Source: a virus
IMG/VR virus record: IMGVR_UViG_3300031601_000007
Coordinates: 1 to 35,903 of that record
Strand: one strand, 5' to 3'
Length of the DNA: 35,903 nucleotides
Shown piece after piece: positions 1 to 35,903 of the stretch. Positions within the stretch are counted from its first letter, which is position 1; each line of letters opens with the position of its first letter. Below the pieces are notes generated by a model. The model saw nothing but the letters and a program-made list of their open reading frames with translations, searched no databases and was not told where the DNA came from. A program made the position numbers and the translations under genes.

Positions 1-1150
1 ACATGCCCGCCTTGCTGATATTAAAATTTTCAATAGCTGAAACAATTTGTTCCTTAGGTAGATTTTGCTTGCAGGTGGGGCAGACATCAGAGCCGTCAAA
101 AGCCATGCCATCAATTTCATGCCATTCGCCCCTGAGCGCTTCCAGATCAGCTTTTATTTTATTTGTGGCTGCCAAATTGCTGTCAAGCTCTATATCTCTG
201 TTCGATTGTTCCTGAGTTTTTTTTCTGATTTCACCGTTGAGAGAATCTATGGAATTCTGAGCTGATTTTATTTTTGCGGCCCTGCCTGCCGCAAAATCAT
301 TCTTTTGCTTTTGGATTTCTGCCCGAATGCCCTGTAGTTTCACCTGTAATTTGGGGACTTCCCCGCCGTTGGCCAGGGCAGACAGTTCATCTACAAGATC
401 GCCTCTCTCTATTCCCAGAGCCATGAGCCCCACCTCAGCATCCTTAGCAGGCATAGACAATACACCGAGCGATCTGGTAGCCTCATCAATCCGCACAGGT
501 ATAGCCGTCAGTTCATCATTGATCCCCTTGCGCTGGATGTTAAGCCGCTTCCTGGCATCATCAGGGGATTGCCCTTTTAATATTTCGGGAACCGTTGCAA
601 ATTTCGCATCAGTTGAGATAATGTCATCTTGAGACACATCACCACAAACCGCCACCAGCATCTCTCGGCGATCCTTCCAGGCCAGCACATCATTAAAAAA
701 TTTTGAATCTGTCAGCAACCGGAATGCTTTTTCGTCAATGATATCTGTGATCCGCTTGTCATACTCTTTTTTCTTTGCAGGAACCTCGTCAATAAAATAT
801 GTGGTGGTATGCCCGGTGAATTCCTTTGATTTCTCCCCACGCTTACGGGTCCACTTTTCCACAAGAACTTTTTTGAGATCCAGGATGGTGCCGTCAATAT
901 CCAGGGTGACAGAAACAGAATGGTTCAAGTTGTGGCTGGCCTCCCCAGTCGCATCCAAGGCTTTAATTTCAAAAGTGGTTGAATTAAGACTGTCCTTATT
1001 AAACAGGCACCAGATAAAACCATCCAAATGTGTGGTCTTGCCGGTGGCGTTATCACCGTAGATATTGACGCTGGCCCCGTCAAAGTTGATAGCAGACGAT
1101 TTAACGCCCTTAAAGTTTTCAAGCAAAATACTTTTCAATGTGATTTTCAT
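1..1150 (-). CDS. Rad50/SbcC-like SMC-family ATPase, 3' end cut by window edge
   Basis: The reading frame is open from ATG at 1150 to the window edge (383 codons seen). The N-terminus has the RecF/SbcC/Rad50 pattern: a conserved LxNF segment near residue 10 and a Walker A (GDNATGKTT) near residues 33-41. A long charged, probably coiled-coil region follows, and a CPTC zinc-hook-like motif lies near residue 360. In this family such proteins are DNA-repair or recombination ATPases that process DNA ends, usually with a nuclease partner. Walker B and the return coiled coil would lie beyond the window. An AGAGG ribosome-binding site precedes the start. It is the last visible gene of the early leftward operon, 10 bp after the Cys-rich gene, a position comparable to lambda PL recombination genes. 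The family call is firm; the exact partner and role are inferred. Confidence 0.85.
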   Translation of the reverse strand, partial: MKITLKSILLENFKGVKSSAINFDGASVNIYGDNATGKTTHLDGFIWCLFNKDSLNSTTFEIKALDATGEASHNLNHSVSVTLDIDGTILDLKKVLVEKWTRKRGEKSKEFTGHTTTYFIDEVPAKKKEYDKRITDIIDEKAFRLLTDSKFFNDVLAWKDRREMLVAVCGDVSQDDIISTDAKFATVPEILKGQSPDDARKRLNIQRKGINDELTAIPVRIDEATRSLGVLSMPAKDAEVGLMALGIERGDLVDELSALANGGEVPKLQVKLQGIRAEIQKQKNDFAAGRAAKIKSAQNSIDSLNGEIRKKTQEQSNRDIELDSNLAATNKIKADLEALRGEWHEIDGMAFDGSDVCPTCKQNLPKEQIVSAIENFNISKAGM

Positions 1151-1160
1151 TAGATATCCT

Positions 1161-1346
1161 CTACTTTTTTATAGGGTAAAGTTGTTTTCCACAAACGGAA
1201 CACTCAAAACGCTCATGAGTTTTTATCGGTGTCCAGCCTGGGTTTAATACTCCCTTTTCCCATGTGTGATATATTTCTGCGGTGGGGTGATTTGGGCATG
1301 TTTCAGAGGGGGTGCTGATGATTTTGCAAACATCGCTACTCAGCAT
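1161..1346 (-). CDS. Small Cys-rich zinc-ribbon-like protein (61 aa)
   Basis: The protein has single Cys and His residues in its N-terminal half (a CPNH segment near residue 17) and a CSVC pair near residue 50 followed by a short basic tail, which suggests one zinc-binding ribbon. The chosen start overlaps the end of the upstream 118-aa gene by 11 bp. A longer reading to 1376 would overlap it more with no better ribosome-binding site. It lies between an unknown protein and the Rad50-like ATPase in one leftward operon. The function is not recognised; a role as a DNA- or protein-binding accessory to recombination is only a guess from context. Confidence 0.55.
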   Translation of the reverse strand: MLSSDVCKIISTPSETCPNHPTAEIYHTWEKGVLNPGWTPIKTHERFECSVCGKQLYPIKK

Positions 1347-1692
1347 CGTCAAAACCGAAATCCATCTGGAGTTCATCGGCGGTCATGGTCCGGCGTTTGA
1401 CGATTTCCATGGATTCTGGATGATACCACACCACTTCCCGGGAATCTGGCTGGTATTCTTTCTGGCACTTCGTTGGCCGCATCTCAAACCCGTTTTGCAG
1501 CTTACGGGCATTCATTTTAATTTTTGCGTCCTCGGAGTCAATCTGCCCCTTAAAATCTGATTTCAAGACTTTGAAATTTTCGTCCAGGGATTCTTTTTTA
1601 ACTGATGCCTCAGCCATGGCAACCCCTAACTCTTTTTTTTCTTCCTCGGCAAATGTGTGCCGCAATGTGATATAATCGTATTTAATGCTCAT
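1336..1692 (-). CDS. Unknown phage early protein (118 aa)
   Basis: First intact gene of the early leftward operon. The start at 1692 (MSIKYDYITL...) is preceded by AAGGGAAG at good spacing; the frame stays open upstream to 1755 but has no ribosome-binding site there. The protein is highly charged and probably helical in residues 15-70. A single Cys and a Trp-Tyr-His segment lie near residue 85, and the tail is acidic (ends FGFDDAE). There is no transmembrane segment. The family is not recognised. Its place next to a Rad50/SbcC-like ATPase suggests a role in early DNA metabolism, but that is inference from neighbours only. Confidence 0.7.
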   Translation of the reverse strand: MSIKYDYITLRHTFAEEEKKELGVAMAEASVKKESLDENFKVLKSDFKGQIDSEDAKIKMNARKLQNGFEMRPTKCQKEYQPDSREVVWYHPESMEIVKRRTMTADELQMDFGFDDAE

Positions 1693-1725
1693 AATTCTTC
1701 CCTTAAATTTTAAAATTTTTGAAGA

Positions 1726-1776
1726 AGCGCGACAAGCATGCAAATGGAAATCCAAGACGGATTAACTTGTCGCGCT
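1726..1776 (-). other. Large stem-loop in the leader of the early leftward operon
   Basis: Perfect 11-bp inverted repeat: arms at 1726-1736 and 1766-1776 (AGCGCGACAAG and its complement). On the minus strand the loop contains a second small hairpin (AATCC/GGATT). It sits in the ~240-nt untranslated leader between the promoter near 1941-1969 and the ATG at 1692, about 34 bp upstream of that ATG. There is no U-tract after it, so it is not a simple terminator. It could protect the mRNA, bind a protein or act in antitermination. Confidence 0.6.
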
Positions 1777-1796
1777 CTGAACCTCCAAGTTCAATA

Positions 1797-1929
1797 TTAC
1801 TTTTTATTTTTCACTGGCTTCTCCTTTTTTTGGGGGGTTGGGTTAGCATAATCAGTACGCTTGCATATCGGGCATTGGACCGGGGCTGTACCGTCAGTCT
1901 ATACGGCTTGTGTACTCGGTGCATTTCAG
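1797..1929 (-). pseudogene. Probable decayed zinc-ribbon ORF in the early leader
   Basis: One minus-strand frame encodes KCTEYTSRID and then a TGA. Skipping one base leads into a second frame encoding GTAPVQCPICKRTDY and a lysine-rich tail that stops at 1797-1799. Joined, the two look like a short Cys-rich ribbon with a CPIC knuckle. Neither half has a good start codon or ribbon-complete pattern on its own. It lies immediately downstream of the early leftward promoter. A competing reading is a 37-aa arginine-rich ORF at 1811-1924 in the third frame, which would start 10 nt after the predicted transcription start and lacks a ribosome-binding site. Confidence 0.3.
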
Positions 1930-1940
1930 ATCGTAGGTGA

Positions 1941-1969
1941 ATATTACCCTTTTGGAATGACTTTGTCAA
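1941..1969 (-). promoter_or_regulatory. Early leftward promoter (PL-like)
   Basis: On the minus strand: a consensus -35 TTGACA (1969-1964), a 17-bp spacer and a TAATAT -10 (1946-1941). Predicted transcription start is near 1934. It drives the 118-aa protein, the Cys-rich protein and the Rad50-like ATPase. The -35 overlaps the 17-bp palindrome at 1968-1984, so a repressor bound there would block polymerase. Confidence 0.8.
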
Positions 1970-1984
1970 CACATTTAATGTGTT
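1968..1984. promoter_or_regulatory. Putative operator: perfect 17-bp palindrome
   Basis: AACACATT-T-AATGTGTT: 8-bp arms around one central base. It overlaps the -35 of the leftward promoter and ends 7 bp before the -35 of the rightward promoter that reads into the HTH gene at 2026. This geometry would let one bound dimer repress leftward transcription while leaving, or helping, transcription of the regulator. Binding by the 70-aa HTH protein is inferred, not shown. Confidence 0.65.
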
Positions 1985-1990
1985 TTTTTA

Positions 1991-2019
1991 TTGACATGAA
2001 TAATAAGTTTTGATATCTT
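1991..2019 (+). promoter_or_regulatory. Rightward promoter for the HTH regulator
   Basis: TTGACA at 1991-1996, 17-bp spacer, weaker TATCTT -10 at 2014-2019. The transcription start would fall near 2026, the first base of the HTH gene, and there is no Shine-Dalgarno sequence upstream of that ATG. A leaderless message, as for lambda cI from PRM, is therefore plausible. The same -35, spacing and -10 recur at 3157-3185. Confidence 0.55.
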
Positions 2020-2025
2020 TTAAAC

Positions 2026-2238
2026 ATGAAAAAAAAGAAGATTACAAACATACAATTGGCTCATGAATCTGGTTTGAGTTTAAACCAAGTGTCAAGGATA
2101 TTGACAGGCACCAGCGGTACATCAAAGAAGACCGCAATCATTATAAGTGAAGCAGCATCTCGGTTAGGGGTTGATATCAGTTCGGTTGATGTCATGTTTA
2201 ATTATCATCATGTTCGGCGGGTTTTGAGGGGGGAGTGA
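2026..2238 (+). CDS. Small HTH regulator, candidate phage repressor (70 aa)
   Basis: A helix-turn-helix covers roughly residues 8-50: LAHESG forms the positioning helix, LNQVSRILTG the recognition helix, and a third helix rich in Ala/Ser follows. The order resembles Cro/XRE or LacI-type DNA-binding heads. No C-terminal dimerisation or cleavage domain is present, so if it is the repressor it is a minimal one. The start has no ribosome-binding site and may be leaderless. It faces the early leftward operon across a palindromic operator. The next gene begins 1 bp after its stop, with a GGGGGGAG site inside its last codons, so the two are co-transcribed. Confidence 0.75.
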   Translation: MKKKKITNIQLAHESGLSLNQVSRILTGTSGTSKKTAIIISEAASRLGVDISSVDVMFNYHHVRRVLRGE

Positions 2239-2239
2239 A

Positions 2240-3160
2240 ATGTATGGACATGATTTGATTAATGATTTGAATAAAATATATTCCAAATCAAGAAAGAGAG
2301 ATTTTTCGGAAAGCATACAGATGATCAAAGACTCCCAACATTTTTATATGGGGGACCTTGATGGGGTACTGTCTATAACTGACAAAATTTTCAATAATGC
2401 TGAATTGTCACATCACGGGTTTTTCACCGGTGCTCTTGGGGAGAATACCAAAGCCCCATTTGATAAAATATGTATTTATTGCGATGTTAAATCATTCCAA
2501 GAACAGACTGTTTTGAAATATGATGGGTTTGATTCAGGGTATAGACCGGACGATAATAAAATATCGAGAGCTGCATATTGTGTCAATAGTGTTGATAAAA
2601 GCGTTTATTTAGATATGTATTCGTATTTGCCGTACTATAAATGCTGGATGTGTTGTCCATATACGATTGTGTTGACCATGGACGGGGACAAGGAAAACAC
2701 CTCTTTATTTTTAAGGAATCGACCAGGCTTTGGATTAGATGTTCCAAAACAAGGGATAGATATCGCCTTTGATTCTGTCGTTTATGAAAAGGTTTGGCAT
2801 TTGAACGCTATTTTGATGCTCCTAAATACAAAAAACATAACCACTATAGACAACCCGCCCCCAGCAAAACTAAACAAAAAGCGCGTCAAGAACGGCAAGC
2901 AACCCTTATTCACATATAAGACCCTACGCCTACAGCTACCTGCGAAGAGGCGTAAAAAAGGATCTGGACCAGCCAAGGCAAGCGATAATACGACACGTCT
3001 CCACCTTTGCCGGGGGCACTTTAAGACCTACACCTCTGACAAGCCACTTTTAGGCAGGTTCACGGGCCGGTACTGGTGGCAACCTCACGCCAGGGGCAAC
3101 AAGACACATGGCATAGTAATGAAGGATTATAAAGTAAGCGTTAACACAGATAAACATTGA
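2240..3160 (+). CDS. Conserved phage protein of unknown function (306 aa)
   Basis: The start at 2240 follows a strong GGGGGGAG site one base after the HTH gene stop. The N-terminal two thirds are mixed alpha/beta with scattered Cys (for example CWMCC near residue 137). A basic proline-rich linker lies around residues 205-240. The C-terminus carries LHLCRGHFKTY...PLLGRFTGRYWW (about residues 256-284), a motif I recall from many phage proteins of unknown role, often near the lysogeny region. There is no transmembrane segment or signal peptide. Co-transcription with a repressor-like gene suggests expression in the lysogen. The function is not known to me; nucleic-acid binding is possible from the basic C-terminus. 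Confidence 0.8.
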   Translation: MYGHDLINDLNKIYSKSRKRDFSESIQMIKDSQHFYMGDLDGVLSITDKIFNNAELSHHGFFTGALGENTKAPFDKICIYCDVKSFQEQTVLKYDGFDSGYRPDDNKISRAAYCVNSVDKSVYLDMYSYLPYYKCWMCCPYTIVLTMDGDKENTSLFLRNRPGFGLDVPKQGIDIAFDSVVYEKVWHLNAILMLLNTKNITTIDNPPPAKLNKKRVKNGKQPLFTYKTLRLQLPAKRRKKGSGPAKASDNTTRLHLCRGHFKTYTSDKPLLGRFTGRYWWQPHARGNKTHGIVMKDYKVSVNTDKH

Positions 3161-3185
3161 CAGATGGAGTCAAATTTAGTATCTT
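3157..3185 (+). promoter_or_regulatory. Promoter for the structured ncRNA
   Basis: TTGACA at 3157-3162, 17-bp spacer, TATCTT -10 at 3180-3185, the same elements and spacing as the promoter at 1991-2019. It overlaps the last codons of the 306-aa gene. The predicted start near 3191-3192 coincides with the first base of the long stem of the RNA described at 3191-3357. Confidence 0.6.
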
Positions 3186-3190
3186 TGTGA

Positions 3191-3357
3191 TGCGAAGAAA
3201 ACATTTTAAACGGGATTATTTGAACATGGATAAAATAAAATATAATTTTTTGCAGTTGAAAACGTCATGTTCCTGCCCTAGTCCCATGGTTTTCTTCGCA
3301 AGCTGCAAATGTTCAAAAGCCCAATCGACCCTAAAAAGTCTTTTGGGCTTTTTTTAT
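3191..3357 (+). ncRNA. Candidate ~165-nt structured noncoding RNA with pseudoknot
   Basis: Nested stems: a perfect 12-bp closing stem 3191-3202/3289-3300 (TGCGAAGAAAAC and its complement); a 7-pair stem with one G-U, 3212-3218/3279-3285; and a 7-bp stem 3222-3228/3266-3272 capped by an AT-rich loop of ~37 nt. In that loop TTTGCAGT (3249-3256) can pair with GCTGCAAA (3302-3309), one base after the closing stem, giving an 8-pair pseudoknot with one G-U. An intrinsic terminator (3315-3357) follows. A promoter places the 5' end exactly at the closing stem. No frame across it looks coding. I do not recognise the family. It may act as a regulatory or protein-binding RNA made in the lysogen. Confidence 0.65.
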
Positions 3358-3358
3358 T
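3315..3358 (+). terminator. Intrinsic terminator of the ncRNA
   Basis: 10-bp stem (AAAAGCCCAA at 3315-3324 with its complement at 3343-3352), probably extended by GAC/GTC inside the loop, followed by a run of T. It ends the candidate ncRNA and probably also read-through from the 306-aa gene. Confidence 0.85.
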
Positions 3359-3723
3359 TTTACGACTCCATCCCACGGGGAAAGAGGACCGAGCCTGTGC
3401 ATGCACCTGCATACTGGCAACAAACGACTTCCAATGGCATAACTTTTTATTTGTCCTGGGTTTTAATAAAAACTGGGCAGCTTTCCAGCATGTAACGAAA
3501 GTGCATGGATAGGCAACAGTGCATGCCTTAAAACACTGATCCAGGAGGTTTGAGTATTCCTGATTATAATAACTCAGTCGCAAAATGGGATGGAGCTTCA
3601 AGGTGTGTTTGATGGATAGGCCCGAATCAGGGCATGCAGTTGGTTGGTTAAGAAACAGATACTTTATGAGGATAACTTCTGTTGAATGCCTTTGACTCAA
3701 GAGATTCCTATGGAGAAAAATAA
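3359..3723. other. 365-bp stretch without a supported gene
   Basis: No frame here has both a credible start and protein-like composition. A 153-codon minus frame crosses the region, but it also runs through the ncRNA and its terminator. Short repeats of GCATG(C) occur (near 3398, 3503, 3521 and 3632). The stretch may be remnant DNA of a lost gene. The last 15 bp carry the GGAG site of the broken zinc-ribbon gene at 3724. Confidence 0.5.
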
Positions 3724-3918
3724 ATGAGAGCAAAAACAAGATGCCCCAGATGCAAAAAGAAGCAACGGCTTTAAGTTGAGTTACACAACGGTGCCGAAGT
3801 CATCAATATAGTTGATGGCGTGAACTGCTTAAAAGCCCTCTGCCGTGAATGTGGCCACTCCTGGCCTGTTAAAAAACAATATCCGACAACATCAGATTAC
3901 CATCCGGTGATGCCATGA
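3724..3918 (+). pseudogene. Zinc-ribbon microprotein interrupted by an in-frame TAA
   Basis: ATG at 3724 (GGAG 12 bp upstream) opens a 65-codon frame. It encodes a CPRC knuckle (residues 7-10), then an in-frame TAA at codon 17. After the stop the frame continues with a plausible second half: a hydrophobic/acidic strand region, a CREC-GHSW knuckle and a short tail that stops at 3918. The four Cys in two CxxC pairs straddle the stop, so the full ribbon needs both halves. The downstream 50-aa ORF overlaps the final stop as ATGA, typical of coupled real genes. A nonsense mutation, a sequencing error or a recoding event would all explain it; a mutation is the simplest. Confidence 0.6.
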
Positions 3919-4067
3919 AGAAAAAAACAGAAAAGTTGCTGATCAAGATACTGAAAGAAAATGTCCGGGTTAAGGACGGGAGCCTGCCAACATCGTGCTA
4001 TGATTTTAAAAAGACCGCCCACAGAAAACCCATGGCTTATGGGCTTCGACGAAACCAATTCAAATAG
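3915..4067 (+). CDS. Small basic ORF (50 aa), unknown
   Basis: Starts as ATGA overlap with the end of the interrupted zinc-ribbon frame and stops just before the bidirectional terminator. The product is lysine- and arginine-rich, with an amphipathic first third (KTEKLLIKILKEN) and a basic C-terminus. There is no motif I recognise. Evidence for it is the coupled start, the open frame to the terminator and the position as the last gene of the rightward cluster. If the gene upstream is dead, its translation would be reduced. Confidence 0.45.
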   Translation: MKKKTEKLLIKILKENVRVKDGSLPTSCYDFKKTAHRKPMAYGLRRNQFK

Positions 4068-4074
4068 ATATAAA

Positions 4075-4113
4075 TAAAAAAGCGCCTACAGGTATTATTC
4101 TGTAGGCGTTTTA
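4075..4113. terminator. Bidirectional intrinsic terminator
   Basis: 9-bp stem CGCCTACAG (4083-4091) with its complement (4100-4108), 8-nt loop, T-run to the right and an A-run on the left that reads as T on the minus strand. It separates the rightward lysogeny-side cluster from the converging late operon that ends with the tailspike. Confidence 0.9.
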
Positions 4114-4134
4114 TAAATTGTAAAAATTTATTAA

Positions 4135-6795
4135 TCAATTCCTATTCCTGATCTGCCCATACCGGAATCGCCAGTTTTGCGTACCGATCGTGATAGTATC
4201 AGCAGTTGGGTTATAAAGATGAACGTAACAATAATTATCAGACGGCTGAATGGATACCACCAGCCCTTCAAGATATTTTTGTGCAGACCAATCTATTAAA
4301 GCCCAGGAAGAGTTCAGTCCAAACATTGGCACCTGAAAAACATATGACGCCCCTGCTGTTATCGCTGGTGGAGCATAGCCAAAATAAAGAAGCCCAATTG
4401 GATCAATAACGCCGCCAGATATATTTGGACTAATTCCTTCTAGTGTAGTGAGGTCATAAAGAATGCCTGTCCCAAGATTCCTGTTGTTAATGAAATCAAG
4501 TTCTTCAGCCTCTTCACGTCCCATGAAAACCCCCGTATACCCACCAACTGAAATAGTGTTATCAGATATAAGCCCAGAACTATATTCACCGGCAGTAATC
4601 CACCGAATATAAATTCCAGCCCCACCGGCTGTTTGGGCGCAAATAAGATTTGAATTAGCAGTGGATGCCGCTTCTAAAGTAGGGCTATAACTAAACCATT
4701 CTCCGATACGCCCCTGCTTATCAAAAGTAATTGTTATCGTATCTATTTCATCAGTGGTGTATGTAGCTATTGATACTCTACCATCAGTCACGAGTCCATC
4801 AACATCACCATGTGAAAGATTTAAAATTCGTATCGTCTCAACAAGAGTTAATGCCAAAGTTGCTTTTATATCAATTTCATAATCTGTTGTGGGAGCTGCT
4901 GGGTCTACAAAGGTATAAATGGCTCCTGGAAAACTAGCATTTGCGTAATTAAACCTTATATTGTCTCCATTGACTGGATTGCCTGAAAACGTAATAGTTC
5001 CAACTGCTTTAGATTGTGTATCATCTGCTGTAAGGCCATCTATAACATTGTTGCTACAGTTCAGTTCTCTAACAGACCTAATTACAATGCCATGCCCATA
5101 AGAATCTTTTATTACATTATTATTAGCTGTCATACCATCAATGGCTCTAATCGTTAAACCACCAATTTCATCGGTATTATCTTCGCGCCCGAAACCCTCA
5201 ATACTGTTCCCGGTTACAACCATATTGCTTCCCATGACAGCAGGGTAAACCGTAGCGGGGGCTTCAGTTGCCGCGTTGCCAGTGACAATAATACCGTGTG
5301 TTTGGTCTTCAGGGTCTATTATCTCTCCTGTCCCGTGGTCGTTTTTAACAGTATTGTTTGAGATAACACAACCTACCGGAACAGAGCCTATTGCGCCCGT
5401 ATTAGACGCACCTCCTACTAAAATACCAGTTCGACAATTATATATTTTATTATCTACAAAAGAAAGATATTGACCTCCATGGGTATCTAATCCCTCCCAT
5501 ACATAATTGTTTGAAATTACATTCCCTTGTACAATAACATGTTCAGATAATGGTTTAACCGCTAATGTTCCCGTTGATTTAGACACTACTATGCCGTAGG
5601 CTAAATCCCCCGTAACCTGATCAGTTAAAGGGCCTGCAATACCATCAATTTCATTATTAATTATGCGTCCCTGCAAAACAGACAGTGTAGCAATACCAGT
5701 ATAATAATTGTCATATACGTAATTATTGCTAATTTCGAAGTTCTCAACAAATTCAAATCTAATCCCAGTATTCCAGTTGGTTAATTTGGTGTCTTTTATT
5801 TTTATCCCAGAAATATAATCAGATGCAGATGCACCAACAGCTATGATACCAAATTGCAGATTTGCAGATAATAAAGCTTGAGGACCATCTAATTTTATGC
5901 CGTAAATCTCCACATCAGATGCGTGTATCTTAATTCCTCTGCTTTCGATTAAATCAGACGGCCAATTGAAAGTAACCCCATAACCAGAAATTGTTAACGA
6001 TTTATTAATATCTATATATGCTGACATCGCGTATTCCCCAGGAGGGATAACTATCATGCTCCCGGCTTCCGCTGCTGCAATTGTCGCTGTAAAGGCCGCT
6101 GTGTTTTCAAGATATGTGCTGTCTGTAAGAAACCCAAACCATGCTGGATTAGCTGATTTTAATCCTGTTATAGGGCCGGATATAATAACGCCAGCGTCCA
6201 CTTTTAGCGTTATATTTTCTGGTTTTTCCCAGGCTGTAATAAACGTGTATGTTGTCGTGGCGGCTCCAGAATTGTGAATAAAGTGAATGGTCGCGGCATC
6301 ACCGGCTGCTTGATCTCCATAATATTTAATAGTGTTGTTATCCCCAGTAATCCCTTGGTCTGAAGCATTGTAATCAGGCGTAAAAACAGATAACCCTATA
6401 TACTCCGCTGAAAAAGGGACATAGTAAACCTGAGATCCGTATGAGTCTAAAACCTTAAGGCTGTAATCACCATCAACCATTAGCGTTACTACAGACCCCA
6501 AATATGTGGGTGTTCCACCTGCGTTCGTGTTTACTGGCTGCGAGACCTCGACTCTTGTGCCATCTTCCTGGATAATAGTTATTTGTTTCTGATTCGCGGG
6601 AATCACCGGGTCAAGGTCTGGGATACCGACATAAATAGACCCCAAAGAAATCGGCTTCCCTTTGTCTGGGTTTGGGTAATATTGGGGGTTGAATTGTACT
6701 GTGTTAAGAGCGCATGCCAAGGAATAATACAATGCGAATATTACCGCAAAAGCTAAGGTTTTGAGGTAAAGGCTAAGCCTTTTACTTTTTATCAT
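4135..6795 (-). CDS. Tailspike: P22 gp9-like head-binding domain, beta-helix and signal-peptide-like N-terminus
   Basis: Last late gene. Residues 1-30 are KR-rich then hydrophobic (LKTLAFAVIFALYYSLACA), like a Sec signal or membrane anchor. Residues ~35-130 match the P22 tailspike head-binding fold as I recall it: ...GSIYVGIPDLDPVIPANQ, EDGTRVEVSQP and YGSQVYYVPF. From ~205 there is a right-handed parallel beta-helix signature (VIPPGEYAMSAYIDI, then many short NN-V-I turns) of the type found in polysaccharide-cleaving spikes, and a beta-rich C-terminal part. The start at 6795 has a strong AAGGAG site 9 bp upstream and overlaps the ejection-protein stop, so the hydrophobic start looks genuine. 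The spike probably binds and may cut surface polysaccharide; the enzymatic residues are not identifiable. Confidence 0.88.
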   Translation of the reverse strand: MIKSKRLSLYLKTLAFAVIFALYYSLACALNTVQFNPQYYPNPDKGKPISLGSIYVGIPDLDPVIPANQKQITIIQEDGTRVEVSQPVNTNAGGTPTYLGSVVTLMVDGDYSLKVLDSYGSQVYYVPFSAEYIGLSVFTPDYNASDQGITGDNNTIKYYGDQAAGDAATIHFIHNSGAATTTYTFITAWEKPENITLKVDAGVIISGPITGLKSANPAWFGFLTDSTYLENTAAFTATIAAAEAGSMIVIPPGEYAMSAYIDINKSLTISGYGVTFNWPSDLIESRGIKIHASDVEIYGIKLDGPQALLSANLQFGIIAVGASASDYISGIKIKDTKLTNWNTGIRFEFVENFEISNNYVYDNYYTGIATLSVLQGRIINNEIDGIAGPLTDQVTGDLAYGIVVSKSTGTLAVKPLSEHVIVQGNVISNNYVWEGLDTHGGQYLSFVDNKIYNCRTGILVGGASNTGAIGSVPVGCVISNNTVKNDHGTGEIIDPEDQTHGIIVTGNAATEAPATVYPAVMGSNMVVTGNSIEGFGREDNTDEIGGLTIRAIDGMTANNNVIKDSYGHGIVIRSVRELNCSNNVIDGLTADDTQSKAVGTITFSGNPVNGDNIRFNYANASFPGAIYTFVDPAAPTTDYEIDIKATLALTLVETIRILNLSHGDVDGLVTDGRVSIATYTTDEIDTITITFDKQGRIGEWFSYSPTLEAASTANSNLICAQTAGGAGIYIRWITAGEYSSGLISDNTISVGGYTGVFMGREEAEELDFINNRNLGTGILYDLTTLEGISPNISGGVIDPIGLLYFGYAPPAITAGASYVFQVPMFGLNSSWALIDWSAQKYLEGLVVSIQPSDNYCYVHLYNPTADTITIGTQNWRFRYGQIRNRN

Positions 6796-9700
6796 TTAAT
6801 TTATCTCCTTGGGAAACAAGCCCCATTGTTGCAAAATGTTGTGAAAGTTTACGCTTAACTACTTCAGGTTTATATTTCCCGTTGGCAATCCATACAAGAT
6901 CATGGGCAAGATCAGGATCAAGCAACGATCTGTTTATCAACTTCCCTACCCTGCTATCACTCATCATCTTTATGGGTGTAGCTGCAAGACTTATTGTCCC
7001 TGTAACCGGAGAGACAACCTTTGCTGTTTTAGCTATCAATGCCCTAAAAAATCTTGACGCTCCATGTGCCAAATTTTCAGCGGTATCAGATCCACCACCA
7101 ATCGGTGATTTAGCTGTTCTATCTATCACTCTTAAAGCATCACGGACCCTATACATGGCAGCCAGTTTATTTTTTTCTCCAGCAAAGATAACTTTTAACG
7201 GCTCATCAAAATCTTTTAAGAATGTTGATATCTTCGCAACACTCATTATCTCCTTGCCAAAAGCATCAACACCAGTTGTTTCTACGCCCTTCATCATCTC
7301 GTCAATAAAGGCGTTCTGTAACCCTTTCTTAGCCTGGGGGTTATTCCTGATGGCATCCATGAGCCTTTGTGCCGATTGCTTTTTTTGCCCAGCGTTCAAA
7401 GCTTGCCGGACTTTTGTGTTAATATTCCCATTCAGCAATTTGGAGGCTTCCGATTTGTTAAACGCTGATTGCATTTTTACAGCTTCATCCGCTGCCTTGG
7501 CCGCTGATTCAATGTTTTGGAACTCTTTTAATACCCCGTATTTTTTAAGAGCTGCCTTGTGCTTAAATACCCATTGATTCAGTTTTTTCTTAACTATTTC
7601 ACCCTCACCATTCATAACCCCCATTCCGTTCTTGCCGCCGCCTATCATGTCTTGACGTATGGCATCCCGCATCGCAGTTAACGCCCCTGGGTCATGCCCT
7701 ACCGCCTCCATGAATTGGCCTGCAACCTCTTCACCAACGGCCCCGGGTTTAAAAAACTGGCTGGCAACCTGGGAACTGGCCACTTTGTCTCCCTTGACAC
7801 CTTTTGTTAAAATATCACCCACGGCCCCGCTTTGGAACTTATCAATAACCTCCTGTTTCCAAAAGGTCCGGGCTTTTTTAAGTTTGGCCGCCGCTTGCTC
7901 ATCTCCAGGCATCGCCCGGGTAACTACTTTCTCCATGACTGTTTTTGGCTGTTTCCATCCTTTTGGTCTGGTTTTTGACATCATAGAATTAAGCATGTCA
8001 ATTTCTTCGTTTATAAATTCTTCTGGTCCAGTATGGACAAGTCCGGCATCTTTGCCTACATAATATTCGTTCATGATATCATCGGCAATCTTTCTTGTCT
8101 GATTCGCCCGGGTATCCCGACTTAACCAATCCTGGAACATTTCATCAGGAGTATCAAAGCCCATCTGGTTCGCATATTGATCAGCATGCGTTGGGGCCCC
8201 CTTTCTCAAAAGAGTTGGCCGCCGCCTCAAAATTTCTTTTATGGTTTCTTTGTCGGTCCCCATGTGCGCTGTTTCCAGATTCAAACCGCCCTGATCAATG
8301 ATATCTTGATACGCTGCAAATTCTGGACTTTCCTTCACAAGTCCCTTTGCGGCATTAAGAGCCTTGGCATATTCTTCTTTGTCCTCGGCTGCCCTCATCG
8401 CTTTTATATTCTCGCTGGCCTTTGCCTGGGCCTCGTTTGACGTCACAAGGTAATCTTCTATTTCTGCCTGCGTTGCGCCTCCCGGGGTTTCAACTGGCTG
8501 AACTCCTACACGCTCCCCGCTTTTGGATGCCTGTTCAAGTAGGTCATCTGCTTCTGCTGCCATCCGATCAAGTCTTGATGTTAAAAACCTATTTGCCCCA
8601 GGAACCCCGCCTATCTTTCTGGACTCTGCCCTTAAGTTCGTGACCATACCCTTTAACCCGCTTGGGGTGACTATATTGTTTTTATCTGCTAACACTTCCC
8701 TGATGGTTTCAAAATATTCAGGGACATTCTTTTTTATATTCTCAAAGTCATCAAAAGGCTGTGATATTTCATCTAATTTTCCGATAAGCCCTGAACCGTC
8801 AATCCCAAATTCGGGAACATCATCAAACAATACCCCACCTGCCTTACGTGCTGCTTTCTCCCCCGCCTGGGCCGAAGCCCGAATGGTTTTACCCGCTGAT
8901 ATGGTCCCCTCTGTTTTTGAACCCATAAGGCCCAATTCATCAAGGGCGGTTTGTGTGCTGGATACATCCCCAGCCAATTTTTGTTCTTGTTTTGCAAAGG
9001 GCGTTAATACATCATCAAGCCCCTCTTCGCCACCCTTTGCTTTATTTATAAAATCCCTTATGGCCCTGAAGTTTTCAGCCTTGCGACCCTTCCACTGTTC
9101 CGCAAATTCTCCAGGAGTTTGAGTTTTTGACCTTTCAAACTTTATCTGGTTTGCATCACCTGTCATTTCTGCCCTGGAAAATTTAAGACCAGGGATCATT
9201 TCTTCATACTCTTTGGCTTTTTTTATATTTTCCACAATCCATGGTCCGGCTGGAGTGTCAGCAGCAATAATGCTTCCCACTTTTTTCTTAACGCTGGTAT
9301 CCATGAGAGGAGCAAGGCTTCTTAACTTGTCAAAGGCTTTCTTGCCAAGGTATCCCAAAGGTTTTAAAGCCGTCTGGCCGCCTACGTCCCACGCCACGCC
9401 CTCTGAATATCTTTTCCCGGCCTCCAGCCCTTCAATCCATAATGGTCTCTGATCTTTTACCCCTGCGAATTGTTCAAGTATATCTGCGACCTCAGCCCCC
9501 AGGGAATAACCAAGCCCAGAACCAACAGCGGACACGGCAGGCCCACCCGCCGTAAAACCAGCGATACCCCCCGCTGTAGCCCCACCCATTTCAAGGGGGA
9601 CTCTGCTTGCGCTGGCTGCCCCTGCTATGGCCTGCCCTGGGATATTACGCCTGGCCATTTGCATTTCATCTGCCCCTGGGGGAATAGCCCCACGCCGTTT

Positions 9701-9868
9701 TAATTCTGCCCTTATTGCGTCGTAACTGAACCTGGGGGGTTGTGCTGCCCGTGGTGGTTGTATGGTTGATTCTCCCTGAGGTGGTGCATCTAGAACATAT
9801 CCCTCTGGGAGTTCATCCGGGGGAGGTGCATCTAAGGTGTATCCTGCTGGGAGTTCTGAAGATATCAT
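6782..9868 (-). CDS. Large DNA-ejection protein (gp16 position, 1028 aa)
   Basis: The order and size fit the largest P22 ejection protein, which leaves the virion and helps form the DNA channel across the envelope. Near the N-terminus there are two tandem LP-x-GY-x-LDAPP repeats (from about residue 5), common in such proteins. A Gly/Ala-rich segment at ~85-135 could insert in a membrane. Most of the rest is long charged helix, with further Ala/Gly-rich stretches near the C-terminus (~930-970). The start at 9868 is chosen because it forms an ATGA overlap with the upstream gene and has GGGGG at good spacing; an in-frame ATG at 9880 has worse spacing. It overlaps the tailspike start. Confidence 0.8.
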   Translation of the reverse strand: MISSELPAGYTLDAPPPDELPEGYVLDAPPQGESTIQPPRAAQPPRFSYDAIRAELKRRGAIPPGADEMQMARRNIPGQAIAGAASASRVPLEMGGATAGGIAGFTAGGPAVSAVGSGLGYSLGAEVADILEQFAGVKDQRPLWIEGLEAGKRYSEGVAWDVGGQTALKPLGYLGKKAFDKLRSLAPLMDTSVKKKVGSIIAADTPAGPWIVENIKKAKEYEEMIPGLKFSRAEMTGDANQIKFERSKTQTPGEFAEQWKGRKAENFRAIRDFINKAKGGEEGLDDVLTPFAKQEQKLAGDVSSTQTALDELGLMGSKTEGTISAGKTIRASAQAGEKAARKAGGVLFDDVPEFGIDGSGLIGKLDEISQPFDDFENIKKNVPEYFETIREVLADKNNIVTPSGLKGMVTNLRAESRKIGGVPGANRFLTSRLDRMAAEADDLLEQASKSGERVGVQPVETPGGATQAEIEDYLVTSNEAQAKASENIKAMRAAEDKEEYAKALNAAKGLVKESPEFAAYQDIIDQGGLNLETAHMGTDKETIKEILRRRPTLLRKGAPTHADQYANQMGFDTPDEMFQDWLSRDTRANQTRKIADDIMNEYYVGKDAGLVHTGPEEFINEEIDMLNSMMSKTRPKGWKQPKTVMEKVVTRAMPGDEQAAAKLKKARTFWKQEVIDKFQSGAVGDILTKGVKGDKVASSQVASQFFKPGAVGEEVAGQFMEAVGHDPGALTAMRDAIRQDMIGGGKNGMGVMNGEGEIVKKKLNQWVFKHKAALKKYGVLKEFQNIESAAKAADEAVKMQSAFNKSEASKLLNGNINTKVRQALNAGQKKQSAQRLMDAIRNNPQAKKGLQNAFIDEMMKGVETTGVDAFGKEIMSVAKISTFLKDFDEPLKVIFAGEKNKLAAMYRVRDALRVIDRTAKSPIGGGSDTAENLAHGASRFFRALIAKTAKVVSPVTGTISLAATPIKMMSDSRVGKLINRSLLDPDLAHDLVWIANGKYKPEVVKRKLSQHFATMGLVSQGDKLNDKK

Positions 9869-11418
9869 GCTGGCCCCCATTTCCCGTTTCTATAAATTAT
9901 TCTACCGTTTGGACCCGTGGCTGTTTGCCCTTCTTTAAATCGTCCTTTTCCACCAATCGAGGGGATTGGGTTTTCCCTTGTTGGTGCGCCTCCCTGCCCT
10001 GCTGGATATGTAGGAGTAGTTGTCAGGCCAAATCTATAATCCTCGTTCATTTCTTCTGCGGCCCTGTTTATTGCTCTTCTTTGAGTGTTTAGCCATGCGT
10101 CGAACGCTGCCCCTGAAAGGGTAGGCCGGAATGCCTCTTCTTCAATTTCAATGGATTTGTCAGTTAATCCATTTTGCTTTAAAGCATTACCTAAAATAAA
10201 TAAAGAATCAGCACGTTGGGCCATGTATTCAGTAAATATAGGATCGCCTGTTTGATCTTTCTGAAATCGCTCAAATGCTGCCTTGAATTTAATAGGAGAA
10301 TAATTTAATTTGTGTGATGTCACTTGGAGATCGTCAAGGATACCAACGGCAGCCGTTATATTTTGCTTTCTCCCAATAACAAGACGACTACCAGCAGCGG
10401 CCCCTGTTGATCTATTTTTTTGAGCCTGAAACTCCATGGCCCTCATTTTTTCAGGAGTTAAATCTTCCCCCTTCTCTTTTGCTCTGCGTGCCGCTGATTC
10501 CCAGAACGCAAGCATCGGCCCTGTGACTCTACCAGACGGGGACCACCCCATAGACGCCATTTCAGATAATAGCGGGTATTGGTCGGTATTGTCTTTGAGT
10601 TCTTTTTTAAGGTTGATTTGATTTCTATTAAAAGCTTTATAATTATCTGGAGTATTTTGAAGACCCATCCCCCTTAGATATGTTTCGTACCCAGATGACA
10701 GCCCCTCATATTGATTACCGCTGCCATTCTTTACAAAATCAGGATTATCCTTACCATATTCATAATTTTTTATATCGGTAGTCCTGGTGTCTTTAACATC
10801 CTCACTCTCCCACTCCCCAATAGACCGAAGATATCTTTCAACATCATCCTTTGGGGCGGTCAAAACATAATCTTTTTTCATTGATTCAAGTTGTTTTTCG
10901 GTGAGTAATGGATCATCTTTTTTTACGTCAAACTTTTGTCCGTTAAACATCCCATCCGATGTCTCAAGACCAGGAGGAATATCATCACGTTTCTTTTTGA
11001 GCGTGTTCAAAACTGTGCGGGTTTCTGCCATGTCTTCGGGAGCTGCCCCTTGCTTCCCCAGGAATTTTAACCGGTCTTCCAAAATCTCGATTACATTTTC
11101 AGGGTGGGCAAGGATATCCCGGTTCGTATCATGGTAGTTCTGTTCCGTTTCATCATCCCGGAATTTCATGGAAGTTTTAAGGCCCTCTGCCAGCTTAGGG
11201 TTACTGGCCCCGAACTCTGCCAAGGCCCGCATATCACCAGAATCATAAATCTCCATAAATCTTTTTTTCGCTTCGGTTTGTTTCGCCTGCACATCAGCTG
11301 CCTGGGCCTCCTGCCGTTTACGTTCCCCGATCTGCCCCACGGTGTTGGAGATCCCAGAAAGCCCCCGGGTATAATCCATTGGCCGTTCGGTCTGTTGTAC
11401 ATAGTATGGATTCTGCAT
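9865..11418 (-). CDS. DNA-ejection protein (gp20 position, 517 aa)
   Basis: Second of three consecutive ejection-type proteins. It is highly charged and mostly helical, with a Gln/Lys/Ala-rich coiled-coil-like region at ~25-60 and no transmembrane segment. Its size is close to P22 gp20 (about 470 residues). The C-terminus is Gly-rich with a short beta-like ending. A strong AAAGGGGGGAG site lies before ATG 11418, 13 bp after the preceding gene. The call rests on gene order and composition more than on recognised motifs; it is presumably ejected into the periplasm or cytoplasm with the DNA. Confidence 0.65.
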   Translation of the reverse strand: MQNPYYVQQTERPMDYTRGLSGISNTVGQIGERKRQEAQAADVQAKQTEAKKRFMEIYDSGDMRALAEFGASNPKLAEGLKTSMKFRDDETEQNYHDTNRDILAHPENVIEILEDRLKFLGKQGAAPEDMAETRTVLNTLKKKRDDIPPGLETSDGMFNGQKFDVKKDDPLLTEKQLESMKKDYVLTAPKDDVERYLRSIGEWESEDVKDTRTTDIKNYEYGKDNPDFVKNGSGNQYEGLSSGYETYLRGMGLQNTPDNYKAFNRNQINLKKELKDNTDQYPLLSEMASMGWSPSGRVTGPMLAFWESAARRAKEKGEDLTPEKMRAMEFQAQKNRSTGAAAGSRLVIGRKQNITAAVGILDDLQVTSHKLNYSPIKFKAAFERFQKDQTGDPIFTEYMAQRADSLFILGNALKQNGLTDKSIEIEEEAFRPTLSGAAFDAWLNTQRRAINRAAEEMNEDYRFGLTTTPTYPAGQGGAPTRENPIPSIGGKGRFKEGQTATGPNGRIIYRNGKWGPA

Positions 11419-11431
11419 TTTACTCCCCCCT

Positions 11432-12547
11432 TTACAAGAATGAATCTATCGCTGTGAGTGCAAAATTACCAAATCCCATCCAGTTATCAATATTTTGTTG
11501 TTTCTCTGCTGCGTTGGCTGCGTCACTGTCTGCTGCCATCTGATTTTCTGCTGTAATCCCTGATGCGTATGTCTCTCCTATGCCTGTCATAGCATCCGCA
11601 ATCGCTGTGTCATTAGATGACAACCCAGCCAGCCCCGAAAGACCTGATACCTGTTGATTGTATGACTCAAGGAGTGCTGTGTTTTGAAGTTGAGTGTTAT
11701 ACTCGTACATATTTGACTGTACGTTTCCGGACCGTAGCCCACCCGTAGCGCTGGCATTACGCATAATGGCCTCTTCCCCGGCCTGCTGCCCTCCCATAAT
11801 CGAGGAATAAAGCGGGGAATTTTTAGCCTGATCTATAAGTTCCTGTTGGTTTCCGGTGCCACCTTCAAGCCCGTAAAGACCTCCAAGACTTTGAAGTGCG
11901 CCCTCCCTAAATTGCTGGGGAATGGCTTCACGTTCTTGGAGATAATCAAGAGCTTGCTGTTGATAACTTGCTGCTGTGTCTGCTGCTGTGTTCCCGGATG
12001 TCGTTGTCCCTATATTTGCCCCATAATAGTTATTTGCTGTATTAAAGGCTTCAGTTCTTTCCCCCTCTGTCATCCCTGAAAGTTCCCCAGACATAGCCTG
12101 GGCCTCGGCAGAAGAGACACCCAGATTGGCCGAAATGTTCCCTGGTGATGGGTTTGTGCTTATAGATGCCACGGCATCATCACTAAACATACCCCCGATA
12201 ATACCTCCAGCCTTTACTCCAAGGCTAGCCCCTGCAACGCCAGCAGCTAAAAACCCCAACAACCCAAAGGCAACTTTCCCAATATTTTCGCTTGTTAATC
12301 CCCCAAAAAAACCACTTGAACTATCAGATAGTCCTATACCATTCTGCGTCGCAAAGCTGCCCATGCTTGCCGCTGCGTCTGCTGCTCCACTGTTACCCGA
12401 ATCACCAGTGCTTCCAGAAGAATCTCCTCCTACACCTGCACCTGTGTCCCCGCTGGTAGATCCGGGACCGTGACCATCACTGCTCGCACCAGGACCCCAA
12501 CAACATATAATCCCATTTCTAAAGCTATATGGTAATTTTCTTGACAT
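11432..12547 (-). CDS. DNA-ejection/transfer protein (gp7 position, 371 aa)
   Basis: The N-terminus (residues ~20-60) is a Gly/Ser/Asp-rich low-complexity linker. A Gly/Ala hydrophobic segment at ~85-120 may enter a membrane. The C-terminal half contains ...REGALQSLGGLYGLEGG..., SPLYSSIMGGQQAGEEAIMR and NASATGGLRSGNVQSNM, a pattern I associate with podophage virion DNA-transfer proteins. The start follows a GCGGGGTG site. It precedes the gp20- and gp16-position proteins. It is larger than P22 gp7 (about 230 residues), the extra length being the low-complexity N-terminus. Confidence 0.72.
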   Translation of the reverse strand: MSRKLPYSFRNGIICCWGPGASSDGHGPGSTSGDTGAGVGGDSSGSTGDSGNSGAADAAASMGSFATQNGIGLSDSSSGFFGGLTSENIGKVAFGLLGFLAAGVAGASLGVKAGGIIGGMFSDDAVASISTNPSPGNISANLGVSSAEAQAMSGELSGMTEGERTEAFNTANNYYGANIGTTTSGNTAADTAASYQQQALDYLQEREAIPQQFREGALQSLGGLYGLEGGTGNQQELIDQAKNSPLYSSIMGGQQAGEEAIMRNASATGGLRSGNVQSNMYEYNTQLQNTALLESYNQQVSGLSGLAGLSSNDTAIADAMTGIGETYASGITAENQMAADSDAANAAEKQQNIDNWMGFGNFALTAIDSFL

Positions 12548-12565
12548 GTTACACCCCGCTCTAAA

Positions 12566-12901
12566 TTACGTAAAATAAATAGCAGAAATATGGACGGTCA
12601 GTTGGTCCGCTGCTTCCGCGATTGCCGACAAAAAACCGCTTGCAGGAATCGTTTGGTTTACCAGCTCCCAAAGGGGCAATGTCTCCCGGCTCCCGACCAC
12701 TTTTTGGTTTATGATAATATTGTCGTCTCCCGCCGTGCCAGCTGCTGGAACATTGTGGAAAGTTATATATTTTTCCGTCGTGGTGTCGTTGGTGACAGTG
12801 GCGGCTGTGATTTTTATCTTGATGTTCGGGTTCGGCGTGTTCAGAACCGTGTCTGTTATCCCTGGTTGGCCGGTGTAAAGAACGATTATTCCGTTACCCA
12901 T
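12566..12901 (-). CDS. Small beta-rich virion protein (111 aa)
   Basis: The start at 12901 is chosen because CAGGGGGATATA precedes it; upstream in-frame extension to 12982 would overlap the fibre gene. The sequence is rich in Thr, Val and Ile strands (KIKITAATVTNDTTTEKYITFHNVP, given in part) with no transmembrane segment or Cys. It reads like a jelly-roll or immunoglobulin-like decoration. It lies between the needle/fibre-like protein and the ejection proteins, so it is probably a tail or fibre accessory. The family is not recognised. Confidence 0.6.
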   Translation of the reverse strand: MGNGIIVLYTGQPGITDTVLNTPNPNIKIKITAATVTNDTTTEKYITFHNVPAAGTAGDDNIIINQKVVGSRETLPLWELVNQTIPASGFLSAIAEAADQLTVHISAIYFT

Positions 12902-12915
12902 TATATCCCCCTGAA

Positions 12916-14085
12916 TTAATTTTTGTACTCCATATATGCTTGATACATAGATATCGTGTTGTCTGCTGCTGCACTGGCCCATTGGGCTGTTATTGTCACC
13001 GTCATATCTGCCGTTGTGTCAATAGTCGTAACCCCAAGAACAGTAGCCTCATTATCATCAATTACCAGATCAATATGCACTGCCCTTTGTCCAGTAGTTC
13101 CGATAGTTCTCTGGGTTGCGTTGGCGTCTATATGCCAATGGGAGCCTATCGGGATTGACTTGGTAACTGGTGCAAGGGTAGCCACGGTTACTGCACCAAC
13201 TTTTATTCGCAATGTAATTTGGTCTGCTGCCGTGGCACCCCCGTTAGAAATAATCCCATCAGCGTGAAACTTAAATAAATTCCCGGCGCGAAGGGCGTTC
13301 GCTACCATAGGACCTGTCCATAGAGTTGTCTCAGTAGCTGTGGACACCACCGTTACCGTGGAAAGAGCCACATCTGATGTCCTATCAATAACTTTCCGAT
13401 TGGCCACGTTTGTAAAGTAGAGTTTCCCACCACTGTAAGCAAACGTCCCTGGCTCTTGTGTTGTGAGCAATGCCCCTCCAGTGAGTTTTAACGCTGCTGT
13501 TCCGGCTGCTGTTGTGCCTGCTGGAAGATGAAGTCTTGCCGTGGGAGTTGAGATATCCACACCAACATTATCATCATCATCAATAATAACATTTGAATTT
13601 TGAATTAACCGCCCTGTAACCCCGTCAAATCTTACAACGGCATTATCTGTGGAACTTGTTGGGCCAACAACCTTTTTATTTAATTCCTCAATAAAATAAC
13701 CCGAAAAATTATCGTTATATTCTGATATTTCAGGCTGGGATACATCAGGCATAGGGGATGGGGTCAATAACTGGACAATATCGTCAAGGCTTTTGCCTGA
13801 TAAAACAGACGCTAGACCTGCGTTTATTTCAGTCTCAAGGGTAGTTATCCTTACTTCAAGCGTTTGATTGGCTTGCATTAAAGTCTGTACTACATCCTCA
13901 GCGCTTTTATCTACACCAACCAACGGAACTGCGGCTGCCAAGAACTCATCCATAGCACCCATTATCATGATAAAGTTATCCCGAATAGATAAGTAATCCT
14001 CTATCATTTGGGGAGGCCATGCCGTTAATTTCTCAACATCAACAGCATCAAAAGACAAGCCCAGAAGTTTGGATATATCAGGCAT
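12916..14085 (-). CDS. Tail needle/fibre-like protein (389 aa)
   Basis: Sits right after the gp10-like hub, where P22 encodes its tail needle gp26. The helical N-terminal ~115 residues include a heptad-like coiled coil (QTLEVRITTLETEINAGL). Near 140 comes VVGPTSSTDNAVVRFDG, a turn common in phage fibre shafts, then a beta-rich domain (~180-389) with Thr/Ala strands and no catalytic motif. The overlap with the hub gene stop is 8 bp. It probably plugs the portal channel or extends from it, and the C-terminal domain may bind a receptor. Assignment as needle is by position; sequence similarity to gp26 is not evident. Confidence 0.6.
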   Translation of the reverse strand: MPDISKLLGLSFDAVDVEKLTAWPPQMIEDYLSIRDNFIMIMGAMDEFLAAAVPLVGVDKSAEDVVQTLMQANQTLEVRITTLETEINAGLASVLSGKSLDDIVQLLTPSPMPDVSQPEISEYNDNFSGYFIEELNKKVVGPTSSTDNAVVRFDGVTGRLIQNSNVIIDDDDNVGVDISTPTARLHLPAGTTAAGTAALKLTGGALLTTQEPGTFAYSGGKLYFTNVANRKVIDRTSDVALSTVTVVSTATETTLWTGPMVANALRAGNLFKFHADGIISNGGATAADQITLRIKVGAVTVATLAPVTKSIPIGSHWHIDANATQRTIGTTGQRAVHIDLVIDDNEATVLGVTTIDTTADMTVTITAQWASAAADNTISMYQAYMEYKN

Positions 14086-15652
14086 AAGTCACCGCCATCA
14101 GCGCAAATGCTGTTCTTGATTTTGTGGCACATCGAAGTTTAAACCCTATCCAATTCTCGACATAACCAATTTGTCTCAAGATAAATTTCTGATTATAATC
14201 GCCCTGCTCCCCATACTGTGCCGAAATTTCAACCCCATATGTGACCCCGTTGTATGTTGCTGAAAAAAACACTTTCGCATCATTTGTGTCTGTGTGTTCT
14301 GGTTCTACAAATAGATAAGCACCGAGCGTAAGGTTGTCCCCATCGAGCGTTAAATTGTCCCCATCAAGAGTTAAATTACTATCTATAAAACGTAAAACCG
14401 GGTCAATAGGATCATCTGAAGCAACTGCAAAACCTGGGATGGTTTCAATTTCAATCTCATCAATTGACATATATTTTAATTTCAAAAACGGGGAATATAA
14501 AACACCCTCTTGAATTTCTCCATAATGGGTAAACACTGAATCATCAAGGATACCTATCCTTGAATCACGTTTATCGCCATAAACCCATTTACCAATACGA
14601 GCGTCAAATACGCCGTTGATCGCTCGGTATATCGCAGTCCCTGAGATATTAGTTTTTAATAATGTCCAGGCGTATTCAACGCCCAGGCTTTTAGCCATAT
14701 TGACATTAAACAGCAGAGTTTCACCAGGGAGGTGGACGATAATAAAAGTGACCCCCTTTTCAGCCCTGGTTTCCATCCGCATATCTGATAATTCGGGTTC
14801 AGAATATTGTTCAAGGATTTGGTCGATTTCCCTGGTTGAGACTTTAGCGGCACTGCCCACGCTTATGGCATGGATGCCCAACGATTCATCACGCCTACCC
14901 CCACAGATATAATGTAACCCTCCAGCCTCAGTCTTGGCGTGGGTTGCTACGATACCTATTTTCTGTGACCTGGTATTGACCCTTTGGAACTGAAAATTTT
15001 CATCAGCTACATTTATGAAATACTCCAAGGAATAGCGGCCGAAAACTAACACTTTATCGTCCTGTGTTTTATCAACCCCTAAACTCGGGTCAGGCATAAA
15101 CTCGGCTGTTTTAAATTTTAAGGGATTTATCGAACTTTCGAAATCTATTGGAGTGATAGATTCCTCTGGGATTAGATCAGTATGATAAAGATATTCACCG
15201 TCTGTAAAAAAATATAACCCATCAATCCATACACCGTCGATGGGATTCCCAAGGTCCGAGTCTGTGACCTCATTAAGTGACGACCCATCATAAAGAAAAA
15301 ATCGCCCATCGGCGATAATCCCCTGAGTATTAAACGAGTATAAATTTTTAAGTGTGGCCTGGCCTGCCCCAGGGATTGCGCCAAGATCAGTAACCACACC
15401 ACCACTCGATACGCTACAAAAAGACTCACCAGAAATGCGATAATGAGCAAGAAATCTCTCATTGTATGTTCCACCTCTGTCCACGCCTGCCCCAGTACCA
15501 AAAGCTGTTAACCCTGGAGTCGCTATCAAGTACCCCTTTGCCCCCAGAATATCACGCTTAACAACGTAATAATTAACAGGAAGATTGTCCCTATAATCTG
15601 TTTTAGAACTGGCTTTGTCCCCACGTATAAGAGGAACGGGCAAAGTTGGCAT
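14078..15652 (-). CDS. P22 gp10-like tail hub/DNA-stabilisation protein (524 aa)
   Basis: The N-terminus (LPVPLIRGDKASSKTDYRDNLPVNYYVV, in part) and the repeated DGxFFLYDGSSL / WIDGLYFFTDGEYLYHTD strands match the P22 gp10 family (packaged-DNA stabilisation), a propeller-like hub that closes the filled head below gp4. Length is close to P22 gp10 (about 470 residues). An insertion near 425 holds three copies of LTLDGDN/LTLG encoded by 21-bp repeats. It starts on the stop codon of the gp4-like gene (TAATG), so translation is coupled. Confidence 0.85.
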   Translation of the reverse strand: MPTLPVPLIRGDKASSKTDYRDNLPVNYYVVKRDILGAKGYLIATPGLTAFGTGAGVDRGGTYNERFLAHYRISGESFCSVSSGGVVTDLGAIPGAGQATLKNLYSFNTQGIIADGRFFLYDGSSLNEVTDSDLGNPIDGVWIDGLYFFTDGEYLYHTDLIPEESITPIDFESSINPLKFKTAEFMPDPSLGVDKTQDDKVLVFGRYSLEYFINVADENFQFQRVNTRSQKIGIVATHAKTEAGGLHYICGGRRDESLGIHAISVGSAAKVSTREIDQILEQYSEPELSDMRMETRAEKGVTFIIVHLPGETLLFNVNMAKSLGVEYAWTLLKTNISGTAIYRAINGVFDARIGKWVYGDKRDSRIGILDDSVFTHYGEIQEGVLYSPFLKLKYMSIDEIEIETIPGFAVASDDPIDPVLRFIDSNLTLDGDNLTLDGDNLTLGAYLFVEPEHTDTNDAKVFFSATYNGVTYGVEISAQYGEQGDYNQKFILRQIGYVENWIGFKLRCATKSRTAFALMAVTYA

Positions 15653-16392
15653 TATAAATCAACCTCCGTTAATTTAAAGTCAATAACCCTGGTTATTACT
15701 CTGTCATCATAAGTTGTAACGACTATTTTAACTTGTAATATACCGGCCCCGGCCGTGGTTCCGTCTGCCTGGATACGATAAATAATATCTTCATTAGAAA
15801 TAGAACTCGAAAGGATTGTAAGCCCTGAATCTGCTTCAATCGTGAATGATGAAATTGATTCAGAATCTTTTAAGTATGCGTTAAAATGTTCTGAAAAATC
15901 ATTGATATTCGGGGAGTCTGGGTCATAACCCATGGCATTGGTGAGGCATGTTGCCGGTGCTTGCTCTGCTGGTGAATAAAACCGTTGGAAAGTAGAGTTT
16001 ACTGCCCCGGTAGGCATCCTTGAAGGGTACTGTGTCGGATTCGGTCTATTAATAGCAGAATATAAATGGGATGCCCCGGCCCTGGATTGCATCACAAGGG
16101 TTTGATCTGGCTGAAACCCCTTTCCGAAATCTGCCATTAACCTAAAGGCGAGAACTGAATCAACAGAGTTATAAAACGCTGGCTTGATCCCGGATTTTGT
16201 GTTTATATCCGGTTCATCTTCGAAATTATAACCGAGGCAAATGTTCCTATCAAACATCTCATTCATGAGAGCCTCCAAGGTGCCCATTGCCAGTTTATTA
16301 TTTTCTACGCTGGGGATAACCGTTATCCCGGAAATCCTAAGCTTGGAGAAGGCCCCGTTGATACGGTCCACTTTAAGATCGCTTGCCGCCAT
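15652..16392 (-). CDS. P22 gp4-like head-to-tail adaptor with C-terminal Ig-like domain (246 aa)
   Basis: Residues ~20-100 carry the P22 gp4-type pattern: NNKLAMGTLEALMNEMFDRNICLGY, then AFYNSVDSVLAFRLMADFGKGF (segments given in part). Members bind under the portal as a ring and seal packaged DNA. A beta-rich domain follows (~175-246; FTIEADSGLTILSS...) that resembles an Ig-like fold and makes the protein longer than P22 gp4 (166 residues). The ribosome-binding site AAGGTG lies before ATG 16392, and the start overlaps the upstream 65-aa gene by 20 bp. Order gp4-gp10 is conserved. Confidence 0.82.
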   Translation of the reverse strand: MAASDLKVDRINGAFSKLRISGITVIPSVENNKLAMGTLEALMNEMFDRNICLGYNFEDEPDINTKSGIKPAFYNSVDSVLAFRLMADFGKGFQPDQTLVMQSRAGASHLYSAINRPNPTQYPSRMPTGAVNSTFQRFYSPAEQAPATCLTNAMGYDPDSPNINDFSEHFNAYLKDSESISSFTIEADSGLTILSSSISNEDIIYRIQADGTTAGAGILQVKIVVTTYDDRVITRVIDFKLTEVDL

Positions 16393-16570
16393 TGGTTTTC
16401 ACCTTTTTTTTACGGGTTTTTTTCTCCTGAATAACCGGGCAAAGGTTAAAGCAATCTATCTTTTTTAGATGCCATCCCCCTTGGTCAATGGCTGTCTGGA
16501 ATGTGTCAGGCTCGAACAAGACCATCTCCACCTCAGTGTCACTTTTTTTGCGGTACAGTTTTATTGACAT
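16373..16570 (-). CDS. Small virion-region protein (65 aa), unknown
   Basis: The start at 16570 (MSIKLYRKKSD...) follows AAAGGAACCC; the frame is open upstream but without a start signal. The N-terminal half is beta-like, with acidic FEPDTFQTAIDQGGWHL. Two Cys lie near residues 40-45. The tail is strongly basic (KKTRKKKVKTNGGKR), suggesting nucleic-acid or capsid-surface contact. It lies between the beta-helix protein and the gp4-like adaptor. I know no family for it. Confidence 0.65.
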   Translation of the reverse strand: MSIKLYRKKSDTEVEMVLFEPDTFQTAIDQGGWHLKKIDCFNLCPVIQEKKTRKKKVKTNGGKRS

Positions 16571-16582
16571 GGGTTCCTTTAA

Positions 16583-16606
16583 GCAGGGGACATGGTGGCC
16601 CCCTGC
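16583..16606 (-). other. GC-rich intergenic hairpin
   Basis: 7-bp arms GCAGGGG (16583-16589) and CCCCTGC (16600-16606) with a 10-nt loop, in the gap after the beta-helix protein and directly before the AAAGGAACCC site of the 65-aa gene. There is no U-tract. It is one of three hairpins separating successive genes after the coat gene. Confidence 0.7.
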
Positions 16607-16613
16607 ATTTAGG

Positions 16614-17579
16614 TTAGGAAAGAACAGATACGCCAGACGTGGCGAAACCAGGAACAGCACCGGCAACATAGATGCCCACGGCTGCCTCTGCCATCACGGT
16701 ATGATCAACTGACGCACAGTCTTTAAGAATCACGGCCCCCTGGGTCTGAGCTGCACCGAATCCCACGGCATGGGCAGGTGTCGCGGCTGAGAGGGGGTTG
16801 TTCAAAAAGGTTGAGTTTTTAATCAACAGCATTCTTTCAACATCCGTAGCGTTGGCCCCGTAAACCGCAACATGGGCGGTGCCCCCGGCCTTGGAAAGGA
16901 ACAGGCAATCGTCAAACAGGGAATCCCGGCATTTCTTACCGGCAAGGGTGGCAGACAAAAGGACGTTTGGCCTGATCTTACCCGTTGTGATGATGTTTGC
17001 GGTGCTGCCGAATGTGCATTTATAAAACTGTGCGCTATCCCCGTTGTGCAGGAGTTCGGCGGCAGCAGTCTCGTCCAGATCAGTGGATTTGTAAAATTCA
17101 GTGTTGAAGAATCTGGAGAACTCCCCGCCCTCGGCAAAAGCGTAAAGCCCTTCGGCGATAGTCATACCGTTGATAACTTTGATGCCGGTAAAGGTGTTTC
17201 TGATACCTGTGTTCTGGATCGTGGCAATGTTGGTAGCCGTGGCAGATGCAGTACATTGGATCTTTGCACCCTGGCCGTAGTGTCCAGCGGGGCCATTCAT
17301 ACCCACGGTGTGAAAACGGTTTTTTGTGATGGAAACCATAGCCGTTTCATTGACTGTTGAGTACCCGTTGATCAGAATAAAATCATTATTGTTGGTCACG
17401 ACAGAATCAACCGCCTTGCCGTAGGTCTTGAAAGCATCAGTCCATGACTCGCCGCCGTTGTTGTCATTGCCGATATTAGCGTCAACATACCAAACGTTTC
17501 CAGGCCCGAGCATGTTCGTTAATGCGCCAATCTGTGACCGCGAAACCTGCAACCCTGTGTGGAAAAAATCTCTTTTCAT
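16614..17579 (-). CDS. Beta-helix-type structural protein (321 aa)
   Basis: The N-terminus (MKRDFFHTGLQVSRSQIGALTN) resembles short capsid-binding heads. Then comes WYVDANIGNDNNGGESWTDAF, the entry motif of right-handed parallel beta-helix proteins, followed by rungs with many NTxF, KCTF and NSTF turns typical of pectate-lyase-like solenoids. There is no catalytic triad I can name. The site AAGGAG before ATG 17579 is strong. Its place between the decoration-like gene and the gp4-like adaptor suggests a head-surface fibre or decoration rather than a tailspike. Confidence 0.7.
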   Translation of the reverse strand: MKRDFFHTGLQVSRSQIGALTNMLGPGNVWYVDANIGNDNNGGESWTDAFKTYGKAVDSVVTNNNDFILINGYSTVNETAMVSITKNRFHTVGMNGPAGHYGQGAKIQCTASATATNIATIQNTGIRNTFTGIKVINGMTIAEGLYAFAEGGEFSRFFNTEFYKSTDLDETAAAELLHNGDSAQFYKCTFGSTANIITTGKIRPNVLLSATLAGKKCRDSLFDDCLFLSKAGGTAHVAVYGANATDVERMLLIKNSTFLNNPLSAATPAHAVGFGAAQTQGAVILKDCASVDHTVMAEAAVGIYVAGAVPGFATSGVSVLS

Positions 17580-17598
17580 CTTTCATTCTCCTTGTTCA

Positions 17599-17619
17599 TG
17601 GAGGGGATGACCCCCTCCA
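17599..17619 (-). other. GC-rich intergenic hairpin
   Basis: 8-bp arms TGGAGGGG (17599-17606) and CCCCTCCA (17612-17619) with a 5-nt loop, between the 126-aa and 321-aa genes and just upstream of the latter's AAGGAG site. There is no U-tract, so it is more likely an mRNA-stability or processing element than a terminator. Confidence 0.75.
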
Positions 17620-17629
17620 GGTAGAATTT

Positions 17630-18010
17630 TTATGCTGCTGTGTATGCAGGGCTTGAATCAACGGCAACACTGTACAGGCTCTTGATCACCCATCCGTCAG
17701 TGTCATTTGCGTAAAAAAGAACCGCTGTATCACCGATGGCATCAAGGGCAATTACAGACCAACCAGTTGCCGTGGTGGGTTTCACGTCAACATCGGCTGC
17801 GTCAGTAGATATCAGCATCAGGATTTGCCCCGGTTCTCCATCAGGGAGTGTGAACGTAGTCACGGCCCCAGCTGCTGAGTCAATCTTGACAATTGGGTGT
17901 GTGAGTACGCATGTGTCTGTGGTGGCTGCTGTGACTTGGGTTACAACATCGGAAGACCCATAATTCTTTGACCGTTGCCGCCATTCCACATTTCTTGTTT
18001 TGTTAGCCAT
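17630..18010 (-). CDS. Capsid decoration-like protein (126 aa)
   Basis: First gene after the coat protein. The N-terminus is basic (MANKTRNVEWRQRSKNYG), then a compact beta domain follows: TDTCVLTHPIVKIDSAAG, LPDGEPGQILMLISTD and TAVLFYANDTDGWVIKSL (the last close to the C-terminus). Strands alternating with DG turns resemble head-fibre or decoration domains. There is no transmembrane segment. Its ribosome-binding site AAAAGGAG lies inside a palindrome (18020-18036), so expression may be tuned relative to coat. Confidence 0.6.
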   Translation of the reverse strand: MANKTRNVEWRQRSKNYGSSDVVTQVTAATTDTCVLTHPIVKIDSAAGAVTTFTLPDGEPGQILMLISTDAADVDVKPTTATGWSVIALDAIGDTAVLFYANDTDGWVIKSLYSVAVDSSPAYTAA

Positions 18011-18019
18011 TTTTTATAT

Positions 18020-18052
18020 CTCCTTTTAAAAAGGAGGGCTGTTACACCCTCC
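18020..18052 (-). terminator. Attenuator/terminator after the coat gene with overlapping SD-sequestering palindrome
   Basis: On the minus strand: GGAGGG (18052-18047), 8-nt loop, CCCTCC (18038-18033) and TTTTT, an intrinsic terminator right after the coat gene. The 3' arm also forms a second, mutually exclusive palindrome, CTCCTTTT/AAAAGGAG (18020-18036), whose AAAAGGAG is the ribosome-binding site of the next gene. Read-through and initiation could thus be linked. It probably lowers expression of genes after coat. Confidence 0.65.
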
Positions 18053-18076
18053 CCGCCTTGTCGGGCTTAATCGGTA

Positions 18077-19357
18077 TTAATAAGTTACTGCAACCCCGCA
18101 ATTGGCGGGATCGGCAATCGTTACGCCAAACCAGGTAAAAATCCGAAACCGGAAAGTCATCTCGATAATGTCACCGTCATAAAGCATGTACATCTCAAGA
18201 CCGTTTTTCATCGTGTCGTGAACCACTTTTTTACCATCAAAGGATGCGAACAAATCAGCGGGGATCTTGCCGCCCATGACCTCGATGGAATCTTTAGCCC
18301 AGAACAGATTTGATTTATTAGTCGCATCGGTGTTCAGACGGTCAACAGTAGCAGTGTCAAGAATCACAGTGTCGATATTGGCAGAGGCCAGTTCAACCGT
18401 TGAAAGGGCCGTGTCATCGGCTGCAATCGGTTTCGGGAAAATCTGGAGACCAACAGAAGACGGTTTGGAGATGACAGAGAATGTCATGGCCTGGCCGGTG
18501 TCGGTCTTGTCACCTTTCCCCAAGGCCTTGATAGTTGTGCCGGAATTGGAGATGGTCACTTTATCGCCCACATTATAAGAAGCTGAGTCAGCAACAACAA
18601 GGGTGGCCGTCCGGTAATCTATGTTCGTCACAACTTTTGTCGTTGCATTGACGGACCCGGCTTCAGGTTTAAAAGAATGATCCCCGGTTACAGTGGTTGC
18701 AGGATCAGCCCCGCCAACAAGATCAGGAAGAAAAGACCCAGTGAAAATATCGAACTGTGCGATATTATTTGCAAGCTGGCCGGTCTTCCACACTTTATCA
18801 GGCTCCCCCTGGAGTGTCTGACGGCCTGCCAAATCCTCACCAAATTTGCGAGTGTCCCGATCATTCAACATGAAATTACGCCCGTTGGTATTGGAGAGCT
18901 GGCGTTCGTTCATCAGAGCTTGAGCTTCTGAAATGAAGGAATAACCAGAAGTGTCATTGCTCCGATAGAAAAGAGATCCCTGTTCTTTAATCGCCTTGGC
19001 AATCTCAGAGTTCAGCTTTGAAGCCTGGCGCATCCCGGATTGTTCAGCCCGGCGCTTCCAGAAGGAATCGTCCCGCATGTTATCGGCACGCTGTTTCACA
19101 AGATCATTTTGGGGAGTGCCAAGGATACATGGATACGTCTGTTCAATGATGTCTGTCTCTTCCCCGGTAAGATCCCACCCTTCGATCAAAGGGGCATCTT
19201 GCTGGACGGTTTTCCAAATCACATTACTTGCGTTTTGGAGTTTTCCGGGGTCCGGTGTGTCCAGAGTGACAAGATCAAGCATCGAGTCGGGATGTTCATA
19301 TGTTTCTTTTGCCGTTTCCAGCATCATTTCTACGGTTTTACCAGTTGTAAGTGCCAT
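18077..19357 (-). CDS. P22-like major capsid (coat) protein (426 aa)
   Basis: Length (426) and motifs fit the P22 gp5 coat family: MALTTGKTV start, NVIWKTVQQDAP followed by EGWDLTG (P22 has a matching NTIWMPVEQESP...EGWDLTD as I recall), then LRADNMRDDSFWKRR-type sequence around 88-104 (here VKQRADNMRDDSFWKRRAEQ). A Gly/Val/Thr-rich stretch from about 215 to 300 corresponds to the inserted domain of P22-type coats. FWAKDSIEVMGG-PADLF lies near 350 and the C-terminus is beta. It assembles the icosahedral shell with the scaffold encoded just upstream. AAAGGATAG precedes ATG 19357. Confidence 0.92.
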   Translation of the reverse strand: MALTTGKTVEMMLETAKETYEHPDSMLDLVTLDTPDPGKLQNASNVIWKTVQQDAPLIEGWDLTGEETDIIEQTYPCILGTPQNDLVKQRADNMRDDSFWKRRAEQSGMRQASKLNSEIAKAIKEQGSLFYRSNDTSGYSFISEAQALMNERQLSNTNGRNFMLNDRDTRKFGEDLAGRQTLQGEPDKVWKTGQLANNIAQFDIFTGSFLPDLVGGADPATTVTGDHSFKPEAGSVNATTKVVTNIDYRTATLVVADSASYNVGDKVTISNSGTTIKALGKGDKTDTGQAMTFSVISKPSSVGLQIFPKPIAADDTALSTVELASANIDTVILDTATVDRLNTDATNKSNLFWAKDSIEVMGGKIPADLFASFDGKKVVHDTMKNGLEMYMLYDGDIIEMTFRFRIFTWFGVTIADPANCGVAVTY

Positions 19358-19370
19358 TTTTATCTATCCT

Positions 19371-20354
19371 TTACCATTGGGAGACATCAACCTTGGCAAG
19401 CTTGGCCGCTTTCTTGGCGTTATACGCATCTTGAGGGTTGCCAGACTTGTGAGCGTCATCATAGGCTTTTTTAAGCTTCTTTACCGCCTTGCTTGACGCT
19501 GTGGCCCCACCATCCCCGTTGTGCTGGTTCGCCGGTGCCGGTGCCGTTGATGTAACCTTTTTTGGTTTAGTTAAGCGTTCTTTTAATTGCGCTAAATACA
19601 TGCCCGCTTTCATTCCACTACGCTGGGAAGCCAGAAGCACTTGAAGTTTATTAAGGGCATTTTCATTGATGCCCAAATAGTACAGAACTTTTTCAGATCC
19701 GTCTCCAAGGTCGTCTATCAATTGATCCGTGATGTCGTCACCACCGCCCTTGTAAACCATCTCAACCGTTTCTCGGACCTTTTTATCGCTGGCCCCAAAA
19801 AGTTCAGCCTTAATGCCGGATTTTTCCACCAATTCAGCAGCACGTTTATAATGAGATTCGACAGCCTTTTTCCTTGCCTCTATTGCATTTTTCTGTGCAA
19901 GGGTAACCCTGTCTTGTTCAGCCACTTTGCGCACTCGCTCAGTGGTTTTCAGATCCTCATAGTTTTCATGTGCTGCATCGTATTCGTCATCCGTTGCAAA
20001 ATCAACCCTGTCAGGCTTCGGCGCTGGCCCCTTTGCTTTCAGGCGTGCGTTCTCATCGGCAAGGGCTTTGTTCTTGTCCTCTGCCTCTGAGAGCCTGCCT
20101 TTGAGTTTGCTTTTGATTTTAAGATGAGTCTTTACAGGCACATCTTTATCAGGCTGGCCCTTGGCTTCGTCCATCTCGGACATCTGCCACGGCTCAAGGG
20201 GTTTTGCATCGTCATCGTCAACGTCATCCTCCAGGGGGACATCAGGTTTGATATCCTCAATTGGTTTGACATCTTCAACGACTGGTTCAACGTCCGGTTT
20301 CACGGCATCTTCCTTGGCTTTGTTCTGTGTTTTCAATTCTTCGAGATTCATCAT
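19371..20354 (-). CDS. Scaffolding protein (327 aa)
   Basis: Directly precedes the coat gene, as in P22 (gp8, 303 residues). The N-terminal ~80 residues are very acidic (VDDDDAKP, many E/D/P). The middle is a helical, coiled-coil-prone region (KLKGRLSEAEDKNKALADEN, about 85-105, and further helices to 250). The C-terminus is a basic helix-turn-helix (SSKAVKKLKKAYDDAHKSG to VDVSQW), the layout of the coat-binding end of P22 scaffold. No protease motif is seen. Two ATGs are adjacent (20354, 20351) after GGGAGAAT. The leader upstream is long and structured. Confidence 0.82.
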   Translation of the reverse strand: MMNLEELKTQNKAKEDAVKPDVEPVVEDVKPIEDIKPDVPLEDDVDDDDAKPLEPWQMSEMDEAKGQPDKDVPVKTHLKIKSKLKGRLSEAEDKNKALADENARLKAKGPAPKPDRVDFATDDEYDAAHENYEDLKTTERVRKVAEQDRVTLAQKNAIEARKKAVESHYKRAAELVEKSGIKAELFGASDKKVRETVEMVYKGGGDDITDQLIDDLGDGSEKVLYYLGINENALNKLQVLLASQRSGMKAGMYLAQLKERLTKPKKVTSTAPAPANQHNGDGGATASSKAVKKLKKAYDDAHKSGNPQDAYNAKKAAKLAKVDVSQW

Positions 20355-20401
20355 ATTCTCCCATGATTAAAGGATAGCCCGGTGTGTTCTCGCCGGTAAG
20401 T

Positions 20402-20426
20402 TCCCGCTTTCGCCTGCGGGAGAGGC
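20402..20426 (-). other. Possible H-type pseudoknot in the scaffold-coat leader
   Basis: On the minus strand GCCT (20426-20423) can pair with AGGC (20415-20412), while the enclosed TCCCGC (20421-20416) can pair with GCGGGA (20407-20402) across a GAAA linker. It sits about 50 nt before the scaffold start, downstream of the tRNA terminator, and is flanked by several CCGG segments able to pair. The sequence shows the pairing potential only; a role in translation control or processing is inferred. Confidence 0.4.
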
Positions 20427-20467
20427 ATACCCGGTCAGGATGGCCGGTAATTTTGGCTTTTGCCAAT

Positions 20468-20506
20468 AAAAAAAGCCGAGCAAGAGATTTAATCTCTCGT
20501 TCGGCT
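20468..20506 (-). terminator. Intrinsic terminator after the tRNA
   Basis: AGCCGA (20474-20479) pairs with TCGGCT (20501-20506), and an inner AGAGAT/ATCTCT extends the stem. On the minus strand it is followed by seven T (20474-20468). It ends transcripts carrying the Cys-rich genes and tRNA before the scaffold-coat leader. Some read-through or a new promoter is needed for the capsid genes; I found no clear promoter in the 110 bp between. Confidence 0.85.
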
Positions 20507-20532
20507 CAGTTTTTCTGATACCTATTTTATTA

Positions 20533-20606
20533 TGGTAGCGGATGTAGGACTCGAACCTCTCTTGATGCTCCCAAGGCATCCGTGCAACCCTTACACCTCA
20601 TCCACT
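20533..20606 (-). tRNA. tRNA-Pro(UGG)-like gene with encoded CCA
   Basis: On the minus strand: 7-bp acceptor (AGTGGAT with ATCCGCT, one G-U), 4-bp D stem GTGT/GCAC with loop AAGGGTT, 5-bp anticodon stem GATGC/GCATC with loop CTTGGGA (anticodon TGG, Pro), short variable loop, T loop TTCGAGT, A73 and an encoded CCA (20535-20533). The T stem has only three clear pairs, and three bases rather than two link acceptor and D stem, so it is slightly degenerate. It starts inside the stop codon of the 101-aa gene and is followed by a terminator. A phage-borne tRNA is likely; activity is unproven. Confidence 0.75.
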
Positions 20607-20910
20607 ATGCAGATTCATCATCCAGGGTTTGCAGCGGCCCATCCTCCATAACCTCAACCGTAACCGTCCTTTTTATCGTTGCGAGCTTGGTTGCCTTGGT
20701 TGATTTATCCATGGGCTTGGCAGCTTTGATGCCTGGCCACGATTCTTTCCCACACGCACTGCACACAAACCTCTCTGTAAAAAAATCAGCTTCATGGTAT
20801 GGGGGTGGTGCGGTCATCGGGTTGTAAAGTATAAGTTTATCTTTATTTGTGGATATCTCGCCGCAATGCTCACAAAATATAACAACCCTGTACCCTCTTG
20901 TATCATCCAT
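20605..20910 (-). CDS. Zinc-ribbon protein (101 aa), paralogue-like of the 63-aa gene
   Basis: Two CxxC pairs (CEHC near residue 13, CSAC near 50) form a probable zinc ribbon over the first ~55 residues. A Lys/Thr-rich tail follows and ends in an acidic stretch. GAGGGAGAAACCC precedes the ATG. The 27-bp leader plus MDD start is identical to that of the 63-aa gene at 21238, indicating duplication. The stop codon TAG overlaps the first bases of the tRNA. It lies between the portal-side genes and the scaffold; the function is unknown, possibly transcription or host-protein binding. Confidence 0.75.
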   Translation of the reverse strand: MDDTRGYRVVIFCEHCGEISTNKDKLILYNPMTAPPPYHEADFFTERFVCSACGKESWPGIKAAKPMDKSTKATKLATIKRTVTVEVMEDGPLQTLDDESA

Positions 20911-20929
20911 GGGTTTCTCCCTCTGGTTT
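20903..20929. repeat. 27-bp direct repeat, copy 1
   Basis: Identical to 21231-21257. It holds the GAGGGAG ribosome-binding site, ATG and first two Asp codons of the 101-aa zinc-ribbon gene. The pairing marks a tandem duplication of a start region. Confidence 0.9.
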
Positions 20930-21031
20930 AATGGTTTCCGTTTTTACGATCAAAACAAGTTTACCCTCGTTGAATTTTAACTGCAATTCTCCGTACCATT
21001 TCCTGGCTTTGATGTCTTTTAATATCTTCAT
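20903..21031 (-). CDS. Small protein (42 aa), unknown
   Basis: The frame from ATG 21031 runs to TGA at 20905-20903 and overlaps the start of the 101-aa gene by 8 bp. The product has alternating charged/hydrophobic strands (KWYGELQLKFNEGKLVLIV), which look like a folded beta-hairpin rather than random translation. GGAG lies 16 bp upstream, far for a Shine-Dalgarno. It starts 15 bp after the 63-aa gene. Its last codons lie in the duplicated 27-bp repeat. Probable small gene of unknown role. Confidence 0.5.
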   Translation of the reverse strand: MKILKDIKARKWYGELQLKFNEGKLVLIVKTETIKPEGETHG

Positions 21032-21046
21032 TATTTGATTGATAGG

Positions 21047-21238
21047 CTACTCCTTCAAAACCATTTCATGCCCACATCTCGAACATTTTCTGACTATGTG
21101 AAAATCAACCCCGTTCTGTTTCTCTTTTATCCCTATAAAAAAACGGTCATCACTGAAACACTTCTCGCATAATAATGTTATCAAATCTTTGTCGTAAAAC
21201 TGTTGCTGCTCGGGTAAATAATAATTTTGGTCATCCAT
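21047..21238 (-). CDS. Zinc-ribbon protein (63 aa)
   Basis: Two CxxC pairs, CEKC (residues 24-27) and CSRCGH (about 52-57), spaced as in rubredoxin-like ribbons, with a Gln/Tyr-rich N-terminus and a short acidic C-terminus. GAGGGAG precedes ATG 21238 within a 27-bp sequence repeated before the 101-aa gene. It is the first of three small genes after the polyvalent protein. The function is unknown; similarity to the 101-aa protein suggests a duplicated regulator or adaptor. Confidence 0.75.
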   Translation of the reverse strand: MDDQNYYLPEQQQFYDKDLITLLCEKCFSDDRFFIGIKEKQNGVDFHIVRKCSRCGHEMVLKE

Positions 21239-21257
21239 GGGTTTCTCCCTCTGGTTT
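21231..21257. repeat. 27-bp direct repeat, copy 2
   Basis: Identical to 20903-20929; contains the ribosome-binding site and start of the 63-aa zinc-ribbon gene. The bases just upstream also resemble the other copy (AAACC context), so the duplication probably extended a little further. Confidence 0.9.
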
Positions 21258-21311
21258 TAAGGTTTGCCAATGTGCTTATGGTATCATTGATTGGGGTTTA
21301 TTGCAATTTGT

Positions 21312-23339
21312 TCAATGTTTCTCAACAATAACGCCTACCGACCCAAATTTATTCTTACCTGTACCTGGGGTTATTTTAAACCTTTCACCAAGAACTCCCC
21401 CGATATAAGATTCAAGTTCTTTTTGCGTAAACCCTTTTTGATATGCCTTAGAGCCATCAATAATAACCTCCATTGTATCCTTGTTAATCAAATGATGTTT
21501 CGCGTCAAAGACATCCTTGCCCCTCACGTTGACAAACGCTTTGCCCCCTGGTTTTAAGGTTCTGCCTATTTCAGAAACAATATGATCCCTTGCATTTTCA
21601 GGAACAACATTAAGAACTGCATTGTTTATTACAGTATCATAAGCGTTAGATGGGATTTGTGCAGGGTCAGAGAATGTCGGTTTAAAGCCTGCATCTGGAT
21701 AGGGTTCGTAAGTATCTGCCCCTAACTCTTTTCCACCGATATTCTTCCCTGCACCATAATCCAAAACCTTGCCTTTTTTGGCATCTTCAGACACAAGGTT
21801 ATCAAATATCTTACGGTATGTTTTCTTTGTAGTGGCTATTTGAGTAGGATGCCCTCCACTCTTTCGCATCTTTATTCCCTCAAGATTATTGGCCTTTCTG
21901 AAAGCTGTTATGTCATCAAACGATTTCATTAAGCTTGGAGAATATTCCACACTCAAAGCCCCACCCCCACCACCACGAACAATACCACCCTCACCAAAAT
22001 CAGGCGGGGTTTCTCGGCGTTGGGCTTCGGTTAGGGTTAGCCTGCTGGCTGTATCTCTGGCCTCTCTTTCTCCTGTTAGGTTTTGGTAACTTTCATAGGG
22101 ATCGGCCTGTGCATCATCCACCAAATTCATTTTGTTTTCCATGATCAAGTCATATTTTTTCTTTAAATATTCAACGGTCTGTTCTTCACCATCTATTTTG
22201 GCTTGATCCATTTTTTTTGAAAGCCTGCCCAATTCATCATTATAGAGAGAAATCTCTTTGTAAATAGCATCTTTCCCCCTTGCAAATTCATAAGGATTCC
22301 CGCCCCTGGCCCATCCCTCTTTATTCTGGATGCCGTGTTGCAATTCATGTGTTATCGTTGGCTTTGCGTCCTGGTCCCATCTGGGGGGTCTTATCTGGAT
22401 TTGTTCCCCTTGAAAGTCACTTTCGCGCCTATACACGCCCTGGGTGCCGTCGCTAAGGCCATCATCTGACATCCTTGTATGTAAATTTTTTAACTCTGGG
22501 TATTTGTCATACAATGATGGATTATCAACATATTCACTAAGCGGTCCATATCTTCGGCCTTTCATCATGCTTTTTATAGATTCAAGCCCTGGGTAATTAT
22601 CCATTATGCCACGGATCTTTTCAATATCATTAGTTTCAAGGGCTCTGTTTATTTCTGCCTGTTTTTTATTGGATAGGTTAACAATCTCTTGGGTGGGCAT
22701 ACCATCATATCTTTTCACATCGTTATAAATATCATCCATCCCCACCGCCTTGCCCGTCATCATATCAGCCCTGAAGGACTCCACGGCTTCTGTTGGTGTG
22801 GACGGGTATTCCCGCATGGCCATATCAGCGTCAGATATCTCCTTACGCCAAAACCCATCAGGCTTCTTGTGCATCAGCGTTGCAGCGTGAATCTCTTCTT
22901 TACTGGCCCCTCTCAAAAACATAGCCTCTGCCTTGGTAGTCTCCTTTGCAGATGGCCCCACAAACATATTCAGTTTATTCAGGCTGCCGCCACCGGACAA
23001 ATTCTCAGGAAAACTACCACCCACAACAAGATTCATATTGCCCTCTGTCATGGCCAACAAATCAGATATAGTCATGGGCTGGCCGGACATGCCCCGGTCA
23101 ACAGTATTCGCATACCGTTTCATGGGGTCAATGGCCATCTCTCGGATTCTACCACCTGCCACGCTGCCTATATTGGAGAAATCAACCGGGGTTCCTTCGG
23201 GAGCTGATATCCCCTCCTTGAACCCTGGCTCCATAACAGATCCATCGCCAAACATACGGTCTTTCAGGCCCATGAGTTGCTGCCACTTTGTTTCAGGGGG
23301 CCGGAGGATTTCTTGTGTGTTCATGCCTGGTAAATCCAT
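21312..23339 (-). CDS. Polyvalent virion-type protein: zincin metallopeptidase domain fused to SAM methyltransferase (675 aa)
   Basis: Encoded directly after the portal, where many phages encode MuF or head-morphogenesis proteins. Residues ~135-175 have EIHAATLMHKKPDGFWRKEI and ~331-350 have HELQHGIQNKEGWARGGN, the pair of motifs seen in phage 'large polyvalent' zincin domains (HExxH metal site, here HELQH). A Gly-rich linker lies near 455. Residues ~495-675 form a class I methyltransferase: VLDYGAGKN (motif I, ~525), YDTVINNAVLNVVPE and LKPGGKAFVNVRG. The start at 23339 follows the portal stop by one base; an ATG at 23324 is the alternative. Likely packaged and ejected into the host to modify or cleave targets; that is inference from the family. 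Confidence 0.8.
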   Translation of the reverse strand: MDLPGMNTQEILRPPETKWQQLMGLKDRMFGDGSVMEPGFKEGISAPEGTPVDFSNIGSVAGGRIREMAIDPMKRYANTVDRGMSGQPMTISDLLAMTEGNMNLVVGGSFPENLSGGGSLNKLNMFVGPSAKETTKAEAMFLRGASKEEIHAATLMHKKPDGFWRKEISDADMAMREYPSTPTEAVESFRADMMTGKAVGMDDIYNDVKRYDGMPTQEIVNLSNKKQAEINRALETNDIEKIRGIMDNYPGLESIKSMMKGRRYGPLSEYVDNPSLYDKYPELKNLHTRMSDDGLSDGTQGVYRRESDFQGEQIQIRPPRWDQDAKPTITHELQHGIQNKEGWARGGNPYEFARGKDAIYKEISLYNDELGRLSKKMDQAKIDGEEQTVEYLKKKYDLIMENKMNLVDDAQADPYESYQNLTGEREARDTASRLTLTEAQRRETPPDFGEGGIVRGGGGGALSVEYSPSLMKSFDDITAFRKANNLEGIKMRKSGGHPTQIATTKKTYRKIFDNLVSEDAKKGKVLDYGAGKNIGGKELGADTYEPYPDAGFKPTFSDPAQIPSNAYDTVINNAVLNVVPENARDHIVSEIGRTLKPGGKAFVNVRGKDVFDAKHHLINKDTMEVIIDGSKAYQKGFTQKELESYIGGVLGERFKITPGTGKNKFGSVGVIVEKH

Positions 23340-23340
23340 G

Positions 23341-25476
23341 TTATGCCGCCAACATTGCAAAGAGTTGATCCGTGGTCATGTTCTCAAGGTCTGCCTGGTC
23401 GGACTCTGCGACCTTGGTTTCATTGTCCAGTTGTTGGCCTACCATTTCAACCTGCTTTTTCCCTATCTCAGCCTCAGCTTTTTTTGCCTCCACCTGGACC
23501 TTGAGGCGGTCAGTAGTGGCCCTGAATACGTCGATCTGTTGTTTAGATTTCTCGTTAGCGTCATTCAGCTGCATGGCGATACCTTGGCGTTGTTCTTCCA
23601 TTATATCTGCCTTACCCTTCAACTCTTCGGCTTTCGCCATGACCATATTTGCATCATCAGGTTCCTTATTCGCCTGTGCATCCTGCAACGCTTTTGTCTC
23701 TTCAGGGGTATCAGGTTTCTTAATCCCCAGCAACACAAGCTGCATCCGGGCATAGTCCCGCACATCGTCAAAGTCAACACCATCCATCAAGACCATTTGT
23801 TTGAGCTGCAAGATTTTCATCATGGGATCTTGTGGCAGAATTTTACTCATCATCACGTTGAGCTTATCAATGGTTTCCTCTTTCTGCGTCGTGTAATTCG
23901 GCCCTATCTTGGAGAACACATCAAAAGTGGCGTTCCGAATATCATTGAGAATAACAAGTTCACCGGTGGTTTCATCAATGACTGATCCCATCACTTCAAC
24001 ATCTTTTTTTGTCCCGTCTGGAAGGGTGATACGCTCAGTCCGTGGACTATCATAAATCTCTGAAGCCATGGAGGCGTATATCTCAGCGTCACGCCGCTTG
24101 GCAAACTTGAAGTTCTCCTGGTAGACCATGGATTGCATGTCCATTCTTTTTTGCCATGCCCTGGCTGCTGTGCCGGACATCTGGGAAAGGTCGGTCACGT
24201 CCTGGGGCATACCCGGGTTGGCCACATCTTCAATGGCCTGTCTTGCCACCTCAATGCTCATGATCAATGCGTCAGGCACTTTGTGTTCTTCCATCCTACC
24301 AACCGGCCCCACGGGTAGATCTGTTCCGTTCATATCGGTTTTGTTCTGCAGCAGGTAGGCATACTTATTATCTATGCCACTGGTAGCATACATATCTTCA
24401 TAGCCCGAGATTTGTTCCGGTAGAAATACCGGCATACCCCGTGGCCCCTTGCTCATGATATCTGCAAGGTATGACAACTGGAAGTTGCGGAGGCGCTGCG
24501 GGTCTTTTGCGAGTCGGACAACGCCCTCGTAATGTTCTTCCCCTTCAATATACGCACGCTCCCCATACGTTGGGATGATCGGGATATGTTCACCTACAAT
24601 GATTTCATGGGAAAGAATCTTTTCACCGGATACAATGTACTTTGTGACCTGCCACCGCTTGATCTTTTTTTCACCGACTATGGAAAAGCCTGAGTCAATC
24701 AGCTCATCAGCCACTTTTTCCATCTGGGATTCAAGTATAGTCATGGTCCGCTGGAACGGGTCTTCCATGTAAACCAGGACATCTTTTACTTTTTCACGGT
24801 GATAAAAATCAACCACGTAAATTTTGGCCCCTTCGCCCCCGGCCCAGGGGAAGGAATAAGATATTTCCGGTGATGCAAAGGAAGCCTGAACAACTTTGTC
24901 CGGCCTGTCCCCGGTCAGTTCTTCCACCAAATCCAGGTATCCATCTTCGGTGTACCGGTGCAGCCATGAGAAATAATTAGCATCTGATTTATCGATGCGG
25001 GTAGCCTGGGGGTCCCAAAGACCTTTTGAGTTCATTTCCAGGAGAGGCCGTCTCTTTATCTTCTGATCTTTATTTTCACCACGGATCGAAACATAATCAG
25101 TGTATAACTCCCACCCACCAACACCACACACCACTGCCTCATTCTTGGCGACGGTGTAGGATTCCTGGGAAAGATTGTTGCTATCATCGTTCCGGTATTT
25201 CCCATCGAGAAATTCTGTGGCCTCTTCGGTGGTGTCCCCGTTCGGTTCAAAGTCTGCCTGGACCGGGTTCAATGCCAAATCCGTTATGATCTGCCTACCA
25301 GCTCGCTTAACCAGGTCAAATTCACCCCTGTATTCGAGTTGAGAATCTTCTAGTAACCCATCATCCCACTGTGTCACATAATAAAATACCATGTCATCAG
25401 CGGCCCGTTCCCGGGTAGTCTGGCCGAAATCATATGCCTTCCCGTGTAGTTTTTTTATGTCCGCTAATTCAAGCAT
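23341..25476 (-). CDS. P22-like portal protein (711 aa)
   Basis: Strong family match: FYYVTQWDDGLLEDSQLEYRG near residue 31 (P22: RVSQWDDWLSQYTTLQYRG), CGVGGWELYTDY near 115, and GEHIPIIPTYGERAYIEGEE followed by YEGVVRLAKDPQRLRN near 310-340. LNDIRNATFDVFSKIGPNY lies near 520. The last ~120 residues are Gln/Ala/Lys helical, matching the long C-terminal barrel of P22 portal. It forms the dodecameric ring for packaging and ejection, bound by terminase, scaffold and gp4. AGGAGATAAAA precedes ATG 25476. Length is near P22's 725 residues. Confidence 0.95.
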   Translation of the reverse strand: MLELADIKKLHGKAYDFGQTTRERAADDMVFYYVTQWDDGLLEDSQLEYRGEFDLVKRAGRQIITDLALNPVQADFEPNGDTTEEATEFLDGKYRNDDSNNLSQESYTVAKNEAVVCGVGGWELYTDYVSIRGENKDQKIKRRPLLEMNSKGLWDPQATRIDKSDANYFSWLHRYTEDGYLDLVEELTGDRPDKVVQASFASPEISYSFPWAGGEGAKIYVVDFYHREKVKDVLVYMEDPFQRTMTILESQMEKVADELIDSGFSIVGEKKIKRWQVTKYIVSGEKILSHEIIVGEHIPIIPTYGERAYIEGEEHYEGVVRLAKDPQRLRNFQLSYLADIMSKGPRGMPVFLPEQISGYEDMYATSGIDNKYAYLLQNKTDMNGTDLPVGPVGRMEEHKVPDALIMSIEVARQAIEDVANPGMPQDVTDLSQMSGTAARAWQKRMDMQSMVYQENFKFAKRRDAEIYASMASEIYDSPRTERITLPDGTKKDVEVMGSVIDETTGELVILNDIRNATFDVFSKIGPNYTTQKEETIDKLNVMMSKILPQDPMMKILQLKQMVLMDGVDFDDVRDYARMQLVLLGIKKPDTPEETKALQDAQANKEPDDANMVMAKAEELKGKADIMEEQRQGIAMQLNDANEKSKQQIDVFRATTDRLKVQVEAKKAEAEIGKKQVEMVGQQLDNETKVAESDQADLENMTTDQLFAMLAA

Positions 25477-25478
25477 TT

Positions 25479-25760
25479 TTATCTCCTGGGACCGATCGCA
25501 ATGTTGAGGTTTGTGGATGATGCTGCCTTAGCATACATAACCGTTCCGTCGGCTTCAGGAACCACCAGCATATTTAACGGCCTGCCTGATATCATCGTAA
25601 TAGCATTTGCCCCGGCTGCACTCGTTGCCCATGTCCACACCACATCATCTTCAGGTACGAATACCATCGGTGTTGCAAGCCCGGGAGGTGCATCTATTTT
25701 AGACACTGTTATCGCTTTGTACGATGTGGTAATTGACACCACTTTCCCTGGAGTTATCAT
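25479..25760 (-). CDS. Small beta-rich phage protein (93 aa)
   Basis: Lies between the 45-aa gene and the portal, ending 2 bp before the portal start. The sequence is short strands with Ala, Val, Thr and Gly (SITTSYKAITVSKID, MVFVPEDDVVWTWATSA), a likely compact beta-barrel or sandwich without Cys. GGGGGGAAAA precedes ATG 25760. The position among packaging and portal genes suggests a minor virion or decoration protein. The family is not recognised. Confidence 0.65.
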   Translation of the reverse strand: MITPGKVVSITTSYKAITVSKIDAPPGLATPMVFVPEDDVVWTWATSAAGANAITMISGRPLNMLVVPEADGTVMYAKAASSTNLNIAIGPRR

Positions 25761-25770
25761 TTTTCCCCCC

Positions 25771-25908
25771 TTATGTAGCGGTCACAAGACCGGTTTTTTT
25801 ATTATATTTAATCCCACGATGATCTGACCGCCATTTAATTTTACCAAGCCTTTTCTTGAGTTCTGACTTGCTTAAATTCTTTTTTATTTTTCGGGTTTCT
25901 TTTGGCAT
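25771..25908 (-). CDS. Small basic protein (45 aa), unknown
   Basis: ATG at 25908 has an excellent AGGGGAGG site and lies 8 bp after the large terminase stop; the TAA is 10 bp before the next gene. The product is Lys/Arg-rich (MPKETRKIKKNLSKSELKKR), with WRSDHRGIKYNKKTG near the C-terminus. The charge suggests nucleic-acid binding. Tight spacing and a strong start signal support a real gene. Confidence 0.75.
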   Translation of the reverse strand: MPKETRKIKKNLSKSELKKRLGKIKWRSDHRGIKYNKKTGLVTAT

Positions 25909-25916
25909 CGCCTCCC

Positions 25917-27389
25917 CTATCTCCTCCCCATCACCCTCACTGGCCTGGGTAGTTTTGGTTTTATTATCACGCCGATATCACCGGCCCTCTTTGCAAATCT
26001 TAACATCATGTACGCATACCGTCCAGCGTCAAGTATATCGTCCATCGTCTTTACGATCTTACCTTTTTCGTCCCGGTGATATTGCCTATGCTCAGACATG
26101 AGATCCGGCTGGCCTTTAAATATCTTGTATAGCCCCTTACGCTGCCTGTCTAATATCTCATATAACCCCGCCTCCACCGACATACCGCCCTTGATCCATG
26201 TTGCATGTTCAGGCAGGAGTTTAAACCCTGCTTTCATCCAATTTTCTTTTTGCTGCATTACGACATCTTTGCCCTTTTCATGCTGCAAGCCATCAGCTGG
26301 CCACGCAATCGGCAAATCTTTTGTCCATGCCTGGGTTGCACCAAAGGCATCATTTGCAGATACCTTGGATTGTTTCCAGGAATTGACCACATAAATGATG
26401 TCATTATCCATATCATAAGCCAACTTGACGAAACTCTGTGGATGGTCCCAACCAAAATCCATACCGCCTATCACCATCCAGTGATCAGGAATAGGGAACG
26501 GGTCAACCATCACATAATCATCAGCAATATCATAAATGCGACCATGGCCGAGCATTGGTTCGCCCTGGCTCCGCATCTTCCGTTGATATTCAGGGTACTG
26601 AGCCAGTAACCGCACTTTTTTTTCTTCGGTCATATGCGGGGCATCGTCCCACCCCACCTGCATGTATGACTGTTCAGATGTGGGAGTATCAGCAAATTGA
26701 ATAACAAGCTCAGTCCTGCCATTCTCAGGCGTAAACGTGTAAATTATCCTCCCGCCCTTGCCCCTGTCTCCGTTGATGGTCCGGGTCAAAAGCTGCGGTC
26801 TGATTTTCTGGTCTCGGGGTTCTTCATCAACATGCACCCAGTCCACGACATCACCCATGATTGCATGTTGGCCCTGGGTGTATGACCAGAATTGCACAAC
26901 GGACGTCCCCAGTTTATGTTTTACTCTGACTGTGCGCATCGCATTGACTGTGCCCTGTGCTGATTCATGAGATAATATTTTATCTTTCGGAATCAACCCT
27001 CCAGCAAACCCAGCCTGGGAAGTATAAGCCCCAAACAGTTCATTTTGAAGAAGATCCCGGGTCTTTTCCATGGAATATCCGAGCAACCAGCACATAGGGG
27101 CATGAGAAAATTTATATCCCGGGTAGCCCTCTGGGTATTCCCCGGTTAAATGGTAGGCATCAATGGTGGTTCCGACTCTCGTTTTGCCCACTTGATTCCC
27201 GGCGATTAGGGCAGATTCAAAGAAATCAAAGGTATTTTTGCAGAAGCCAGATTGCCATGGATAAAATGAATCATACTGACGCTGGAGTTTTGACGCATCA
27301 AACCGCCGCTTCTTTTCCTTTAATAAAGAAATAAGTCTTATCTTACCCTCTTTACTCTCTGGAATTTTAAGAGCCGTCTGCATCATCAA
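25917..27389 (-). CDS. terL: Terminase large subunit (490 aa)
   Basis: Packaging motor. Walker A-like AGNQVGKT at residues 63-70, Walker B with catalytic acidics VDWVHVDEE (~182-190), then a coupling motif region IIYTFTPENG (~215). The RNase H-like nuclease domain begins at GGMDFGWDHP (~308-317; the first Asp is the metal ligand), with further acidic segments and EAGLYEILDRQRKGLYKIF near 410. Domain order and length fit large terminases of headful-packaging P22-type phages. It starts with three Met inside the small-subunit gene (23-bp overlap), so the two are coupled. Confidence 0.93.
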   Translation of the reverse strand: MMMQTALKIPESKEGKIRLISLLKEKKRRFDASKLQRQYDSFYPWQSGFCKNTFDFFESALIAGNQVGKTRVGTTIDAYHLTGEYPEGYPGYKFSHAPMCWLLGYSMEKTRDLLQNELFGAYTSQAGFAGGLIPKDKILSHESAQGTVNAMRTVRVKHKLGTSVVQFWSYTQGQHAIMGDVVDWVHVDEEPRDQKIRPQLLTRTINGDRGKGGRIIYTFTPENGRTELVIQFADTPTSEQSYMQVGWDDAPHMTEEKKVRLLAQYPEYQRKMRSQGEPMLGHGRIYDIADDYVMVDPFPIPDHWMVIGGMDFGWDHPQSFVKLAYDMDNDIIYVVNSWKQSKVSANDAFGATQAWTKDLPIAWPADGLQHEKGKDVVMQQKENWMKAGFKLLPEHATWIKGGMSVEAGLYEILDRQRKGLYKIFKGQPDLMSEHRQYHRDEKGKIVKTMDDILDAGRYAYMMLRFAKRAGDIGVIIKPKLPRPVRVMGRR

Positions 27390-27846
27390 GTGCCCCGCTT
27401 AGCTGTGCAATTTCATTGTCAAGTTCATCGCTTGTTCTGTTTTTTAGATCAATATCAAGCTCTTTCCGGTCACGCCACCGTTCAGGCGACCTATTCTTTA
27501 ACCAAAATATTTGGGCCGTAACATCTGGGGCCACTGATTTTCTTACAGTTTTTGATATCTTCAGGTTCCCGTCATCGTCAGGCTCCCGGGTAGTTTCGGT
27601 ATACTTATAGCCTGTGACCCGCTTCATCATACATTTTTCGGCTTTCGAACTGTTCCAAATGTCTTTACCACTGTTTATAGCATCGGATAAGTCAGGATAG
27701 TCAAGCTTCCACTGGTAAATAGTAGCAATGTCAACTTGTAACAATTTAGCCAATTTGGCATTAGTAAACCCACCCTCAGAACACGCAACAAAGGCCTGTC
27801 TGACAAAATCCTCTTTATATTTTATAGGTGGTCCCATTTTAGCCAT
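27367..27846 (-). CDS. terS: Terminase small subunit (159 aa)
   Basis: The N-terminal HTH-like segment (residues ~8-55: GGFTNAKLAKLLQVDIATIYQW) is typical of small terminases that bind the pac site. A central oligomerisation region and IFWLKNRSPERWRDRKE near 115, a phrase common in this family, follow, with an acidic tail (SGALDDADG). The stop lies inside the large-subunit gene. It recognises phage DNA for headful packaging. An in-frame ATG four codons later is an alternative start. Confidence 0.9.
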   Translation of the reverse strand: MAKMGPPIKYKEDFVRQAFVACSEGGFTNAKLAKLLQVDIATIYQWKLDYPDLSDAINSGKDIWNSSKAEKCMMKRVTGYKYTETTREPDDDGNLKISKTVRKSVAPDVTAQIFWLKNRSPERWRDRKELDIDLKNRTSDELDNEIAQLSGALDDADGS

Positions 27847-27859
27847 ACCACATCAATCC

Positions 27860-28132
27860 CTATTTTTTAAGCCAATACTCCCGAATAATAGCCAACGCAG
27901 ACTCAATAGCCAGATTTATGGCCACGCTCTGGACGTCTGGATACTTACGCCTGATGTTATCAACTGCCAGGTCTCTTTTCTCAGATCCAGACAACTCAGG
28001 GTTCATCTCAAGGAGAGACACAACACTAATAGCTGTCTCGCCAATTTCTTCAGCAGCCACGCCAACCACTGTTTTGGCCGCCCTTTGCAGAAAACTAAGC
28101 GCATTACTGAAAAATCTTTTAAACCAATTCAT
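27860..28132 (-). CDS. Small helical protein (90 aa), possibly holin-like
   Basis: GGGGGATT precedes ATG 28132. The N-terminus is an amphipathic or membrane-active helix (MNWFKRFFSNALSFLQRAAK), followed by AVGVAAEE-type small-residue sequence and a C-terminal EKRDLAVDNIRRKYP...AIREYWLKK. The plan resembles short phage holins with one N-terminal membrane helix and a charged C-terminal helix, but hydrophobicity is modest. It sits between the propeller adhesin and the small terminase. Other possibilities include a packaging accessory. I give the holin idea low weight. Confidence 0.6.
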   Translation of the reverse strand: MNWFKRFFSNALSFLQRAAKTVVGVAAEEIGETAISVVSLLEMNPELSGSEKRDLAVDNIRRKYPDVQSVAINLAIESALAIIREYWLKK

Positions 28133-28140
28133 AATCCCCC

Positions 28141-30030
28141 TTATTCAATACCGTTAACTTTAGCGATATTTTCCACTGCTATCCCGTTTATCTTTGCTGG
28201 TGCTGATACTCCGTTTATTATGCCTGACCAGCCATATGATGGTATTTCTCCTATTATTGCTGTTCCATAACCTCCATTACCAAGATCATTATAAGCTATA
28301 GCAAAATGTAGTTGATCTAATGTCACTACTTTAGTATAAGATGTACTACCCAAATTAAAAATTGCTGCATTGCCATATTCTGATATAGTCGTTCCTGAAA
28401 TTACTCCGATTATTGCATATAAATTTATTGTATCATTATAACTTACAACAAAATGTTCTGAGTCTAATATTGATACCGATATAGAGGAAGCCTCATCATC
28501 CAAAAATATATTTTCAGTCCCCCATGATATTGTTGTATCTGAAATTGACCCAATCACACACGCACTATGATAAGTTGTTGAGAAATATTTATAAGCGATT
28601 ATGAAATGTGTTGAATCTAAATTTGCCACTGTAATATGGTATGCTTTACTGAAGTTAATTAATTTTTCTGTGCCATATTCTGATATAGTCGTTCCTGAAA
28701 CTACGCCAACACGAGCAGCCCCTCGATCTGCCCCACCATCATCCTGGTATGCCACAACGAAATGAGTTGAATCAAACACAGAAACTGAGATAAACCTTGT
28801 TTCAGCAGCATTAAATTTATTTATAGCACCATAAGATGATATAGTAGAGCCTGAAAAAACACCGACTACACAAAAACCTTGTTTGGAATCCTCATAATTT
28901 GAATACCCAACAACAAAATGAGTGGAATCTAATAATGCTATTGAAATATTCTGAGACGAATCAACTTCAAAGATTTTTATAGTGCCATAACTTGAGATTG
29001 TTGTACTACCATCAGTAACGCCAATCCTTACAGCCCCAGCCCCATATTCACCACCAACAGCACTATACGCAACTAAAAAATGCGTAGAGTCAATTGTAGT
29101 AACTGAGATATCCCTTGTATCATTAGAATGAAATATATTTTCATCACCATATGTTATTGTTGTTCCTGAAACTGTACCAACCCGACAAATACCATACTCA
29201 GTATCACCAAAATCTTGATAAGCAACAACAAAATGTGTAGAATCTAAAGCTGTCGCTGAGACATAATAGGTGTTCTCAGAATTGAAAACATTTTCAGATC
29301 CATACGTTATAGATATATCAGTCATCACCGGATAAACAGCCTGCTTCAACCACTCGACAGGGATCTTTTTAGTGATTACATTTCCATTTATTGAACCAAC
29401 TGCACCACTTTTAATTTCATCTTCTTGATTCTCAAACTCTGATTTATCCCAAGCTCGGATAGGCTGAACAAAACTATTTTCACCAAAAGGAATACGGGCA
29501 GTAATATCACCATCAGGTAAATTAAAATCACCGCTGATTACAAAATCAATTTCAAGGTATTCTGCACCGTCTGGAATTTTACCGAGACTTTCAAGACTTG
29601 AGATTTCAACAATCTTCTGAAATTTATAATTGTCCTGAACAATTTTAATATCAATTCCTGGACTCAGAGCATCTTTGTAGCGAATCGCCTGTTTTTCAGT
29701 GACGCCCTTGGAAAAATTGACACCGGTTTTTATGACTGTTCCATCATCCCAGCGCATTTCTTTATGAGTGAATGCCAGGGTTTTATCATTCTCAATGTAT
29801 CCCCAGGGAGCAGAATCTTGAGCATCTTCTTTTAGTAGAGATTTGAAGTGCATCCCTTTTAACTCAAAGTCTTTACCTTTTTTAAACACCTTGGCTGGAC
29901 GCATTTCATTGAAGATGGCTTGTTTCATATCAGGCTTATCAAAGATATTATTTTCATGCCCCTGGAATTTTGTCTGATCTTCTTTGGATGTTATCTTTCT
30001 TGGGATTACTGTAATGGTTTTATCATCCAT
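28141..30030 (-). CDS. Seven-repeat beta-propeller adhesin-like protein (629 aa)
   Basis: Residues ~1-235 form a non-repetitive beta-rich head. From ~255 there are seven repeats of ~50 residues, each with LDSTHFVVAY-type strand, a G-x-RVGxVSGTTIS segment and an ISV strand, which is how a seven-bladed propeller would look. The C-terminus (SAPAKINGIAVENIAKVNGIE) is a motif I associate with phage tail proteins. There is no signal peptide. The start shares one base with the preceding fibre stop (TAATG). Together the two probably form a receptor-binding device. It lies upstream of the terminase genes rather than with the tail genes. Confidence 0.65.
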   Translation of the reverse strand: MDDKTITVIPRKITSKEDQTKFQGHENNIFDKPDMKQAIFNEMRPAKVFKKGKDFELKGMHFKSLLKEDAQDSAPWGYIENDKTLAFTHKEMRWDDGTVIKTGVNFSKGVTEKQAIRYKDALSPGIDIKIVQDNYKFQKIVEISSLESLGKIPDGAEYLEIDFVISGDFNLPDGDITARIPFGENSFVQPIRAWDKSEFENQEDEIKSGAVGSINGNVITKKIPVEWLKQAVYPVMTDISITYGSENVFNSENTYYVSATALDSTHFVVAYQDFGDTEYGICRVGTVSGTTITYGDENIFHSNDTRDISVTTIDSTHFLVAYSAVGGEYGAGAVRIGVTDGSTTISSYGTIKIFEVDSSQNISIALLDSTHFVVGYSNYEDSKQGFCVVGVFSGSTISSYGAINKFNAAETRFISVSVFDSTHFVVAYQDDGGADRGAARVGVVSGTTISEYGTEKLINFSKAYHITVANLDSTHFIIAYKYFSTTYHSACVIGSISDTTISWGTENIFLDDEASSISVSILDSEHFVVSYNDTINLYAIIGVISGTTISEYGNAAIFNLGSTSYTKVVTLDQLHFAIAYNDLGNGGYGTAIIGEIPSYGWSGIINGVSAPAKINGIAVENIAKVNGIE

Positions 30031-31412
30031 TAAGCCACCTCAATCGACGTATTATCAGGATCGAAAAAGATGTAATTAGCGGCAATACCAAACCCTAATA
30101 TCTGGACGATATCACCTGTTGTATCCGGCGCAGCATAGACAACATCACCTGCCGTTGCATCACTCAAATAGACAGTATCCCCAGCTCCTGAACCGCTAAA
30201 TATGGTGTCATCTCGAACCGTACCCCTAAGAAGTAATTTACCTGCTGCCCCATCCGCTTTCGTCTCAAGAGCCATACCCATCGCCGGGGTTGTTGTGGCT
30301 GCATTGGTTCCAAGAGCCTTTTTCCATTCATTGTCCGTGGCGTTTGGATAGCAGACATCCCCGAAAATAACAGACTCCCCGAATGTAACTGTGATTATAT
30401 CCCCGGCTGCTGTGCCTGAAGATGTTAGCGTTGAGTCAAAAACTTGATTGTTCTCGTTGTATTCAAGATCACCGCCAAGTTGTGGAGTTGTGTCACCCTC
30501 TACACTTTCAATGAAACCAAGCAAAGTTTTAACAGTTGCCTTTGAAAGGACTTCAGGAACTCCGGTTGCTGCTGTACTACGCCCCATTAAAGAAGCCGTC
30601 GCAATATCATCCATCTTAGCCAACGTCACCGCTTTATTCGCAAGCGTAACAGCCCCGGTATTAGCCATCGTAACGTCATTACTTAAAGCCACAGATTTTA
30701 AATCAGTACCATCGCCCACAAGTATTTGAGTAGTTGTTTTTGCGTCTAAAGCTGTAGGAGCATCAGCAGCACCACCAACAATTATTGATCCTTGTGAAAT
30801 GTCATCCATTTTTGCAAGAGTTACGGCCTTTGCTGTAATCGTAAGAGCCGTCGAGCCTGTCACTTCCCCTGTATGCGAATCGTGGCTAACTGCAGGCGTG
30901 GTCCCGCCAGTAGATGACAGGCCTGTACCTCCTGTAACAGCCGTCACTGTACCAGCCGTAGCTGCAGACATAGTAGGAGCGGACCCAGGGCCATTGCTTG
31001 TCAGCACCTGGCCATTTGTTCCAGTCGCAACAAGAGCGGAAACACCGCCAGGACCAAATGAGATCAAATTCCCGATAGTCGCGTCGGCCAGCATCGCCAC
31101 GGTCACCACACCATTCTCAATGGTTAAATCAGTAGCTCCGGTGACATGGCCTGTATGGGCATCATGGCTAATTGCCGGTGTTGTCCCTTCCGTGGACGAC
31201 AACCCTGTCCCGCCTGTTACCGCAGTAACCGTACCGTCGCCAGATCCATATAAAGTGTCAAAATACGTTTTAAGCGTGGCTTTAAGGCCTGCCCCTGAAA
31301 CTGCCTTAAATATCCATCCGGGATACTCGTATAAATTCAGCCTATCGGCATCCGAAAATGTTTCTTTCAGCGGTGCCGCACCGGTAGCCGTTCTTAAATC
31401 AATATTCGCCAT
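30030..31412 (-). CDS. Fibre protein with internal duplication (460 aa)
   Basis: The start at 31412 (MANIDLRTATG) is chosen one base after the 53-aa membrane gene stop, with GGGTGAATAAA. A long Gly/Thr/Ala-rich shaft contains two copies of GTVTAVTGGTGLSS-GTTPA-SHD-HTG-VTG (about residues 62-95 and 150-185), and AVTLAKMDDI occurs twice (~200 and ~260). The C-terminal ~140 residues are a beta domain (AAGDIITVTFGESV, TAGDVVYAAPDTTG). The pattern is typical of phage side fibres. It probably works with the propeller protein encoded next. Confidence 0.72.
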   Translation of the reverse strand: MANIDLRTATGAAPLKETFSDADRLNLYEYPGWIFKAVSGAGLKATLKTYFDTLYGSGDGTVTAVTGGTGLSSTEGTTPAISHDAHTGHVTGATDLTIENGVVTVAMLADATIGNLISFGPGGVSALVATGTNGQVLTSNGPGSAPTMSAATAGTVTAVTGGTGLSSTGGTTPAVSHDSHTGEVTGSTALTITAKAVTLAKMDDISQGSIIVGGAADAPTALDAKTTTQILVGDGTDLKSVALSNDVTMANTGAVTLANKAVTLAKMDDIATASLMGRSTAATGVPEVLSKATVKTLLGFIESVEGDTTPQLGGDLEYNENNQVFDSTLTSSGTAAGDIITVTFGESVIFGDVCYPNATDNEWKKALGTNAATTTPAMGMALETKADGAAGKLLLRGTVRDDTIFSGSGAGDTVYLSDATAGDVVYAAPDTTGDIVQILGFGIAANYIFFDPDNTSIEVA

Positions 31413-31413
31413 T

Positions 31414-31575
31414 TTATTCACCCAACCCAAAAATATTTAATAATTCTGGAAAATACCCGGTTATCATAGCTGTAATAATAACAGCACCCACAACGCCAAT
31501 TATCAGACGTTTTGTGGGGGGCGTAAGGTCCGTCCACATCGAAAAAGGGAAAGGGACTATTTTTTTATCATTCAT
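31414..31575 (-). CDS. Single-span membrane protein (53 aa)
   Basis: Starts by ATGA overlap with the preceding membrane gene and stops one base before the fibre gene. Residues ~23-43 (RLIIGVVGAVIITAMITGYF) are a clear transmembrane segment, preceded by FPFSMWTDLTPPTK and followed by a short acidic tail. The coupling to another membrane protein resembles paired holin or holin-antiholin genes, although no endolysin is visible nearby. A membrane protein is certain in kind; the lysis role is a guess. Confidence 0.7.
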   Translation of the reverse strand: MNDKKIVPFPFSMWTDLTPPTKRLIIGVVGAVIITAMITGYFPELLNIFGLGE

Positions 31576-31850
31576 TTTTTAAACCCGTTTGCTTTTTTTG
31601 AAAGGGCTTTTTCTTTTGTCATCCTATACCAGGACACTTTTATCTGAATGCCCAGGACAATTACCGCCAACACCGACGCACACGTATCTATATGAGCAAT
31701 AAGCCCCATAAACCCCGCTATTATAGCATGGCCAAAACCCCCTAACGACTCTGATTGATTTTCTAAAAAGCGTTTGATGTATGGCCCCCCAGCAAGTAGC
31801 ATTATAAGGAAAATAGAAATGTTCCATTTTAAGCACACATATTTCCCCAT
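31572..31850 (-). CDS. Two-to-three-span membrane protein, candidate holin (92 aa)
   Basis: Hydrophobic segments near residues 10-25 (ISIFLIMLLAGGPYI) and 37-70 (GGFGHAIIAGFMGLIAHI, then ASVLAVIVLGIQIKVSW) and a Lys-rich cytoplasmic tail (MTKEKALSKKANGFKK) fit a small holin. The start is uncertain: ATG 31850 is taken; GTG 31838 has a better GGGGAA site; ATG 31901 or 31991 would run into the divergent promoter and gene. The stop overlaps the next membrane gene as ATGA. It is the first gene of the late leftward operon. Confidence 0.65.
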   Translation of the reverse strand: MGKYVCLKWNISIFLIMLLAGGPYIKRFLENQSESLGGFGHAIIAGFMGLIAHIDTCASVLAVIVLGIQIKVSWYRMTKEKALSKKANGFKK

Positions 31851-31884
31851 GTAAATAAAATAATAATCTTTTTTAAAATAGTCC

Positions 31885-31913
31885 TTGACATTAGATATCA
31901 TGATAGCTAAGTT
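31885..31913 (+). promoter_or_regulatory. Rightward promoter of the three-gene cassette, with internal palindrome
   Basis: TTGACA at 31885-31890, 17-bp spacer, weak TAAGTT -10 at 31908-31913. The spacer contains the 10-bp palindrome TATCATGATA (31896-31905), a possible operator for the ribbon-helix-helix protein encoded downstream. I did not find a convincing divergent leftward promoter in the same gap. Confidence 0.45.
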
Positions 31914-31955
31914 AAAGATGCCAAATGGGGCAAACCAAAACAAGGAGATTTTAAA

Positions 31956-32078
31956 ATGGTAAATCAGGCAATAATTGAAGGTTTTAACCACGCTAATTCA
32001 CGCCACGCCATCCTCTATCTGGGGTGGCTAATAGCAGTAATTTTTTTATTAATATTATTAAAACATTGGGAAAACTAA
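31956..32078 (+). CDS. Membrane microprotein (40 aa)
   Basis: ATG at 31956 is preceded by a strong AAGGAGATTTTAAA. Residues ~19-36 (LYLGWLIAVIFLLILL) form one transmembrane helix; the N-terminus is polar (NQAIIEGFNHANSRH) and the tail is KHWEN. It is the first gene of a small rightward cassette opposed to all neighbours. Such a gene could act in superinfection exclusion or as a toxin-like membrane peptide; the sequence does not decide. Confidence 0.65.
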   Translation: MVNQAIIEGFNHANSRHAILYLGWLIAVIFLLILLKHWEN

Positions 32079-32081
32079 AAC

Positions 32082-32336
32082 ATGATCACGAAGCAGAACA
32101 CACAGAAATCTTTCATTAAGGCGTTCCTTTCGCACACGCCTATAACATCAACACAAGATCAAATCTATGCCCAGCTCAAAGGCATGGCTAAATGGCAGAA
32201 AATTATAGGCAGTACCCCGCCACAATGGTTTGACGTGGATGATTTGAACTATAAGATCCACAGAGCCAGGGAAAAAACCCCCAGGACAAAACCAACCCTG
32301 GAAACCAAGATTTACATGGAGGAAATAAACAGATGA
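32082..32336 (+). CDS. Unknown protein (84 aa) of the rightward cassette
   Basis: Begins 3 bp after the microprotein stop and overlaps the next gene by ATGA, so it is part of a coupled cassette. The product is basic and probably helical: KSFIKAFLSHTPITSTQDQIYAQLKGMAKWQKI, in part, then a Lys/Arg/Pro-rich segment and a short acidic end. It has no Cys, signal peptide or membrane span. No family recognised. Its ribosome-binding site is weak (GGGAAAACTAAAAC), in line with coupling to the upstream gene. Confidence 0.65.
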   Translation: MITKQNTQKSFIKAFLSHTPITSTQDQIYAQLKGMAKWQKIIGSTPPQWFDVDDLNYKIHRAREKTPRTKPTLETKIYMEEINR

Positions 32337-32638
32337 AAAAAAGAATCTGTGACAGATGCGGGAATAATTCATTGCTGCTGAAAGAAAAAGGCAGTGCCTC
32401 ACTGTGCCCAACCTGCATAGTAGAGATAATCCCAGAAATAAAACGGGCAAAGAAAACCCGCCCCGTAGATGTGCTGGTAATCGCCCGGGAACATTTCAAA
32501 AAAACCCACTCCGGGGGCAATTATTTCCTCCGCAATATCCCGGATGACCTGCTGGCAAAGATCAAACAGAAGATGCATGACGACAAGGTTTTTCAGCGTG
32601 ATATCATCCTTTCCGCCCTAGAAGCATATCTTAAATAA
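32333..32638 (+). CDS. Zinc-ribbon plus ribbon-helix-helix protein (101 aa)
   Basis: The N-terminus has CDRC (residues 6-9) and CPTC (25-28), a small zinc ribbon. Residues ~62-100 (NYFLRNIPDDLLAKIKQKM and RDIILSALEAYLK) have the beta-strand-helix-helix pattern of Arc/MetJ-type ribbon-helix-helix DNA-binding domains. A single-chain fusion of the two is unusual. GGAGG precedes the ATG. As last gene of the cassette before its terminator it may autoregulate from the palindrome in the upstream promoter or act on other phage operators. DNA binding is inferred from fold-like pattern. Confidence 0.72.
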   Translation: MKKRICDRCGNNSLLLKEKGSASLCPTCIVEIIPEIKRAKKTRPVDVLVIAREHFKKTHSGGNYFLRNIPDDLLAKIKQKMHDDKVFQRDIILSALEAYLK

Positions 32639-32650
32639 CCCACACAAAGA

Positions 32651-32690
32651 ATAAAAGGCCAGCCCCGTGTTTTGGAGCTGGCCTTTTTTG
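32651..32690. terminator. Bidirectional intrinsic terminator
   Basis: 11-bp stem AAAAGGCCAGC (32653-32663) with its complement (32677-32687), 13-nt loop, T-run rightward and a T-rich run on the minus strand. It closes the rightward cassette and the converging leftward early transcript. Confidence 0.9.
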
Positions 32691-32706
32691 TTTGAGATAT
32701 AATATT

Positions 32707-32913
32707 TTATAAACTTAGATAACCATTTATGTTATCTCGGGTAAATTTCCTAACTGGCTTGCCCACTCGTTTGCCCATCTTTACTCCGTTTATGTAGTAC
32801 ACTTTACTCCAGTTTCGACGACTATTTTCAGCAGAGCCTGGGGTAGGATGTCTGCCTTTTTTGGTTGCCCAGGCAGGATTTATTTTTTCCAAATTTACAG
32901 CTTTTTCCACCAC
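32707..32913 (-). CDS. Small basic protein (68 aa), GTG start
   Basis: The start is GTG at 32913 (or the next codon, also GTG) after AGGAGG. The sequence is basic with aromatic residues: NPAWATKKGRHPTP near 12, NWSKVYYINGVKMGKRVGKP near 33, then a short C-terminus. It has no Cys and no membrane span. It is separated from rusA by a 28-bp palindrome and has its own TATAAT (32934-32939). As the last early leftward gene it could be a late-gene activator, but nothing in the sequence proves this. Confidence 0.55.
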   Translation of the reverse strand: MVEKAVNLEKINPAWATKKGRHPTPGSAENSRRNWSKVYYINGVKMGKRVGKPVRKFTRDNINGYLSL

Positions 32914-32933
32914 CCCTCCTGATGTCTTTATAT

Positions 32934-32974
32934 ATTATAAAATTTGATGTTCCCGAAATACATTTCGGGAACAT
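32934..32974 (-). promoter_or_regulatory. 28-bp perfect palindrome over the -35 of a leftward promoter
   Basis: Arms ATGTTCCCGAAAT (32947-32959) and its exact complement (32962-32974) around two central bases. On the minus strand a consensus TATAAT (32939-32934) follows, and the place of its -35 falls in the middle of the palindrome, without a consensus -35. The site could be an operator or activator site for the 68-aa gene, or a strong hairpin after rusA. There is only a weak U-tract, so a terminator is less likely. Confidence 0.55.
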
Positions 32975-32979
32975 GGGTT

Positions 32980-33405
32980 TCAAAGAGTCTGAATAGTAAT
33001 TTCAGTCCGTGGCTGCTCTGAATACCGCTTTTTCTCACTGGAATCAGTAACCTGTCCATCATCCAAATAAATAATTTTATTCATACAATCCCATGCAAAT
33101 TTTTCATAATTATCAAGATCCGGGGTGGTAAGGGGCAAGGCAGGAGCAGACTTTTTTATTTTACCGGCGTTTTTACCGGTGCCGTAATGACTCTTTGGCC
33201 GGGACTTATAAAAGACACAATCAACACTCACCGGTCCCTTGAGGGACTCAAACCCGAAAGGAATTTGCGCCACCAGGCATGCAATCCACATCTGCTCTAC
33301 GCCCTTCTGGTCGCTGTAAATTACCACCTTCTTCCCCCGCTTCCCTGCCCTCGGTCTATTTTTTTGGATGGGTTCTCCATCAATTACAATGTGTATTTCA
33401 GTCAA
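32980..33405 (-). CDS. rusA: RusA-family Holliday junction resolvase (141 aa)
   Basis: Diagnostic residues of RusA are present: TTPDLDN (residues 93-99, the two metal-binding Asp at 96 and 98), IYLDDGQV (112-119; the catalytic Asp at 115/116) and KKRYSEQPRTEI (125-136), with the basic N-terminal DGEPIQKNRPRAG. It cuts four-way junctions as a dimer and in phages removes branches before packaging. The start is TTG at 33405 after GAGGGGG; no in-frame ATG fits. It is followed by the palindrome at 32947 and preceded by a run of small Cys-rich genes. Confidence 0.92.
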   Translation of the reverse strand: MTEIHIVIDGEPIQKNRPRAGKRGKKVVIYSDQKGVEQMWIACLVAQIPFGFESLKGPVSVDCVFYKSRPKSHYGTGKNAGKIKKSAPALPLTTPDLDNYEKFAWDCMNKIIYLDDGQVTDSSEKKRYSEQPRTEITIQTL

Positions 33406-33491
33406 AACATACCCCCTCGTTAGTTTCTTGTGGTTAAAAATAGACGTTCAGCCATTTCTTGATGCTATGGCCTCTGTTTAGTCGGAGGGGC

Positions 33492-33743
33492 TCAACAAGA
33501 TACTCTTGGCGAATGAAACTCTTTTCCACAAGCAGCACACCGTACCATCCAGCAACCAGCGTCAAAAGATGTGCCCATCCTGCATTCTCCGTTTTCCTCC
33601 GCTTGATTCCGATATTCATTATCAGGCGGCTGGTCATACTGAAAATCATCCTCATCCTCATTGTACCATCCGTTATTCTCGCAATCCTCACAATTAAGCT
33701 CCGTGATGTAAAATAAATCTGCCCCGCATTTTTCACACTTCAT
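33492..33743 (-). CDS. Cys-rich zinc-binding protein (83 aa)
   Basis: The start at 33743 is preceded by GGAGGGAACC. Three CxxC-like pairs occur: CEKC (3-6), CEDC (18-21) and CAACGKEF near 73, with an acidic Asn/Asp/Glu-rich middle (EDEDDFQYDQPPDNEY). It resembles multi-ribbon phage proteins placed between replication genes and RusA. Function unknown; a role in transcription or recombination is possible from the context. An upstream in-frame extension to 33845 would overlap the next gene and lacks a start signal. Confidence 0.75.
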   Translation of the reverse strand: MKCEKCGADLFYITELNCEDCENNGWYNEDEDDFQYDQPPDNEYRNQAEENGECRMGTSFDAGCWMVRCAACGKEFHSPRVSC

Positions 33744-33945
33744 TTTTAGGTTCCCTCCAAAATTTAAGATTACGTAAAAACTTTTCTGAATGGGGACATT
33801 CCCCAGGGACAGGCGGTAAAACATGCAGACACGGCAACCGCCCATACTGGCACCCGAATACGCCCCAGACGGAATACCAGCAAGTGCAGTGGTTCACCTT
33901 GCCCGTGTTGCAGTATCCTTTGGCCTGGGCCTCATTTTTTGTCAT
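33733..33945 (-). CDS. Cys-rich protein (70 aa), unknown
   Basis: GGGGCG precedes ATG 33945, and both ends overlap neighbours (14 bp before, 11 bp after), the pattern of this operon. Seven Cys and several aromatic residues are spread over the chain (YCNTG, HCTCWYSVWG, CQYGRLPCLH, GECPHS), so a metal- or disulfide-bound fold is likely. No family recognised. Confidence 0.65.
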   Translation of the reverse strand: MTKNEAQAKGYCNTGKVNHCTCWYSVWGVFGCQYGRLPCLHVLPPVPGECPHSEKFLRNLKFWREPKNEV

Positions 33946-34087
33946 TGTACGCCCCTAACTCCAACAAGCGAGTATCTAACAGAGTCATTAAAAATTCTTT
34001 ATCTTCATCATCAAGAACCGGGATAGGAACAAACAAAATTCCCTCACACTCTAAAGCCTCTACTATTCCTAACGGGATTTCCATCAT
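33932..34087 (-). CDS. Small acidic protein (51 aa)
   Basis: The start at 34087 overlaps the preceding stop as ATGA and has GGGGGGG before it; a longer frame to 34180 has no such signal. The product, MMEIPLGIVEALECEGILFVP and an acidic DDEDKEFLMTLLD helix, is leucine- and acid-rich without Cys pairs. It is part of the coupled early gene run. The function is not recognised; the acidic helix could mimic DNA or bind a host protein. Confidence 0.6.
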   Translation of the reverse strand: MMEIPLGIVEALECEGILFVPIPVLDDEDKEFLMTLLDTRLLELGAYNDKK

Positions 34088-34266
34088 TTCTGCCCCCCCA
34101 ATGGGTTTGCCCCTGATTTTTTTCTTGGTTGGGAACAAACAGCCACATGTTTGTAAACATATTTTTTGCAGTCTGCACAAGCATCCGGATCATCTTTCAA
34201 CGAAAATTTAAGGCAATGATCATAAAACATACATTTTGTTTTTTGTTTTGATATTTTTTTAATCAT
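34084..34266 (-). CDS. Cys-rich basic protein (60 aa)
   Basis: The ATG overlaps the preceding stop (ATGA) and its stop overlaps the next ATG. Cys pattern C-x5-C-x11-C-x2-C between residues 12 and 33 (MFYDHCLKFSLKDDPDACADC) followed by a basic C-terminus suggests one zinc site. Lysine-rich N-terminus. Unknown role in the early operon between the P-position protein and RusA. Confidence 0.65.
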   Translation of the reverse strand: MIKKISKQKTKCMFYDHCLKFSLKDDPDACADCKKYVYKHVAVCSQPRKKSGANPLGGQK

Positions 34267-34823
34267 CTCTGAGATTCCCCTGGAAAAGAATTGTGAGCCA
34301 ATTGCTCTACGCCTGGCATACCTTGGTTAGACCCTGGATCTGTGTTGTAAGCAGACAAGGTTTTATTGTAGGGCTTATGCCTGATGCCAGCCTCCACCAG
34401 ATTTTGCCGGAAAACTCTATCACCTGGATCGTTAACCCAAATACGCCAGTTGTCGCAGGCTGCACAAAAAGCAATGGGTTCATGCCACCCACCGACCTTG
34501 CCCTTTATTCTGAGTTTCAAGATCCCTGTTCCATTGCAGTCATCACACGGGCCATAATGTCCATTACTTTTTTGCTCTGCCTCCTCCTGTTGTCCAGATG
34601 CCCACATGGCCTTTTTGATCGCTTTTGGCAGGTTGTACGGGAGAGAATCCAGGTGGGCTTTCATCCAGACAAAGGCGTGTTCAACGTCATCTTTCCTAAA
34701 CTCACCGATGACTCTATACCAGAGCTGCGCCCTGTCTGGTCTTGGTTTTTTATCCCTGCACATATACTCATAAAAATCATCGACAAGGTTAGTGAATTCT
34801 GGGAACTGAATTCTTCCGTTCAT
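34263..34823 (-). CDS. Replication-region protein with DnaJ-like zinc knuckle (186 aa)
   Basis: It follows the O-like initiator by ATGA overlap with an internal AAGGAG, the place of lambda gene P. The N-terminal ~85 residues are helical (TNLVDDFYEYMCRDKKP, LPKAIKKAMWASGQQ). A CDDCNGTG knuckle near residue 92 and a CAAC pair near 118 form a DnaJ-type zinc finger, a combination found in some phage replication proteins. It may load helicase or bind the initiator. Assignment is by order and domain, not by a match to P. Confidence 0.65.
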   Translation of the reverse strand: MNGRIQFPEFTNLVDDFYEYMCRDKKPRPDRAQLWYRVIGEFRKDDVEHAFVWMKAHLDSLPYNLPKAIKKAMWASGQQEEAEQKSNGHYGPCDDCNGTGILKLRIKGKVGGWHEPIAFCAACDNWRIWVNDPGDRVFRQNLVEAGIRHKPYNKTLSAYNTDPGSNQGMPGVEQLAHNSFPGESQR

Positions 34824-35632
34824 AATCCATGCTCCTTTGCATAGGTTTCAATTTCTATGCGCCTGCGTTCTTTTTCACCAGGGCCACTATCCCCGTTTTT
34901 GTTTTCAAAATACGATGGTTTGATGGTCTGCCAGTTATTTTCCATGGCAATCTCAAGACTATCAAAGATATTCATACCGACACCCCTACATTTTTTCAAC
35001 TCCCGGAATAGCCCATTAATTCCCTTTTCGGTTTGGTATTGTTGTTTTTTAGGCTTGAGCATTCTGTATTCAAAAAAAGAAATGATCTGGTCTTTCAAAT
35101 CCTGGTAGTCCTCAACCTCAATTTTCCGAATTAAATAATTTTTAAGTTCTATTTTTGTTGGTTTCAGATTTTCCCCCTGGGGGGTTAAGGGGGGTTGTTC
35201 TTCTTCACATTCTTTAATGCTTACATTCTTGTTTGTGGTTAGCTGCTGGTTACTTGTTGGTTGGTTGCTGGTTACTTGATGGTTAATGTGCTGGTTGATA
35301 TTGTTTTCGTCTACTTGGTAAATACCCCAATTCACTACACTAATTATACTAAATTTGTTGGTTACTTTGATGGTTAGATTTTGGAGTTTTTTTAGATTTT
35401 GAACGCACGTTCTAATTGTTTGTTCAGACAGCTTTAATTCTTTTGAAGCTGCCTTACGACCAAAAATAAAGTCTCCAGGGTTAAGATCGACCATCTGCAT
35501 TCCCACCATCTGTTTCCTTTTTTTGTGTGATGCTTTCATAAGACACCATGTCCAAAAAACCCACAATTTATGATTCTGCATCAAACCCGAGTCAACCGAT
35601 TTCCTCCATAATTTTACATACCCTTGATCCAT
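34820..35632 (-). CDS. Phage replication initiator, O-like with N-terminal winged helix (270 aa)
   Basis: Residues ~1-105 (GYVKLWRKSVDSGL, FWTWCLMKASHKKRK, LNPGDFIFGRKAASKELKLS, VVNWGIYQ) match the winged-helix head of phage replication proteins. An Asn/Gln/Thr-rich linker (~110-145) follows and is encoded by repeated DNA that may be the origin. The C-terminal ~100 residues are helical, DnaD-like, with a charged end. The layout is that of lambda O, which binds iterons inside its own gene. GGGGGTTC precedes ATG 35632. The next gene starts on its stop. Confidence 0.8.
   Translation of the reverse strand: MDQGYVKLWRKSVDSGLMQNHKLWVFWTWCLMKASHKKRKQMVGMQMVDLNPGDFIFGRKAASKELKLSEQTIRTCVQNLKKLQNLTIKVTNKFSIISVVNWGIYQVDENNINQHINHQVTSNQPTSNQQLTTNKNVSIKECEEEQPPLTPQGENLKPTKIELKNYLIRKIEVEDYQDLKDQIISFFEYRMLKPKKQQYQTEKGINGLFRELKKCRGVGMNIFDSLEIAMENNWQTIKPSYFENKNGDSGPGEKERRRIEIETYAKEHGL
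35244..35376. repeat. Iteron-like repeats inside the initiator gene, possible origin
   Basis: TGCTGGTTACTTG occurs at 35244-35256 and 35266-35278 (22 bp apart), a partial TGCTGGTT at 35289-35296 (23 bp further), and a variant TTGGTTACTTTGATGGTTA near 35359-35376. An AT-rich stretch lies from about 35331 to 35400. The region encodes the Asn/Gln/Thr linker of the O-like protein. Repeats at about two helix turns next to AT-rich DNA in the O gene mirror lambda ori. Origin function is inferred. Confidence 0.55.
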
Positions 35633-35645
35633 GAAGAACCCCCGG

Positions 35646-35825
35646 TTATTTCCTCAATATTAAAAAATCAGAAATAGCCTTTTCAACATCCTCACGGATT
35701 GTGGCGTGCCCGTTAATCTGCATGATAAAATATTTGTAAGAAATTTGTTTCTTCAAGTTCTTTTCCCAAAACCACTTTAAGCTCTGGCCATTTTCTCTAA
35801 GATTCTCTTTTATTTTTGTTTCCAC
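35646..35825 (-). CDS. Small HTH Cro-like regulator (59 aa), GTG start
   Basis: GTG at 35825 has a near-perfect AAGGAGGTGA site; an upstream frame to 35873 would read through the promoter. Residues ~25-59 (QISYKYFIMQINGHATIREDVEKAI, in part) fit the second half of a phage Cro/C1-type helix-turn-helix, where the segment YKYFIMQINGH resembles the recognition helix. It is the first gene of the O-P-RusA operon, 13 bp before the initiator. Likely an early repressor controlling its own promoter at 35863-35892. Confidence 0.72.
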   Translation of the reverse strand: METKIKENLRENGQSLKWFWEKNLKKQISYKYFIMQINGHATIREDVEKAISDFLILRK

Positions 35826-35842
35826 CTCATCACCTCCTTTAT

Positions 35843-35863
35843 TTAGTTTAATAGTAAAACTAA
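35843..35863. promoter_or_regulatory. Putative operator (inverted repeat)
   Basis: TTAGTTT and AAACTAA arms (7 bp) separated by 7 bp, placed between the -10 and the ribosome-binding site of the Cro-like gene. A bound regulator would block transcript start or clearance. Confidence 0.5.
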
Positions 35864-35892
35864 TATTAACCACAAAAAGAAAGCCCTGTCAA
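35863..35892 (-). promoter_or_regulatory. Early leftward promoter of the replication operon
   Basis: On the minus strand TTGACA (35892-35887) and TAATAT (35868-35863) with an 18-bp spacer (17 if TTAATA is used). It reads into the Cro-like gene, the initiator and the genes to RusA. The -35 lies inside the hairpin of the upstream terminator. Confidence 0.7.
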
Positions 35893-35903
35893 GAGGCAGG
35901 GCT
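35873..35903 (-). terminator. Intrinsic terminator overlapping the early promoter
   Basis: 7-bp arms AGCCCTG (35882-35888) and CAGGGCT (35897-35903); on the minus strand a T-rich run (TTCTTTTT) follows. It would stop leftward transcription entering from beyond the window, and its loop and 3' arm contain the TTGACA of the early promoter. Confidence 0.65.

Follow-up and report, generated by a model that had tools for sequence, protein, structure and literature searches.

The window analyzed here, meaning the whole 35,903-nucleotide (nt) stretch of the linear virus record IMGVR_UViG_3300031601_000007, comes from a P22-portal-type phage; its products include a P22-like portal, a terminase, and a tailspike of the head-binding/beta-helix type. 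Among named genomes, the nearest terminase (60%) is that of a Desulfonatronovibrio MAG, which hints at a sulfate-reducing host. No tyrosine integrase was found in the 35.9-kb fragment, and the repressor region is the one feature that points to a temperate life. At the left end, the early genes run leftward and include an SbcC-like ATPase, recognized by eye from the sequence, and a phrog_12688 protein. Rightward, the gene for a 70-amino-acid (aa) repressor is followed by a gene for a 306-aa protein, by the RNA feature at 3157 to 3358, and by the convergent tailspike gene (4135 to 6795, minus strand).

The repressor gene (2026 to 2238, plus strand) encodes a protein of the Cro/CI type (Pfam HTH_3; E value, 2e-6) for which no relatives were found, and it has a promoter at 1991. 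Its ATG sits at its own predicted transcription start (2014 to 2026), and the repressor mRNA is therefore probably leaderless. The 306-aa gene (2240 to 3160, plus strand; phrog_20769) lies in the repressor operon, immediately upstream of the RNA feature, and apparently shares the terminator of the RNA. One virus relative of the 306-aa protein was found, at 32%, along with relatives of its C-terminal region in actinophages, plasmids, and some genomes; no such RNA was found beside or downstream of any of these. A profile search gave no PDB relative for this family. The C-terminal region of the protein reads RGHFKTYT..PL.GRFTGRYWWQ..ARGN, and its distant relatives adjoin antirepressor or HTH genes in the actinophages Mutaforma13 and BritBrat and also in plasmids. 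Between the RNA feature and the tailspike gene is a zinc-ribbon-like small open reading frame (ORF) (CPRC...CREC; 3724 to 3917) with an in-frame TAA at codon 17, which we take to resemble Com of Mu-like phages.

Promoter, stems, and terminator of the predicted RNA

The RNA feature begins with a sigma70-type promoter on the plus strand (3157 to 3185), composed of TTGACA (3157 to 3162), a 17-nt spacer, and TATCTT (3180 to 3185). It matches 10 of 12 consensus bases, and its −35 hexamer overlaps the TGA (3158 to 3160) of the 306-aa gene. The transcription start predicted from it lies at about 3190 to 3192. This promoter had been described in the initial annotation as copying the elements and spacing of the repressor promoter, and its hexamers and spacing are indeed those of the repressor promoter at 1991 to 2019; however, the extended −10 TG is present in the repressor promoter only and is absent from that of the RNA.

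A 17-bp palindrome, AACACATTTAATGTGTT (1968 to 1984), lies between the divergent promoters, where it overlaps the −35 of the leftward promoter, and is probably the single, putative operator of the repressor. Copies with fewer than four mismatches were not found elsewhere in the window, nor were copies with fewer than five near the RNA promoter. Thus, if the palindrome is the repressor operator, the RNA promoter would not be under its control and should fire in the lysogen. Expression of the RNA in the lysogen is plausible given the consensus promoter and the lack of a close copy of the putative operator nearby. The RNA gene is also bracketed by an inverted repeat, GATGGAGTC (3163 to 3171) and GACTCCATC (3364 to 3372), whose copies are 192 nt apart, and a third related copy, TGGGATGGAG, is found at 3586 to 3595. 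We found no support for this repeat being an operator or the end of an element.

With its start taken from the promoter and its end from the terminator, the predicted small RNA is about 160 to 169 nt long (3190 to 3358, plus strand). It opens with a perfect 12-bp stem (stem 1; 3191 to 3202 with 3289 to 3300), on which the sequence, the repeat finder, and the fold agree. Within it, the fold contains stem 2, with seven pairs including one G-U (3212 to 3218 with 3279 to 3285), and stem 3, with eight pairs including one G-U (3222 to 3229 with 3265 to 3272), which encloses an A/U-rich apical loop of 35 nt (3230 to 3264; mean unpaired probability of about 0.68 over 3229 to 3266). An intrinsic terminator follows (3315 to 3356), consisting of a hairpin (3315 to 3329 with 3338 to 3352) and then a T run. 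The imperfect pairing of this hairpin (87% over 15 nt) caused a simple scan to miss it, whereas the fold, the repeat finder, and the layout descriptor show it. The terminator scan found no other plus-strand terminator between 2026 and 3315. Stem 1, the two inner stems, and the terminator had all been proposed in the initial annotation, and each is present where it had been placed.

The region from 3191 to 3358 folds at −45.5 kcal/mol (z = −4.46), and none of 200 shuffles was as good. Without the terminator (3191 to 3301), the z score is −3.43, which is unexceptional, since about 25 of the 1,936 tiles of 111 nt in this phage (roughly 1%) reach the same value; taken alone, the fold is moderate, not exceptional, as an argument against chance. 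Outside the tRNA, fold z scores of about −4.5 to −5.2 were also seen at 32598 to 32931 and at 35373, on or near early genes, with a hairpin around 32655 to 32685 inside the former.

Among the fold, the loop-tail pairing, and the layout, the layout is the strongest of the arguments against chance. It was evaluated in 1,500 windows simulated with a first-order Markov model in 400-base blocks, the criteria being a promoter, a stem of at least 9 bp at the start that encloses a similar length, and a terminator within 60 nt. The full layout occurs once in the window, compared with 8 occurrences in the 1,500 simulated windows (about 0.5%); related phage DNA, 715 kb in all, contains none. A promoter with a 12-bp stem, the terminator not being required, occurred 14 times in the 1,500 simulated windows, and a product estimate puts the chance of the full arrangement with a 12-bp stem at roughly 1e-4. 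These figures overstate the surprise, because the criteria were set after the feature had been seen.

Tail pairings and a possible pseudoknot

The tail at 3302 to 3317 (GCTGCAAATGTTCAAA) is complementary in all 16 of its bases to two inner stretches that lie about 21 nt apart, one of the pairs being G-U. The first pairing, PK1, joins loop positions 3249 to 3256 (TTTGCAGT) to tail positions 3302 to 3309 through seven Watson-Crick pairs and one G-U. It is the eight-pair loop-to-tail match noted previously, and it is present in the sequence; an equally good loop-tail pairing has a chance probability of about 0.007 to 0.016, which is moderate. The second pairing, PK2, which goes beyond the earlier description, joins the inner site at 3219 to 3227 (TTTGAACAT) to 3309 to 3317 through nine perfect pairs (P of about 0.005). 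PK2 excludes stem 3 (GAACATG/CATGTTC), because CATGTTC and AATGTTC offer nearly the same complement twice.

The energies of the isolated helices, calculated as nearest-neighbor values that exclude pseudoknot loop penalties, are close (−8.2 kcal/mol for stem 3, −9.0 for PK1, and −7.6 for PK2), and for this reason the RNA may adopt two states, one with stem 3 and PK1 and one with both tail pairings. Stacked as a joined duplex, the two tail pairings reach −21.6 kcal/mol. About 27 stacked pairs lie between the tail and the loop, so that a pseudoknot would need sharp bends at the internal loops and its reach is tight. A pseudoknot that locks the fold is possible, with a competing tail pairing present.

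Searches for relatives and comparison with known RNAs

Homologues of the RNA were not found by blastn, whether the targets were phages and plasmids or the related virus loci together with 40 whole virus records. Scans of a virus collection with patterns for the 12-bp stem and three exact stretches returned no true homologue. Three candidates were set aside as chance matches: a 21-nt match at a locus without the remainder of the RNA (L083), a match lying antisense in a membrane glycosyltransferase-like gene (L175), and a 31-nt match (L307). The covariance model R1, built from one sequence and therefore weak for diverged RNAs, detected no homologue in 58 sources (857 kb), in 395 genomes from the phylum to which the nearest terminase host belongs, or in 126 pattern-hit and related loci, where its best matches were short stubs around the seed that had retrieved them. 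A DNA search of 348 genomes from the class of that host also gave no homologue. With no homologues found for an analysis of covariation, the pseudoknot stays a prediction.

The initial annotation held that no family has this layout. This is borne out for Rfam, in which the sole match above the gathering score was a tRNA at another place in the window, while a permissive threshold brought up nothing relevant to the feature. However, a 3′-end small RNA (sRNA) with its own promoter and a terminator shared with the mRNA is of a known kind. A retron noncoding RNA would be expected with a reverse transcriptase (PF00078), and none was found in the window. The same is true of Abi_2 (PF07751) for an abiF-associated RNA, which also had no Rfam match; of 14 genomes, the PF07751 control itself matched in just 1, below the cutoff.

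The feature is probably a phage-borne sRNA of this known kind, with its own promoter at a 3′ end, whose predicted structure would be a special feature. Such 3′-end sRNAs, among them DapZ and the MicL precursor, are bacterial, several are Hfq bound, and targets are known; in DapZ, the promoter coincides with the stop codon of the preceding gene or lies just ahead of it, and the terminator is common with the mRNA (PMC9438474). The RNA resembles DapZ in the overlap of its consensus TTGACA with the TGA and in its hairpin at 3315 to 3352, which is the only plus-strand terminator found after the repressor start and is putatively shared with the mRNA. Unlike DapZ and the MicL precursor, it is carried by a phage and has a 12-bp stem at +1.

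By position, not by sequence, the RNA can also be likened to svsR, a 77-nt region with a single hairpin at the 3′ end of cI in E. coli prophage NC-SV, which is conserved in Enterobacteriaceae and limits infection by virulent phages (PMC12803456). Both lie at the 3′ end of a repressor region, but the RNA described here comes after a second gene, has roughly double the length, and is an orphan. STnc6030 of the P22-related prophage BTP1 is a lysogen-expressed antisense RNA of several hundred nt, directed against tail and injection genes, that acts in superinfection exclusion (PMC7067206); in contrast, no antisense relation exists here, the longest complement to the tailspike mRNA being 9 nt. IsrK of prophage Gifsy-1 is a dual small and messenger RNA with two isoforms (PMC4825925), and, by description, a read-through form that we infer from the repressor promoter may be set beside it. 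RNA-seq of mycobacteriophages has revealed abundant noncoding RNAs without known function (PMC5712189).

Proposed function and alternative explanations

We read positions 3157 to 3358 as an sRNA gene that closes the repressor operon at its 3′ end, with a product that would be expressed in the lysogen and work through base pairing, and we give this reading as a whole a probability of about 0.5. It is likely that an independent RNA of roughly this extent is made and, provided that it is made, fairly likely that it acts by base pairing. The promoter that overlaps the TGA ending the 306-aa gene would belong to the sRNA itself, and its terminator would also end the repressor mRNA. The product of about 165 nt would be closed by the 12-bp stem, which would hide the 5′ end, and it would present the A/U-rich loop and the tail. 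Most likely made in the lysogen, the sRNA would pair through its loop or tail with an mRNA of the host or of an incoming phage, and the tail-loop pairing may keep the seeds closed until a target opens them. Within this phage, no target was clearly beyond chance (best P, 0.04 to 0.055), and the same holds for its start regions (best P, about 0.05). Matches of the tail to the leader of the leftward operon (about 1732 to 1749; P = 0.04) and of the loop to a site near 34180, within a coding region (P = 0.05), were unconvincing as targets. The view of the feature as a single structured noncoding RNA beside the repressor is upheld by the layout and by the lack of coding signal, with the pseudoknot lock left as a prediction, whereas the suggested role in superinfection or defense gained no specific support.

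The sequence may instead belong to the mRNA for the repressor and the 306-aa protein, as its terminator-bearing 3′ untranslated end, the promoter match and the 12-bp stem being coincidental or serving to stabilize the mRNA. This operon needs a terminator anyway, and the scan offers no other; furthermore, the fold without the terminator is matched in roughly 1% of windows (z of −3.4), and promoter-like sites of equal scoring are common (16 found versus 9.4 expected in 4.5 kb). We nevertheless consider the absence of an independent RNA rather unlikely, given that the complete in-register layout is rare in simulation and that the promoter combines its 10 matches, a perfect TTGACA among them, with the 17-nt spacing common to the repressor promoter. 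The tail suggests another role, that of a structural RNA working as a ribonucleoprotein or switch, in which PK1 docks, PK2 displaces stem 3, and the RNA is bound by a partner protein, for which the 306-aa product is one possibility. Each tail pairing is improbable by chance, and the tail is wholly complementary to 3219 to 3226 plus 3249 to 3256 in the joined duplex. However, no such RNA accompanies the relatives of the 306-aa protein, and the bends imposed by the intervening stacked pairs weigh against docking; we judge this role unlikely. That the RNA represents a new class of phage lysogeny RNA, a two-state pseudoknotted switch with a 16-nt tail and two docking sites, one of them within a stem, in which tail docking would gate a seed or a protein-binding loop, is decidedly improbable.

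An ATG at 3190, the predicted start, opens a frame that extends to 3495, and the repressor likewise begins at its predicted +1, as a leaderless small protein would. No in-frame stop precedes the terminator, however, and up to that point the frame has a coding score of −0.18 per codon, whereas 95% of true gene segments exceed 0.05. This score is supportive but not decisive, because the genes of the cluster themselves score low (0.02 to 0.03), and the terminator is the stronger argument against coding. Peptide-pattern scans of the virus collection detected no relative, Pfam and PADLOC gave no match, and it is very unlikely that the region is coding. Least probable of all, and barely credible, is a cis-antisense RNA to a toxin or tailspike transcript in the manner of STnc6030 of BTP1: the tailspike gene converges on the region but does not overlap the RNA, a separate hairpin terminator (4083 to 4108) intervenes, complementarity of 10 nt or more is absent, and no convincing minus-strand ORF lies opposite the RNA.

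If the base-pairing sRNA that we favor is transcribed, the repressor region of this uncultured phage of the P22-portal type would gain an apparently orphan sRNA. The lysogen-expressed RNAs known from there are few, and some of them, such as svsR and STnc6030, protect the lysogen against other phages.
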